Source: an uncultured Pelagibacteraceae bacterium
GTDB taxonomy: Bacteria; Pseudomonadota; Alphaproteobacteria; Pelagibacterales; Pelagibacteraceae
NCBI GenBank assembly: GCA_902562875.1
Contig: CACEVB010000003.1
Coordinates: forward strand, 1-64,000
Reading direction: 5' to 3'
Length of the DNA stretch: 64,000 bases
Position numbers and translations under genes: made by a program. Shown piece after piece: positions 1 through 64,000 of this stretch. Each line of letters opens with the position of its first letter. The first letter of the stretch is position 1. The notes under the pieces are model-generated. The model did not search any database. It saw only the letters and a list, made by a program, of their open reading frames with translations, and was not told the origin of the DNA.

Positions 1-332
1 TTTAAATTATCAAAATTAAAATTATTTAATAAATTCTCTATTAAAATCTTTTTTAAATCTTCTGCATCCTCGTCTAGGTTAAATACCTCTTTTAATTTAA
101 TTAATTTTATTTTTTCTTGTATAGCTGAATTTATTGCAATTTTTTTAATTTCTGTACTAGACAAATTTTTAAGTTTATTATTAAAAGCAATTAAATAATT
201 TATTTCATTAACAATATCTTGATTAGTTATAATTTCTGTTTCAATCTTGAATTTTATCTCAACTTGACTACTAATTGCCTGATTTGAAGTTATAAATATT
301 AAAAATAATGATAAAACTACACTTCTTATCAT
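1..332 (-). CDS. surA: SurA-like periplasmic peptidyl-prolyl isomerase, N-terminal part (truncated by window edge)
   Basis: Minus-strand reading from ATG at 332 gives MIRSVVLSLFLIFITSNQAISSQVEIKFKIETEIITNQDIVNEINYLIAFNNKLKNLSSTEIKKIAIQ: signal peptide plus SurA-type N-terminus, directly downstream of lptD. Not in the ORF track. Confidence 0.75.
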   Translation of the reverse strand, partial: MIRSVVLSLFLIFITSNQAISSQVEIKFKIETEIITNQDIVNEINYLIAFNNKLKNLSSTEIKKIAINSAIQEKIKLIKLKEVFNLDEDAEDLKKILIENLLNNFNFDNL

Positions 333-333
333 T

Positions 334-2700
334 TTAGTTTATGTTTTGTGAATTTGTACCACCAAATGGTATTAACTTGATTGAGAAGAAAATATTCTCT
401 GATGGTTCAAAATCTGCATCTTTATAAAAGGATTTTTTATATTCTAGAGCTGCTATTAAACAATCATTTTTATATTCATAAATTACATCATAATATTCAG
501 TAAGATTTTGATCTAAATTCTTATTTGTTGAAAATCCTAAAGAACTATTTTTGTTCAATTTGAATGTAGTCTCATTTGATATATAACTCTTTTGACTAAT
601 TAAATTACTACTTTCTAAATAATTAAATTTAGTTACAAAATTATTTACTGATAAACCTGTTTCTATCAAATTGTAATTTGTCTCTTTTAAGTCTTTATCT
701 AATGCAAATGAGTAATTAAAATCTAATAACTCTGAAGTATTTAATGAAAGTTTACCAAATACATCAGATCTTTTATTACCAATGGAGGAATTTCTTGGTA
801 AATCTGAATTACCGTTTTTTCTAAAAACCTGACCAGCAGAAAAATTAATTAAATCTTTTTTATTTTCATTCTTTACTGAATAATCAAATCCTAAAGTAAG
901 AGACTCTCCACCCTCGACCATATCATTTCTATTTATTCTATTTTCATCAAATAAATCAATATAATCAATTCTATTGTCATCATTAATTATATTTTTTGTT
1001 TCAGTTGGACTAAATCTTGCAGATAATTTTGGGGTTAAATACTTTTCGTTATTACCAACTTTTTTTAATAGTGGAAATCCTAAATTATAATTTAAAGCTG
1101 ATAAAAATTTTTGATTTGTTTCACTTCCAAAATCATCAGACTTATCTCCATCAAAATTTATATTTTTTATTAATAAAGAAAAATTATTTGTTATCCCATT
1201 TTGTTTAACTTTTAGCATGGAATTGTATCTAAGATCATTTATAACTATACCCTCATATTTATTTGTATCATATTTTTTTTGGTAGCCTGAGGAATTAAAT
1301 AACAAATCTCCATTGTAACTACTAAATAAATTTTTTTCATAATTATAATTAGGGTATACGTATTCGTAAGCGTCAGAGTCTTTTTTTGATAGATCTTCAA
1401 ATATTTCAAAATTAATATTAAACATACTATCTTCATTTTCTTTTTCATATTCAATTAAACTATTTAAATAAGAATAGTTAGAAATTAATGGAGATTCTAT
1501 CTCATATTTTTTTAAATATGTTCTATCTGATGTTGTTTGAATATTAATTTTTAAAGTATCATTATTAATTGTTTTTAATATATTTCCAAAAAAATGTGAG
1601 TTTGTTGAATCATTTTTAAAATTAATACTATGATCTAAAATGTAGTTAGTATTTTTCTCTCTTTGTCTATATTCTGTTTGGAATAGTTTTTTATCATTAA
1701 AAAATAATCTTGGAGAGAAAGTTAAGTCTTTATTATCAGACAATACTTTGTAATAAGGTAACTGTAACGAACTCCCTAACAAACTTGAATTTTTTATCGA
1801 TGGAAGCAAAAATCCCGATTGTCTTTTTACAGTTGGATCTGGGTGAGAAATATATGGAAAATATAAAACTGGTACATCATATAAATTCAACCATGCATTT
1901 TTGTATGAAATTATTTTTTTCTTTTTATCATGTGTAATTTTCTCAGATTTTATTAACCACGGTGGACATTTATCTCCATCCCTAATCTTACAGGATGTAA
2001 ATACACCCTTTCGAATGATTGTTTTGTTTGGCGTATCATTAATTGAATTACCAAAAAGTCTAGGATCGTTTTCTTCATTACCTAGAATAGATTTATCAAA
2101 ATATACTTTGATATCCTTTCCAACAATTTCTTTTTTATTTAAATTTATAATACCCTCTTTAATTTTAAAATTATTACCTTCTATATCATCTAAGCTTAAA
2201 CTATTTACTTTTAGAATTTCTTTTATTAGATAAAAATTAAATTCTTTAAAAGTTAACTTATTTCCAAACTGATCTTCTAAAATAGATTTACTTTTTGAGG
2301 TTATTATCTCTTTTGATTTGTCGTATAAAATATCTGAAGATAACAATGTATATTTATTATCCAAAATTAATTTAGAGTCTCCATTGATGACTATTAATTG
2401 ATTTTTTTTGTCATATTTAATAAAATCTGAATTAATTTTAATATTTTTGTTTTTATCGAAATACTCAACATTTTCTCTAACTATCAAAATAGATTTATTT
2501 TTGTTTAGTGAAGTTTTATCACCTTTTATTAAAATATTGTTGTCCGTTTTTATTTCAACATTACCACTCGCTTCGATTTTGTTGCCTTTTTCGGTAATCT
2601 CTATTTTATTTGATTTTAAATTAAATTCCTCTGATATAGTACTTCGATCAAAGATTACAAAAAATATTATAAAAAAGAATATATAAAATTTACTTTTCAT
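334..2700 (-). CDS. lptD: LPS-assembly outer membrane protein LptD
   Basis: 788 aa; OstA-like N-terminal repeats (NKIEASGNVEIKTDNNILIKGD), LYDVPVLYFPYISHPDPTVKRQSGFLLPS motif; next to lptG/lptF and surA. Confidence 0.93.
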   Translation of the reverse strand: MKSKFYIFFFIIFFVIFDRSTISEEFNLKSNKIEITEKGNKIEASGNVEIKTDNNILIKGDKTSLNKNKSILIVRENVEYFDKNKNIKINSDFIKYDKKNQLIVINGDSKLILDNKYTLLSSDILYDKSKEIITSKSKSILEDQFGNKLTFKEFNFYLIKEILKVNSLSLDDIEGNNFKIKEGIINLNKKEIVGKDIKVYFDKSILGNEENDPRLFGNSINDTPNKTIIRKGVFTSCKIRDGDKCPPWLIKSEKITHDKKKKIISYKNAWLNLYDVPVLYFPYISHPDPTVKRQSGFLLPSIKNSSLLGSSLQLPYYKVLSDNKDLTFSPRLFFNDKKLFQTEYRQREKNTNYILDHSINFKNDSTNSHFFGNILKTINNDTLKINIQTTSDRTYLKKYEIESPLISNYSYLNSLIEYEKENEDSMFNINFEIFEDLSKKDSDAYEYVYPNYNYEKNLFSSYNGDLLFNSSGYQKKYDTNKYEGIVINDLRYNSMLKVKQNGITNNFSLLIKNINFDGDKSDDFGSETNQKFLSALNYNLGFPLLKKVGNNEKYLTPKLSARFSPTETKNIINDDNRIDYIDLFDENRINRNDMVEGGESLTLGFDYSVKNENKKDLINFSAGQVFRKNGNSDLPRNSSIGNKRSDVFGKLSLNTSELLDFNYSFALDKDLKETNYNLIETGLSVNNFVTKFNYLESSNLISQKSYISNETTFKLNKNSSLGFSTNKNLDQNLTEYYDVIYEYKNDCLIAALEYKKSFYKDADFEPSENIFFSIKLIPFGGTNSQNIN

Positions 2701-3775
2701 TTATTTTCAAAATACCCACAACTGATACCATGGTTAATATAATTATTGGAAACCATATGGATAACATTATAGGTATTCGCTCATTTATGCCCATCACATT
2801 AAAAAAATAATTTATATAATAAATTATTACAGATAACAAAATACCCATCACAATATTTAAAATTTTTGATTTATTGTATTTGGTATTTAACATTAATATT
2901 GAACCTAGAACTATCATTATTACAAGGTAAATAGGTAAAGCAACTAATTTATTTATGTAACTTTCTATATCTACTGTTGAGTATCCTAATGACTCATAAT
3001 CTTTATATAAATCTAAAAGTTGAAATAAATTTAATGAGGACAAATTAGAAAAAAGGTTGTTGATTTTTTCTAAATTAAAATTACTTTTAATTAATATTCT
3101 TTCTTCTTCACTTTTTTTACCGTTAGTTTCGAAGATTTTAACATCTTCTGCGATCCATATATTCGAGTTAATATCAATTTTTTTTGCCGAAATAGTTTTT
3201 AAAAGAGTAAAATTATTGTCTAATTTACTTATTGAAACATTCTTTAAAAAATTTCTTTCTATCTGTTCAGCATTAACTATATTAATAATATCGTTAATTT
3301 CATCTTTTATCCAAAGACCGTCCTCATTTATTACTGCTAAATATTTATTATCTTCAGTAAAACTATTCTTAAAGCTGAGATAATTATTTTTTAAATTTGA
3401 GGAAATTGTATAATAACCAAAGATTAGAAAGAGGCCAAAAATTGTAGTTATAATTGAAATTATTTTAACTATATCAGAATTTTTTACTCCATAATTTTTA
3501 AAAATAAGCAATTCATCTCTGTCATATAAATGTAAAAAAAACATCTGAGTTGTTATTAAAAAAATAAACGGAAAAATTTCAAATAATATTGACGGAAGAT
3601 TTAATATCGTAAAAAAAATTGGATAATATAAATTAAGTTTCATACCGTCAAAAAATTTAATTTCTTCTAAGATATTTAAAATAAATGTAAGACTTGCAAA
3701 AATTGTAGTCACAATAATTAAATTTTTACAATAAAGTTTTACTAGATACTCTTGGTGTATTTTTAAAACAGCCAT
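2690..3775 (-). CDS. lptG: LPS export ABC transporter permease LptG
   Basis: YjgP/YjgQ family topology; tandem with a second permease upstream of lptD. Confidence 0.88.
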   Translation of the reverse strand: MAVLKIHQEYLVKLYCKNLIIVTTIFASLTFILNILEEIKFFDGMKLNLYYPIFFTILNLPSILFEIFPFIFLITTQMFFLHLYDRDELLIFKNYGVKNSDIVKIISIITTIFGLFLIFGYYTISSNLKNNYLSFKNSFTEDNKYLAVINEDGLWIKDEINDIINIVNAEQIERNFLKNVSISKLDNNFTLLKTISAKKIDINSNIWIAEDVKIFETNGKKSEEERILIKSNFNLEKINNLFSNLSSLNLFQLLDLYKDYESLGYSTVDIESYINKLVALPIYLVIMIVLGSILMLNTKYNKSKILNIVMGILLSVIIYYINYFFNVMGINERIPIMLSIWFPIIILTMVSVVGILKINEK

Positions 3776-3776
3776 A

Positions 3777-4892
3777 TTAATGTTTTAACCTCAATTGTAA
3801 AAAAATATAAAAAATTATGGAAAATAAAAAAGGTAAAAAAATTGTAAATAAATTTTTAATATCCAAATTACCTATATATTGAGATAAAATTTGAGATAAA
3901 ATTATTAAAAAAACACCTGTTATAAATAAAATAATTTTCAAATGTGTTAAACCTGCCTCTCTATCAGATTTTAAGGCTAAACATGAACCAATCATAGCTA
4001 AAATTATTATATAAAAAGGAACTACAGATCTTTTATAAAGTTCTTCTGCTATATTTTTAAAACTTTTAAAATTACATTCTAAATATTTATCAGAGAAGAT
4101 TGTTTTGCTAATTTTAATAGATAATATACATTTTAATAGTAACTTTGAAGGCAGTTCTTGAATTTTAGGATGAACCGTTGTTTTAGTCGAATAGTCTGAT
4201 AGATTTATTTGTGTAGTATCGTATGATAATATATTTATTCCTTCATTATTTTTATCAACAATATTACCGTTATAAAGTTCTAAAAAAAATTTATCATCTA
4301 TTTTTTTTATTACTCCTTTTCTAGCTGAAATTATTTTTGAATTTTCTTTATCAGTATTATCTTTTAAATATATATTAATAAATTCACCTTTATTATTTTT
4401 TTTTTCAATAAAAACTGTCAAGTTTTCGACTGTATTTACAAATTTTTTTGATTTTATGAGAGATGGTAAATAATCTATATTTGAAGATCTAATATACGAC
4501 CTAGCTATGTCTTGAGTTTTTGGAACAATAAATAGATTAAGTATTAAATGAAATAATACAATAATTGTCGAAAATTTTATTATAAAGTTAAAAAAATCTC
4601 TTTTTTTTATTCCGTTAATCCAAAAAATAATCAATTCATTTCTGTTTTCGTATTTTATAATTGTATAAAAAAGTGATAAGAAAAACATAAATATTAGAAG
4701 TCTAGATATAATTTTTGGAAAATTTAGTAATGTATAATAAAAATATATTTTAAAACTATGTCCATCTTCTGAGACGAAATCCAAATAATTTACAGCCTGT
4801 ATAACCCAAACAATAAGACTTAGGCTTACTGAGCTTATTATAAAAAATGAAACTGTATCAAAAAAAAATTTTCTAAATATTAATTTTTCCAT
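3777..4892 (-). CDS. lptF: LPS export ABC transporter permease LptF
   Basis: YjgP/YjgQ family permease, first gene of lptF-lptG-lptD-surA order. Confidence 0.88.
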   Translation of the reverse strand: MEKLIFRKFFFDTVSFFIISSVSLSLIVWVIQAVNYLDFVSEDGHSFKIYFYYTLLNFPKIISRLLIFMFFLSLFYTIIKYENRNELIIFWINGIKKRDFFNFIIKFSTIIVLFHLILNLFIVPKTQDIARSYIRSSNIDYLPSLIKSKKFVNTVENLTVFIEKKNNKGEFINIYLKDNTDKENSKIISARKGVIKKIDDKFFLELYNGNIVDKNNEGINILSYDTTQINLSDYSTKTTVHPKIQELPSKLLLKCILSIKISKTIFSDKYLECNFKSFKNIAEELYKRSVVPFYIIILAMIGSCLALKSDREAGLTHLKIILFITGVFLIILSQILSQYIGNLDIKNLFTIFLPFLFSIIFYIFLQLRLKH

Positions 4893-4950
4893 TGAAATTA
4901 GCTTATATTAAACATATATAGTTCAACTTTAAGTATATATTTTAAAATTT

Positions 4951-6411
4951 ATGTCTGTTCAAGTCGTCTATAATAGAAGAATTAAATCAACAAAAAAGGG
5001 TATTATAGCCTTATTTGTAGATGAAAAACATAAATTTATTTCTATAGATGGACTTTTAAATAATAAAGAAAATTCTTACCTAAAAAATATTCTTAAAGAG
5101 AAAAAAGGGGATAAAAAAAATATATTCTCAATTAATTTAAATGAAAAAAAAACTGCTGTAATAATACCAGCAGATAATAATGCATCTACAAACGACATAG
5201 AGAATCTTGGTGCAAAATTCTATGACTTTCTTAGTAAAGAGATTATAACAAATATTACACTTGATAACTCTATTATGTCAAAAAAAAATGATTTCAATTT
5301 TATTGATCATTTTTTACATGGTATAAAATTAAAATCATATAAATTTGAGATTTATAAAACGAAAAAAAATAAAAATCCTATTAGGATTGAATTAATATCA
5401 AAATCTATAATGAAAAAATCAAAAAAATTTGAGGCTTTGGAGCAAGGAATTTTTCTAACTAGAGATTTAGTATCTGAACCTGGAAATATTTTACATCCTG
5501 ATGAATACGCAAAAAGACTTAAAAATTTAAGAAAATATGGTTTGAAAATAACAATATACGACAAAAACAAATTAAAGAAACTAGGATGCAGAGCTTTATT
5601 AGGTGTTGGCCAAGGAAGTATACGAGGCACATATATGGTAGTAATGGAGTGGAAAGGTTTAAAAAAAAATTCTAAACCATTAAGTTTTATTGGTAAAGGT
5701 GTTTGTTTTGATACAGGGGGTATTTCTCTTAAACCAGCAAAATTTATGGAAGATATGACCTACGATATGGCAGGATCTGCAGTCGTAGTAGGTTTAATGA
5801 AAAATTTAGCTTTAAGAAAAGCAAAAATAAATGCCATAGGAGTAGTTGGTCTTGTAGAAAATATGCCCGGTGGCAATGCACAAAGACCTGGGGATATTGT
5901 TAAATCATTTTCAGGTAAAACAATAGAAATCTTAAATACAGATGCAGAGGGAAGGTTGGTTTTGGCTGATATTATGGCCTTTACTGAAAAAAAATACAAT
6001 CCATCCTTAATGATTGACTTAGCCACATTAACTGGTGCGATTATAGTTTCTCTAGGCTCAGAATATTCTGGTCTTTTTTCAAACAATGATAAATTGTCGA
6101 ACCAACTATTTATTAGTGGCAATAACGTAGATGAAAAAGTGTGGAGAATGCCCCTTCATAAAAATTACGATAAATTAATTAATTCCCCAAACGCCGATAT
6201 GCAAAATATTAATTATGTTGGAGGAGCAGGCTCGACAACTGCAGCTCAATTCTTACAAAGATTCGTTTCTAAAAATACTCCATGGGCACACCTTGACATT
6301 GCTGGAATGGCTTTTTCTAAATATGGAGGCGCATTAAATCCGAGTGGAGCAACTGGTTATGGAGTTAGACTTTTAAATAAGTTTATAGAGGATTATTATG
6401 AATCAAATTGA
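4951..6411 (+). CDS. pepA: Leucyl aminopeptidase (M17)
   Basis: NTDAEGRLVLADIM and GKGVCFDTGGISLKP M17 signatures. Confidence 0.95.
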   Translation: MSVQVVYNRRIKSTKKGIIALFVDEKHKFISIDGLLNNKENSYLKNILKEKKGDKKNIFSINLNEKKTAVIIPADNNASTNDIENLGAKFYDFLSKEIITNITLDNSIMSKKNDFNFIDHFLHGIKLKSYKFEIYKTKKNKNPIRIELISKSIMKKSKKFEALEQGIFLTRDLVSEPGNILHPDEYAKRLKNLRKYGLKITIYDKNKLKKLGCRALLGVGQGSIRGTYMVVMEWKGLKKNSKPLSFIGKGVCFDTGGISLKPAKFMEDMTYDMAGSAVVVGLMKNLALRKAKINAIGVVGLVENMPGGNAQRPGDIVKSFSGKTIEILNTDAEGRLVLADIMAFTEKKYNPSLMIDLATLTGAIIVSLGSEYSGLFSNNDKLSNQLFISGNNVDEKVWRMPLHKNYDKLINSPNADMQNINYVGGAGSTTAAQFLQRFVSKNTPWAHLDIAGMAFSKYGGALNPSGATGYGVRLLNKFIEDYYESN

Positions 6412-6808
6412 AAAAACACTATCAATAATTAAACCAGATGCTATTGAAAGGAATTTATCTGAAGATATAAAATCTATTTTTTTAAAAAACGGATTTCAAA
6501 TTTTAAATGAAAAAAAAATTAAAATATCCAAAGAAGAAGCTGAACAATTTTATCTAGTCCATCAATCTAAGCCGTTTTATAATGAATTATGTAATTATTT
6601 ATCCTCTGGGCCAATTTTAGTAATGATATTAACTAAGGAAAACGCAGTATCTGAAAATAGAGCATTGATGGGTGCAACCGACCCAAAAGATGCAAAAGAA
6701 GGTACTATTAGAAAAAAATATGGTCTTTCAATAGATAAAAATTCAGTTCATGGTTCAGATAGTACAGAAAATGCTGTCAAGGAAATAAATTTTTTTTTCA
6801 AAGATTAA
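6398..6808 (+). CDS. ndk: Nucleoside diphosphate kinase
   Basis: TLSIIKPDAIERN, NSVHGSDSTENA active-site signature. Confidence 0.96.
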   Translation: MNQIEKTLSIIKPDAIERNLSEDIKSIFLKNGFQILNEKKIKISKEEAEQFYLVHQSKPFYNELCNYLSSGPILVMILTKENAVSENRALMGATDPKDAKEGTIRKKYGLSIDKNSVHGSDSTENAVKEINFFFKD

Positions 6809-7380
6809 TTATTTTTTTTAAAAATTTTATCTATAGATTTAGGATAAATTATATGTTCAAGTTTTCGTACTTTTTTGGCTAAACTATGTATAGTTTCTCC
6901 ACGAGTAATTTTAGTTTTGCTCTGCAAAATTATTTTCCCAGAATCTAATTTTTTTGTAACATAATGGACGGTGCAACCAGAAAATTTTTCTTTATTTTTT
7001 AAAACTCTTTCATGGGTATTTAAACCCTTATATTTAGGCAATAAAGACGGATGAATATTAATAATCTTGTTTTTAAAAAATTTAATGAAATTTTCTGAAA
7101 GAACTCTCATAAAACCAGCTAGACAAATAAAACATATATTTTTTTTAATTAAATAATCTTTGACTTTTTTTTCAAATTCTTTTTTATTTTTATAATTTAC
7201 TATCTTGTATTCTATATTATATTTTTTAGCATAATTTAAACCATTAGCTTTCGGATTATCAGATAAAACTAAATTTATCGAAATTGGGGAATTTTTTTTT
7301 TTGGAAAATTTAATTAAATTTAAAAGATTTGATCCTCTACCAGAAATAAAAACTACAGTATTTTTCTTTATTAAGTCCAA
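6805..7380 (-). CDS. purN: Phosphoribosylglycinamide formyltransferase
   Basis: ISGRGSNLLNLI, LAGFMRVLSENF, INIHPSLLPKYKGLNTHERVL. Confidence 0.95.
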   Translation of the reverse strand: MDLIKKNTVVFISGRGSNLLNLIKFSKKKNSPISINLVLSDNPKANGLNYAKKYNIEYKIVNYKNKKEFEKKVKDYLIKKNICFICLAGFMRVLSENFIKFFKNKIINIHPSLLPKYKGLNTHERVLKNKEKFSGCTVHYVTKKLDSGKIILQSKTKITRGETIHSLAKKVRKLEHIIYPKSIDKIFKKNN

Positions 7381-8396
7381 GATATTCTATTCTTTAAATT
7401 CACTGGATTTTTTGCCTTTATTATTTTACCAATTATATATGGTTGATATTTTTTATTAAAGTATTTTTTAATTAATTTAAAATTGTCCTCTTTTGCTATT
7501 AAACAAAAACCAACGCCGCAATTAAATGTCATATGCATTTCACTATCACTAACTCCTTTGGATTTAATCCAATTAAAAATTTTTTTTGTTTTAATTTTAT
7601 TTAAATCAATTTCAGCACATAACCCTTTTGGTATTACTCTTTTAATATTATCTTTAAGCCCTCCACCAGTAATATTTGCACATGCGTTAATCAATTTTTT
7701 CTCGTTTAATCTAAGTATCTCGTCTACATAAATTTTAGTAGGTCTTAACAGTTCTTTTTTTAAAAAATTATTTTTGATAATACTTATTTTTCTTTTTTTT
7801 AATATATTTCTAATCAAAGAGAAACCATTTGAGTGCAATCCAGAGGATGGAATTGCTATAATGATATTATTTTTTTTAATTTTATTTCCTATAATAATTT
7901 TTTTTTTGTTTATAAATCCAATTGCAAAACCTGCTAAATCAAATTTATTTCTTGAATATGTACCTGGCATTTCAGCTGTTTCACCACCTAGTAACTCACA
8001 ACCCGCAATTTTACATCCATTTACAATTCCTGAGATTATTAATTTAAGTTTTTTTAAATTTATTCTATCAATTGAAATATAATCTAAAAAAAAATAAGGT
8101 TTTGCGCCTTGCACAATTAAATCATTAACTGACATTGCAACTAGGTCAATACCTATAGTGTCAAATTTATTTAATTGATTAGCAATTTCTAATTTAGTTC
8201 CTACTCCATCTGTACTTGCAGCTAAAAAAAGGTTTTTATTATTAGGAATTTTAGATAATGATCCAAAACCACCAATATTCTTAAAATTAACACTTTTTTT
8301 AGTTTCTTTAACCCTAGATGCTATATATTTTACAAACATATCTGCAGCTTTTATGTTAACTCCACTTTTCTTGTATGTTAAAGATTTAGTTTTCAT
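7371..8396 (-). CDS. purM: Phosphoribosylformylglycinamidine cyclo-ligase
   Basis: STDGVGTKLEIA, GGETAEMPGTY, NITGGGLKDNIKRV. Confidence 0.96.
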   Translation of the reverse strand: MKTKSLTYKKSGVNIKAADMFVKYIASRVKETKKSVNFKNIGGFGSLSKIPNNKNLFLAASTDGVGTKLEIANQLNKFDTIGIDLVAMSVNDLIVQGAKPYFFLDYISIDRINLKKLKLIISGIVNGCKIAGCELLGGETAEMPGTYSRNKFDLAGFAIGFINKKKIIIGNKIKKNNIIIAIPSSGLHSNGFSLIRNILKKRKISIIKNNFLKKELLRPTKIYVDEILRLNEKKLINACANITGGGLKDNIKRVIPKGLCAEIDLNKIKTKKIFNWIKSKGVSDSEMHMTFNCGVGFCLIAKEDNFKLIKKYFNKKYQPYIIGKIIKAKNPVNLKNRISWT

Positions 8397-9477
8397 GATT
8401 TTTAATTTTTTATTTAAAATATTCTATCCTAAAAATATATATAATTTTTTCCAAATTTTGTTTATTTATTTTATATTGTTTTCAACAACAGATGTACTAG
8501 GCAAAACTTATACAGTTGAAAATATTGAAATAACTGAACCATACAACTTATCATTTGATAAAGAAAAAGTTACTGATAAAGCGTTTATATCAGCATTTAA
8601 AGTTTTAAAATCTAGAATTTTAATATCTGGTGATCACAAAAAAGCAAAAATATCTAATCTAAAAAATATCAAACCTATGATCGATTCGTTTTCAATTGAT
8701 GATGAAACTTTTATTAATAACAATTATAGCGCAAGATTTGACGTTATATTTAATAAAAAAAAAATTATAAATTATTACAACAACCAAAATATAATTACCT
8801 CAATACCAAAAAAAAAAAATATTTTGTTTTTACCAATACTTATAGATTTAAATAAAAATGAATTATTTATTTACAAAGATAATATATTTTTTGAGAAATG
8901 GAATAACAAAATAAACCAAAATTTTTTGTTAAATTACTTATTTTTGACTGAAGATTTAGATGACATAAAACTAATTCAGGACAATTTAGATAATATAGAA
9001 AATTATAATTTTAAAGAGTTATTAAATAAGTACAATTCTACAGAGTACATAGTTTGTATTATTTTTAAAGATCAATCTAATGTTAAAATCCTTTCGAAAA
9101 TTAATCTAAGCCAACAGTTATCTGTATCTAGTTTAACATTTAATGATGTTAGACTAGGAGATGATAATACAATTGATGATTTAATTTACAAACTCAAAAT
9201 TAATTATGATGATAAATGGAAAATACAAAATCAGATTAATACAGCAATCAAACTAAATTTAACTGTATCTATTAAATCTGATAAATTAAAAAAAATAAAA
9301 TTGTTTGAAAAAAAATTATATAATACCGACTTAGTTCACAACTTTGAAATTTTTAAAATATCCAGTTTTAATACTATTTATAAAATAGTATATAATGGAA
9401 CACCTAATAAGTTTATAAATTCATTTGGTAAAATATTTGATCTAGATATTTCAAAGGAGATTTGGGAAATTAAATGA
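8395..9477 (+). CDS. DUF2066-family exported protein
   Basis: Signal-like N-terminus; placement between purM and hdaA as in other alphaproteobacteria; C-terminus FGKIFDLDISKEIWEIK. Start taken at ATG 8395 rather than the ORF-track start 8353. Confidence 0.65.
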   Translation: MIFNFLFKIFYPKNIYNFFQILFIYFILFSTTDVLGKTYTVENIEITEPYNLSFDKEKVTDKAFISAFKVLKSRILISGDHKKAKISNLKNIKPMIDSFSIDDETFINNNYSARFDVIFNKKKIINYYNNQNIITSIPKKKNILFLPILIDLNKNELFIYKDNIFFEKWNNKINQNFLLNYLFLTEDLDDIKLIQDNLDNIENYNFKELLNKYNSTEYIVCIIFKDQSNVKILSKINLSQQLSVSSLTFNDVRLGDDNTIDDLIYKLKINYDDKWKIQNQINTAIKLNLTVSIKSDKLKKIKLFEKKLYNTDLVHNFEIFKISSFNTIYKIVYNGTPNKFINSFGKIFDLDISKEIWEIK

Positions 9478-10145
9478 GTGAACTTAATCAATTATTATTG
9501 AATTTTGATCAAAAGCAAAATTTTAATTATAATGATTTTTATGTAAGTAAAAGTAATTTTTTTGCTTTTAAATTGATTGAAAATTGGCCTAAGTGGGAGA
9601 AAAGAGTAATAAATATTTATGGAGAAAAAAATTGTGGCAAGTCACATCTGGCTGAGATATTCAAATCAAAGTATAAAGCAATAATTTTTGATGAAAAAAA
9701 ATTAAATCAAGATTTTTTTTTAAATTTAAAATTATATGAAAATCTTATATTAGATGATTTTGAAAATAATACTGATGAGAAATTATTATATTCCCTATTT
9801 AACTTTGTAGACCATGAAAACAAATATTTAATAATCAATTCGAGAACTCCTTTAATCAATATTAAATTTAAATTGAAAGACCTAAATTCAAGAGTTAAAA
9901 ACTGTCTATTGGCTGAAATAAAAATCCCCGATGATGAATTAATCTTTGCTTTACTCTTGAAAAACTTTTCAGACAAGCAAATTAAAGTTAACAAAAAACT
10001 TATTGATTACATTGTAAAAAGAATAGACAGATCATATAGAAAAATATCTGAATTTATATATAAGATTGATGAATTAAGTTTAAAAAAAAAGAAACCAATT
10101 AACATATCGAGTTTAAAAGAAATATTAGAGGTAGAAATTGAATAA
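9474..10145 (+). CDS. hdaA: DnaA-related regulatory protein HdaA/Hda-like
   Basis: 223 aa; INIYGEKNCGKSHLAEIF Walker A, NLILDDFEN, DnaA-like ATPase. Confidence 0.75.
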   Translation: MSELNQLLLNFDQKQNFNYNDFYVSKSNFFAFKLIENWPKWEKRVINIYGEKNCGKSHLAEIFKSKYKAIIFDEKKLNQDFFLNLKLYENLILDDFENNTDEKLLYSLFNFVDHENKYLIINSRTPLINIKFKLKDLNSRVKNCLLAEIKIPDDELIFALLLKNFSDKQIKVNKKLIDYIVKRIDRSYRKISEFIYKIDELSLKKKKPINISSLKEILEVEIE

Positions 10146-11925
10146 ATATAGAAGTCATAACTGTGGTGAGCTTTCTTTGAATGAAAAAAATCAAAATGTT
10201 TTATTATCGGGATGGATAAATAAAAAAAGAGATCATGGAAATTTATTATTTTTTGATTTAAGGGACAATTATGGAATTACACAGTGTGTTATAGACAAAA
10301 GTAACAAATATTTTTCAGATGTTGAGAAGGTGCATTTAGAAAGTGTAGTACACATACAGGGAAAAGTTATTGAGAGGTCAAAAGAAACCATAAATAAGGA
10401 TATTAAAACAGGACATATAGAAATTAGTCTTTCGCACTTTGAGATTTTGGGAAAATGTGATGAATTACCCTTGCCTGTGTTTAGTGACCAAGACTATTCG
10501 GAAGAAATAAGATTAAAATATAGATTTTTAGATTTGAGAAGAAAAAAAATACATGAAAATATAAACTTAAGATCAAACGTAATTTCATTTATAAGAAAAA
10601 AAATGGGTGAGCTTGGTTTTTTGGAATACCAAACTCCAATTTTAACTTCATCAAGCCCAGAAGGTGCAAGAGATTTTTTAGTTCCAAGTAGAATTAATAA
10701 AGGTAAGTTTTACGCACTACCGCAAGCGCCTCAGCAATTTAAACAATTAATTATGATTTCGGGATTTGACAAATACTTTCAAATTGCACCGTGTTTTAGA
10801 GACGAAGATGCAAGAGCAGATAGAAGTCCAGGAGAATTTTATCAATTAGACATAGAAATGTCTTTTGTAGAACAAGAGGATATTTTCAAAATTATCGAGA
10901 ATCTTATGTTAAGTATTTTCAAAAAATTTTCTAGGAAAAAAATTTTAAATGAAAACTTTCCAAAAATTAAATTTCAAGATGCTATGTTAAAATACGGAAC
11001 TGATAAACCAGATTTGAGAAATCCATTGATTATAAATGAAGTAACAGAAATTTTTAACAGAGATGATGTAACTTTTGAAATTTTTAAAAAATTGATTAAT
11101 AACGGTTCATGTGTCAGAAGTATACTTGTAAAAAATACAAAAGAAAAACCTAGAAGTTTTTTTGACTCTATTGATAAATGGGCAAAAAATGAGGGCACCT
11201 CAGGTTTAGCTTATATTAATTTAGAAAAAGACGATAAGTTGGTTGCAAAAGGACCTATAGGAAAGTTTTTTTCTCAAAACGCTTTAATTAATCTTTCAAA
11301 AATAACAGGTGCAGATGATGGTGATAGTATTTTCTTTGCGTGCGGTAAATCAAAAGATGTAGAAAAATTGCTTTCACTTGCAAGAGAAAAAATTGCTAAG
11401 GATCTAAATTTAATCGATGAAAACGTATTTTCTTTTTGTTGGATTACTGACTATCCAATGTATGAAATTGATGATACTACAAATAAAATCAAATTTAGTC
11501 ATAATCCGTTTTCAATGCCACAAGGTGATGTAAAAAATTTAAATTTAGACAGGCCTTTAGAAATAAAAGCCTATCAATATGATATTGTTTGTAATGGTGT
11601 AGAACTATCTTCCGGAGCAATTAGGAATCATATCCCTGATTTAATGTACAAACTATTTTCGGTAGCTGGATACAATAGTGAACAAGTGAACAATAAATTT
11701 AGTGGTATGATTAATGCCCTTAAATATGGAGCTCCACCTCACGGTGGTATTGCACCAGGTATAGATAGAATAGTAATGTTGTTAGCAAATGAGAAAAATA
11801 TAAGGGAGATAACGATGTTCCCCATGAATCAAAACGCCCAAGATTTGATGATGGATGCACCATCAGAAGTTTCTGATAAACAATTAAAAGAATTAAGTAT
11901 TGTAATAAAAAATAAAAAAAGTTAA
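10138..11925 (+). CDS. aspS: Aspartyl-tRNA synthetase (TTG start)
   Basis: SGWINKKRDHGNLLFFDLRDNYG, FQIAPCFRDEDARADRSPGEFYQLDIEMSF, GGIAPGIDRIVMLL. Confidence 0.96.
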   Translation: MNKYRSHNCGELSLNEKNQNVLLSGWINKKRDHGNLLFFDLRDNYGITQCVIDKSNKYFSDVEKVHLESVVHIQGKVIERSKETINKDIKTGHIEISLSHFEILGKCDELPLPVFSDQDYSEEIRLKYRFLDLRRKKIHENINLRSNVISFIRKKMGELGFLEYQTPILTSSSPEGARDFLVPSRINKGKFYALPQAPQQFKQLIMISGFDKYFQIAPCFRDEDARADRSPGEFYQLDIEMSFVEQEDIFKIIENLMLSIFKKFSRKKILNENFPKIKFQDAMLKYGTDKPDLRNPLIINEVTEIFNRDDVTFEIFKKLINNGSCVRSILVKNTKEKPRSFFDSIDKWAKNEGTSGLAYINLEKDDKLVAKGPIGKFFSQNALINLSKITGADDGDSIFFACGKSKDVEKLLSLAREKIAKDLNLIDENVFSFCWITDYPMYEIDDTTNKIKFSHNPFSMPQGDVKNLNLDRPLEIKAYQYDIVCNGVELSSGAIRNHIPDLMYKLFSVAGYNSEQVNNKFSGMINALKYGAPPHGGIAPGIDRIVMLLANEKNIREITMFPMNQNAQDLMMDAPSEVSDKQLKELSIVIKNKKS

Positions 11926-12774
11926 TTATTTCTTTCCTTTTAAATTAAGTCTTATATCCGACAAATCGACCAATTTTTTAGCATAATTATTTCTTACAAA
12001 ACCCTTACTAGTAATGTCTTTTACTATTTTTAGTATTTGATTTTGGTTTTCATTCTCAGTTTGATCTGCATTTTTATCAAAATTTTTGTCTTGATTACCT
12101 ATTGATGGTGTATGTGCTAAATCTTCTCTATTTAAATAAGATATAGCCAATTCCCTGAAAATATAATCTAAAATTGAAGTTGCACTTAATATTCTGTCAT
12201 TTCCATAAACTTTGCCTGAAGGTTCAAATTTCGTATCGACGAAAGCGTTAACAAATTCATCTAAAGGAACACCATATTGTAAACCTAAAGAGATGGCTAT
12301 TGCAAAATTATTCATAAGGGCTTTTACCAACTCACCTTCCTTGCTTGTATCTATAAAAATTTCACCTATTTTTCCATCTTCGTATTCTCCTGTGTGTAAA
12401 TATACTTTATGATCACCAACACTAGCCTTTTGAATATACCCTTTTCTACGATCGGGCATGCTAAATCTTTTACTAACACCATCAGAAACCTTATTAATAA
12501 AATTTTGATTAGTTGCTTTTAAGTTTTTGGATAAATTAATTTTTGAATTACTATTTTCTAAAGTTGTACTTATTTCTTTATCGTTAACTTTAGTATCTTT
12601 AGATATTTTATCCAGATTTCTTGTTTTTCTGTTATCTAATTTAATATCAATGATTTCAAATTTTCCGTCATCTCGACTTTCAAGTTCACTGAGTTTTTTT
12701 TCATTTAATTCATCTAAATAATGATTAACTTTAAAGCTACATGTGTAATATGTTTCAACTAGATATTTTGCCAT
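11926..12774 (-). CDS. Stand-alone protein resembling the C-terminal (TSCPD-like) region of adenosylcobalamin-dependent class II ribonucleotide reductase NrdJ
   Basis: [25 protein letters not shown]...[64 protein letters not shown] matches the C-terminus of alphaproteobacterial NrdJ; the catalytic barrel is absent. Confidence 0.75.
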
Positions 12775-12888
12775 TTTTTATTTCCTTATATATATATTTA
12801 TATTGAATCGAGACAAAAATTTTATATACAAATTTTAAATTTAGTCTAATTTAAATTTTACAATTTTGAATTGAATTTATAATTTTTT

Positions 12889-13248
12889 ATGTTGACATTT
12901 ATAAAAGAAATTTTTACCTGGTGGAATCGTCAAACTCTTGGAACACGGTTAGATACATTACTTTTTGGAAGGTTGAAAGGTGAAGATGATTTTGGGAATA
13001 AATATTACGAGGATAAAAAGGGAAGAAGATGGGTAATTTATAAAGGAGAAATTGATGCAACAAAAATTCCACAAGAATGGTTTAGTTGGATACATCATAC
13101 AAAAAATAAAATTGAAAACTTACATAAAATTAAAAAATATGATTGGCAAATAAATCATAAGCCAAATCAAACAGGTACTAAAAACGCTTATAAGCCTGAT
13201 AAAAATAATAATGCTACAAAAAAAAAATACACAACCTGGAATAGTTAG
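12889..13248 (+). CDS. NADH:ubiquinone oxidoreductase subunit NDUFA12 family protein
   Basis: TWWNRQTLGTRLDTLLFGRLKGEDDFGNKYYEDKKGRRWVIYKGEIDATKIPQEWFSWIHHT. Confidence 0.92.
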   Translation: MLTFIKEIFTWWNRQTLGTRLDTLLFGRLKGEDDFGNKYYEDKKGRRWVIYKGEIDATKIPQEWFSWIHHTKNKIENLHKIKKYDWQINHKPNQTGTKNAYKPDKNNNATKKKYTTWNS

Positions 13249-13618
13249 ACTTATTTTTGTGGTAATTTTTTTTTTGTATTTTCAAAAATTTTCCATTTCA
13301 TCTGAAAATGTCAACGAAATATTACACAGTGTAGAAATTAAAATACTTGATAAAGTTAATTCACAAAATTCTACTTTAAAATTAAAAATAGGGGTAGAGC
13401 AACAATATAAAAATTTAATTATTAAAGCATTGAAATGTCAAAATTCTAAATTCGATGATGACCCGGAGATTATAGCTTATTTACAGGTAAAAGATATAAC
13501 CATTGCTGACAAAGACAAAGTTTACATCTTTAATGATTGGACGTTTGCATCTAGTCCAACAATTAAACCATTTGATCACCCTATTTATGATATATGGTTA
13601 ACTAAGTGTTCCAATTAA
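13211..13618 (+). CDS. DUF2155 domain-containing exported protein
   Basis: VEIKILDKVNSQNSTLKLKIG...YIFNDWTFASSPTIKPFDHPIYDIWLTKC; follows NDUFA12-like gene. Confidence 0.85.
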   Translation: MLQKKNTQPGIVRLIFVVIFFLYFQKFSISSENVNEILHSVEIKILDKVNSQNSTLKLKIGVEQQYKNLIIKALKCQNSKFDDDPEIIAYLQVKDITIADKDKVYIFNDWTFASSPTIKPFDHPIYDIWLTKCSN

Positions 13619-14952
13619 ATTATTTTTTCATTATCGAGCCAATTAACATTAAAATCTGACTCGATAAATTTTTTATGATCTAGAAGTTTTTTATGCAGAT
13701 CTATAGTTGTTTGTATCCCATCAATAACAAACTCATCTAATGATCTTTTTGTTCTTTGAATCGCTTCATATCTGTCTCTACCATGACAAATTAGCTTACA
13801 TATCATGCTATCATAATAAGGTGTAACCTTGTAGCCTTGATATATTGAACTATCTACCCTGGTTCTAAAACCTGACGGCTGATGACACATTTTGATTAAA
13901 CCTGGTGAGGGTTGAAAATTTTTACTTGCATCTTCTGCATTAATTCTACACTCTATGGCATGTCCCCTCGGTGATATATCTTTTTGATTAAGAGATGTTT
14001 CACCGTGAAAAGCAATTCTTATTTGTTCTTTTATTATATCAATTCCAGTGACAACCTCTGTAACAGGATGTTCAACTTGTACCCTGGTATTCATTTCTAA
14101 AAAATAATACTTTCCATTCTCATAAATATATTCAACAGTTCCCGCACCCTCGTAATTAATTTGTTCTACCATTTTTACGGTGCGACTTAGTAAATCTTTT
14201 CTCACTTCATCTGTTAAAACAGGACTTGGCGTTTCTTCAATTAGTTTTTGATGTCTTCTCTGAACAGAACAATCTCTCTCATATAAATGTACAGTTCTAT
14301 TTGATCCAGATAAAATTTGTACCTCTATATGTCTCGGGTTTTGAAAAAATTTTTCAATATATACTTCGTCATTTGCAAAGTATTTGGAAGCCTCTATCTT
14401 TGCATTTTTAAAGCTTTGTTCAAATTCACTTTCGCTCCTAACAATTTTTATTCCTTTTCCACCTCCGCCACCTGAGGCTTTAATTAAAACTGGAAAACCA
14501 ATTCTTTTGCAGATATTTTTAGCTTCAGATATATCAGATATTCCTCCTTCTGATCCCTCAATTATTGGCAGACCATATTTTTTTGCTATTTTTTTTGCCT
14601 CAATTTTGTCTCCCATCATTTTAATTAATTTTGAGGATGGTCCTATAAATTTTATTTTATGTTCTTCTAGAATTTTAGCAAAAGAAAAGTTTTCAGATAA
14701 AAAACCATACCCTGGGTGTACTGCATCAGCATTTGTTAACTCTACAGCAGATAAAATAGCAGGAATGTTTAGATAACTATTTATAGGCTTATGTGAACCA
14801 ATACAGATACTTTCATCAGCTAATTTGACGTGCATGCTATTTTTATCTACATCTGAATGTACAGCTACTGTGGATATTCCCCACTCTTTGCATGCTCTTA
14901 TAACTCTAACTGCGATTTCACCTCTGTTTGCAATTAATATTTTTTTAAACAT
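13615..14952 (-). CDS. accC: Acetyl-CoA carboxylase biotin carboxylase subunit
   Basis: FKKILIANRGEIAVRVIRACKE, KASGGGGGKGIKIV, EMNTRVQVEHPVTE. Confidence 0.96.
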   Translation of the reverse strand: MFKKILIANRGEIAVRVIRACKEWGISTVAVHSDVDKNSMHVKLADESICIGSHKPINSYLNIPAILSAVELTNADAVHPGYGFLSENFSFAKILEEHKIKFIGPSSKLIKMMGDKIEAKKIAKKYGLPIIEGSEGGISDISEAKNICKRIGFPVLIKASGGGGGKGIKIVRSESEFEQSFKNAKIEASKYFANDEVYIEKFFQNPRHIEVQILSGSNRTVHLYERDCSVQRRHQKLIEETPSPVLTDEVRKDLLSRTVKMVEQINYEGAGTVEYIYENGKYYFLEMNTRVQVEHPVTEVVTGIDIIKEQIRIAFHGETSLNQKDISPRGHAIECRINAEDASKNFQPSPGLIKMCHQPSGFRTRVDSSIYQGYKVTPYYDSMICKLICHGRDRYEAIQRTKRSLDEFVIDGIQTTIDLHKKLLDHKKFIESDFNVNWLDNEKII

Positions 14953-15311
14953 TATTCTATAATGACCAGAGGCTGTCCAAATTCAACAGGCTCACCATCT
15001 TCAACACAAACTTTTTTTATTATACCGTCATAAGATGACGGCACATGGTTCATAGTTTTCATTGCCTCAACTATCATAATTGTATCACCTTTTTTAACCT
15101 TTCCTCCTATTTTTACAAATGTTTTTGCGCCAGGCTCAGATGCCAAATATGCAGTTCCTACTAATGGACTAGTTACTTTTTTTCCGTAATTAAAATCTTC
15201 ATTTGTCTCTTTTGAACTTTCGTTATTTATATCGCCCAAATCTTTTACTGACAATTTAAGTTCTTCAAGAGCTTTTATGAGTTTTAATATTACTTTTTTG
15301 TCAATTTCCAT
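14952..15311 (-). CDS. accB: Biotin carboxyl carrier protein of acetyl-CoA carboxylase
   Basis: C-terminal IVEAMKTMNHV biotinylation motif; directly upstream of accC. Confidence 0.95.
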   Translation of the reverse strand: MEIDKKVILKLIKALEELKLSVKDLGDINNESSKETNEDFNYGKKVTSPLVGTAYLASEPGAKTFVKIGGKVKKGDTIMIVEAMKTMNHVPSSYDGIIKKVCVEDGEPVEFGQPLVIIE

Positions 15312-15747
15312 TTTCTATAAGTTCATGCAATGCATTTATGGCCAAAATATAACATATCGGTCCAATTCCGAATATACCACCGCTCACAACATCACTTAAT
15401 AAAGATTTATGCCTAAATTCCTCTCTTTTATATATGTTTGAAATATGAACTTCAATTATTGGTATTTTTAAAATACTTAAAGCATCTCTAATTGAAACTG
15501 ATGTATGAGTAAATCCTGCTGCATTTATAATAATTCCATTATAAGTATTTCTACTTTCTTGAATATAATCAACTATTTTTCCCTCAATATTAGATTGTTT
15601 AAAATTGATATCTATATTCAACTCTTTAGATTTTTCTAAACATTTTCTTTCAATACTCTCTAAGTTTAATGTGCCATATTGTGATTGTTCTCTTTCACCT
15701 AATAGATTAATATTAGGGCCATTAATTATTAAAATTTTTTTTTTCAC
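15301..15747 (-). CDS. aroQ: 3-dehydroquinate dehydratase type II (GTG start)
   Basis: ILIINGPNINLLGEREQSQYG, IINAAGFTHTSVSIRDAL, IEVHISNIYKREEFRHKS. Confidence 0.96.
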   Translation of the reverse strand: MKKKILIINGPNINLLGEREQSQYGTLNLESIERKCLEKSKELNIDINFKQSNIEGKIVDYIQESRNTYNGIIINAAGFTHTSVSIRDALSILKIPIIEVHISNIYKREEFRHKSLLSDVVSGGIFGIGPICYILAINALHELIENGN

Positions 15748-15763
15748 TAGAATTTTATATTAT

Positions 15764-15982
15764 ATGACAAAAAAAAATAAAATAAAAATCAAAGTTAATG
15801 GTAAGTTTATTAGTGTTAATAGCCAAAGCACAGTCAAGAACATACTAATTGGAAAGAAAATCCCAATAAATAAAGTTGCAATTGAACTGAATAAGGAAAT
15901 ACTAAATAAATCTAAAATAGATAAAATTAAACTAAAATCAAAAGATATTATTGAGATAGTTCACTTTATTGGAGGAGGATAA
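15764..15982 (+). CDS. thiS: Sulfur carrier protein ThiS
   Basis: MTKKNKIKIKVNGKFI...IIEIVHFIGGG, terminal GG, directly upstream of thiG. Start moved from ORF-track 15605 to ATG 15764. Confidence 0.9.
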   Translation: MTKKNKIKIKVNGKFISVNSQSTVKNILIGKKIPINKVAIELNKEILNKSKIDKIKLKSKDIIEIVHFIGGG

Positions 15983-16756
15983 ATGGACAAGGATCATTTT
16001 ATTATTGAAAAAAAAAGATTTAAATCTAGATTAATTGTGGGTACTGGAAAATATAAGTCATTTTCTGAGTGTGCAAAAGCCGTAAAGATATCTGGAGCTG
16101 ATATTGTCACTGTAGCAGTAAGAAGGGTAAATATAACTGACAAAAAAAAACCTCTTTTAATGGACCATTTAGATCCAAAAAAGATTACTTATATGCCTAA
16201 TACTGCAGGCTGTTTTACATCTAATGAGGCTTTAAGAACATTAAGACTGGCAAGAGAAATAGGAGGTTGGAAACTGGTCAAACTAGAGGTTCTTGGAGAT
16301 AAAAAAAATTTGTTTCCAGATATGGAAGAAACCCTTAAATCCACGAATGTTTTAGTTAAAGAGGGTTTTAAAGTGATGGTTTATTGTAACGACGATCCTT
16401 TAGCAGCCAAGAAACTTGAAGACGCAGGAGCATCTGCAATAATGCCATTAGCTTCGCCGATAGGCTCTGGATTAGGTATTTTGAATAAAGTCAACATTAA
16501 AATTATTAGAAAACAAACTAAGCTACCTTTAATTATCGATGCAGGAATTGGTGATGCAGCTGATGCAGCTGAAGCAATGCAATTAGGATGTGATGGTGTT
16601 TTAGTAAATACTGCTATAGCTAAATCAAAAAAACCTCTATTAATGGCAGAAGCAATGAAACTTGCGGTCATATCAGGTAGAAAGTCTTATCTGGCAGGAA
16701 GAATAAAATTCAATTTTTTTGGAAGTCCTTCATCTCCTAAAAAAGGGATTATTTAA
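15983..16756 (+). CDS. thiG: Thiazole synthase ThiG
   Basis: FKSRLIVGTGKYKSF, VEVLGDKKNLFPDMEET-like region, DAGIGDAADAAEAMQLGCDGVLVNTAIAKSKKP. Confidence 0.95.
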   Translation: MDKDHFIIEKKRFKSRLIVGTGKYKSFSECAKAVKISGADIVTVAVRRVNITDKKKPLLMDHLDPKKITYMPNTAGCFTSNEALRTLRLAREIGGWKLVKLEVLGDKKNLFPDMEETLKSTNVLVKEGFKVMVYCNDDPLAAKKLEDAGASAIMPLASPIGSGLGILNKVNIKIIRKQTKLPLIIDAGIGDAADAAEAMQLGCDGVLVNTAIAKSKKPLLMAEAMKLAVISGRKSYLAGRIKFNFFGSPSSPKKGII

Positions 16757-18506
16757 CTTTTTTTTTAAAAAATTTTCTTTTATAAAATTTTTTTTTTTTA
16801 AACTTAATAACTTTTGAATTTTCCTCGATATTTTTTATAGAATTAATCTTTTTAAACTCTGATACATTTTCTATCATTTCTAATAATTTACCTACTTTAC
16901 TCTTGAATTCAATTGAGTATTCAGAAATATCAAAATCCTTATTAGGCTCTATAATTAGTTCAACTTTATTCTTTTTTTTAAAATAATTTATATTATCTGT
17001 AAAGTTTTCTTCCATATAACTTTTTATATTATCATTTATTTTTAACAATATAACTTTTGACTTATTCTCGATTGTTTTTAATTCAAGCAGTTTTAAAGTT
17101 TTTAAAGAAAAAGATTCCTTTGTAAGTTTGATTTGCCATTTTACATTACTTTCTCTTAGCCTCTGCCTTGACATTTCTAAAAGCCCAAAATTACTTATCC
17201 TTCCAATCTGAATTCTTGCTCTATCTTTTCTACATCTCTCTTTTAATTTTCTTTCAACTGATTTTTTATTGTTGAAACTCAACATATCTATAAAATCAAT
17301 AATAATTAATCCTGACAAATCTCTAATTTTTATTTGTCTTGATATTTCTTCTGCAGCTTCTAGGTTCGTATCTAAGGCTGTATTTTCAACATTTTTTTGT
17401 TTTATTGATTTTCCAGAGTTGACATCAATAGACACTAATGCCTCAGTTGGATTAATAACTAAATAACCTCCCGAAGATAACTTTACCTCTGTTTTAAAAA
17501 TATCATATAATTTGGACTCTATATTTTCTTTAAAGAATAAAGGTACCTTATCTCTGTATTTTTTTACTTTTTTTAAGTGTTTAGGAAGCATTTTTTTTAT
17601 GTAAGCCTTAGTCTTTTGGTATCCATCATTCCCTTCAACAATTATATTTTGTGTATCATCATCGAACATATCTCTGAGACTTCTTTTAATTACGTCACTT
17701 TCTTGATGTATGAGTGATGGAGCGATAGAGTTTAGTGCATTTTGTTTAATGTTTTCCCAGATTTGAATCAAACTTTTTAAATCATTATTTATTTCATTCT
17801 TTGTTTTATTTGAGCCTGCTGTCCTAACAATTATGCCCATTTCTTTTGGTATCAATATCTCGTTTAAAATTGATCTAATTTTTTTTCTATCACCTGGATT
17901 AAATATTTTTCTAGAAATACCACCACCTTTTGGTGTGTTTGGCATTAAAACAATATATTTACCCGCTATTGATATGAAAGTGCTAAGAGCAGCGCCTTTT
18001 AAACCTCTCTCATCTTTTAATACCTGAACAAGAATTACCTGGTTTGGCTTTATTACTTCCTGAATTTTGTATCTTTTTGAAGGATACTTTTTTTCTTTTT
18101 TAAGTCCAGCAATATAACTTTCATTACTTTTTTCCTCAAAATCTTGGATAACACCATCTTCAGATTTTTCAATCTCTACATTTTCATTTTTTTCACTTTC
18201 TTTTAAAAGATTCTCTCTAGCTTCCTCTTCCTCTTTTTTAATTTTTTCTAAATCATCTCGGGGAAGCTGGAAATAATCACTTTGAATATCATTAAAAGAC
18301 AAGAAGCCGTGTCTGTCTCTGCCAAAATCAACAAATGCAGCTTGAAGTGAGGGTTCTATTCGACTTACTTTACCTAAATATATATTATTCTTAATTAATG
18401 TATTATTAATATTCTCGTATTCGTAGTCTTCAATATTGTTTTCAGATTTAAGTACAACTCTGGTTTCGTTTGGATGCGAAGCATCAATATATAAATTTTT
18501 TGCCAT
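16749..18506 (-). CDS. Ribonuclease E/G family protein, short form
   Basis: MAKNLYIDASHPNETRVVL, S1 domain with acidic insertion, VSIDVNSGKS, IDFIDMLSFNNKKSVERKLKERCRKDRARIQIGRISNFGLLEMSRQRLRES. Confidence 0.92.
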   Translation of the reverse strand: MAKNLYIDASHPNETRVVLKSENNIEDYEYENINNTLIKNNIYLGKVSRIEPSLQAAFVDFGRDRHGFLSFNDIQSDYFQLPRDDLEKIKKEEEEARENLLKESEKNENVEIEKSEDGVIQDFEEKSNESYIAGLKKEKKYPSKRYKIQEVIKPNQVILVQVLKDERGLKGAALSTFISIAGKYIVLMPNTPKGGGISRKIFNPGDRKKIRSILNEILIPKEMGIIVRTAGSNKTKNEINNDLKSLIQIWENIKQNALNSIAPSLIHQESDVIKRSLRDMFDDDTQNIIVEGNDGYQKTKAYIKKMLPKHLKKVKKYRDKVPLFFKENIESKLYDIFKTEVKLSSGGYLVINPTEALVSIDVNSGKSIKQKNVENTALDTNLEAAEEISRQIKIRDLSGLIIIDFIDMLSFNNKKSVERKLKERCRKDRARIQIGRISNFGLLEMSRQRLRESNVKWQIKLTKESFSLKTLKLLELKTIENKSKVILLKINDNIKSYMEENFTDNINYFKKKNKVELIIEPNKDFDISEYSIEFKSKVGKLLEMIENVSEFKKINSIKNIEENSKVIKFKKKKFYKRKFFKKKVK

Positions 18507-18588
18507 AATTTTTGATTATTTAATTTCATTTTTTTAAAATACTGTGCCTTAACATTACCAAATTCATGAGATAATTAAAACAAATAAA

Positions 18589-20928
18589 ATGAAAAGTTTA
18601 TTAAAAAAAATATTAATTTCTTTAAGTTTTATAGTATTACTGATTGGCTTTACGGTAATTAGTATTTTATGGATATATTCTAATAAATTACCAGATTATA
18701 AATTTCTTACAAATTATAAACCTTCAGTTTCAAGCAAATTATATTCTGGAGATGGTAATTTAGTAATCGACTTTTCATCTGAGAAAAGAATATTTATACC
18801 ATTCAATGCAATACCTAAAAAAATAATTCATGCTTTTTTATCTGCAGAAGATAAAAATTTTTTTAAACATCCAGGTGTTGACGCCAAGGGTGTTGTGAGA
18901 GCTTTTTATAACAATATTTTTAATATTTTATCATCTAAAAGATTAGAGGGAGCTTCAACAATAACCCAACAAGTTGCAAAAAATTTTTTACTATCAAATG
19001 AGGTAAGTATAGATAGAAAAATAAAAGAGGCCATTTTAGCCTTCAGAATAGAGAGAGCCTTGTCAAAAGAGAGAATTTTAGAATTATATTTAAATCAAAT
19101 TTATTTAGGTGAGGGCAGTTATGGAATTGCGTCTGCTAGTTTGAAATATTTTGATAAACCAATTAATGATCTAAACTATTCTGAGGCAGCCTTACTCGCT
19201 GCTTTACCTAAAGCACCAAGTAAATACAATCCATATAAAAATATCGAATTAGCAAAATATAGAAGAAATTTAGTAATTAAAAACCTTTATGAAAATTTAT
19301 ATATAAATGAAATTGAATTAAAAAAACTATTAAATTCAAATATTATACTTAATAAAAGAAAAATAATTTATTTAGAGGAATCTAGATATTATGTCGAAGA
19401 GGTAAGAAAATCGATAGTAGAAAAATATGGTTTCGACAAAGTTTATAAACAAGGTTTTAATATTAAAACACCTTTAGATTTAAATTTACAAAAAATTGCA
19501 ACAGAATCTTTGAGAGAAGGTTTAATTAGTTATGACAGAAGAAGAGGATGGCGAGGACCTATAACAAATATTAATTATTCAAAAGATTGGTTTAAAAAGT
19601 TGGATAATTTGAAATTAGAAAAATCAATCGGCTGGGAAATCGCAATTATAAAAAAACTAAATAAGTATTTTGCAAATATTGAAACTCAAAATGAAAAAAA
19701 AGGTAAAATAAATTACTCAGAAATAAGTTGGACAAAAAAAGAATTTTCTCAATTATTTAAAATTGGAGACGTTGTATATGTTAAAAAAAAAAAAAATAAA
19801 AATTATTATTTAATGCAACTTCCTCTTGCTAATGGTGGAGTTGTAGTAATTGATCCTTTTAATGGAAGAGTAAAAGCTATTTCGGGTGGTTTTAGTTTTA
19901 AAAAAAGTGAATTCAACAGAGCAACACAAGCCTCGAGGCAACCAGGATCTGCTTTTAAACCATTTATTTACGCACTTGCTTTAGAAAATAATTTTAGGCC
20001 TAATTCGCTTATATTAGATGCTCCAATCGTATTAGATCAAGGAAAAGATTTAAAATTATGGAAACCAGAAAATTATGGTAAAAAATTTTACGGGTTATCA
20101 ACATTAAGAACAGGAATAGAAAAATCTAGAAATCTAATGACAGTCAGAATAGCCCAACAACTTGGTTTAAAAAAAATTACAAATTTGACAAAAAAGTTAA
20201 ATATATATGACAATCCTGAAGAATTGATGTCCATATCTTTAGGCTCAGCTGAAACAACGTTGTTAAAATTAACCTCAGCTTATTGTGTATTTGTAAATGG
20301 GGGAAAATTAATTAATCCAGTAATAATTGACAGAATACAAGATAGCCAAGGTAATACAATTTATAATTCGGAAAAAAGAGTTTGTGAACAATGTAACAAT
20401 ATATCATATCTTTCAAATAAATTTCCAATTTTAGAAAATAACTTTGAACAGATTTTCTCACCTCAAACTGCGTATCAAATGACTTCAATGTTAGAAGGTG
20501 TTATAGAAAGAGGCACAGGGAAAGGTTTAAAAAATATCAATTTAGACCTTGCAGGCAAAACAGGAACCACAAATAAAAATACAGATACTTGGTTTATAGG
20601 ATTTACTTCTAACTTGGTAGTCGGTGTTTATATAGGTTATGATGTTCCAAAAAGTTTAGGAAAATTTGAAACAGGTGCAAAAACAGCAATGCCAGTATTT
20701 AAATCATTTATAGAGAATGCAATTACTAAAAAAAATGCTAGACCTTTTAAAGTTTCAAAGGACATAAAAATGATGGTAGTAGATGCAAATACTGGAAAAA
20801 AAGCAGATTATGGATCAACAGATACACTGATTGAAGTATTTAAAATCGGTGAAATTAACAACAATTCTTTGGAAAATAAAAATTTAAATTATAAAATATT
20901 AAAAAATAATATATATAATTTTTATTAA
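18589..20928 (+). CDS. mrcA: Penicillin-binding protein 1A (transglycosylase/transpeptidase)
   Basis: EDKNFFKHPGVD, EGASTITQQVAKNF, RQPGSAFKPFIYALAL, LAGKTGTTN. Confidence 0.95.
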   Translation: MKSLLKKILISLSFIVLLIGFTVISILWIYSNKLPDYKFLTNYKPSVSSKLYSGDGNLVIDFSSEKRIFIPFNAIPKKIIHAFLSAEDKNFFKHPGVDAKGVVRAFYNNIFNILSSKRLEGASTITQQVAKNFLLSNEVSIDRKIKEAILAFRIERALSKERILELYLNQIYLGEGSYGIASASLKYFDKPINDLNYSEAALLAALPKAPSKYNPYKNIELAKYRRNLVIKNLYENLYINEIELKKLLNSNIILNKRKIIYLEESRYYVEEVRKSIVEKYGFDKVYKQGFNIKTPLDLNLQKIATESLREGLISYDRRRGWRGPITNINYSKDWFKKLDNLKLEKSIGWEIAIIKKLNKYFANIETQNEKKGKINYSEISWTKKEFSQLFKIGDVVYVKKKKNKNYYLMQLPLANGGVVVIDPFNGRVKAISGGFSFKKSEFNRATQASRQPGSAFKPFIYALALENNFRPNSLILDAPIVLDQGKDLKLWKPENYGKKFYGLSTLRTGIEKSRNLMTVRIAQQLGLKKITNLTKKLNIYDNPEELMSISLGSAETTLLKLTSAYCVFVNGGKLINPVIIDRIQDSQGNTIYNSEKRVCEQCNNISYLSNKFPILENNFEQIFSPQTAYQMTSMLEGVIERGTGKGLKNINLDLAGKTGTTNKNTDTWFIGFTSNLVVGVYIGYDVPKSLGKFETGAKTAMPVFKSFIENAITKKNARPFKVSKDIKMMVVDANTGKKADYGSTDTLIEVFKIGEINNNSLENKNLNYKILKNNIYNFY

Positions 20929-22026
20929 TGGAAAATACAATTTTAGAAATAATTAGTAAAATTGAAAAAGTAAATAAAAGAGTCAAGGAGTATCTTTGAC
21001 AAAAAAAAAATCTACACAAAAATAGACGAAATTAATAAAAGAATTGAAGACAACAATTTTTGGAAAAATAAATCATTAGCTGAAAAAACTTTAAAAGAAA
21101 AAAAAATATTTGATAATATAATTAACGATTATAAAAAAACTGAAATTGAGTGTAACGAAATCAATGAACTTTATAAACTTGCATTAGAGGAAAATAATAA
21201 AGAAATAATTCAAGACCTTGAGAGAAATATTATTAAACTAGATAAAAAATCAAGAAAAAACGAGATTAAATGTTTTTTATCTAAAGATACAGATATATTA
21301 GATGCATACCTTGAGATACATGCTGGAGCAGGTGGAACTGAAAGTCAAGATTGGGCTCAAATGCTTAGAAGAATGTACATGAAATGGTCATATAGTAAAA
21401 ATTTCAAAATTGAATTAATTAGTGAGCATAAGGGGGAGGAAGCTGGAATTAAATCCTCAATTTTAAAGATTAGAGGTGAATATACATATGGCATTTTAAA
21501 AATGGAATCTGGAATTCATAGACTTGTTCGAATATCTCCTTTCGACTCAGGCGCAAGGAGACATACTAGTTTTGCAAGTGTTTGGGTTTATCCAGTAATT
21601 AATGAAAGTTTAGATATAGAGATATTAGACAAAGATCTTAGAATTGATACATACAGATCAAGTGGAGCAGGCGGGCAACATGTAAATACTACCGATAGCG
21701 CGGTAAGAATAACACATCTGCCAACTAAGATTGTTGTTCAATGTCAGAATGAAAGATCTCAACATAAAAATAAAGAAACATGTATGCAAATGCTAAAAGC
21801 TAGACTCTACGAATTTGAATTACAAAAAAAAGAGAAAGAGGAGGAAAATACACAAAAAGCTAAATCTGAAATTGGATGGGGGCATCAGATCAGATCTTAT
21901 GTTCTACACCCTTACAGATTAGTAAAAGACAATAGGTCTAATTTTGAAACAAGTGATCCAGATAAAGTTTTAAATGGAGAAATTGACTCCTTTTTGGAAA
22001 GCTCACTCTACAGGTTAAATGATTAA
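20928..22026 (+). CDS. prfB: Peptide chain release factor 2, expressed by programmed +1 frameshift at 20994-21000
   Basis: Frame 0 from ATG 20928 runs 23 codons to in-frame TGA 20997-20999 inside AAGGAGTATCTTTGAC. +1 frame from GAC 20998 is open through 21361 to 22026, giving DILDAYLEIHAGAGGTESQDWAQML and SSGAGGQHVNTTDSAVRITH. The ORF track lists only 21361-22026. Confidence 0.96.
20985..21000 (+). promoter_or_regulatory. prfB programmed ribosomal frameshift element (SD-like AAGGAG, TAT, CTT slip codon, TGA-C)
   Basis: AAGGAGTATCTTTGAC matches the E. coli prfB element AGGGGGTATCTTTGAC at 14 of 16 positions, with identical spacing. Confidence 0.95.
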
Positions 22027-24229
22027 ATACATATTTAGAACTTTGTCCTTAACATTTTTATTAATTATTTTTTTTATATTTTATTTAACATTCATCGGTG
22101 TTGAAACATCAAGATTTAATAAAATAATTGAAAAACAGATTTATCAATATGATGAAAAAATTCAAATTGAACTAAAAAAAGTTAATATAAGACTTTTTCC
22201 ATCAGAATTAAAACTTAAACTATATTCAGAAAATGCAAATTTAATTTTTGATAAAAAATTACTAAAAATTAGAAATATCAAATCAAATTTACCATTTAAA
22301 ATTTTTTTTTCAAAAAATAAAACAATAGAAAATCTAGATATTTCAACTGAAAGCAACAACATAAATGATGTCATTAGTTTTATAAGATTGTTTAAAAATA
22401 ACATTAATACAATGCTAGCATCTAGATTTATTAAAAAGGGAAAAGTGGAATTGAATATAAAATTGAATTTTGATGATGAAGGTAAAATTGATGATAATTA
22501 TATATTAAGTGGAAAAATTAATACCGCTGTGATTGAATTACCCGATCAAAAAAAATTAAATACAACTTTTAATTTTTTTGCAAAAAAAAAAGAGTATTCC
22601 ATCACTGATCTTTCAATTAATTATCATGGAATAAAATTAAGTTCCAAAAAAATAAAAATTATAGATAATAAAAACTATTTGAAAATTAATGGTGACATAT
22701 CAAATGATTTTCAAGAATTTAATAAAGGTATTATTTCATTTGTACCAATTAATATTTTTAATAATATAGAGAGTGATAAAATTAATTTACAATCATCAAA
22801 TCAATTTACATTCAATTTAAAAAATAAATTTAAAATTTCTGATGTCAATTTTAATTCAAAATTAAAATTAAAAAATTTAAATTATAAAATTAAAAATCAA
22901 AATTTAAAAAAAATATTTAAAATAAAGGACAAAATAATTTTAAGTAATCATGTAATGGAAATTAATTTAGAAGCAAGTTCGTTAAAACTTTTAGATAGGT
23001 CTAAAATTTCAATAAATGGATCCGGGGAAATAAATAATAACAATATAGTAGATAATTTAACATATAATTTTTCACAAGAAAAAAAAAATAAAGATCTAAT
23101 GTTAAATTTTAAAATTAACCAAAATTCGATAAGTCTAGATGCTCTTGAATATAATAAGGATAAAAAAATTAAGTCTGAAATTGTAGTTGATTTAAATTTT
23201 AATGATAAAAACTATTTAAATTTAAGAAAAATATATCTTAAAGAAAATAACAATTTTTTTGAAATTTTAAATCTAAGAATGGATGATAAAAAAGAATTCG
23301 AAAGTGTTGATAGTATTTCATTAAATTTTGTAAATAATTTTCAAAACAAAAACAAACTCAATATAATAAGAAATAAGAATATTTATACTGTAAAAGGTGA
23401 TGTTTTTGATGGAACCAATGCTATTAATACTTTTATCAATTCTACAAAAACAAATTCTATATTTACATCAAAAAAACAATCTATTTTGCTTGATATTTCA
23501 AAATTTTATATAGATAAAAATAATTATGTTAAAAACTTAAATGGCGAAATTAATTTACACAAAAAAGAGATTTTAGATCTTAAAATTAAATCTGTTTTCA
23601 GTAATGGAGAAAGATTAAATTTAAGTGTTAAAACAAACGAAAAAAACCACCGTGTAACAACTTTATCGACAAGATATCCTAAACCACTCATCAGCAGATA
23701 TAAGTTTATCAAAGGATTTGAAAACGGCAATTTAGATTTTCAATCGATTAAAAAAGACGGAAAATCATATTCAACTTTAATTATTGATAATTTTAAAGTT
23801 AGAGAGGTGCCGGTCTTAGCTAAAATACTCACTCTTGCTTCTCTTCAAGGTATTGCAGATTTGTTAACTGGAGATGGAATAAGATTTACAGATTTTGAAA
23901 TGAAATTTACTAATGAATCCTCATTGATGGAAATACAAGAGATATATGCTATAGGACCAGCAATTTCTTTATTAATGGGAGGTTATGTTGAACAAGATAA
24001 AATTACCAGTTTAAAAGGTACTCTAGTTCCTGCCACTACAATAAATCGAACCATATCCTCTATACCTTTGATTGGAGATATATTAGTTGGAAAAAAGGTT
24101 GGTGAAGGTGTTTTTGGGGTAAGTTTTAAAATAAAAGGATCTCCAAATAATCTTAAAACCACTGTAAATCCTATAAAAACTCTTACCCCTAGATTTATTA
24201 CAAGAACATTGGAGAAATTAAAAGATTAA
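22019..24229 (+). CDS. AsmA-like / YhdP-type (DUF3971-like) envelope protein
   Basis: N-terminal TM; C-terminal VLAKILTLASLQGIADLLTGDGIRFTDFEMKF...GTLVPATTINRTISSIPLIGDILVG typical of AsmA-like C-termini. Confidence 0.8.
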   Translation: MIKYIFRTLSLTFLLIIFFIFYLTFIGVETSRFNKIIEKQIYQYDEKIQIELKKVNIRLFPSELKLKLYSENANLIFDKKLLKIRNIKSNLPFKIFFSKNKTIENLDISTESNNINDVISFIRLFKNNINTMLASRFIKKGKVELNIKLNFDDEGKIDDNYILSGKINTAVIELPDQKKLNTTFNFFAKKKEYSITDLSINYHGIKLSSKKIKIIDNKNYLKINGDISNDFQEFNKGIISFVPINIFNNIESDKINLQSSNQFTFNLKNKFKISDVNFNSKLKLKNLNYKIKNQNLKKIFKIKDKIILSNHVMEINLEASSLKLLDRSKISINGSGEINNNNIVDNLTYNFSQEKKNKDLMLNFKINQNSISLDALEYNKDKKIKSEIVVDLNFNDKNYLNLRKIYLKENNNFFEILNLRMDDKKEFESVDSISLNFVNNFQNKNKLNIIRNKNIYTVKGDVFDGTNAINTFINSTKTNSIFTSKKQSILLDISKFYIDKNNYVKNLNGEINLHKKEILDLKIKSVFSNGERLNLSVKTNEKNHRVTTLSTRYPKPLISRYKFIKGFENGNLDFQSIKKDGKSYSTLIIDNFKVREVPVLAKILTLASLQGIADLLTGDGIRFTDFEMKFTNESSLMEIQEIYAIGPAISLLMGGYVEQDKITSLKGTLVPATTINRTISSIPLIGDILVGKKVGEGVFGVSFKIKGSPNNLKTTVNPIKTLTPRFITRTLEKLKD

Positions 24230-25455
24230 TGTAATTTTATTACAGTATGTTTTTTTTTGCCAAACGAAATTTTACAATATCCATTTTTGAAAAAACTGTT
24301 ATCAATAATAAGATTATCTCGTACAATCAAACTATTATTAATTTTAATTCCATTGTTTTTAATAGCACGTCTAATTTCACTTTTAGATGATAATATTTTT
24401 GAAAATAAAATAAAATCTAACAAATTCATACCTTTCACTAAATTGTCTTTTCTTAGATGAATAGATGGAATATCTTTGCCAATATTACCTTTTTCAAAAG
24501 TATCTCTGGCAGTTTTTTCTGCATCTTTTGCCTTAGACCTACCATGCAACATTGCTGTAGTTTCGTTTGCTAAAAGTATTTTTAATTTATTTATATTGTC
24601 AAATTTTTTCAATTCTATTTTATTTACGTTTAAATCAGTAAACATTTTTAAAAATTTTATAACATCATCATCTTCTGTATTCCTCCAAAACTGCCAGTAC
24701 TCATATGCAGATAACAGTTTTGAGTCTAACCAAATGGCTCCTTTTTCTGTCTTTCCCATTTTAGCACCAGAAGCTAATGTTATTAATGGAGTAGTTAAAC
24801 CAAATACTTGTTTTCCAGAATGTCTTTTTACTAATTCCACACCATTAATAATATTTCCCCATTGATCTGAACCTCCTATTTGAAGTTTACAATTTTTTGT
24901 TCTATTTAATTCTAAAAAATCATATGCCTGTAAAATCATATAATTGAATTCCATATAACTTAATGACTGTTCTCTTTCCAACCTTAGTTTGACACTGTCA
25001 AAACCCAACATTTTATTTATAGTAAAATATTTTCCTATTTCTCTTAAAAAATTTATATATTTTAATTTCCCAAGCCATTTATAATTATTAATGAATATTG
25101 GTTTTAATTTAGGATTTTTTGTTTTAAGAAAGATATTAAAAACTTTTTTAATACTATTTATATTATTCTCAATTTGTTTATCTGATAAAATTTTTCTGGT
25201 TTCATCTTTTCCTGATGGATCACCAATTCTTGTTGTGCCACCACCTAATAGAACTATAGGTCTATGCCCGTGCTTTTGCAGCATCCTCAAACACATAATT
25301 TGCAATAAACTTCCAACATGTAAACTTGGGGCTGTAGAGTCAAAACCTATATATGCGTTTATACTGTTATTTTCTAATACTTTTGAAAGTTCATGCTCGT
25401 TGGTACATTGATATAAGTAACCTCTTTCTTTAAATTCTTTTAAAAATTTATTCAT
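24226..25455 (-). CDS. tyrS: Tyrosyl-tRNA synthetase
   Basis: YIGFDSTAPSLHVGSLLQI, QIGGSDQWGNIINGVEL, KMGKTEKGAIWLD, S4-like C-terminus. Confidence 0.96.
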   Translation of the reverse strand: MNKFLKEFKERGYLYQCTNEHELSKVLENNSINAYIGFDSTAPSLHVGSLLQIMCLRMLQKHGHRPIVLLGGGTTRIGDPSGKDETRKILSDKQIENNINSIKKVFNIFLKTKNPKLKPIFINNYKWLGKLKYINFLREIGKYFTINKMLGFDSVKLRLEREQSLSYMEFNYMILQAYDFLELNRTKNCKLQIGGSDQWGNIINGVELVKRHSGKQVFGLTTPLITLASGAKMGKTEKGAIWLDSKLLSAYEYWQFWRNTEDDDVIKFLKMFTDLNVNKIELKKFDNINKLKILLANETTAMLHGRSKAKDAEKTARDTFEKGNIGKDIPSIHLRKDNLVKGMNLLDFILFSKILSSKSEIRRAIKNNGIKINNSLIVRDNLIIDNSFFKNGYCKISFGKKKHTVIKLH

Positions 25456-25501
25456 GATTTATAGTTCTACAATATACAATTTTTGCTAAAAAAAAATAAT
25501 T

Positions 25502-26644
25502 ATGGCTAAAATATTTACATCTTTAGGATTAATGAGTGGTACTTCTGGTGATGGTATAGATGCCTCAATCATAAAAACCGATGGTAACGATAAATTTGAG
25601 CCGATAAATGACTTTTATTTTGAATATACTGATGAGATTTTTGAAAGATATTTGGAAATTTCAGAAAAGATAAATAGCAAGAATGATTTAACAAAGCTTT
25701 CAAAAAAAATTCATGATTTTGAGAGAGAAATAACCGTATTTAATGCAAAAATTATTAATAAAATTTTAAATAAATATAAAAAACACATTGATTTTATAGG
25801 ATATCATGGTCAAACAATTTATCACAATCCTTTAAAAAAAATTTCAGTACAATTAGGTAATGCAGACTTATTGTCAAACTTAACAAAAATAAATGTAGTC
25901 TACAATTTTAGAGAAAATGATTTGAAAAATGGTGGTCAAGGAGCTCCTTTGACACCAATCTTTCATAAGCTGCTCTCAACTCACTTGAATATAAACCCCA
26001 TTTTTTTTGTTAATATTGGTGGAATAGTTAATGTTACAACAGTATTAAATAATAAAATTTTTGCTACAGATATTGGACCTGGAATGTGTTTAATCGATAA
26101 GTGGGTAAGATTAAATTCAGATTTAAAATTTGACTACGAAGGCAAAATTGCAGCAAGTGGTAAAATTAGTAATAATTTAAATTATTATCTTGATAATTTT
26201 TTTAGTTTGGAGAAAAAAGACGAAAATAAAAAATATATTAAGTCCTTTGATATAAAAGATTTCGATTTATCTTTTATAAGAGGACTTAGATTCGAAGATG
26301 GCGCATCTACATTGGTAGAAATCACAGTAAGTATAATTTTAGATTATTATTTGTATATTAAAAAATTTGCTAAATTAAAAAATACTAATCTCAAAATAAT
26401 ATTAAGCGGTGGTGGAAGAAAAAATAAATATTTAATAAATAGATTAAAATTAAATTTATCAAAATTTAATATTTATGAAAATAACTTAAATTTAATTGAT
26501 GATTATAAAATTAATGGAGATTTTATAGAATCCAAAGCATTTGCATATTTAGCAGTTAGGTCTTTCTTAAATTTACCAACATCTTTTCCAGACACAACAG
26601 ATTGTGATAAGCCAACAGTGGGTGGAGATATTATACTTATATAA
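25502..26644 (+). CDS. anmK: Anhydro-N-acetylmuramic acid kinase
   Basis: LGLMSGTSGDGIDASII, GYHGQTIYHNP, GGIVNVT, ESKAFAYLAVRS. Confidence 0.93.
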   Translation: MAKIFTSLGLMSGTSGDGIDASIIKTDGNDKFEPINDFYFEYTDEIFERYLEISEKINSKNDLTKLSKKIHDFEREITVFNAKIINKILNKYKKHIDFIGYHGQTIYHNPLKKISVQLGNADLLSNLTKINVVYNFRENDLKNGGQGAPLTPIFHKLLSTHLNINPIFFVNIGGIVNVTTVLNNKIFATDIGPGMCLIDKWVRLNSDLKFDYEGKIAASGKISNNLNYYLDNFFSLEKKDENKKYIKSFDIKDFDLSFIRGLRFEDGASTLVEITVSIILDYYLYIKKFAKLKNTNLKIILSGGGRKNKYLINRLKLNLSKFNIYENNLNLIDDYKINGDFIESKAFAYLAVRSFLNLPTSFPDTTDCDKPTVGGDIILI

Positions 26645-26647
26645 CAA

Positions 26648-27304
26648 TTAATAAAGTGCTGTCTCTTTATCAATATATTTATTTAAAACTTTAATTAAGT
26701 CTTTATCAGCTTTCGAAAAAAAATGATTAGCATTATTTACACTTTGAAAATCAACATTTATACCTTTTTGTGCACTAAGTCTTTTATTTAGTTCATTTAA
26801 ATTATCATATGGAACTAGTTCATCATTCTTACCATAAATAATTATACCTGATGTGGGGCATGGGGACAAAAAAGAGAAATCATAAACGTTTGGTTGAGGA
26901 GAAATAGCAATAAATCTATTTATTTCTGGTCGTCTCATTAAGAGTTGCATCGCTATTAAAGACCCAAAAGAAAAACCGGAAATCCAGCATTGAGAATTGT
27001 CAAAGTTTTCTCTTTCGATCCAATCTAATGCAGCAGCAGCATCTGCTAATTCCCCTTGACCGTTATCAAAATTTCCGTCACTTTTTCCTACACCTCTAAA
27101 ATTTACTCTACAAACAGAAAAATTATTTTCCATAAAAGTATTAAATGTATCTACAACTACTTTGTTATTCATAGTTCCACCATATTGTGGATGAGGATGT
27201 AGCACTAAAGCAATTGGTGAAGTACTTTTTTTACTTTTAAAATATTTTGCTTCTAATCTACCTGCTGGTCCTGGAATAAAAACTTCTGAAATTTTACTAT
27301 CCAT
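26648..27304 (-). CDS. Alpha/beta hydrolase
   Basis: GPAGRLEAKYF, VLHPHPQYGGTMNNKVV, FRGVGKSDGNFDNGQGELADAAAALDW, GFSFGSLIAM. Confidence 0.88.
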   Translation of the reverse strand: MDSKISEVFIPGPAGRLEAKYFKSKKSTSPIALVLHPHPQYGGTMNNKVVVDTFNTFMENNFSVCRVNFRGVGKSDGNFDNGQGELADAAAALDWIERENFDNSQCWISGFSFGSLIAMQLLMRRPEINRFIAISPQPNVYDFSFLSPCPTSGIIIYGKNDELVPYDNLNELNKRLSAQKGINVDFQSVNNANHFFSKADKDLIKVLNKYIDKETALY

Positions 27305-27386
27305 AAATGAAACTGATTATCACTCTCAAAAAAAAATATACATTTTTCTATCAAAACAGGGTGACAAAATGCAAGTTTAAAAATAG

Positions 27387-27416
27387 ATAAAGTTGACTAA
27401 ATCACTCGGGAATATA
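27387..27416 (+). promoter_or_regulatory. Candidate IscR (Rrf2) type-1-like operator overlapping the suf operon promoter
   Basis: ATAAAGTTGACTAAATCACTCGGGAATATA resembles E. coli type 1 IscR sites (ATAxxTGACTaaaatAGTCxxxTAT); TTGACT/TATAAA-like promoter hexamers lie in the same stretch, upstream of an IscR-like gene. Confidence 0.55.
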
Positions 27417-27444
27417 TAAATAAAGCGCTAAATTATTGATTTTT

Positions 27445-27873
27445 ATGAAACTATCTACTAAAGGAAGATATGCTGTAATGGCTCTCACAGATCTTGCATT
27501 ATATGATTTAAAGGGACCTGTATCTTTAAGAGATATATCCTTAAGACAAAATATATCCTTATTATATTTAGAACAAATATTTTTAAGATTAAAAAATAAA
27601 GAAATTGTAAAAAGTGTAAGAGGTAAAAAGGGTGGTTATAAGTTATCAAAAGATGCGTCGAAAATAAAATTATCTGAAATATTAAATGCTGTTGACGAAA
27701 AATTAAAAACAGTAAGATGTGTCAAGCATTTAAAAAAAGGATGTAATGGTAAATCAATTAAGTGTAACACACATAGGTTATGGGATGAATTAGATAACCA
27801 TATTAGTTCTTTCTTAGAAAAAAAATATCTTAGTGAACTAGCATATAGAAATAATTTAGAGAGAAGTTTATAA
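27445..27873 (+). CDS. iscR: Rrf2-family transcriptional regulator, IscR-like
   Basis: [19 protein letters not shown], Cys-rich region [19 protein letters not shown] as in Fe-S-binding IscR; heads the suf operon. Confidence 0.88.
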
Positions 27874-29309
27874 TGAGAGAAAACGAAATAGATAAATTAA
27901 AAGAATATAAATATGGTTTTACAACTGATATTGAAAATATAAAATCTCCAAAAGGTTTAAATAAAAAAACAATTGAATTTATATCCAAAATAAAAAATGA
28001 ACCAGATTGGATGCTTAGTTGGAGATTAAAGGCTTTTGAAAGGCTACAAAAAATAAAAGAACCAGATTGGCAGAAGCCCAAATATCCAAAAATTGACTAT
28101 CAAGATCTTTATTATTATTCAGCTCCCAAGACAGCGAATAGCAAACCAAAAAATCTTGACGAGGTTGATCCAAAATTAATTGAAACATATAAAAAGCTAG
28201 GAATACCACTTAATGAGCAGAAACGTTTAAATGGTATCGCTGTAGATGCGGTATTCGACTCTGTTTCTGTTGCAACAACATTTAAAGACAAGTTGAATGA
28301 GGTAGGTGTAATCTTTTGTTCAATATCGGAGGCAATACAAAAACATCCAAATTTAGTTAAAAAATATCTTGGTTCTGTAATTCCAATTAATGACCATTAC
28401 TTTGCTACGCTTAACTCAGCAGTTTTTACAGATGGATCTTTCGTATATATACCCGAAGGAGTGAGATGTCCTATGGAATTGTCTACATACTTCAGAATTA
28501 ATGCATCTCAAACAGGCCAATTTGAAAGAACTTTAATAATAGCAGACAAAAATAGTTATGTTAGTTATTTAGAAGGATGTACAGCACCAATGAGAGATGA
28601 AAACCAATTACATGCTGCAAACGTTGAGTTAATTGCGTTAGAGGGAGCTGAAATAAAATATTCAACAGTTCAAAATTGGTATCCGGGTGATGAAAATGGA
28701 AATGGTGGAATATATAACTTCGTAACAAAAAGAGGACTTTGTAAAGAAAAAAATTCAAAAATCTCATGGACACAAGTGGAAACTGGTTCAGCAATAACTT
28801 GGAAATATCCGAGTTGTATTTTGCAGGGAGATAATTCTATTGGTGAATTTTATTCTATAGCGATAACTAATAATCATCAAAAAGCTGATACAGGTACAAA
28901 AATGATTCACTTAGGAAAAAACACCAAAAGCAAAATAATTTCTAAGGGAATTTCTGCAGGTTTTGCAGATAATACTTATAGAGGATTAGTTGATATATTT
29001 CCAAAAGCAAAAAATTCTCAAAACTTTACACAATGTGACTCTTTACTTATGGGAAACAAATGTGGTGCTCACACAGTCCCATATATTAAAAATAGAAATT
29101 CAGATTCAAATATTGCTCATGAAGCTACAACTTCTAAAATTAGTGAGGACCAGTTATTTTATTGTCAACAAAGGGGTTTAAATTCCGAGGAGGCAGTAAG
29201 CTTGATTGTTAATGGGTTTTGCAAAGAAGTTTTGCAACAATTGCCCATGGAATTCGCTGTAGAGGCCCAAAAACTTGTTGGTATAAGTTTGGAAGGCAGT
29301 GTTGGATAA
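27873..29309 (+). CDS. sufB: Fe-S cluster assembly scaffold SufB
   Basis: [75 protein letters not shown]. Confidence 0.97.
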
Positions 29310-30043
29310 TGCTTGAGATAAAAAATTTAAAAGCCACGATCGATAATAAAAAAATCCTTAATGGTTTAAATTTAAAAATTAACCCCGGTGAAGTTCATGC
29401 TTTAATGGGTCCGAATGGATCTGGTAAAAGCACTTTATCAAATATTTTATCAGGCAAAAAAGGTTATGAAACAAGTGGTGAGATTTTTTATGAGAAGGAA
29501 AATTTATTCGATTTAGAGATTGAAGAAAGAGCTCATAAAGGTATTTTTTTGGCATTTCAGTATCCTTTAGAAATCCCTGGAGTAAATAATAACAATTTTT
29601 TAAAAACTTCTGTAAATGCCATTAGAAAAGCAAATGGGGAAAAAGAATATGATGCTTTGGAATTTCTTAAATTAATTAAGCAAAAAGCTAACGATTTAAA
29701 GTTTGATGAAAAAAATCTAAATAGACAATTAAATGTAGGATTTTCAGGTGGAGAAAAAAAAAAAAATGAAATTTTACAAATGTCGATTTTACAGCCAAAA
29801 CTCTCAATTTTGGATGAAACTGACTCTGGTCTAGATATAGATGCATTAAAAATTGTTTCTAATGGAGTTAATACATTAAAAAATAATAAAAATTCCTTTT
29901 TAATTATTACACATTATCAAAGGTTGTTAAATTACATAAAACCAGATTTTGTCCATGTTTTAAAAGATGGTCAAATTATAAAATCTGGAAATTTTGAATT
30001 AGCAATTGAATTAGAGAATAAGGGTTACGAAGGAATAAATTAA
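29309..30043 (+). CDS. sufC: Fe-S assembly ATPase SufC
   Basis: [63 protein letters not shown]. Start moved from 29219 to 29309. Confidence 0.97.
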   Translation: MLEIKNLKATIDNKKILNGLNLKINPGEVHALMGPNGSGKSTLSNILSGKKGYETSGEIFYEKENLFDLEIEERAHKGIFLAFQYPLEIPGVNNNNFLKTSVNAIRKANGEKEYDALEFLKLIKQKANDLKFDEKNLNRQLNVGFSGGEKKKNEILQMSILQPKLSILDETDSGLDIDALKIVSNGVNTLKNNKNSFLIITHYQRLLNYIKPDFVHVLKDGQIIKSGNFELAIELENKGYEGIN

Positions 30044-31287
30044 TGGAAAGTATTGATTTCAGAAATTTTTTAAAAGTGCTTAATTTAAGTGAAAAAAATT
30101 TAAATTCTAGAAAAAAAGAATTTGATAAATTTATAAGTCTTGGATTCCCATCAAAAAAATCAGAGGATTGGAAATTTATTGATTTAAATAAAATCATTTC
30201 AAAAAAAATACCAAATTTAAAATTCTTTAATGAATTAGTTAATGTTAATTTTCATAATAAAAATTATTTGAAAGATATTCCTCTTGAAATTGAGAATTAC
30301 AATTATATTTTATCAGTAAACGGATTTTTTAAAGAAGTAAATTTAAAATACGAGAATGAAGACAAAATCGAATTGATAAGAGAAAATAAAACCTTATCTG
30401 AAAACACAAATCATTCACTAACTCATCTAAATAATGCTTTATACTTTGATTATTTAAAAATTGTTATAAAAGAAAAATATATCTTTAATCAACCTTTAAT
30501 ATTTATCAACTTAGTGTCAGATAATATAGAGAGCACTAACATTAATTTTAAATTTGATATAGTTATGGAAAAGAATTCAAGCTTAAGTTTACTAGATTTT
30601 AATTATGATAAGTCTGAGAATAATTTTATTAATATTAGTAATCATTTTATACTAAGAGAAAATTCTATATTAAAAAATTATAAAATTAATTTGAGCAATA
30701 ATTTTAATTTAAATTATTCAATTCAAAATGTTGATATCTATAAAAATAGTATTTTTGAGAATTTTTTAATTTCAGGAGGATCGGATTTAGTTAAAAATGA
30801 AATAATATGTAATTTAAAAGAGGAATTTAGCTCTGCTTTCGTAAATGGCATAATAAATTTAAAGAAAGATCAACAACATGAAATTAGGTCTAAAATATAT
30901 CACTTATCTGAAAATACAAAAAGTTATCAGCTAATTAAATGTTCTCTAAAAGAAAACTCAAAAGCAGTTTATCAGGGAAAAATATTTGTTGATTCTTCAG
31001 CTCAAAAAACAGACGGGTATCAGCTAAGTAAAGCTATACTTCTTAATGAGGGTACCGAATTTAATGCTAAACCCGAGTTAGAAATTTATGCTGATGATGT
31101 AAAATGTTCACATGGTTCTTCATCTGGAAATTTAGATGAAAATAAGATTTTTTATTTAATGACAAGAGGTTTAAATATGCAGGAAGCAAAACAGATCTTA
31201 CTAGATGGATTCTACTTAGAAGTAATTGAAAAAATTACTGACAACAAAATAAAAGAAATTATAAAAATATTAATGAATATAAAATGA
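30043..31287 (+). CDS. sufD: Fe-S assembly protein SufD
   Basis: KSEDWKFIDLNKI, KPELEIYADDVKCSHGSSSGNLDENKIFYLMTRGLNMQEAKQILLDGF. Confidence 0.95.
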   Translation: MESIDFRNFLKVLNLSEKNLNSRKKEFDKFISLGFPSKKSEDWKFIDLNKIISKKIPNLKFFNELVNVNFHNKNYLKDIPLEIENYNYILSVNGFFKEVNLKYENEDKIELIRENKTLSENTNHSLTHLNNALYFDYLKIVIKEKYIFNQPLIFINLVSDNIESTNINFKFDIVMEKNSSLSLLDFNYDKSENNFINISNHFILRENSILKNYKINLSNNFNLNYSIQNVDIYKNSIFENFLISGGSDLVKNEIICNLKEEFSSAFVNGIINLKKDQQHEIRSKIYHLSENTKSYQLIKCSLKENSKAVYQGKIFVDSSAQKTDGYQLSKAILLNEGTEFNAKPELEIYADDVKCSHGSSSGNLDENKIFYLMTRGLNMQEAKQILLDGFYLEVIEKITDNKIKEIIKILMNIK

Positions 31288-32501
31288 ACATTGACAATAT
31301 AAAAAAAGAATTTCCAATATTTAGTAATAAAATTCATAACAATGATTTAGTTTATTTAGATAGTGCTAACTCTTCACAAAAACCTTTAGTTGTTGTTAAC
31401 AGAATATATGATTTTTATACAAAAGAATTTTCAAATGTTGGCAGAAGTGTTCATTATTTGTCTGTAGCTGCAACAAATTTATATGAGAAAACAAGAAGCT
31501 CAGTCCAAAAATACTTAAATGCTAAAGACAAAAATGAAATAGTATTTACCAAAGGCGCAACGGAAGCTATTAATTTAGTGGCAAGTACATTTAGCCAGGA
31601 ATTTTTACAAGAAGGAGACGAAATATTATTAACAGAATTAGAACATCACTCAAATTATGTACCTTGGCACTATTTAAGAAAATCAAAAGGAGTCAAAATA
31701 AATTTTGCAGAGATTGATGAACATGGGGACATATCAATTGAAAATATTGAGAAAAAAATTACTCCTAATACTAAAATGATTGCAATCACACATTTATCAA
31801 ATGTGACTGGCGCGATATTGCCGATAAAAGAAATAACTCAATTAGCACATTCAAAAGGAATTCCTGTAATGGTTGATGGTTGTCAAAGTGCTCCACATAT
31901 GAAATTAGATATGCAAGACCTAGATTGTGATTTTTACGCCATATCATGTCATAAAATGTATGGCCCCACAGGCTTAGGTATATTATACGCAAAAAAAAAA
32001 TGGCTAGATAACCTTCCTCCTTATCAAGGTGGTGGAGGAATGATTAATGAGGTAAAAAAAAATGATATTTCCTACAGTGAGCTACCGAACAAATTCGAAG
32101 CTGGCACAATGGCAACCGCACAAGTGATAGCATTTGATGAGTCAATTAATTTTTTAAATAAAATAGGAATAGATAACATTATATCTCATGAAAAAAAGTT
32201 ATTGGATTATGGAGAAGAGATTTTAAGAAAAAACAACTCTGTAAAGTTAATTGGAAACCCCCAAAAAAAAGGAGCAGTTTTGTCATTTACTATAGATGGT
32301 ATTCATCCACATGACATAGCTACAATACTTGACGAGGATGGTGTAGCTATAAGAGCCGGACATCATTGTTGTCAGATTCTACATGATAAATTAGGTTTAA
32401 CAGCATCTGCAAGAGCTTCACTAGGTGTTTATAACAATAAAGACGATCTAGATAAATTAAATGAATCTATAAATAATTGTAAGAAAATCTTTAATAAATA
32501 A
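31284..32501 (+). CDS. sufS: Cysteine desulfurase SufS
   Basis: VYLDSANSSQKP, ELEHHSNYVPW, SCHKMYGPTGLGILY, IRAGHHCCQ. Confidence 0.97.
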   Translation: MNIDNIKKEFPIFSNKIHNNDLVYLDSANSSQKPLVVVNRIYDFYTKEFSNVGRSVHYLSVAATNLYEKTRSSVQKYLNAKDKNEIVFTKGATEAINLVASTFSQEFLQEGDEILLTELEHHSNYVPWHYLRKSKGVKINFAEIDEHGDISIENIEKKITPNTKMIAITHLSNVTGAILPIKEITQLAHSKGIPVMVDGCQSAPHMKLDMQDLDCDFYAISCHKMYGPTGLGILYAKKKWLDNLPPYQGGGGMINEVKKNDISYSELPNKFEAGTMATAQVIAFDESINFLNKIGIDNIISHEKKLLDYGEEILRKNNSVKLIGNPQKKGAVLSFTIDGIHPHDIATILDEDGVAIRAGHHCCQILHDKLGLTASARASLGVYNNKDDLDKLNESINNCKKIFNK

Positions 32502-32962
32502 TGAATTTAAAAGAACTATATCAAGAAATTATTTTGGACCATGGAAAAAATCCAAGAAATTTAGGTAAATTTGAAAATTTCAACAAGGATGCAAAAGGTC
32601 ATAATCCGTTATGTGGAGACAAAGTACATTTATTTCTAAAATTAGACGAAAACAAAAAGATAAACGATATATCTTTTGAGGGACAAGGTTGTGCTATTTC
32701 AATGGCTTCAGCATCTATTATGACTGATTTAATGAAGGGCAAAAATGAGAGACAAGTAAAAGAATTAATATCTAAATTTTTAGAGATGATTAAAGAAAAA
32801 GATGATATAGAATCTAATTTACTTAATGATGATGAAAAAACAAAATTAATGAGCTTAGGCGGAGTAAAAAATTTTCCAATGAGAGTTAAATGCGCAACAT
32901 TATCATGGCATGCATTATCTTCGGCGTTAGATGATTTTCAAAAAAAGGTTACTACAGAATAA
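32501..32962 (+). CDS. sufU: SUF-associated NifU-like scaffold/transfer protein SufU
   Basis: LYQEIILDHGKNPRNLGKF, HNPLCGDKVHLFLKL, GQGCAISMASASIMTDLMKGK, RVKCATLSWHAL. Confidence 0.93.
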   Translation: MNLKELYQEIILDHGKNPRNLGKFENFNKDAKGHNPLCGDKVHLFLKLDENKKINDISFEGQGCAISMASASIMTDLMKGKNERQVKELISKFLEMIKEKDDIESNLLNDDEKTKLMSLGGVKNFPMRVKCATLSWHALSSALDDFQKKVTTE

Positions 32963-32963
32963 A

Positions 32964-33260
32964 ATGGAATTAAAAGAAAAAATAATTCAAGAAATAAAAA
33001 AAATCTATGATCCAGAAATACCGGTAAATATATATGAACTTGGTTTAATTTACGAGATTTCAATTAATAAGGATCAAGCAAAAATTAAAATGACATTGAC
33101 AACACCAAATTGTCCTGTTGCTGAAAGTCTTCCTAAAGAAGTTAAAGACAGCGTAATGCAGGTTGAGGGAATAAAGAAAGTAGAACTAGATTTAGTTTGG
33201 GACCCACCTTGGAATAAATCAATGATGTCAGAAGCAGCGAAACTGGAATTAAATTTATGA
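32964..33260 (+). CDS. sufT: SUF system protein SufT (DUF59)
   Basis: IYDPEIPVNIYELGLIYEI, TLTTPNCPVAESLP, VELDLVWDPPWNKSMMSEAAKLEL. Confidence 0.92.
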   Translation: MELKEKIIQEIKKIYDPEIPVNIYELGLIYEISINKDQAKIKMTLTTPNCPVAESLPKEVKDSVMQVEGIKKVELDLVWDPPWNKSMMSEAAKLELNL

Positions 33261-33592
33261 GTCAACAAGTGATCAAACTTAGTGCAAATGCCGCTGAGAG
33301 AATTAAAGAGATAATGTCAAAAAGTGAAAAAGAAACTTTAGGTTTAAGGGTAGGAGTAAAGTCTGGAGGATGTGCAGGGATGGAGTATGTTTTAGAGTAC
33401 GCAAAGAATATTAACCCAACAGATGAGGTTATTGAAGACAAGGGAGTTAAAGTTTTTATAGACCCAGCAGCTATAATTTATCTTATTGGGACAGAAATGG
33501 ATTACAAAAAAGACGAATTTTCATCATCCTTTGTATTTAATAACCCTAACGAAACAGAAAGATGTGGTTGCGGAGAATCTTTTAAAGTTTAA
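33257..33592 (+). CDS. sufA: A-type Fe-S carrier SufA/IscA (HesB family)
   Basis: LGLRVGVKSGGCAGMEYVLEYA, ERCGCGESFKV. Confidence 0.93.
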   Translation: MSQQVIKLSANAAERIKEIMSKSEKETLGLRVGVKSGGCAGMEYVLEYAKNINPTDEVIEDKGVKVFIDPAAIIYLIGTEMDYKKDEFSSSFVFNNPNETERCGCGESFKV

Positions 33593-33593
33593 T

Positions 33594-35000
33594 CTAGCAA
33601 CTATAATACATATCAAACTCGATTGGATGAGGAGTATGTTCAAAGTTGTGAATTTCTTCCATTTTCAGATCTATGTAAGCATCTATTTGGTCATCGGTAA
33701 ATACATTTCCTTGTGTTAAGAATTTTCTATCTTTGTCTAAGCTTTCCATTGCTTCTCTTAATGATCCACAGACCGTTGGAATTTTCTTAATTTCTGACTC
33801 ACTTAATGCATATAAATCTTTATCAAATGATTTACCTGGATCAATTTTATTCTTAATTCCATCAAGACCTGCCATTAACATGGAAGCAAAAGTTAAATAT
33901 GGATTGCCAGATGCATCTGGAAAACGTATTTCACATCTTGCAGCCTTCTTGCTTAAAGTTATAGGTATTCTGCAAGATGCAGATCTATTTCTTGCAGAGT
34001 AGGCAAGTAATACTGGTGCTTCGAAACCTGGAATTAATCTTTTATAACTATTTGTAGTAGCATTAGCGAAAGCATTAATGGCTCTTGCATGTTTTAAAAT
34101 TCCTCCAATATAATGAAGAGCAGTTTTTGAAAGACCTGCATATTCATTACCCATAAATAATGGTGTACTACCTTTCCAAATAGATTGATGAACATGCATT
34201 CCTGATCCGTTATCGCCTTTTACAGGCTTAGGCATAAAAGTAGCTGTTTTTCCAAAAGAATGTGTAACCATGTGAACTGCATATTTATAAAGCTGAATAT
34301 TGTCTGCTTGATTAACTAAAGTTCCAAAATACATACCTAACTCATGCTGGCTAGGTGCTACTTCATGGTGATGTTTTTCAACTTTAATTCCCATATCTTT
34401 CATAGCTTTCAAATATTCACTTCTCATGTCTTGAGCACTATCAACAGGAGGCACTGGGAAATATCCTCCTTTAACTCCTGGCCTATGACCCATGTTACCG
34501 TTTTCGTATTTCTTTCCAGTGTTATAAGGACCTTCTGTACTATCAATTGAAAAACCGGTCTCATTCATATCATTTTTATATCTGACATCATCAAATACAA
34601 AAAACTCTGGCTCTGGACCAAAAAAAGCTTTATCACCTATCTTTGTTTTTTTTAGATAGTCCTCAGCTTTTTTTGCAGTTCCTCTAGGATCCCTCTCATA
34701 TGGATCTTTCTTGACCGCATCTAATATATCGCAAAAAATATTAAGAGTATTATGTGAAGTAAATGGGTCCACTACAGGTCTAGATAAATCAGGCTTTAAT
34801 ATCATGTCTGACTCGTTTATAGCCTTCCAGCCTGCAATAGATGAACCATCAAAAAAAATACCCTCATCTAACATTTCATTATCTACAACTTTTGCGTCCA
34901 TTGTGACGTGCTGTAACTTACCTCTTGGATCTGTAAATCTTAAATCTACATATTCTATTTGTTTATCTTTTATTATTTTTTGAATATTTTTTGCACTCAT
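33594..35000 (-). CDS. glnA: Type I glutamine synthetase
   Basis: [58 protein letters not shown]. Start set at MSAKN (35000), not 35093. Confidence 0.97.
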
Positions 35001-35135
35001 AATTCTCCTATATAAAGTTGGCTTATTAACAAAAAAAAGTATATTAATATCGCCGTTTAAATTAATAACTAATATGCATTGTATGCATAGCATTAAAACT
35101 TAAAATTTAAATGCAAGCAATCAATTAATAGTTGT

Positions 35136-35618
35136 ATGAGTGATTTATTACATAATGAACCAGTAAAAAGAGTACAGAGTGTAATAAATTTATTCGACAA
35201 AAATATTAAAATTCAAGTTTTAGTAAACACAGCTAGAACAGCATTAGATGCTGCAAAAGCTCTAAATTGTGAGGTAGGAGCAATCGTAAAGAGTCTTTTA
35301 TTAAGAAAAAACGATTTATATTTTTTATGCCTTGTATCTGGAGATAAGCGGTGTTCTTTAAAAAAGTTAAAAAAAATTTTCAATGTAAAAGATTTAAGTA
35401 TGGCTGATGCTCAAAAAGTTAAGAGCGTCACTGGATTTACTATTGGAGGTGTATCACCAGTTGGATCAAAAAGTAAATTAGAAACTTTGATAGACCACAA
35501 CTTAGAAAGATTTGATAATCTATATGGTGCCGCAGGACACCCAAATGCAATTTTTAAAATTAGCTTTGTTAACTTGCAAAAAATAACTTCTGGAAAAATT
35601 ATGGATATAACGGAATGA
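35136..35618 (+). CDS. YbaK/EbsC-family aminoacyl-tRNA deacylase
   Basis: VGAIVKSLLLRKNDLYFLCLVSGDKRCSLKKL, TGFTIGGVSPVG, AAGHPNAIFKI. Confidence 0.9.
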   Translation: MSDLLHNEPVKRVQSVINLFDKNIKIQVLVNTARTALDAAKALNCEVGAIVKSLLLRKNDLYFLCLVSGDKRCSLKKLKKIFNVKDLSMADAQKVKSVTGFTIGGVSPVGSKSKLETLIDHNLERFDNLYGAAGHPNAIFKISFVNLQKITSGKIMDITE

Positions 35619-36508
35619 CAACACCAAAGACTATTGACTACATATTGCTTTCAATACTTTCTCTTATATGGGCCTCCGCTTTTTTTAATATTAAAATTGC
35701 CACTTATTCATATGGTCCACTTACTATTGCGTTTTTGAGAATATTTTTAGGAGCTGTTCTAATTGTAATTATATGTTTTTTTAAGAAAATAAAAATTGAA
35801 GCCTTTTCCAAAGATTGGTATTGGTTTGCAATCATAGGATTTGTAAATTTAGTAATACCTTTTTTTTTAATTGCTTACGGAGTTCAAAAAATTCAAAGTA
35901 ATCTTGCAGCAATTTTAATGTCTACTACACCATTAAGTTCAGCAATACTTGCACATTTTTTTACAAAAACTGAAAAAATAAATTTTACAAAAATAATTGG
36001 TGTTATAGTTGGTTTTGCCGGAATTATAATTTTATTTTCAGATAATGTTCTTATTAATAATGAAAATTTATTTTACGCATTAATGATATTAGTTGGATCA
36101 ACTTTTTATGTAGTTGGTGGAATTTTAACTTTAAAAATAAGTTCAAAAAAAAATGAAAACCTAACAAGTTCAATTTTAATTTGGGGCTCATTAATTATAT
36201 TTCCCATAATGATTTATTATGAACAACCTTGGAGTCTAGTACCTAGAGTTGACTCAACAATTTCTTTAATTTATCTTGGAGTTTTTCCAACAGGAATTGC
36301 TTGGTTAATAAGATTTCATATACTAAAAAAAAATGGACTGGTTTTTCACTCACAAGTAGCATATTTGATACCAATATTTGGTGTTATTTTGGGATATATA
36401 TTTCTAAAGGAAGTTATAACTTTTAAAGTTTTAATAGCATTATTTGCAGTAGTTATTGGATTTTATTTTGTTAAGCGATCAATTAAGCAAAATCTTTCTT
36501 CAACTTAG
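35615..36508 (+). CDS. EamA/DMT-family permease
   Basis: 10-TM hydrophobic pattern, LSLIWASAFFNIKIA start and EamA-like repeats. Confidence 0.85.
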   Translation: MTTPKTIDYILLSILSLIWASAFFNIKIATYSYGPLTIAFLRIFLGAVLIVIICFFKKIKIEAFSKDWYWFAIIGFVNLVIPFFLIAYGVQKIQSNLAAILMSTTPLSSAILAHFFTKTEKINFTKIIGVIVGFAGIIILFSDNVLINNENLFYALMILVGSTFYVVGGILTLKISSKKNENLTSSILIWGSLIIFPIMIYYEQPWSLVPRVDSTISLIYLGVFPTGIAWLIRFHILKKNGLVFHSQVAYLIPIFGVILGYIFLKEVITFKVLIALFAVVIGFYFVKRSIKQNLSST

Positions 36509-37409
36509 ATAATAATGATATATGAATTGGGTTTGTTTCACAACATCCCCCGATTATTGTTGCTCCATTATCTAAAAATTTTTTACCTAAATTTTTAAAT
36601 AATTCATCAGCCACTTCTTTTTTTCCCATGACAGTATTAAGGTTAACTGCATCTTCATCATGCTTCGCTGTATTTATTTCTCTAACCGGAGATGGCTCAT
36701 CTTTTCCCCACAAGTTAACTTTATACCCAAAAGGTAAATTTTGTTTTTTTAACTCTGCAATAGAATTTTCGGCAATCTCCATGGATACACACGATGCTAT
36801 AATTCCAATCCAGCTAGAGTGTTTATATTTTTTAACAACTTCTGTTATTGTTTCTCCAGATGGAAGTTTTCCTTTTTTATTTAAATGTAAACCAACTAGG
36901 ATAGGTTTATTATGTTCATCTATTACGTCTGATGCAATATCGATTTCCCTTCCACTTGATATGACATCTAAATAAAAAAAATCTACATAATCCTTAATAC
37001 AACTAACTTGCTCACTAAATCCCTTATAAATTACGTTATTCTCTCTAATATCCTCTCTATAGGTGTCGTGTTGAGCTGGTAAACTTCCTCCTATAACTAT
37101 TTTTTTATTTGATCTTTCTCTTGCTTTTATAGCAAGTTCACAAGCCTTTTTATTTGCAAATTCAAAAAGGTGATTTACTCTATTTTGTTCCATTCTTATT
37201 CTTCTACTAGAAAAGTTATTAGTAATTATGACTTCCGCGCCAGCTGAAATATAAGCTAAATGACAATCTATGATTAAATTATGATATTTTTTATCAAGAA
37301 CTGCGCTTGTTGACCAAAGTGTTCCCTTAGAAACTAAGCCTTTAGCATGTAGTTCTTGGCCCATTCCTCCATCTAATATTCTTAATTTCTTAAAAAAGTT
37401 TTTATCCAT
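36483..37409 (-). CDS. Homocysteine S-methyltransferase family protein
   Basis: ILDGGMGQEL, ATIIGGCCETNPIHI zinc-binding GGCC. Confidence 0.92.
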   Translation of the reverse strand: MDKNFFKKLRILDGGMGQELHAKGLVSKGTLWSTSAVLDKKYHNLIIDCHLAYISAGAEVIITNNFSSRRIRMEQNRVNHLFEFANKKACELAIKARERSNKKIVIGGSLPAQHDTYREDIRENNVIYKGFSEQVSCIKDYVDFFYLDVISSGREIDIASDVIDEHNKPILVGLHLNKKGKLPSGETITEVVKKYKHSSWIGIIASCVSMEIAENSIAELKKQNLPFGYKVNLWGKDEPSPVREINTAKHDEDAVNLNTVMGKKEVADELFKNLGKKFLDNGATIIGGCCETNPIHISLLSKLKKDFA

Positions 37410-37527
37410 AAATTAATGTTGATTATAGTGATCAATTTTACAAGCTCAAGTTGAGTTTAAATTATGTCTTATTTACATTCAAACTAAAAGGGTTTTTAAT
37501 ACAAATATAAAAAACTATGGAGGAAAA

Positions 37528-39072
37528 ATGAGCGCAGAAGCATTGAAAGTGTCTTCAGTACTAGATACCTCTCACCTTAAGGTTAAATTTCCATTTAAAG
37601 CAAAATATGGAAACTACATAAATGGAAAATTTGTAGAGCCTAAGTCTGGCAAATATTTTGATAATAGTAGCCCGATTTCAAATGAGAAAATCTGTTCTGT
37701 TGCACGATCAAACGAAAAAGACGTAGAAGCTGCATTAGATGCAGCTCACGCGGCCTTCCCTGAATGGGGAAAAACAGACATCACAACCAGATCTAATATT
37801 TTGAATAAGATTGCTGATGTTTTAGAAAAAAACTTAAACTTGTTAGCGGTTGCTGAATGTTTGGATAACGGCAAACCCATTAGAGAATGTATGGCAGCAG
37901 ACTTGCCACTGGTTATTGATCATTGGAGATATTTTGCAGGTGTTATAAGAGCAGAAGAAGGCTCTATTGCTGAAATAGCAAATAATCAATATTCCTATAA
38001 CTTTCATGAACCATTGGGCGTAGTTGGTCAGATTGTTCCGTGGAATTTTCCATTACTAATGGCAACATGGAAATTAGCACCAGCTTTAGCTGCAGGAAAC
38101 TGTTCAGTGTTAAAACCAGCTGAACAAACTCCAGCATCAATTATGGTAATGATGGAACTTATAGGAGACTTGTTACCTCCAGGTGTTGTTAACATAGTTA
38201 GTGGTTTTGGATTAGAGGCGGGTAAACCTTTAGCTTCATCTAAAAGAGTTGCAAAAGTTGCATTTACTGGTGAAACAACAACTGGTAGATTGATTATGCA
38301 ATATGCAGCACAAAATATCATTCCAATAACATTGGAACTTGGTGGAAAATCGCCAAACATTTTCTTTGAAGATATAATGGATAAAGATGATGATTTCTTT
38401 GATAAGTGTATTGAAGGTTTTGTGATGTTTAATCTTAATCAAGGGGAAGTTTGTACATGCCCAAGTAGAGCATTAGTTCAAGAATCTATCTATGATAAGT
38501 TCATGGAAAGAGCTATAGCTAGAACAAAAGCTGTTGTACAAGATAATCCTTTAAAAATGGAAACAATGATTGGAGCACAGGCATCAGTAGAGCAAATGGA
38601 GAAGATTAAATCTTATCTTGAGCTTGGTAAAAAAGAGGGTGCAAAGGTTCTAACAGGTGGAAGTGTTGCAAAATTAAACAGTGGACTGGAAAAAGGTAAT
38701 TACATTCAACCAACTGTTTTTGAAGCTAAAAACGATATGAGAATCTCTCAAGAAGAGATTTTCGGACCTGTAGTATCTGTGATTAAATTTAAAGACGAAG
38801 CAGAGGCATTAAAAATTGCTAATGATACTCTTTATGGTTTAGGAGCAGCTGTATGGACTAGAAATGGCAATATAGCTCACAGAATGGGAAGAGCGATACA
38901 AGCGGGTATAGTGTGGACTAATTGTTATCATGCTTATCCAGCTCACTCTCCTTTTGGTGGATATAAACAATCAGGAGTTGGAAGAGAAACTCATAAAATG
39001 ATGCTTGATCACTATAGACAGAATAAGAATCTACATGTCTCTTATGCTGAAAAGAAATTAGGCTTCTTTTAA
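37528..39072 (+). CDS. NAD-dependent aldehyde dehydrogenase
   Basis: [57 protein letters not shown]. Confidence 0.95.
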
Positions 39073-39087
39073 AGAATAATATATACT

Positions 39088-39112
39088 GGCCCATGATTCT
39101 AAATCATGGGCC
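39088..39112. repeat. Perfect inverted repeat: 11-bp arms, 3-nt loop
   Basis: GGCCCATGATT-CTA-AATCATGGGCC between aldehyde dehydrogenase stop and DUF779 start; no downstream T-tract. Confidence 0.95.
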
Positions 39113-39123
39113 GTACTTTAAAA

Positions 39124-39474
39124 ATGAAAGTATCTGCAACAAATTCAGCGCTCGATCTACTATCTGAACTTCAGGGAAAATATGGTGAAAAATTAATGTT
39201 TCATCAATCAGGAGGTTGTTGTGATGGTAGTGCTCCAATGTGTTTTCAAGAAGGTGAATTTCCCCTTGGAGATAATGATGTGAAATTAGGTGAAATTGGC
39301 GGCGTTCCTTTTTATATGAATGGTGATCAATATGAAAAATGGAAACATACCGATTTAACAATTGATGCTGTTAAAGGTATAGGTGGTATGTTTTCGTTAG
39401 ATAACGGAACAGGTCGCAGATTTCTGACAAAATCAGAAATCTGCTTAGTCGTTGACAACGACGAAAAAAAATAA
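39124..39474 (+). CDS. DUF779 domain-containing protein
   Basis: MKVSATNSALDLLSELQGKYGEKLMFHQSGGCCDGSAPMCFQEGEFPLG; directly follows aldehyde dehydrogenase. Start may be 39106 (ATG inside hairpin) or 39124. Confidence 0.88.
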   Translation: MKVSATNSALDLLSELQGKYGEKLMFHQSGGCCDGSAPMCFQEGEFPLGDNDVKLGEIGGVPFYMNGDQYEKWKHTDLTIDAVKGIGGMFSLDNGTGRRFLTKSEICLVVDNDEKK

Positions 39475-39481
39475 ATTTTTC

Positions 39482-39799
39482 TTATTGTCCTGGAGCTTTG
39501 TAACCAATCTTACTTGCTTTAGTTGTAGCTTTAGTAAAGTCTATAGCTTCCAAAATTGTTAAATTTTTTACTGCGCCTGATGATTCTACAACTAATTTAA
39601 TTGCAGCAAAGTCCTCAAATGCTCCTAAGTCTATTACAACAATAAAATCATATGAACCCCTAACTATATCCATACTGTGTATTGTTCCACCCACAGCTTT
39701 TGTTAGTTGTTCTACGACAGCTTTTCTATCACTTGTAGGATCTTTCATAAATCCCTGAAAAGCTTTATCGGTATAATTACCCATTACATATGCTTTCAT
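39482..39799 (-). CDS. GYD-like small alpha/beta protein
   Basis: YVMGNYTDKAFQGFMKDPTSDR...GGTIHSMDIVRGSYDFIVVIDLGAFEDFAAIKLVVESSGAVKNLTILEAID. Confidence 0.7.
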   Translation of the reverse strand: MKAYVMGNYTDKAFQGFMKDPTSDRKAVVEQLTKAVGGTIHSMDIVRGSYDFIVVIDLGAFEDFAAIKLVVESSGAVKNLTILEAIDFTKATTKASKIGYKAPGQ

Positions 39800-39893
39800 T
39801 CTATCTCCTTTTTTAAAAAATTAATCCTAACAAAAATTATATATTTGTAAAAAAATTAAATTGTCTCAATTAAATCAACAAATTAAGGGGGAT

Positions 39894-40745
39894 TTATTTC
39901 CTTGTAGCAATAAATACACCAATAGATGCTATTATAAATCCAATTAAATCAATCGCAGTTAAATCTTCATTTAAAAATAGCCAGGCCATAGAAGCTGTTA
40001 CAATAGGAATTAAAAAGAAAAGAGATATTGTTTTGCTAGCTGAGTTTTTTTTTATCAAAAACATTAAAATTGAAAATGCACCCAAAGAAACTAAAAAAAT
40101 CTGGTGACCCATTGCCAACATGAATTGTATATTTATTTTTAAAAAAGGTTTTTCAAAAATAAAAAAAATTATTATCAAATGAAATAATACTGCTCCTATA
40201 GCTTGATACATATTATTCACTGCTAAAGGAATATTATTACTTACTTTCTTTTGCCAAATCGTCGAAATTGTAATAGCTAACAAAGCAACTATTGTAGAAA
40301 TTATTCCTTCCAAAGGCAATGACTTTCCAACATCAAAACCAATAACTAAAACAGCTCCTGCAAACCCCATAAGAACACCAATCCATTGATTAAATGATAC
40401 GTTTTCATTTAGTATATATCCTGCAAAAATATTCGTAAGGATTGGCTGTAAAGTAACAATCAAGGCAACTATTCCAGTTGGAAGCCCAATGAAAATTGCA
40501 TAAAAAACTCCACCAAGATAAAATCCATGAAACAAAATTCCAGTACTTAAAGAGTTAATTAAATTATTAATACTTACTTTTAAAAGAAGTTTTTTGAAAA
40601 TACAAAATGCAAAAAAACACAAACCTACAAAAAAAAATCTAAAGGCTAATGCAGAAAAAGGGTCACTGTTTAAAACAATAGGTAATGTTGTGATAAAAGC
40701 TGAAGACCACAGTAGAACAAATATTAGAGGGAAAAACTTTGACAC
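39894..40745 (-). CDS. EamA/DMT-family permease
   Basis: LIFVLLWSSAFITTLPIV, GIVALIVTLQPILTNIFAGYIL, 10-TM pattern. Confidence 0.85.
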   Translation of the reverse strand: MSKFFPLIFVLLWSSAFITTLPIVLNSDPFSALAFRFFFVGLCFFAFCIFKKLLLKVSINNLINSLSTGILFHGFYLGGVFYAIFIGLPTGIVALIVTLQPILTNIFAGYILNENVSFNQWIGVLMGFAGAVLVIGFDVGKSLPLEGIISTIVALLAITISTIWQKKVSNNIPLAVNNMYQAIGAVLFHLIIIFFIFEKPFLKINIQFMLAMGHQIFLVSLGAFSILMFLIKKNSASKTISLFFLIPIVTASMAWLFLNEDLTAIDLIGFIIASIGVFIATRK

Positions 40746-40813
40746 TTTATTTTTATTAATTTAACTATATATTCAAGTTAATTTATCATTAAATAGATCA
40801 TAAAAAAAAAATT

Positions 40814-42256
40814 ATGTATAGCAAATTTGGACAATTTATAGACGGAAAATGGTTAGAGGCTGAAAAAAAAGAAACTTATGAAGTAATCAATCCAGCAACA
40901 GAGGAAATAATTGGTAATGCTTCAAAAGCATCAAGGGCAGATGTGCAAAAAGCGCTGAAATCAGCACAACAAGGACTGGAGATTTGGAGAAATACAGATC
41001 CCTGGACAAGATCAAGTGTGATAAGAAAAATTGCAGATCTTATAAGAGAAAAAAAAGAAATTTTAGCAAAGTGGATGGCGATGGAAAACGGCAAACCTTT
41101 ATTAGAAGGTTTAGCTGAAGCAAATGGATCTGCAGATATATTTGAATGGAATTCTGAGGAAACGAAAAGAATATTTGGTCAAACTGTAGAAAGTAGAAAT
41201 AAAAATACACGTATCCATGTTTACTACCAACCAGTTGGTGTTGTTGCCGCTTTAGTACCATGGAACTTTCCGCTAATTTTAGCATCAAGAAAAATTTCAA
41301 CAGCCTTAGCAGCAGGTTGTTCGGTAATTTGCAAACCAGACGTAATAACTCCTGGAACCGTAATGGAATTAGTAGATATTTGTAAAGAGGCTGGTGTACC
41401 ACCTGGTGTAGTGAATCTTCTTTCTGGAGATCCACCATCTATATCTAATCAGCTTCTTGAATCTGATATAGTTAAAAAGGTGTCTATCACAGGTTCTACT
41501 AGAGTAGGAAAACTAATTCTAAAAAAAGCAGCAGATAAAGTACAAAGGGTGACAATGGAACTCAGCGGTCACTCTCCATTTATAGTTTTTGATGACGTCG
41601 ATATCAATAAAGTTGCTGATATGGCAATTAGCGCGAAGTTTAGAAATAATGGACAAGTATGTATTTCGCCTAACCGATTTTATATTCAAGAAAATAAAAA
41701 ACAGGAGTTCATAGCTGCTTTTATAGACAGAACAAAAAAACTTAAAATCGGAAATGGTATGGACGAAGGAACACAATTAGGACCTTTGACTACTGCTAAA
41801 AGGTTAGCAGAAATTGAGGATTTAGTTGAAATTACAAAAAAAGAGGGAGCGAAAGTATTATTGGGTGGAAAGCGACCTCCTGGATTTAATAAGGGCTTTT
41901 ATTATGAACCAACAGTATTTGATGAAGTTAAAGATAATTTTACAATTATGAGCCAAGAACCATTCGGACCTCTTGTACCAATGTTATCATTTAAAAGTTT
42001 TGACGAAGTAATAGAAAGAGCAAATAACAACGACTTGGGTTTATGTAGTTATATCTATACAAACTCTATGGATAAAGCTAATAGAGCATCAGAACTTATG
42101 GAAACAGGTACCGTTGCAGTAAATACTCACCAGGTTCCTCTTGCCGAAGCTCCATTTGGCGGGATAAAACAAACAGGATATGGTCGAGAAGGCGGTTCAA
42201 TGGCTATTAAAGATTATTTGAATGTAAAATATACTCACTTAGGACTAAAGGTATAA
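40814..42256 (+). CDS. Aldehyde dehydrogenase family protein, succinate-semialdehyde dehydrogenase-like
   Basis: AALVPWNFPLILASRKISTALAAGC, MELSGHSPFIVFDD, NNGQVCISPNRFYI, EAPFGGIKQTGYGREGG. Confidence 0.92.
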   Translation: MYSKFGQFIDGKWLEAEKKETYEVINPATEEIIGNASKASRADVQKALKSAQQGLEIWRNTDPWTRSSVIRKIADLIREKKEILAKWMAMENGKPLLEGLAEANGSADIFEWNSEETKRIFGQTVESRNKNTRIHVYYQPVGVVAALVPWNFPLILASRKISTALAAGCSVICKPDVITPGTVMELVDICKEAGVPPGVVNLLSGDPPSISNQLLESDIVKKVSITGSTRVGKLILKKAADKVQRVTMELSGHSPFIVFDDVDINKVADMAISAKFRNNGQVCISPNRFYIQENKKQEFIAAFIDRTKKLKIGNGMDEGTQLGPLTTAKRLAEIEDLVEITKKEGAKVLLGGKRPPGFNKGFYYEPTVFDEVKDNFTIMSQEPFGPLVPMLSFKSFDEVIERANNNDLGLCSYIYTNSMDKANRASELMETGTVAVNTHQVPLAEAPFGGIKQTGYGREGGSMAIKDYLNVKYTHLGLKV

Positions 42257-42263
42257 AACTTTA

Positions 42264-43112
42264 ATGAAATTATCTAGAATTGGAGATATTGGACAAGAAA
42301 AACCAGTTTTGATAGACAAAGATGGTAATTACAGAGATTTGTCAAGGATAATAAAAGACTTTGATCCATCAACATTAAATTTTAATACATTAAAAAAAAT
42401 ATCTGAAATTGACATAAATTCATTATCGATACTTTCTAAAGTTAGTAGAATAGGTGCATGTGTGAAAAACCCGTCAAAATTTATAGGAATTGGATTAAAT
42501 TTTAAAGATCATGCTCTTGAACAAAATCTTCCGATACCAAAAGAACCAATAATATTCTCAAAGTTTACAAACTGCGTTTGTGGTCCAAATGATGATATTC
42601 AAATTCCCAAAGGTTCTAATCATACCGACTGGGAGGTTGAATTAGGATTTGTTATGGGTAAACAGGCAAAGTATGTATCAGAGGATGAAGCCCTAGATTA
42701 TGTTTTAGGTTTTACTTTAGTGAACGATGTAAGCGAAAGAAACCTACAAAAAAATAGAGGTTTAACGTGGGACAAAGGAAAAGGATTTGATACTTTTGGA
42801 CCAATCGGTCCATATATCTTAACTAAAGATGAGATTGGAGATTATCAAAACTTAAATATGTTTTTAGACATAGATGGAGAAAGAATGCAAACTGGAAATT
42901 CTAAACAAATGATTTTTGATATAAAAAAACTAGTATCTTATATGAGTCACTGTATGACATTATTCCCAGGTGATATTTGTTGTACCGGAACACCCCCTGG
43001 GGTGGGTGAAAATATGAAGCCACCAAGATTTTTAAAGGGTGAGGAAACAATTATTTTAGGTATTGATAAATTAGGTACTCAAAAACATAAAGTGATAAAA
43101 TTTACGAAATGA
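42264..43112 (+). CDS. Fumarylacetoacetate hydrolase family protein
   Basis: KFIGIGLNFKDHALEQNLPIPKEPIIFSKFTNC, DWEVELGFVMG, FDTFGPIGPYI, GDICCTGTPPGVGENMKPPRFL. Confidence 0.93.
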   Translation: MKLSRIGDIGQEKPVLIDKDGNYRDLSRIIKDFDPSTLNFNTLKKISEIDINSLSILSKVSRIGACVKNPSKFIGIGLNFKDHALEQNLPIPKEPIIFSKFTNCVCGPNDDIQIPKGSNHTDWEVELGFVMGKQAKYVSEDEALDYVLGFTLVNDVSERNLQKNRGLTWDKGKGFDTFGPIGPYILTKDEIGDYQNLNMFLDIDGERMQTGNSKQMIFDIKKLVSYMSHCMTLFPGDICCTGTPPGVGENMKPPRFLKGEETIILGIDKLGTQKHKVIKFTK

Positions 43113-45796
43113 TCAAAAGAGATTTATATTACGAAAGAATTCCAACAAAAACTTTAAGAGATGATGTGAGATATCTTGGTAATATATTAGGAAGAGTAAT
43201 TAAAGAGCAAGAGGGTGGTAAGTTTTTTAATATTGTAGAGAGAACTAGATTATTATCCAAAGCTAATATTGCAAATAAAAATAATAAAGAACCATTTAAA
43301 AAACTTTCTCAGCAAATTAAAAAACAAAATCCATCAAATATTTATCAATTAACCAGAGCATATAATCATTTCATGAATCTCTATAATTTAGCTGAGTCTA
43401 TCGATGCCTCTAGAACTCTAGATCAATATGAAAATACAAAGAAATCAAAAAAAAGAATTAATGTTTTTATAGAAGAAATTTTTGAAAGTTTTTTTAAAAA
43501 TAAAAATATTTCTAACAATAAAATTTATAACATTGCTAAAAATATGAATATAGGGATAGTACTGACTGCCCATCCAACCGAAGTAAAAAGAAGAACCTTA
43601 ATACAAAAATATCACACATTAACCGAAATTTTAGAACAAAGAAATTTATTAAAAAATTACCCTTCAAAAATTAAAATTTTAGATAAAAGAATGTTTGATG
43701 AAATTTCAATTATTTGGAATACAGATGAATTAAAAAGATCAAAACCTACACCATTTGATGAGGCAAGGTGGGGATTAGCAATTATTGAAGATAGCTTATG
43801 GGAAACTATTCCTAAGGTTTATAGAAGATTAAATCAAATTTTTGTGAAAAATATGAAAAAAGGACTTCCTAAGAATTTTAATCCAATAGAATTTGGATCA
43901 TGGATGGGTGGAGACAGGGACGGAAATCCATTTGTTACATCTTCAGTTACCGAAGAAGTTATACTTTTATCCAGATGGGAAGCTGCAAAATTATACGAAA
44001 AATCACTTACAAAATTGATTAGATCATTTTCTATGCAAAAATGCTCAAAAAAAATACTTAAAGCTACTGGGAAAACATATGAACCTTACAGGGTTTATCT
44101 CCGACCTTTAAGAGATAAAGTAAGACAAACACATAGGTTAATCGAGCAATATTTGGTTCAAAAAAATTCATTAGACGAAAAGAAATTAATATCTTCTAGA
44201 GAGGAAATTTTAAAACCTTTAAGAGTTGTCAGAGAGTCACTAGAACAAAATCAAAGTGAAAATATAGCCAGTGGTGAATTATTAGATTTAATGAGAAGGG
44301 CAAAGTGCTTTGGAATAAATCTGGCCAGATTAGATATTAGACAAGAATCCTCTAGACATTCACAACTTCTCTCAGAAATAATAAAAACCAAATATAATAA
44401 AAATTATCAATCTTGGACTGAGAACGATAAAATTAAATTTTTGTCTAAAAAATTAAAAGATAAAAATTTTATCAACAATTTTAATTTTAAAAATAAAGAA
44501 AATAAAGAGGTTTGGTCCACTTTTAAAATTTTAGCTAAACAACCTGAGGAGTGTCTAGGAGCTTATGTGATTTCTATGACATCTTCTGCATCAGATATAC
44601 TTTCGGTTATGCTTTTGCAAAAAGAAGCAAATGTTAAAAAAAAATTAAGAGTTGTGCCTTTATTTGAAACTTTAGATGATTTAATTAATGCTAAAGCAAT
44701 AATGAATAATTTATTTGGTCTTTCTTGGTATAAAAAAATGATAAATAATAAACAAGAAATAATGATAGGCTATTCAGATTCAAGTAAAGACGCTGGAAAA
44801 CTATCAGCAAGTTGGCATCAATATAAATTACAGGAAGATGTTGTGAAGCTTTCAAAAAAATTCAAAATAGATGTAACATTTTTTCATGGAAGAGGTGGAT
44901 CAGCTGGAAGAGGAGGGGGTCCAATTCAAGCTACTTTAAGATCTCAACCTCCAGGATCGGTTAATGGGAAAATAAGAATTACTGATCAAGGAGAAGTTAT
45001 ACAGCAAAAATATGGTTATGAACCTTTAGCAAAATATAACTTGTGCAGTTATATAGGATCAGTTATGCAAGCAACTTTAAATCCACCACCAAAACCTAAA
45101 GATAAGTGGAGAGATTTAATTCAAAAAATGTCTGAGATTTCCACAAGCTCATATAGAAAAAATATTACACCTAATTCAGAATTTATAAGATATTTTAAAA
45201 CAGTCACTCCGCATATGGCATTAGGAAAACTATCAATTGGCTCCAGACCCTCTAAGAGAAAAAATGTAGATAGCATTAAAGGTTTAAGGGCTATTCCTTG
45301 GGTATTTGCTTGGACTCAGATCAGATTGATGTTGCCCGCGTGGCTAGGTACTGCTGAGGCCCTAAGATACTCTTCAATAAAAACTTTTAAAAAAACACTA
45401 ATAGATATGGAAAGAAATTGGCCATATTTTAATTCAACTATGGACTTGTTGGATATGGTTCTATCAAAGGTAGATCCTGAAATTTCAAAAGTATATGAGG
45501 AAAATTTAGCTGATAAACAGTTAAAAAGAGTGGGAAAAAAATTAAGATTTCAATTTGATGCTGTTAAAAAGCTAAATCACGATATCACTCCTAGAGAAAT
45601 ACTTCATCAAAGGAAAGCTTTTAGAGGACCAGCTATCATAAGAAATATTTATGCTGAAGTTTTAAATGTTTTACAAGCAGTTGTAATGAGTAAATTAGGC
45701 AACAAAAGACTCGATAAACAAAGTAAAAAAAAACTTAATGATGCGTTAATGACGAGTATTGCTGGAATATCTGCAGCGATTAAAAATACTGGTTAA
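43109..45796 (+). CDS. ppc: Phosphoenolpyruvate carboxylase
   Basis: VLTAHPTEVKRRTL, GSWMGGDRDGNPFV, GYSDSSKDAGKLSASW, FHGRGGSAGRGGGP, C-terminal NTG. Confidence 0.97.
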   Translation: MIKRDLYYERIPTKTLRDDVRYLGNILGRVIKEQEGGKFFNIVERTRLLSKANIANKNNKEPFKKLSQQIKKQNPSNIYQLTRAYNHFMNLYNLAESIDASRTLDQYENTKKSKKRINVFIEEIFESFFKNKNISNNKIYNIAKNMNIGIVLTAHPTEVKRRTLIQKYHTLTEILEQRNLLKNYPSKIKILDKRMFDEISIIWNTDELKRSKPTPFDEARWGLAIIEDSLWETIPKVYRRLNQIFVKNMKKGLPKNFNPIEFGSWMGGDRDGNPFVTSSVTEEVILLSRWEAAKLYEKSLTKLIRSFSMQKCSKKILKATGKTYEPYRVYLRPLRDKVRQTHRLIEQYLVQKNSLDEKKLISSREEILKPLRVVRESLEQNQSENIASGELLDLMRRAKCFGINLARLDIRQESSRHSQLLSEIIKTKYNKNYQSWTENDKIKFLSKKLKDKNFINNFNFKNKENKEVWSTFKILAKQPEECLGAYVISMTSSASDILSVMLLQKEANVKKKLRVVPLFETLDDLINAKAIMNNLFGLSWYKKMINNKQEIMIGYSDSSKDAGKLSASWHQYKLQEDVVKLSKKFKIDVTFFHGRGGSAGRGGGPIQATLRSQPPGSVNGKIRITDQGEVIQQKYGYEPLAKYNLCSYIGSVMQATLNPPPKPKDKWRDLIQKMSEISTSSYRKNITPNSEFIRYFKTVTPHMALGKLSIGSRPSKRKNVDSIKGLRAIPWVFAWTQIRLMLPAWLGTAEALRYSSIKTFKKTLIDMERNWPYFNSTMDLLDMVLSKVDPEISKVYEENLADKQLKRVGKKLRFQFDAVKKLNHDITPREILHQRKAFRGPAIIRNIYAEVLNVLQAVVMSKLGNKRLDKQSKKKLNDALMTSIAGISAAIKNTG

Positions 45797-45797
45797 T

Positions 45798-46505
45798 ATG
45801 ATCGAAATTTTTTTTGCATTAGGTGCTGGCATAATTAGTTTTCTATCACCATGTGTGTTACCTTTAATACCAGGCTATATTGCTTATATCTCAGGTAGCA
45901 CATTAGATGAATTGCTTGAAAAAAAAAATATAAATTTACTTCCAATAATTTTATTCACTTTAGGATTTTCAATAGTTTTTATAATATTTGGTGCTGCTGC
46001 TTCTTTTATCGGACAATTATTACTTAAGAATTCAATAGGATTAAGAATTTTTGCTGGTGTAATAATTATTATATTTTCACTACATATTATTGGAATAATA
46101 AATATTAAGTTTTTAAATTATGAAAAAAGAATTCAATCAACTAGTAATAAAGGATTACTTGCACCAATTCTAATAGGAATGGCGTTTGCATTTGGATGGA
46201 CCCCGTGTATAGGACCAATACTTGGATCAATTTTAATATATGCGTCTACTACAGATAGTCTTGCAAAAGGTATAATACTCTTAAGTTTTTATTCCATTGG
46301 TTTAGCTTTACCATTTATAGTTTCAGGATATTTGATCCAAAAATTTATGCTAGTTTCAAAAAATCTTAAACAAAAAATGACAATAATTAATAGAATAGGT
46401 GGATCACTTTTATTAATAACCGGTGTATTAATAATTACAAACCAATTACAAGTCATAGGTTATTTTCTTTTAGAAATTTTCCCTCTTTTACAAAAATTTG
46501 GTTAA
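45798..46505 (+). CDS. ccdA: Cytochrome c biogenesis protein CcdA (DsbD-like TM domain)
   Basis: GAGIISFLSPCVLPLIPGYIAYISG, AFAFGWTPCIGPILGSIL. Confidence 0.95.
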   Translation: MIEIFFALGAGIISFLSPCVLPLIPGYIAYISGSTLDELLEKKNINLLPIILFTLGFSIVFIIFGAAASFIGQLLLKNSIGLRIFAGVIIIIFSLHIIGIINIKFLNYEKRIQSTSNKGLLAPILIGMAFAFGWTPCIGPILGSILIYASTTDSLAKGIILLSFYSIGLALPFIVSGYLIQKFMLVSKNLKQKMTIINRIGGSLLLITGVLIITNQLQVIGYFLLEIFPLLQKFG

Positions 46506-47368
46506 GTTATTTTTTCTCCTTTTTTTGTGTAAACAATTAAAATAACTCCAAATAAAATTATTGAACCTCCTAAATATAATTCAGTAGTTGGGCTTTCTTT
46601 AAGTAGAAGTATTGCTGCCAGTAAACCAGTTAGCGGAATACCCATTGTTACAATAGGCAAAACTTTATAAAGAGGATTATTCTTTAATACATAATAAAAA
46701 CACCCATAAGTAACAGGCTGCATAAAGAAACCTAAATAAATAGCAATTATCCAAGAATCCATGTTCGCAGACTTTATGTAATTTAAAGAATTTCCATCAA
46801 AGATATTTGATAATAATATTAATATTGGTCCAGAAAAAAGTGCTAGCCATGCAACTAAAGTTAAAGAATTCAACTCCTTACTTAAAGGCTTAACTAATAC
46901 TTGTCCTAAAGCCCAAATGCCTGATCCTAATATAGTGAGAAAAATTCCTAAAAATTTTCCATCTAAACTTGGTGAACCAATTAAAACATATACTCCAATA
47001 AAGGCTACAAATATTCCAATCAAACTTCGTATCGTTGGTTTTTCTTTAAGCATAAAATATGCAAACAAAACACCAAATGGAACTTCTGTTTGCACCAACA
47101 AAACTGCTGCAGAGGCATCTATTAAATTTAACCCACTATAAGTAACACTGTATTGAATTGTATTTGCAACTAATGATGCGATGAAAATTTTTACAAGATA
47201 TCCTTTAGGTACTGGAAACCACCATATTAAAATGGATGCTGCGAATGTGAATCTCAAACCCATTAGAAGTATTGGAGGAAAATCATCCATTGCAGGTTTC
47301 GCTATTACAAAACCAAATCCTAAAAAAATTGGTACTAATGAAGCAATAAGTGAATCTTTAATTGTCAA
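46502..47368 (-). CDS. EamA/DMT-family permease
   Basis: 10-TM pattern, VPFGVLFAYFMLKEKPTIRSLIGIFVAFIGVYVL repeat. Confidence 0.85.
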   Translation of the reverse strand: MTIKDSLIASLVPIFLGFGFVIAKPAMDDFPPILLMGLRFTFAASILIWWFPVPKGYLVKIFIASLVANTIQYSVTYSGLNLIDASAAVLLVQTEVPFGVLFAYFMLKEKPTIRSLIGIFVAFIGVYVLIGSPSLDGKFLGIFLTILGSGIWALGQVLVKPLSKELNSLTLVAWLALFSGPILILLSNIFDGNSLNYIKSANMDSWIIAIYLGFFMQPVTYGCFYYVLKNNPLYKVLPIVTMGIPLTGLLAAILLLKESPTTELYLGGSIILFGVILIVYTKKGEKIT

Positions 47369-48468
47369 AAATTAAATTTTCTTTTTAAATGTCTTAATTT
47401 ACCCTCTGTACTATCAAAATCAATATATGCACCTTGTAGAAATCTACTACCTTCATTTGTATCAAATTCTGTTCTACCATGTAACAATCTATAATTATCC
47501 ATCATCAATAAATCTCCAGGCATTAACTTAAATTCAATTCTATATTCATCTGAATTATACATTTCAGAAATTTTATTCCTTGCTTTATAGTATAGATCTA
47601 ATTCTTTTTTTTTTAAAATTGGTACAAAATCTAATCTTGGACTAAATTTAACTTGTTTAAATTTTTTATTTTCATCTAATTTTATTAATTCTGACCAACC
47701 TTCTAAAATAACATCTTTGTCTATAAATTTAAATTTGACCTTTACCTTTGTAAGAATGTCATAATATTCTCTAAATTTATTTTTTAGATCTTCGGTTACT
47801 GTGTAACCATCTACTAAAGTTGAAAAACCCCCAGTCACTTCATTAATTATACAATGTAAAAGCTGAATACAAGGGACCGGATTTCTATATGGATTATCAG
47901 TATGTGGAGCGAGAGGTAAGGATGTGTATGCTAAATCGTTTGGATTTGGTAAAGATTTAACATTAAAAAATTCTCCAAAATTCGTTCTTCTTATACTTCC
48001 TATAGAATTTGCAAATTTTACTATGAAATTATCATTAGTAGGAACATTTTTAAAAATTACAAAACCATATTTATAAAACTTAATTAGTAAATCATACATA
48101 ATCCTACTCTCGAAAAGATCATCTGTGTAATTATATTTTTCAAAGTTAACAAAGGTAGAATTCCATTTCTCTTTTTTTAATGATTGAATAAAAAAATCAT
48201 CTTTAGAATATTCTTGTATGATTTTATCAATCTCTAATTTAAAATTCACACCGTCGTTAAAGTCTATCTCAAGAAAATCATTATTAATATTTGCACTTTT
48301 AATAGAAATATCAGTTTTTAAACAAGTTGGATCAAATTTTCTTTGCTGCGTATAATTATCAAAGTATTCCTCATTACTGACCCTCTCTCTTAACCAGAAA
48401 GGATGAATCTCTTCAGATGAAGATCCATTATTAAATAGAACTTTGTTATTGTGCAATTCAATTTTCAT
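47365..48468 (-). CDS. Gamma-butyrobetaine hydroxylase-like TauD-family dioxygenase
   Basis: N-terminal PFWLRERVSNEEYFDNYTQQRKFDP (DUF971-like) plus TauD fold LAPHTDNPYRNPVPCIQLLHCI...LMMDNYRLLHGRTEF. Confidence 0.85.
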   Translation of the reverse strand: MKIELHNNKVLFNNGSSSEEIHPFWLRERVSNEEYFDNYTQQRKFDPTCLKTDISIKSANINNDFLEIDFNDGVNFKLEIDKIIQEYSKDDFFIQSLKKEKWNSTFVNFEKYNYTDDLFESRIMYDLLIKFYKYGFVIFKNVPTNDNFIVKFANSIGSIRRTNFGEFFNVKSLPNPNDLAYTSLPLAPHTDNPYRNPVPCIQLLHCIINEVTGGFSTLVDGYTVTEDLKNKFREYYDILTKVKVKFKFIDKDVILEGWSELIKLDENKKFKQVKFSPRLDFVPILKKKELDLYYKARNKISEMYNSDEYRIEFKLMPGDLLMMDNYRLLHGRTEFDTNEGSRFLQGAYIDFDSTEGKLRHLKRKFNF

Positions 48469-48533
48469 TATTTGTAGGATTATTTAAAATTTAACTTTTA
48501 TCAAGATAAATAAAATAGTATGACATGATAATC

Positions 48534-49337
48534 ATGACACAGATTAAAAAGTTTAATTACAAAATCTATTATAAATTCCTCAATAATTTAGCAAAAGAAT
48601 TAACTAGATTTTATATTGCGAAATTAAATAAGTCTTTTAAGGTGTCTAATAAATTGAAGGGAAGAGGATATGACCCAGTTACATCATCCGATAAAGCCTT
48701 TGAGAGGTTTATAAGGTCTAAAATTACAAAAAAATTTCCTGATCATCAAATTATAGGAGAGGAATTTGGTAAAAAAAAATCAGATAGTAATTATTCTTGG
48801 GTAATAGATCCAATAGATGGGACAAGGTCCTATGTTATCGGAAATCCTTCATGGAGTAATTTAATTTCTATAAACTATAAAGGTGACCCAATTTTAGGAT
48901 TAGCAAATTTTCCCGAATTAAAAAAATATTATTTAAATTTTAACAATAAAGTTGCGTATAAATTTGAAAATGGAAAAAGAAAAAGAATAAAAGTTAATAG
49001 TAAAGTAAACTTTAATAAAGCTAGAGTTGCTGGTGCATTTCATGGAGGATTATCGTTAAATAAACAAAAAAAAATTCCTAAAGTTCTAAAACTTCTTGAG
49101 TTTCCATGTTTTGATGCTTTAAGTTACTCACATTTAGCTGAAGGTAAAATAGATATAGTTTTACAATGTGGAAATAAAATATGGGATATTCACCCGCTAA
49201 TTCCTATAATTAATGCAGCAGGAGGGAAAGTGTCAACTTGGAAAGGAAAGGAGGCAAAGAGAGGTGGAAATATTATCGTTGCCAATAATGAAAAGAATAA
49301 AAAACAAATGATCAAATTACTTAAACCAGTAAGTTAA
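48534..49337 (+). CDS. hisN: Inositol monophosphatase family protein, probable histidinol-phosphatase HisN
   Basis: DPVTSSDKAFERFIRSKITKKFPDHQIIGEEFG, WVIDPIDGTRSYVIGNPSWSNLI. Confidence 0.8.
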   Translation: MTQIKKFNYKIYYKFLNNLAKELTRFYIAKLNKSFKVSNKLKGRGYDPVTSSDKAFERFIRSKITKKFPDHQIIGEEFGKKKSDSNYSWVIDPIDGTRSYVIGNPSWSNLISINYKGDPILGLANFPELKKYYLNFNNKVAYKFENGKRKRIKVNSKVNFNKARVAGAFHGGLSLNKQKKIPKVLKLLEFPCFDALSYSHLAEGKIDIVLQCGNKIWDIHPLIPIINAAGGKVSTWKGKEAKRGGNIIVANNEKNKKQMIKLLKPVS

Positions 49338-49346
49338 AGGAGGACT

Positions 49347-49739
49347 ATGCCAATTTTTAAACCAATAAATGAAAATGAAGCATTAGGTAAAGTAAAAGAA
49401 GTTTATGAAGATATAAAAAGTTCTAGAAAAATAGAAGAGGTTCCAAATTTTTGGAAATATATTGCAAATGATCATGAAACACTTGAGAGAACATGGAGCT
49501 CAATGAAACAGGTTATGAAAAAGGGTGCATTAGACGAGATAACAAAAGAATTAATTTATGTTGCTGTTTCGGTTTCAAATGGATGCGAGTATTGCATTAG
49601 ATCTCATAGTGCAGCAGCAATTAAAAAAGGCGCAACTAAAGAAATGCTAAGCGAAATGATTGCAGTAACAGGTATGGCTAACGAAGCAAATAGATTAGTT
49701 GAAGGTTATCAAGTAGAACTAGATGAAAAATTTAAATAA
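49347..49739 (+). CDS. Carboxymuconolactone decarboxylase (AhpD-like) family protein
   Basis: ELIYVAVSVSNGCEYCIRSHSAAAIKKGA CxxC motif; strong SD AGGAGG. Confidence 0.92.
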   Translation: MPIFKPINENEALGKVKEVYEDIKSSRKIEEVPNFWKYIANDHETLERTWSSMKQVMKKGALDEITKELIYVAVSVSNGCEYCIRSHSAAAIKKGATKEMLSEMIAVTGMANEANRLVEGYQVELDEKFK

Positions 49740-50062
49740 TGAGAATAGACTATGTTTATAAAATTTGCACAAAAAAAGAGTGGGATAATTTAAAACAAAA
49801 AAGATCTTGGCAGGGATCAAGAAGTGATATTAAAGACGGATTTATTCATCTTTCAAATAGGGAACAAATTAATCAAACTTTAAAAAAGTATTATTTAGGT
49901 CAAAAAAATTTAATTTTATTAATTTTAAAAGTAGATACTTTAACAAATCTTGTTTGGGAAAAATCTACTAATGGAGAAAAATTTCCACATTTATACTCTA
50001 AGTTAGAAATAGATAGTGTTTTAGATAGCAAAGAAGTTATTGGTGACCAATATCTCTTCTAG
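49739..50062 (+). CDS. DUF952 domain-containing protein
   Basis: VYKICTKKEWDNLKQKRSWQGSRSDIKDGFIHLSNREQINQTLKKYY. Confidence 0.9.
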   Translation: MRIDYVYKICTKKEWDNLKQKRSWQGSRSDIKDGFIHLSNREQINQTLKKYYLGQKNLILLILKVDTLTNLVWEKSTNGEKFPHLYSKLEIDSVLDSKEVIGDQYLF

Positions 50063-50282
50063 GATCTTTTGTGTTTCTTATTTTATCTAAAAATCCTGAT
50101 AATTTTGCAGTTATATATATGATATATACAACCGTTAAACCAAGGGCCATTGTTGATAAGAAAGTGTATAAGGCTGTTAAAAATTGTTCGCCAACCCAAG
50201 AGTTAAAATCTCCATTAGCAAAATAAAGAACATTCCAAAATATAACAAAGAATACTTCATATAATATTATAATTTTAAACAT
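50037..50282 (-). CDS. Small two-TM membrane protein, uncharacterised
   Basis: 81 aa with two hydrophobic segments; antisense overlap with DUF952 gene 3' end. Confidence 0.6.
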   Translation of the reverse strand: MFKIIILYEVFFVIFWNVLYFANGDFNSWVGEQFLTALYTFLSTMALGLTVVYIIYITAKLSGFLDKIRNTKDPRRDIGHQ

Positions 50283-50307
50283 TTTTTCAAATCAGTTTAT
50301 AATCATT

Positions 50308-50535
50308 CTAAGATGATTTAGTAATTTTTTCCACAAGTTTTCTTGCAACAGGAGCAACGAATAAAATAGCTGTTATAGCTATAGGAAAGCTTATTAACCA
50401 AGCTTTTAAAAATCTGTTAACAAATTTATCGTCCATTCCTGTGTTTATAAATGTAATTATTAATGTCATTAATAAACTCATTCCAAATCCCATTATTAAA
50501 GTAAATAAAAGATTAGAATATTTTTTTGAAAACAT
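50308..50535 (-). CDS. DUF2798-like small two-TM membrane protein
   Basis: LLFTLIMGFGMSLLMTLIITFINTGMDDKFVNRFLKAWLISFPIAITAILFVAPVARKLVEKI. Confidence 0.8.
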   Translation of the reverse strand: MFSKKYSNLLFTLIMGFGMSLLMTLIITFINTGMDDKFVNRFLKAWLISFPIAITAILFVAPVARKLVEKITKSS

Positions 50536-50538
50536 TTA

Positions 50539-51090
50539 TTAAATGCTTTCTTGTTGTATCAATATTTGAAGTTTTTCAATCATCATTAATGGAGTTTTCA
50601 TAGCTGGATAGACTTTGTGTGCCTCAACATAACTATCAATTGCTTTTTGATAGTTTTTCAAAGCTGTTTGAACCATCCCTTGTCCAGATAAAGCACCAAA
50701 ATGCCTTTTCTCTAGTTTCAAAACTTCATCAATATCATTTTGCGAAAGTTCATAACTGCCCATCAAGTATAGCACTGTTGCTCTTTTATTCCACGCCTCT
50801 GCCCATTTAGGATCTAATTCTATAGCTTTTGAAAACACATTGTGTGCTGAAGTCAGTTGGTTTTGAGACATATAATATGAACCTTTTGCAAGAAGATTTG
50901 TAAGACTTTCTTCAGAGGGATGAGTAGTCCACATCTTCCAAATTTTAGTTTCAATTTCTTTTGCAGCAATAGAGCTGTTTGTGCTCTTTAACTGATTAAA
51001 TAAATTATTTAATTTTGTATTGTATTGATCACTTGCATACGAAATACATGATAAAGAAATTAATATTAAAGATAATAATATTTTTTTCAC
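50539..51090 (-). CDS. Exported tetratricopeptide-repeat protein
   Basis: Signal peptide MKKILLSLILISLSCISYAS; TPR repeats AHNVFSKAIELDPKWAEAWNKRATVLYLMG. Confidence 0.85.
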   Translation of the reverse strand: MKKILLSLILISLSCISYASDQYNTKLNNLFNQLKSTNSSIAAKEIETKIWKMWTTHPSEESLTNLLAKGSYYMSQNQLTSAHNVFSKAIELDPKWAEAWNKRATVLYLMGSYELSQNDIDEVLKLEKRHFGALSGQGMVQTALKNYQKAIDSYVEAHKVYPAMKTPLMMIEKLQILIQQESI

Positions 51091-51411
51091 TTATTTTGGC
51101 ATAGGAGTTGCACCAGTCTCAAGACTCATAATTTTTCCATCTTTATATCTATAAACTGCCATCACTGCCTCAACATTACCGTCATCAAAAGTTACAAAAG
51201 CATGGTGAACACCTACTTCGTCATTTTCATAAACAACTCTTGATTTATCTTGTTTGATATCACCACTCATAGCCCATTTAATTATATCACTTTTCCCCAA
51301 AGTGTTTCCTGATTTATGCATAGTAAATTTAAAATCATCGTGCAAAAGATTATTCATAGATGCCTCATCTTTATTTTTAATTGCACTACTATATTTTTCT
51401 ATTATTGACAT
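51091..51411 (-). CDS. NTF2/SnoaL-like small protein
   Basis: IEKYSSAIKNKDEASMNNLLHDDFKFTMHKSGNTLGKSDIIKWAMSGD; strong SD AGGAGA. Confidence 0.75.
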   Translation of the reverse strand: MSIIEKYSSAIKNKDEASMNNLLHDDFKFTMHKSGNTLGKSDIIKWAMSGDIKQDKSRVVYENDEVGVHHAFVTFDDGNVEAVMAVYRYKDGKIMSLETGATPMPK

Positions 51412-51436
51412 TTATATTCTCCTATATTTTATTTTT

Positions 51437-51742
51437 CTACATAGTACTAGACTCTTCACAAATTACAAAAGTACTTTTTTCATCTGTATTTGATCTTCTG
51501 TGTCCAACTATTTGCTGATGTGCATCTGAATTATACCAACCCATTGCCTTTTCCTTGCTCTCGAATTCAATAACAACTGAAAGTGTACCTTGTTCACCCT
51601 CGCTTGCTAGTTTATCTGGGGTTCTTACTAAAAATTTTCCTCCATATGCCTCAATTGTTGCATCAACTTTTGATGCATAATCGGCTCTAAACTTCTCCAT
51701 ATTTTTTATTTTTGGATGAGCTATGACATAAGCTTTTCCCAT
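51437..51742 (-). CDS. DUF1330 domain-containing protein
   Basis: KAYVIAHPKIKNMEKFRADYASKVDATIEAYGGKFLVRTPDKLASEGEQGTLSVVIEFESKEKAMGWYNSDAHQQI. Confidence 0.9.
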   Translation of the reverse strand: MGKAYVIAHPKIKNMEKFRADYASKVDATIEAYGGKFLVRTPDKLASEGEQGTLSVVIEFESKEKAMGWYNSDAHQQIVGHRRSNTDEKSTFVICEESSTM

Positions 51743-51760
51743 TTTAATCTCCTTTCAATA

Positions 51761-52084
51761 TTATTTTCCTGGTTTAATTACACTATTAGCTGCATTTGCT
51801 GCGTTACTAAAAGCCCTATTATAGTCAATTACCTCATGAACCATTAAATCATCCATAAGGCCAGAATTTTTAAAAGCTATTTTTAATGCAACGGCTTGCT
51901 CATATTCTCCTTCAACGCAAGAAATTACATCAAATCTGCCTCTTACCCACTCGTACGAAACAAGCTTTAAACCAGCTGCTTCTGTCGCTTTTTTTGTAGA
52001 AGCAAATCTGTCTGCAGTTGGTTCATTTTGCATTCTCTTCATTAACTCTCCACTTATTTTACCTATTAAATAAAATTTTGCCAT
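51761..52084 (-). CDS. GYD-like small protein, paralogue of 39482-39799
   Basis: YLIGKISGELMKRMQNEPTADRFASTKKATEAAGLKLVSYEWVRGRFDVI...LKIAFKNSGLMDDLMVHEVIDYNRA aligns with 39482-39799 protein. Confidence 0.65.
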   Translation of the reverse strand: MAKFYLIGKISGELMKRMQNEPTADRFASTKKATEAAGLKLVSYEWVRGRFDVISCVEGEYEQAVALKIAFKNSGLMDDLMVHEVIDYNRAFSNAANAANSVIKPGK

Positions 52085-52095
52085 ATATTCTCCTA

Positions 52096-52473
52096 TTATT
52101 CCAATGTTCCTCTCAGTTTTTCAATTTGATCTTTAGAACCCGGTATCAAATCATAAATAAATGAATTACATTTATCATTTCTTTCTTCATTAAATGGTTT
52201 ACCAATTAATTTGTCCAATTCTTCGTTAGTACCTTTATTAATTTCCTCGCCTTTAACTTTTTCATTTAGTAAATATTCTCTTACAATTTTGTAAGAGGCT
52301 AAAGCGTATTCAAGTCTGATAGCCTCAATTTCATTAGCAGGTATAAATGATATCGAAGTATAATGACCCAAGCATTTTATGGCTTTTTCCTTGTCCTCTT
52401 TAGTTATATGGCCTCCTGCAAAAGAAATATTAGTGTAAAAAATGATTATCAAACTTAAAAATATTTTCTTCAC
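52096..52473 (-). CDS. Small exported protein, uncharacterised (paralogue A)
   Basis: Signal peptide MKKIFLSLIIIFYTNISFAGG; two mature Cys; similar to neighbouring gene. Confidence 0.75.
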   Translation of the reverse strand: MKKIFLSLIIIFYTNISFAGGHITKEDKEKAIKCLGHYTSISFIPANEIEAIRLEYALASYKIVREYLLNEKVKGEEINKGTNEELDKLIGKPFNEERNDKCNSFIYDLIPGSKDQIEKLRGTLE

Positions 52474-52475
52474 TT

Positions 52476-52853
52476 TTAATATAAAGTTTGTACAACTTTT
52501 TCGACACGGTCTTTACCATTTGGAATAGTTTCCTCTAAAAAAGTATGACAATTATCAGTTAGCTCTTTGTTATATTTTGAGCCGTAATATTTATCCACTG
52601 CCTTGTTAGTTCCATCGTCCCAGTCTTTTTCCTTAATACCTATCTCTAAAGCATAAGTTTTCCACACTTTAACTGAAGCCATAGATTTTTCCTTCATACT
52701 ATACTCAAAAGTTTCTCCAGATGGTAAAAAGTAATTAGCCATATATATACCAACACAATCCCACGCTTTCTCAGTATCTTTTTTACTTAAACTTTCAGCG
52801 TTTGCAGTATTTATAAATATAAAACTTGTTAAGACTAATATTAATTTTTTCAT
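52476..52853 (-). CDS. Small exported protein, uncharacterised (paralogue B)
   Basis: Signal peptide MKKLILVLTSFIFINTANAE; KKDTEKAWDCVGIY...DNCHTFLEETIPNGKDRVEKVVQTLY aligns with paralogue A. Confidence 0.75.
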   Translation of the reverse strand: MKKLILVLTSFIFINTANAESLSKKDTEKAWDCVGIYMANYFLPSGETFEYSMKEKSMASVKVWKTYALEIGIKEKDWDDGTNKAVDKYYGSKYNKELTDNCHTFLEETIPNGKDRVEKVVQTLY

Positions 52854-52855
52854 AA

Positions 52856-53146
52856 TTAAACCTCAACTTTTGATAATTCCCACAATTGCACATTATCTAC
52901 ACATTCTGCATAAATTGCTTTAGCTTTTGGGTTATTTCCAGCAACAAATTCTTTCATTCCCGACTCATTATGAACTGAAACCTTAAACAGAATACCGCTT
53001 TTATCAGGTTTCATTCCTCCAATAGTTTTTTCTGGATAAGCAACACTTTTTCTTACTTCCATACCCTCATCAGACTGCATCCATCCCATAAAAGTTTCTA
53101 GTTTACCTTCTTTAAGGTTAACTAAAGCTAACATTTCTTTTTCCAT
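52856..53146 (-). CDS. Small alpha/beta-barrel-like protein, uncharacterised
   Basis: 96 aa MEKEMLALVNLKEGKLETFMGWMQSDEGMEVRKSVAYPEKTIGGMKPDKSGILFKVSVHNESGMKEFV; SD AAGGAGA. Confidence 0.7.
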   Translation of the reverse strand: MEKEMLALVNLKEGKLETFMGWMQSDEGMEVRKSVAYPEKTIGGMKPDKSGILFKVSVHNESGMKEFVAGNNPKAKAIYAECVDNVQLWELSKVEV

Positions 53147-53170
53147 TTTTTTCTCCTTATAAAAAATTAT

Positions 53171-53554
53171 TTATTTTTTCATCGCATTAAACATGCTTAG
53201 AGTATCATCAAAAGTCATCATAATTTTAGTTTTTCCTTCATCACTTGATTCAAAATAATGACCAAATATCGTGTCCATATTGTCAGCAGTTGCATGCACT
53301 CTAACAAATACTTTGTTACCTTCACTAATCATATCTAGAATCTTTAAATGAAAATTTGGCCATAATGATGGAATTTTTGACATTGCAGCCATCATCGCTT
53401 GTTTACCTTTATGAACTCCAGATAATGGGTGAACACCTTCTTTGCCTGGAAATGTCCATACAATATTATCATCAATCATTTCATTGAAAAAAGTTTCCAT
53501 ATCACCTTTGCCAAAAAGCTCATATGCTTTTCTTGTTTGCTCTTTTACGTCCAT
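53171..53554 (-). CDS. SnoaL-like (NTF2 fold) protein
   Basis: AYELFGKGDMETFFNEMIDDNIVWTFPGKEGVHPLSGVHKGKQAMMAAMSKIPSLWPNFHLKILDMISEGNKVFVRVHATA. Confidence 0.88.
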   Translation of the reverse strand: MDVKEQTRKAYELFGKGDMETFFNEMIDDNIVWTFPGKEGVHPLSGVHKGKQAMMAAMSKIPSLWPNFHLKILDMISEGNKVFVRVHATADNMDTIFGHYFESSDEGKTKIMMTFDDTLSMFNAMKK

Positions 53555-53585
53555 TTTTGCTCCTTTAGTTTACTTTATTTTTAAT

Positions 53586-53870
53586 TTACATTTTAGAAAA
53601 GTCCATCACCTGAGAACATTCCTCTGAAGTAGTGTCAAAAAAGTTATTCATGTCTCCCAACTGATCTATAATAGCTTGCGGGCTTTCTGCTTGCCATTTA
53701 CAATACATTTTCATCGAGCTTCCTGCGCCCATCATTGTCATGTGACACACAGCTTTTTCTCCATTCACACCTTTTTTAAGATCCTCTGGAGATGTTGAGC
53801 CAACAACTTCATGGAACTTTTTCTTCATTTCTTCCGATTTAAAAACGTGTGTTGCTAAGTAATCTTTCAT
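53586..53870 (-). CDS. Small uncharacterised protein
   Basis: 94 aa MKDYLATHVFKSEEMKKKFHEVVGSTSPEDLKKG...AVCHMTMMGAGSSMKMYCKWQA; first gene of the cluster. Confidence 0.65.
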   Translation of the reverse strand: MKDYLATHVFKSEEMKKKFHEVVGSTSPEDLKKGVNGEKAVCHMTMMGAGSSMKMYCKWQAESPQAIIDQLGDMNNFFDTTSEECSQVMDFSKM

Positions 53871-53951
53871 AATCTTCCTTTCAAAATTAAATTTTATTTA
53901 AGTATAAATTGAAAAAGTAAACGTTTTATGACAATACAGCTATGTGGTTTT

Positions 53952-54953
53952 TTATATCCAGCTAGGTACAGGAAGACCTTTTTCCTGTAAAAATTTCTTA
54001 TTAAACATCTTGGAGTTGTATTTATCGGATTTGTCGCAAAGGATTGTCACGATTGTTTTGCCTGGTCCTAATAATTTTCCTAATCTAATTGCACCAGAAA
54101 TATTTACTCCACAACTTGTTCCAAGACTTAAACCTTCGTTCTCAATTAAATCAAATAAAACCGGTAAAGATTCATTATCGCTTATAGAAAAAGCACCGTC
54201 GATTTTAGCCTCCGCAAAATTTGCCGTAACTCTACTTGATCCAATTCCCTCTGTTATCGATCCTCCTTCGCTCTTTAACTCACCATTTTCAATGTAGTTA
54301 TAAAGCGAGGAACCATATGGATCTGATAAATATATTTTAATATTTTTATTTTTCTCTTTAAGATATGAGCTAACACCTGCAATTGTCCCACCTGTTCCAG
54401 AAGCACAAACAAACCCATCAACTTTTCCGTCTGTTTGTTCCCAAATTTCAGGACCTGTACTTTCATAATGTCCTTTTAGATTAGCAGTGTTATCAAATTG
54501 ATTAGCCCAAACTACTCCATGGTTATTTGAGCTTTTTAATTCGTCTGCAAGTCTTCCAGCAACCTTTACATAATTACCATCATCTTTATATGGTTTAGGA
54601 GGAACTAATTTTAATTCTGCCCCCATGTTTTTGAGCATATCTTTTTTTTCTTGTGTTTGATTATCATTCATAACAATTACAGTTTTATAACCTACCGAAT
54701 TTCCAATTAGACAAAGTCCAATTCCAGTATTGCCAGCTGTTCCCTCAACAATAGTCCCCCCTTTAGAAATTAATTTTTTCTCTTCAGCATCTTTTATTAA
54801 AGCTAGTGCCGCTCTATCTTTTACTGATCCACCTGGATTAAGATATTCAGCTTTACCGTAAATATTGCATCCAGTTACTTCGGATGCAGCTCTTAATTTA
54901 ATTAAGGGTGTATTTCCAATTCCTGAAACAAAATTATTCTGAAAATTCTTCAT
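53952..54953 (-). CDS. cysK: Cysteine synthase A-like PLP enzyme
   Basis: [69 protein letters not shown]. Start either 54953 or 54968. Confidence 0.92.
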
Positions 54954-55518
54954 TTTTTTCCTCGTCACTTATACCATAAGGTTTAAATTCTTCTGTAGCT
55001 GTTCCAACATTTCTTGCTGGGATTCCTACCATAACTCCATTTTCAGGAACATCTTTAGTCACTACTGCATTTGCTCCAATTTTTGCGTTCTTTCCAACTA
55101 CAATAGGTCCAAGTACTTGAGCTCCAGATCCAACAACAACATGGTCATGAAGAGTAGGGTGTCTTTTAGTTTCTCTTTGATTTTCAGAATTTATACTTGG
55201 CGATATTCCTCCAAGTGTTACGTTATGATAAATTGTAACATTGTCCCCGATATCCGAAGTTTCTCCAATTACAACACCCATGCCATGATCAATAAATAAA
55301 TTTTTTCCAATTTTAGCTTTTGGATGAATTTCAATTCCAGTCATAAATCTTGAAAATTGAGAGACTACTCGTGCTATCAAATCAAACTTTGCAACTGCAA
55401 AAAAATTTGCAATTTTATGCATGAATACTGCTTTTGCACCTGGATAAGTTAGTATTACAGACAGTTTTGACTTAGCAGCTGGGTCTCTTTTTATTATAGA
55501 TTCTAAAAATTCGTTCAT
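54934..55518 (-). CDS. cysE: Serine O-acetyltransferase
   Basis: Left-handed beta-helix; [43 protein letters not shown]. Confidence 0.95.
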
Positions 55519-55549
55519 AATTATCTAATAGATTTAATTAAATTTAATT

Positions 55550-55669
55550 TTAGTCGTTACAACAACAACAATCAGATTTTGATTTGCAAACACATTCATG
55601 GTTATGTTTACAAGCACATTTATCGTTAGTGCAATTCTTACATTTACATTTTTGATTATTGCAAATCAT
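55550..55669 (-). CDS. 39-aa cysteine-rich, metallothionein-like mini-protein
   Basis: MICNNQKCKCKNCTNDKCACKHNHECVCKSKSDCCCCND: 12 Cys and 2 His of 39, CxC pairs plus CCCC; uninterrupted ATG..TAA; below ORF-track cutoff. Confidence 0.72.
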   Translation of the reverse strand: MICNNQKCKCKNCTNDKCACKHNHECVCKSKSDCCCCND

Positions 55670-55716
55670 AAGAAATATATAATTATTATATTTATAAATA
55701 CAACTTATAATTTTAA

Positions 55717-56409
55717 CTAGATTTGGTCTAAAGTAAGACCCTTAACATTTGCAGGAACAGCAATATCCATCATTTTTGGATTAGATAAATTCAGATTTTG
55801 CATTATATCAGCATATTCTTCTTTAGATTTTACCTGCAATCTAGGATTATTATTTTTTTCATTTTCAATCGTTGAAAATTTATTTCCGTTATAATCGTGT
55901 GCTGGGTATACAAGAGTATTTTCAGGAAGTTTTAAAAGTTTATTAAACAGTGAATCGTAAGCATCATATGAGCTTCCATTTTGAAAATCTGTTCTACCTG
56001 TACCGTTAATTAATAATGTATCTCCTGTAAACACTCTATCATTCATCAGATAACTATAAGAACAATCAGTATGACCAGGTGTATACATTGCTTTTAGTTC
56101 AATATTTTCTATTTTAACTTTTTCGTTATCTTTTATTTTTAAATCTATTACCTCTGATTTTGAGTTCTCTCCCATTATTCTTGCACAGCTTGTCCTTTTA
56201 TTTAACTCATTTAACGCCGTTATATGGTCAGCATGAATATGTGTATCAATAACTTTGACTAATTTTAGTTTGAGATTTTCCAGAATTTTAAGATATTCTT
56301 CAGTGTGTTCAATAACTGGGTCTATAATTAAAGCTTCACGACCCTCTCCACTAGAAATAATATAAGTGTAGGTTGAAGATTTTTTATCAAATAATTGATT
56401 AAATATCAT
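55717..56409 (-). CDS. MBL-fold hydrolase, ETHE1/persulfide dioxygenase-like
   Basis: DTHIHADHITALNELNKRTSCARIMGE, MYTPGHTDCSYSYLMNDRVFTGDTLLINGTGRTDFQNGSSYDAYDSLF, VYPAHDYNG. Confidence 0.9.
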   Translation of the reverse strand: MIFNQLFDKKSSTYTYIISSGEGREALIIDPVIEHTEEYLKILENLKLKLVKVIDTHIHADHITALNELNKRTSCARIMGENSKSEVIDLKIKDNEKVKIENIELKAMYTPGHTDCSYSYLMNDRVFTGDTLLINGTGRTDFQNGSSYDAYDSLFNKLLKLPENTLVYPAHDYNGNKFSTIENEKNNNPRLQVKSKEEYADIMQNLNLSNPKMMDIAVPANVKGLTLDQI

Positions 56410-56484
56410 ATATTTATTAATATTATAAAAAATTGCATAGCAAATCAATCTTGCATATAATTTAATTTAAAAAAGGAGACATAA

Positions 56485-57147
56485 ATGACATTAAAAATTA
56501 ATAGTGTTGCACCAGATTTTACAGCACAAACCCAAATGGGGGAGATAAAGTTCCATGAATGGTTGGGAGACAGCTGGGGAGTTTTATTTTCACACCCAAA
56601 AGATTTTACACCCGTATGCACAACAGAATTAGGCGCTTTAGCAAGAATGAAACCAGATTTTGATGCAAGAAACGTAAAAGTTATGGGTTTATCAGTTGAT
56701 CCTGTATCTGATCACGAAAAATGGTTAGAAGACATAACAGATGTATGTGGGATGAAACCCGAGTACCCAATTGTTGCAGATGAAAAGTTAGAAGTAGCTA
56801 AGTTATACAATATGTTAGAAGGTGATGCTGGAACTTCTTCAATGGGAAGAACAGCCGTTGATAACGAAACTGTGAGAACAGTATATATTGTAAGACCTGA
56901 TAAAAGAATCGGTCTATTTCTTACTTATCCAATGACAACCGGAAGAAATTTTGGTGAAATTTTAAGAGCAATAGACTCTATGCAAAGAACAGCTAAACAC
57001 AAAATAGCAACCCCTGCAGATTGGAAACCAGGCGAGGATGTAATTATTGTACCTAAAGTAACAAATGAGGAAGCTAAAAAAATATATCCAGATGGCTGGG
57101 AGACAATTAAGCCGTATTTAAGAAAAGTACCTGACCCACAAAAGTAA
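56485..57147 (+). CDS. Peroxiredoxin (1-Cys/Prx6 type)
   Basis: FSHPKDFTPVCTTELGALARMKPDFDARNVKVMGLSVDPVSDHEKWLEDI, long C-terminal extension. Confidence 0.95.
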   Translation: MTLKINSVAPDFTAQTQMGEIKFHEWLGDSWGVLFSHPKDFTPVCTTELGALARMKPDFDARNVKVMGLSVDPVSDHEKWLEDITDVCGMKPEYPIVADEKLEVAKLYNMLEGDAGTSSMGRTAVDNETVRTVYIVRPDKRIGLFLTYPMTTGRNFGEILRAIDSMQRTAKHKIATPADWKPGEDVIIVPKVTNEEAKKIYPDGWETIKPYLRKVPDPQK

Positions 57148-57799
57148 GTTAGATACAAAATTATTAGACCAACAATCTCAGCATTGGGAAAAAAATTTCT
57201 CGAATAAGCCTGAGATGTTTGGTTTAGATGCAAGCGAACCAGCAAAAAAATCTTTAAAAATTTTTCAAGAAAATAATATTAATACTGTAGTTGAACTAGG
57301 AGCCGGACTTGGGAGAGATAGTATTTTTTTTTCCCTAAATAATCTTTCTGTAACTTCATTAGATTATAGCCAGTCAGGCATAAATATAATAAATAAAAAA
57401 ATTAATAATAATAAACTAAAAAATATTAGCACTAAAGTATTTGATATTAGACAAAAACTGCCATTTGAGGATAACTCAATTGATGGGTGTTTCTCTCATA
57501 TGCTATATTGTATGGCATTAAGTAATCAAGATTTGCTAAACCTTAATAAGGAAATTTGCAGAATATTAAAACCAGAGGGATTAAATATTTATACTGCTAG
57601 AAACGAGCATGATGGTGATTATAAAAATGGAATACATAGAGGTGAAAACATGTATGAAAATGAAGGATTTATAGTTCACTTTTTTAATAAAACAAAAATC
57701 AAATATTTAACTGATGGATTTAAAAATATAAAATTAGAAAATTTTGAAGAGGGAAAATTTCCAAGAAAACTTTATTTTGTTGTAAACAAAAAAATTTAA
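57131..57799 (+). CDS. Class I SAM-dependent methyltransferase; true start uncertain (CTG 57131 or ATG 57215)
   Basis: VVELGAGLGRDSIFFS motif I; open frame extends upstream of 57215 encoding LDTKLLDQQSQHWEKNFSNKPEMFG, typical methyltransferase N-terminus; no ATG/GTG/TTG in that extension. Confidence 0.8.
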   Translation: MTHKSKLDTKLLDQQSQHWEKNFSNKPEMFGLDASEPAKKSLKIFQENNINTVVELGAGLGRDSIFFSLNNLSVTSLDYSQSGINIINKKINNNKLKNISTKVFDIRQKLPFEDNSIDGCFSHMLYCMALSNQDLLNLNKEICRILKPEGLNIYTARNEHDGDYKNGIHRGENMYENEGFIVHFFNKTKIKYLTDGFKNIKLENFEEGKFPRKLYFVVNKKI

Positions 57800-58497
57800 T
57801 TAATTCGTTTATATTTTTTCATAGAAACACTTGCTAATAATAAATTTGGATCTATAAAAGTTTTTGATTTTTTAATTTTTTTAAAAGATTTGTAAGCAAA
57901 TATTGCAATTGGAAGTTCAGTACAACCTAAAATTATTTTTTTACATTTAATTTTTATTAAATAGTTCACAGCAGGTTTAATTGCTTTTTCAGCTTCTTTA
58001 ACTTTACCTGTTTTTACAAATCTAATAGCTTTATTTACTGAATTGATTTGTAGGGATTTGCTTGGACTGACTAAATTGAAATGTTTATTAAAATATTTAC
58101 TGTAAACTTTGGTTTTTAAAGTTGCCTCTGTACAGAGAATCCCAATTTTTGAATTTTTTTTACACGTTTTTTTTGTGTGCAAATACACTTCTTTTGGCAT
58201 GCTTATTATTGGAATTTTAATTTTTTTTTGTAAGTCTTCATGCCAGTGATGTGCCGTGTTGCATGGCATTACAATAAATTTACATTTATTTTTTTTTAAC
58301 AAGTTACATCCTTTAATAAGACTTTTTAAAACGTAATTATATCTATTAAGATTTTCAGGCCTTTTTGGAATATTTGATTTGTTAAATAGTATAAAGAGAG
58401 GATATTTCTGATCTGTTTTACCTACGTTTAATTTTGCCAATTTATTGCAGAAGTCTAAACCCGCTCTAGTACCCATGCCTCCCAAGATTCCAATCAT
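57796..58497 (-). CDS. Aspartate/glutamate racemase family protein
   Basis: IGILGGMGTRAGLDFCNKL, CKFIVMPCNTAHHWHEDL, KKIILGCTELPI. Confidence 0.93.
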   Translation of the reverse strand: MIGILGGMGTRAGLDFCNKLAKLNVGKTDQKYPLFILFNKSNIPKRPENLNRYNYVLKSLIKGCNLLKKNKCKFIVMPCNTAHHWHEDLQKKIKIPIISMPKEVYLHTKKTCKKNSKIGILCTEATLKTKVYSKYFNKHFNLVSPSKSLQINSVNKAIRFVKTGKVKEAEKAIKPAVNYLIKIKCKKIILGCTELPIAIFAYKSFKKIKKSKTFIDPNLLLASVSMKKYKRIN

Positions 58498-58582
58498 TTT
58501 TCCCTAGTGTATTTGTAGTTGTTATCTAATTAATTGTTAAAAAAATCAATGATTATATCGTCCAAAAGTATTAATGTAATTA

Positions 58583-59746
58583 ATGAATGGAAATCTAATT
58601 GTTCTAACCTTAAGTCAAATTTTTAGTTTCACTGCTGCACCAGTAACTGTTTTTCTAAGTGGAATAATTGGTTCACAGATTAGTCCATTAAAATCTTTAT
58701 CAACTCTTCCAATGTCTATTTCGGTTGTAGGAATTGCTATCGGTGCAGTAATAGCGTCTAAATTGATGAGCATAACAGGTCGAAAAATTGGTTTTATAAT
58801 TGCATCAGTTGGAAATACATTAGTATCCGTTTTAGCCGCGTACTCAATCTTTATTCAAAGCTTTTATCTTTATTGTTTTGTTAACTTTTTTTTGGGTATG
58901 GGCATGGCTTTTACACATCAATATCGCTTTGCCGCTGCTGAAAGTGTGAACAAAGATAAAGTACCACGTGCTATTTCAATAATTTTACTTGGAGGAATTG
59001 TTTCAGCCTTTATAGGTCCAAGTGTTGCAAATTTTTCTAAGGATATGTTTAGCAATCATATGTATGTAGGATCTTATTTATCTCTAGCTGCATTAACTTT
59101 CTTACCAACAATTTTCTTCCTCTTTTATAAAAATACTTCAAAAATAGAAATATCTGTTAAATATTCTGGTAGAAGTTATATAGAACTTATTTCTCAACCG
59201 AGATTTTTACAAGCTGTTATATCTTCAGCGTTTGGTTACGCTATTATGACTTTTTTGATGACAGGAACCCCATTAAGTATGCATGTAATGGAAGGAATTA
59301 GCTTAAACAAGACAAGTATAGTTATACAAATTCATGTTGCTTGTATGTTTTTACCTTCATTAATTGCAGGTAATTTAATTAAAAAAATTGGTCATTCAAA
59401 TATGATGTATGTGGGAGTAGGTCTTTACTGCATAACGATAATAATAAGTCTATTTGATCAGTCATTTTTAAATTATATGTTTGCGCTTATCTTTTTAGGT
59501 TTTGGGTGGAATTTTTTGTTTATATCAGGGACCAGTTTATTAGTTTTAACATACAATGAAGAAGAAAAATATAGAGCTCAAGGTTTTAATGATTTTGTAG
59601 TCTATTCTGTTCATGCTATAGGAAGTTTATCTGCAGGCGTTTTAATAGTTCTAACAAATTGGAAAATAATGAATTTAATTTGTATACCTTTAATTATTGT
59701 AATTATATTAATCACACTAAGAGCAGATCTTTTAACCAAAAAATGA
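58583..59746 (+). CDS. MFS transporter
   Basis: 12-TM pattern, ASKLMSITGRKIGFI, FFLGMGMAFTHQYRFAAAESV. Confidence 0.92.
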   Translation: MNGNLIVLTLSQIFSFTAAPVTVFLSGIIGSQISPLKSLSTLPMSISVVGIAIGAVIASKLMSITGRKIGFIIASVGNTLVSVLAAYSIFIQSFYLYCFVNFFLGMGMAFTHQYRFAAAESVNKDKVPRAISIILLGGIVSAFIGPSVANFSKDMFSNHMYVGSYLSLAALTFLPTIFFLFYKNTSKIEISVKYSGRSYIELISQPRFLQAVISSAFGYAIMTFLMTGTPLSMHVMEGISLNKTSIVIQIHVACMFLPSLIAGNLIKKIGHSNMMYVGVGLYCITIIISLFDQSFLNYMFALIFLGFGWNFLFISGTSLLVLTYNEEEKYRAQGFNDFVVYSVHAIGSLSAGVLIVLTNWKIMNLICIPLIIVIILITLRADLLTKK

Positions 59747-60357
59747 GTTTTTTATTACTTGGATTTTTTACAGGCATAAGTTTAATTTTAGCTATTGGAG
59801 CACAAAATATATTTGTAATAGAGCAGGGACTTAAAAAAAATTATGTATTTATTGTTTGTTTAATTTGTTCTTTATCAGATTTTATTTTAATTTTTTTGGG
59901 GTTATTCTTATTTGAACATCTCAAAATATATTTTACAAAAAATGTAGAGCTTATATTTAATATATTGTTATTCATTTTTCTAATTTTCTTTATTTATAAC
60001 AAAGTAATTTCCTTGTATAAAAAAAATAATATTAATTTTGAAAATGAAAATTTAAATTTTAAAAAAATAGTAATTAAAACTCTTGGATTTACCTATTTAA
60101 ATCCTCATGTTTATTCTGATACAGTTTTTTTTTTAGGAAATTTCTCAAAAAATTTTTTAATTATTAACAAATATCTGTTTGGCTTTGGTGCTTCTATTGC
60201 ATCTATTCTATTTTTTTTTTCGTTGGGATATCTTGCAAAATTTTTTTCTAGCAACTTAGTTAATTCAAATACATGGAAAATAATAAATTTTTTCATAATT
60301 ATATTTATGACAGTATTATCTAGTTACGTATTTATGGATATAATCGATTTAATTTGA
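59743..60357 (+). CDS. LysE/ArgO-family amino acid exporter
   Basis: MSFLLLGFFTGISLILAIGAQNIFVIEQGLKKNYVF, TLGFTYLNPHVYSDT; ATGA coupling with MFS gene. Start moved from 59659 to 59743. Confidence 0.9.
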   Translation: MSFLLLGFFTGISLILAIGAQNIFVIEQGLKKNYVFIVCLICSLSDFILIFLGLFLFEHLKIYFTKNVELIFNILLFIFLIFFIYNKVISLYKKNNINFENENLNFKKIVIKTLGFTYLNPHVYSDTVFFLGNFSKNFLIINKYLFGFGASIASILFFFSLGYLAKFFSSNLVNSNTWKIINFFIIIFMTVLSSYVFMDIIDLI

Positions 60358-61635
60358 AAAACCGTATTTTCTTAACCTTACATCACTTGTTCGAGCGTGG
60401 GCTTCCATACCCTCATATCTTGAAATTCTTGCAGCAGCTGAACCAACTTCTTTAGTAGATTCTTTTGTCATTCTTTGAAAACTAAGCGTTTTAATAAATT
60501 TTCCAACAAATAAACCTCCTGTATATTTTCCTGCACCTTTGGTAGGTAAAATATGATTTGTTCCTGAACATTTATCCCCATAAGCTACAGTAGTTTCTTC
60601 TCCAATAAACAATGATCCATAATTTTTTAATCTTTCGTGAAACCATTTGTCATTTTTAGTTTGTACTTCTAAATGCTCTGGTGCGTATTCATCACTTATT
60701 TTGGCCATGTCTTCATCATTTTCACATAGTATTACTTCTCCGTAATCTCTCCATGCAGATTCTGCACTAGTTCTTGGTAGCTCAGGTAATTCTAAAATTA
60801 ATTCAGGAACTCTTTTCATTACTTCATCTGCAAGTCTTTTACTTGTGGTGAACAGCCAAGCTGGGGAATTATATCCATGTTCAGCTTGCCCGACTAAGTC
60901 AACAGCAACAATTTCTGAATCTGCTGTTTCATCCGCTATTATTGCGATTTCAGTAGGTCCAGCAAATAAATCTATACCAACTTTTCCAAATAAAATTCTT
61001 TTTGCCTCTGCTACAAACTGATTTCCAGGACCAACTAACATATCTGCAGGTTCATTTCCAAACATACCATATGTCATTGCAGCAATTGCAGGGACACCAC
61101 CCAAGTTTAAAATTTTGTCTGCTCCACATAGATTAGCTGTGTAGATTACAGAAGGATTTGCACCGATACCTCTTTTTGGTGGGCTACAAGCAATAATATT
61201 TTTAACACCAGCGACTTTTGCTGTTGTAACACTCATTACTGCTGATGCTATATGAGCGTATCTTCCACCCGGTATATAACATCCCGCAGTATTAACTGGT
61301 ATTAATTTTTGACCAGCGTACAAACCTTTGGAGAGTTCAACTTCAAAATCTTGACCATAGTTTTGAAGTTGTGCTTCAGCAAACTTTTTAACTCTGTCGT
61401 AAGAGAACTTTATATCATCTTTAGTTTTTTGATCTAATGATTTGCTAATTTCCTCAATTTTATCATTGGAAACTATAATTTCTCCATCATACTTATCAAA
61501 TTTTTTTGTTAATTCCTTACATCCATCTTCTCTTGATTTTTCAAGATCATTTAAAAGTTTTTGAACAATTTCTCTGGTTTTAACATCATCAGTAGATGGC
61601 TGCTTAGGTGATTTTTTTAAATACTTTATTCCCAT
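60349..61635 (-). CDS. Histidinol dehydrogenase family protein (possibly HpsN-like rather than biosynthetic HisD)
   Basis: HisD fold VGPGNQFVAEAKRILFGKVGIDLFAGPTEIAIIAD; C-terminus VAYGDKCSGTNHILPTKGAGKYTGGLFVGKFIKTLSFQRM. Confidence 0.88.
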   Translation of the reverse strand: MGIKYLKKSPKQPSTDDVKTREIVQKLLNDLEKSREDGCKELTKKFDKYDGEIIVSNDKIEEISKSLDQKTKDDIKFSYDRVKKFAEAQLQNYGQDFEVELSKGLYAGQKLIPVNTAGCYIPGGRYAHIASAVMSVTTAKVAGVKNIIACSPPKRGIGANPSVIYTANLCGADKILNLGGVPAIAAMTYGMFGNEPADMLVGPGNQFVAEAKRILFGKVGIDLFAGPTEIAIIADETADSEIVAVDLVGQAEHGYNSPAWLFTTSKRLADEVMKRVPELILELPELPRTSAESAWRDYGEVILCENDEDMAKISDEYAPEHLEVQTKNDKWFHERLKNYGSLFIGEETTVAYGDKCSGTNHILPTKGAGKYTGGLFVGKFIKTLSFQRMTKESTKEVGSAAARISRYEGMEAHARTSDVRLRKYGFSN

Positions 61636-61656
61636 ACAAAAATTCTATTTCATTAA

Positions 61657-62568
61657 TTAATCTAAAGCAACTACAGCTGCTGCAATTGATGCTAATCTAG
61701 CTGTCGCCACATCTGATCTTGATGTAATTACCACAGGAATCTTTCCTCCAACCACAACACCAGCTGCACACGCACCCATAAAATAAACCATAATCTTTAC
61801 TAGCGCATTACCAGTTTCTACACTCGGTACCAATAAAACATCTGCATCCCCTGCAACTGTATTTTTTATACCTTTAATTTCAGCAGATTTTTTTGAGATA
61901 CTATTATCAAATGCTAAAGGTCCAAAAACATCAGCTATTAAATTTTCTTTTTTTGCTAATTCAGTTAATTCTTTTGCATCTATAGAACTTTGAACACTAT
62001 CTAAAACCTCTTCTGTTGCAGATAAAACTGATACTTTAGGTCTTTTATTTCCAATCCTATTACAAAAATTTATTGCATTTTTTAGGATATGCATTTTTGT
62101 TTTTACATTTGGGCTTACATTTAATGCCCCGTCAGTAATAATTAAAGGTTTGTCCTCTTTATTTAATGTCATGTGCCAAATATGACTTAATCTTGTTTTT
62201 CTAATTAAATTATATTTTTTTTTGATTACTTCTTTCATTAATACATCAGTATGAATATGCCCTTTAACAATTATTTTTATTTTTTCTTCTGATGCTAATT
62301 TAGCAGCAAGCACTGCTGTTTTATTTTCATTTTTCTCATCAATTATTTGAAATTCAGAAATATCAAAACTTAATTCTAATGCGCATTTTTCTATCTCTGA
62401 TTTATCTCCTATAAATATTGGAATTATCAAATTTTCATTCACTGCATCCATTACAGACATCATTGTTATTGATTTACCAGCATTTACAATTCCTGCAGGA
62501 ATTCCTTTTTTCAGATGAGCAACATCTAAAAGATTATTAGGACACACAATTTCTTTATCTGACAGCAT
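61657..62568 (-). CDS. Phosphate acetyl/butyryltransferase family protein
   Basis: FIGDKSEIEKCA, KGHIHTDVLMKEVI, LIITDGALNVSPNVKTK, VLSATEEVLDSVQSSIDA, DADVLLVPSVETGNALVKIMVYF. Confidence 0.9.
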   Translation of the reverse strand: MLSDKEIVCPNNLLDVAHLKKGIPAGIVNAGKSITMMSVMDAVNENLIIPIFIGDKSEIEKCALELSFDISEFQIIDEKNENKTAVLAAKLASEEKIKIIVKGHIHTDVLMKEVIKKKYNLIRKTRLSHIWHMTLNKEDKPLIITDGALNVSPNVKTKMHILKNAINFCNRIGNKRPKVSVLSATEEVLDSVQSSIDAKELTELAKKENLIADVFGPLAFDNSISKKSAEIKGIKNTVAGDADVLLVPSVETGNALVKIMVYFMGACAAGVVVGGKIPVVITSRSDVATARLASIAAAVVALD

Positions 62569-62676
62569 TTAATTGATCTTTATATATTAAGTTAATATGG
62601 CATAAAATAGAAATTACAGTTAAAATTGGTCACTTTGATGCATTGGAACAAAAAAAATATTATTTAGATATAAAAT

Positions 62677-63120
62677 ATGAGTTCTGAAACTATTAAAATA
62701 AATTGGAATTGTAGACATACTTGGAAAAAGAGTTCTAAAAATACTGCTTGGTGTTTATTAGGATGTTCAATAGGAGATTTTGGAACAATATTATTTTTTC
62801 AATTATCTGAAGTTCCATTTCCAATATTAGGCATAATGATTTTAGCAATAATTAATGGATTAATAACAAGTATAGCTCTTGAAACAGTAATACTTATTAA
62901 ACAAAACTTCAGTTTACAAAATGCTATTAGGACTGCATTTGGTATGAGTTTTATTTCTATGATAAGTATGGAGATTGCAATGAACTTAACAGATTATGTA
63001 TTGACAGGCGGTGCAATATTAAATTGGTATGTTATACCCATAATGTTGGCAATAGGATTTATTACACCTTTACCTTACAATTATTACAAATTAAAAAAAT
63101 ATAACATAAGCTGTCATTAA
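62677..63120 (+). CDS. DUF4396-like membrane protein
   Basis: NTAWCLLGCSIGDFGTILFFQ; 4 TM; ELSxxAMNLTDYVLTGG-like region. Confidence 0.65.
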   Translation: MSSETIKINWNCRHTWKKSSKNTAWCLLGCSIGDFGTILFFQLSEVPFPILGIMILAIINGLITSIALETVILIKQNFSLQNAIRTAFGMSFISMISMEIAMNLTDYVLTGGAILNWYVIPIMLAIGFITPLPYNYYKLKKYNISCH

Positions 63121-63121
63121 A

Positions 63122-63508
63122 ATGGAAACTTTAATACAAAATATATTAGCGATAGTATTAGGAATGATGATTTTTTTTTCATTCGTTTTAGCGCCCATGA
63201 TATTTAAAATATTGGATGTTCAAAATGCTGGAAAATTCGTTAGAAAAATTTTCCCTTACTATTATTTCGTAAATCTTATTTTTTTGAGTATAGCAATTAT
63301 TATATTTATAATGATTTCCTCATTTGGAGTAAATTTTTACGTAACATTAGCTTTAGCTATATCATTTATTTTTGCACAATTTTTTTTAATGCCATTGATA
63401 AATAATTTAAAAGATAATAACGAAGAAAAAAAATTTAAATATGCCCATGGAGCATCGGTCGTGATAAATTTCACTCAAATTATAGGATTAATTTATATCT
63501 TAATTTAA
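63122..63508 (+). CDS. DUF4149-like (TMEM205-type) membrane protein
   Basis: ILAIVLGMMIFFSFVLAPMIFKILDVQNAGKFVRKIFPYYYFVN; 4 TM. Confidence 0.75.
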   Translation: METLIQNILAIVLGMMIFFSFVLAPMIFKILDVQNAGKFVRKIFPYYYFVNLIFLSIAIIIFIMISSFGVNFYVTLALAISFIFAQFFLMPLINNLKDNNEEKKFKYAHGASVVINFTQIIGLIYILI

Positions 63509-64000
63509 TGAGAAAATTATTAATTTTTTTTTTTATTTTTATTCCAAATTATTCTTATCCGAATGAAAATATTGTCAAATTTTTAAAAGAAGGAAAAAAA
63601 ATAGTCTTTATAAGACATGCGCTGGCTCCAGGAAACGGTGATCCAAATAATTTTGATTTAAAAAATTGTTCCACTCAAAGAAATTTAAATGAAGATGGAA
63701 GAGCTCAGTCAAAGAAAATTGGAGATTTTTTTAAAAATAATAATATTAAAATCGACAAAGTTTTATCTAGTGAATGGTGCAGATGTAAAGATACCGCCAA
63801 AATAGCTTTTGGAAAATTTGAAACCTTTAAAGCTCTAAATTCTTTTTATGAAGAGCGATTTTCAAAAAATAGATCTAAGCAAATAAAAGATTTAAATAAC
63901 TATATTTCTAAATGGAAAAGTGATTCTAATCTAATTATTGTGACACATTATGTTGTCATTTTGGATATTTTAGAGCGTGGAACTTCTTCTGGAGAAATGA
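63508..64000 (+). CDS. Exported histidine phosphatase family protein (truncated by window edge)
   Basis: MRKLLIFFFIFIPNYSYPNENIVKFLKEGKKIVFIRHALAPGNGDPNNFDLKNCSTQRNLNEDGRAQSKKIGDFF...VLSSEWCRCKDTA; open to 64000; not in ORF track. Confidence 0.92.
   Translation, partial: MRKLLIFFFIFIPNYSYPNENIVKFLKEGKKIVFIRHALAPGNGDPNNFDLKNCSTQRNLNEDGRAQSKKIGDFFKNNNIKIDKVLSSEWCRCKDTAKIAFGKFETFKALNSFYEERFSKNRSKQIKDLNNYISKWKSDSNLIIVTHYVVILDILERGTSSGEM

Follow-up and report, generated by a model that had tools for sequence, protein, structure and literature searches.

An unannotated cysteine-rich mini-gene beside cysE in SAR11 bacteria, metallothionein-like in composition and with look-alikes in marine phages

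The mt locus and its gene neighborhood

The minus strand of the window, as we term the whole 64,000-nucleotide stretch of DNA that was analyzed, contains at 55550..55669 a complete open reading frame, mt, which translates as MICNNQKCKCKNCTNDKCACKHNHECVCKSKSDCCCCND*. Retranslation agrees exactly with the initial annotation, which had described 39 residues with 12 Cys and 2 His, and it also bears out the cysteine spacing given there from CxC-x2-C onwards, but the first cysteine, C3, had been left out, and the full pattern reads C3-x4-CxC-x2-C-x4-CxC-x5-CxC-x5-CCCC. Cysteine makes up 31% of the peptide, which has CxC motifs and the CCCC run and is devoid of Phe, Tyr and Trp.

The neighborhood of mt had been described as consisting of an ETHE1-like gene, cysE, cysK and a divergent peroxiredoxin gene, and these identities hold. 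Upstream on the same strand lies mbl (55717..56409), whose stop is separated by 47 nt from the mt start codon and which encodes an ETHE1-type persulfide dioxygenase-like MBL protein that matches the PDB entries 4ysb (E=3.3e-69) and 4chl, the human ETHE1 (E=8.8e-52). Downstream, and again on the minus strand, a gap of 31 nt (55519..55549) extends from the mt stop codon to the ATG of cysE (serine O-acetyltransferase, 54934..55518), the end of which is overlapped by cysK (cysteine synthase A, 53952..54968). The gene of the 1-Cys peroxiredoxin, prx, is located divergently on the plus strand (56485..57147). Just downstream of prx, the plus-strand region 57215-57799 encodes a methyltransferase whose match to the MduS selenoprotein methyltransferase model, although it reaches E=1.7e-63, stays below the cut-off of that model.

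Two promoter-like elements precede mt on the minus strand. Among 80 distinct orthologous upstream regions, 65 have the TTG of the −35-like element TTGTAT (55698..55703) starting at position −34 relative to the ATG. The −10-like element TATATA (55676..55681) is part of a TATAWW box that spans positions −12 to −7 and has five positions with at least 90% conservation of the base, in a window of 28% GC. This TTG/TATATW pair is found at constant distance from the mt ATG, and as the usual promoter spacing would have transcription begin directly at the ATG or beside it, the mt mRNA is probably leaderless.

Conservation and history of mt

Relatives of mt were detected in 21 of 101 genomes of the same genus by single-sequence search and in 41 of 201 by profile search, i.e. 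in about 20% of the sampled genomes of this SAR11 genus, and further genera of the Pelagibacteraceae carry the gene as well. These figures are lower bounds, because one genome that was scored negative (L233) has in its mbl-cysE gap a longer, divergent 44-aa copy, MTCNNKSCNCKNCDPKKCKCSSDGNCACNSCKCSPNSTNCCCNN, with an extra Cys-rich insert that the profile missed. A scan of GTDB genome contigs resulted in 105 mt-encoding stretches, and 80 of the 80 matches listed are Pelagibacterales by title. Altogether 133 loci were parsed, some of which represent one genome retrieved in two ways, and these contain 90 distinct coding sequences for 75 distinct proteins; in the family as a whole, the protein is 36-44 aa long. 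Two weak class-level matches (L147, L148) were rejected as relatives, as they showed no Cys-rich small ORF of the mt kind.

In this family, the 11 conserved Cys columns average 99.9% identity versus 58.9% for the other 28 columns, a figure that is fully unbiased for only five of the cysteines, because the locus-parsing pattern demanded the other six. The first 21 members, which were found without that pattern, show two Cys losses (C13Y in L018 and C36Y in L020). At all 11 conserved positions (11/11) both TGT and TGC occur, which means that the cysteines are kept by synonymous codon switching. The copies differ chiefly at the third base of codons, and the NG86 estimate of omega is about 0.26 for all codons together and 0.53 when the non-Cys codons are taken by themselves. 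The two His residues of the window peptide are not conserved across the family.

Could mt be a spurious or non-translated ORF, or the shadow of a gene on the opposite strand? Its size is below annotation cutoffs and curated libraries contain no homologue, but chance is excluded by a simulation modelled on the 64-kb window, in which none of 10,304 ORFs of 25-60 aa from 40 order-2 Markov windows had more than 7 Cys; the runner-up for Cys richness in the real window has 6. Together with the strong selection at the codon level and the fact that an antisense ORF of at least 35 aa is retained in only 6 of the 90 distinct copies, this leaves practically no room for such an explanation, which is already refuted by the conservation. 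mt is a real, selected and old gene, and the cysteines are its conserved feature.

The order of the divergent prx followed by mbl, mt, cysE and cysK in the opposite direction is retained in nearly all loci, and mt lies beside cysE in all parsed loci but one. In three loci (L048, L066, L101), mt is followed by cysE-msrB, without mbl. The association of mt with cysE is tighter than that with the dioxygenase gene. The one exception, L055, has an intact mt including the CCC tail directly before msrB; cysE is gone from this place, and the genome, which is about 80% complete, yielded no close cysE. As an aside, prx and mbl are separated by an inserted segment of about 1.3 kb in several SAR11 lineages (L072, L084, L093 and others).

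Genomes without mt have either a short, clean mbl-cysE gap of 14-37 nt or lack an mbl immediately before cysE, and no decayed ORF with stops or frameshifts, which would have counted against the initial reading, was seen in these relatives. Mapped onto a tree of cysE proteins with 109 rows, the presence and absence of mt require 2 changes in comparison to a mean of 20.5 with shuffled labels, with the mt-negative genomes all drawn from one genus, which means that the tree covers a part of the history; an outlying genus carries mt, too. From these 2 changes, mt appears to be ancient and vertically inherited, and it looks ancestral in the Pelagibacteraceae, with few losses. Within the set of SAR11 genomes that lack mt (L227-L252), many cysE genes carry a ACTATATA-like box about 10-45 nt before their ATG, possibly a conserved cysE promoter.

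Comparison with known metallothioneins

No curated family covers mt. In Pfam, none of 18 members had a match even when E values up to 10 were allowed, nothing matched in NCBIfam and PHROGs scans, and no family in the PDB matches the SAR11 proteins. In the broad sense, metallothioneins are small, have a high Cys content in CxC and CC arrangements and few aromatic residues; all this applies to the window peptide and is conserved in the family. With the SmtA/BmtA type (PF02069), SAR11 mt has in common that it is a small, Cys-dense bacterial protein with CxC motifs. Characterized members of the SmtA type fold into a GATA-type zinc finger that includes His ligands (PMC10612145, PMC7387436), whereas mt, as judged by its sequence, has neither a PF02069 match nor conserved His nor an intervening folded segment. 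None of 101 genomes of the same genus contains PF02069, whereas the model does match in the control, Synechococcus elongatus. The initial view of mt as metallothionein-like and zinc-finger-less is in agreement with this failure of the SmtA-type model. MymT, the mycobacterial copper metallothionein, resembles mt in that it is small, bacterial and rich in Cys and does not belong to the SmtA type; it is described as having a sequence motif of its own (PMC10612145).

mt is therefore an unannotated conserved family that no curated metallothionein family covers. In composition, and probably also in action, it resembles metallothioneins, but it stands outside the SmtA type. The searchable open literature contains no relevant paper on a metallothionein in SAR11, Pelagibacter, phages or cyanophages; preprints and subscription journals were outside this scope, and a prior description there is possible.

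Similar mini-proteins in marine phages

When IMG/VR was searched with the SAR11 profile, 7 phage contigs were obtained, and addition of the two distinct sequences from these to the search led to 78 loci. Two of the 78 (L211, L212) were set aside, as they encode a different 216-aa protein with the motif CDCENCQCDPCEC on a viral-labelled contig of 54% GC, probably a convergent or fused copy. With a phage profile, at least 115 marine phage stretches in IMG/VR were found to encode small proteins with the mt Cys frame. They are mostly 27-46 aa long (three have 20 aa), with the consensus M(A)CNNExCxCENCTCDPCxCTxxNxCGC, and their genes are usually preceded by a purine-rich, ribosome-binding-like stretch. 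We are not aware of a description of this phage family of small Cys-rich proteins (contigs L140-L146, L149-L210 and L213-L226) in the searchable literature.

Among the genes near the phage mini-genes are those for Hsp20, IscU (NifU_N), IscA, Nfu, a nuclease, a peptidase M15, DNA polymerase and ribonucleotide reductase. On three contigs (L176:2615-3256, L213:2376-3011, L224:276-911), a gene for a membrane protein of 211-213 aa ends 39 nt upstream of the mini-gene; this protein has a His-rich loop and the sequence HSLEADHIA, which contains an HX4DH motif, and its matches to NicO and TauE models do not reach the cut-offs of these. On several contigs, hsp20 and the DNA polymerase gene flank the mini-gene, at the position where the cultured cyanophage P-RSM4 has pstS, and the DNA polymerase of mini-gene phages is about 50% identical to cyanophage polymerases. 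Such a mini-ORF is absent from the cultured pelagiphage HTVC008M, from most of HTVC115P and from the hsp20 region of P-RSM4, and a tblastn search of cultured phages with the peptides was negative, with the reservation that the low-complexity filter of BLAST may mask peptides of this kind.

How are the phage and SAR11 proteins related? Both groups have the Cys frame C-x4-CxC-x2-C-x4-CxC-x5-CxC with identical spacing, and N5, N12, T14 and D16 are common to them. The phage proteins differ in that C15 and P17 are nearly fixed, that the CCC tail is missing and that there is no cysE context. Alignment of the two groups with hhalign gave 97.2% (E=3.5e-11). The stretch on which the relationship is based is rich in Cys and comprises 26 residues. 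A column permutation on all core positions resulted in p=5e-5, but a part of this agreement is imposed by the search patterns. As these patterns used some of the residues common to both groups, a separate permutation was made on the 7 positions outside the patterns, which resulted in p=0.003, and in p=0.03 when six later positions were included. The phage profile scores SAR11 proteins with a mean of 13.9 bits, as compared to 0.7 bits for shuffles with fixed Cys, and in the median 1 of 100 shuffles is as good. The same profile gave no match in 399 genomes of the phylum, but as at E up to 0.01 it also failed to recover the window's own copy, this negative result carries no weight. In view of these p values, common descent of SAR11 mt and the phage mini-proteins is probable, albeit short of proof.

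In the PDB, the phage profile matched a single entry, the fish metallothionein 1m0j, and this match is non-significant (E=0.47). Vertebrate-type metallothionein domains, such as 1m0j of Notothenia, have a CxC-rich grammar in common with mt, and convergent composition is enough to explain the match.

Functional considerations

We consider it likely that the mt product is a small, cytosolic, zinc-finger-less metallothionein-like metal-thiolate protein that is probably made together with the enzymes of cysteine synthesis. The thiols of its CxC, CxxC and CCC motifs would form a metal-thiolate cluster around a few soft metal ions, be they Zn(II), Cu(I) or Cd(II), and the protein would thereby serve as metal buffer or sink, perhaps also as a thiol reserve under oxidative stress. 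mt would have a promoter of its own, give rise to a leaderless mRNA and constitute the first gene of a presumably co-transcribed mt-cysE-cysK unit, with the consequence that a peptide that consumes 11-12 Cys per molecule would be produced together with the cysteine-making enzymes. Metal binding is what we infer as the best reading of sequence and context. In the SAR11 locus, no metal-sensing regulator or efflux gene adjoins mt, and the neighbors are sulfur and redox genes; the phage look-alikes, which are probable relatives and are found near Fe-S scaffold and metal-transporter-like genes, favor a role in metal handling.

What alternatives exist for such a metal-thiolate protein? The presence of a persulfide dioxygenase and a 1-Cys peroxiredoxin gene nearby, and of msrB in another genus, could point to a buffer of thiols or sulfane sulfur, in which the cysteines would carry persulfides or act as redox sink in concert with these enzymes and would not bind metals. 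This is very improbable, since the dioxygenase gene does not adjoin mt in L048, L055, L066 and L101, since metal-related genes are found beside the phage look-alikes, and since CxC-dense spacing is a hallmark of metal-thiolate proteins.

Another possibility is that mt encodes a cysteine-responsive leader peptide, in which the speed of ribosomes at the Cys codons, above all at the terminal CCC(C), would tune the expression of cysE-cysK. As far as described in PMC9031893, leaderless polycysteine short ORFs act as cysteine-responsive attenuators in mycobacteria (Canestrari et al. 2020), and like those, mt is rich in Cys, has a Cys run and lies upstream of other genes. Attenuators of this type place a Cys-rich ORF with no leader, or a short one, before the genes that they regulate, and such an arrangement is indeed what the fixed-distance promoter-like elements and the downstream cysE suggest; mt closely precedes cysE in nearly all loci, and its Cys run is at the C-terminal end, just before the stop codon, in a tail that the phage look-alikes lack. 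However, in an attenuator only the codon run would matter, and the ORF would be lost without its regulated gene. Unlike the mycobacterial ORFs, to the extent that they are portrayed in that source, mt conserves Cys positions and spacing along the whole peptide, tail and beyond, as a protein does, and it does so even where cysE is absent from the locus: the complete mt with its tail in L055 argues against a pure cysteine-sensing leader role. Relatives without mt have a cysE without any leader peptide, and the mt-cysE gap has no terminator-like or conserved structure. The hairpins that it forms are weak and AU-based, with a mean z of −0.78 against 0.04 for the control. RNA folding of the window copy reaches −1.7 kcal/mol (z = 0.05), which is no stable structure, and no Rfam match was found for the gap. 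We therefore regard the leader-peptide explanation as improbable.

The CCC tail at a metallothionein-like body could also be taken to indicate a dual function, i.e. a metal-thiolate protein whose synthesis in addition couples translation to cysE-cysK, so that the cysteine status would set both. The short gap to cysE and the weak hairpins in several lineages are in line with this idea, but the RNA structure is not common to the copies and the tail is retained in L055 without cysE, and such a coupling thus appears unlikely, if somewhat less so than a leader peptide alone.

As to the phages, it is a possibility of slightly less than even weight that the metal-thiolate protein proposed for SAR11 belongs to a zinc-finger-less metallothionein family common to SAR11 and uncultivated T4-like and other marine phages. 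In the phages, it would be an auxiliary gene for metal and Fe-S supply during infection, in line with its position near hsp20, iscU, iscA, nfu and the NicO-like gene, and the host form with its CCC tail would be wired to cysteine synthesis.

Implications for SAR11 and its phages

SAR11 bacteria are among the most abundant cell groups of the ocean and have a highly reduced genome, and the retention of a 39-aa Cys-rich gene in such a genome therefore implies a real need for it. If our reading is true, phages would carry metal-handling genes of which the searched papers give no description, SAR11 would gain a metal-buffer or thiol protein that length cutoffs have missed, and metal handling would be tied to the supply of cysteine in these bacteria.
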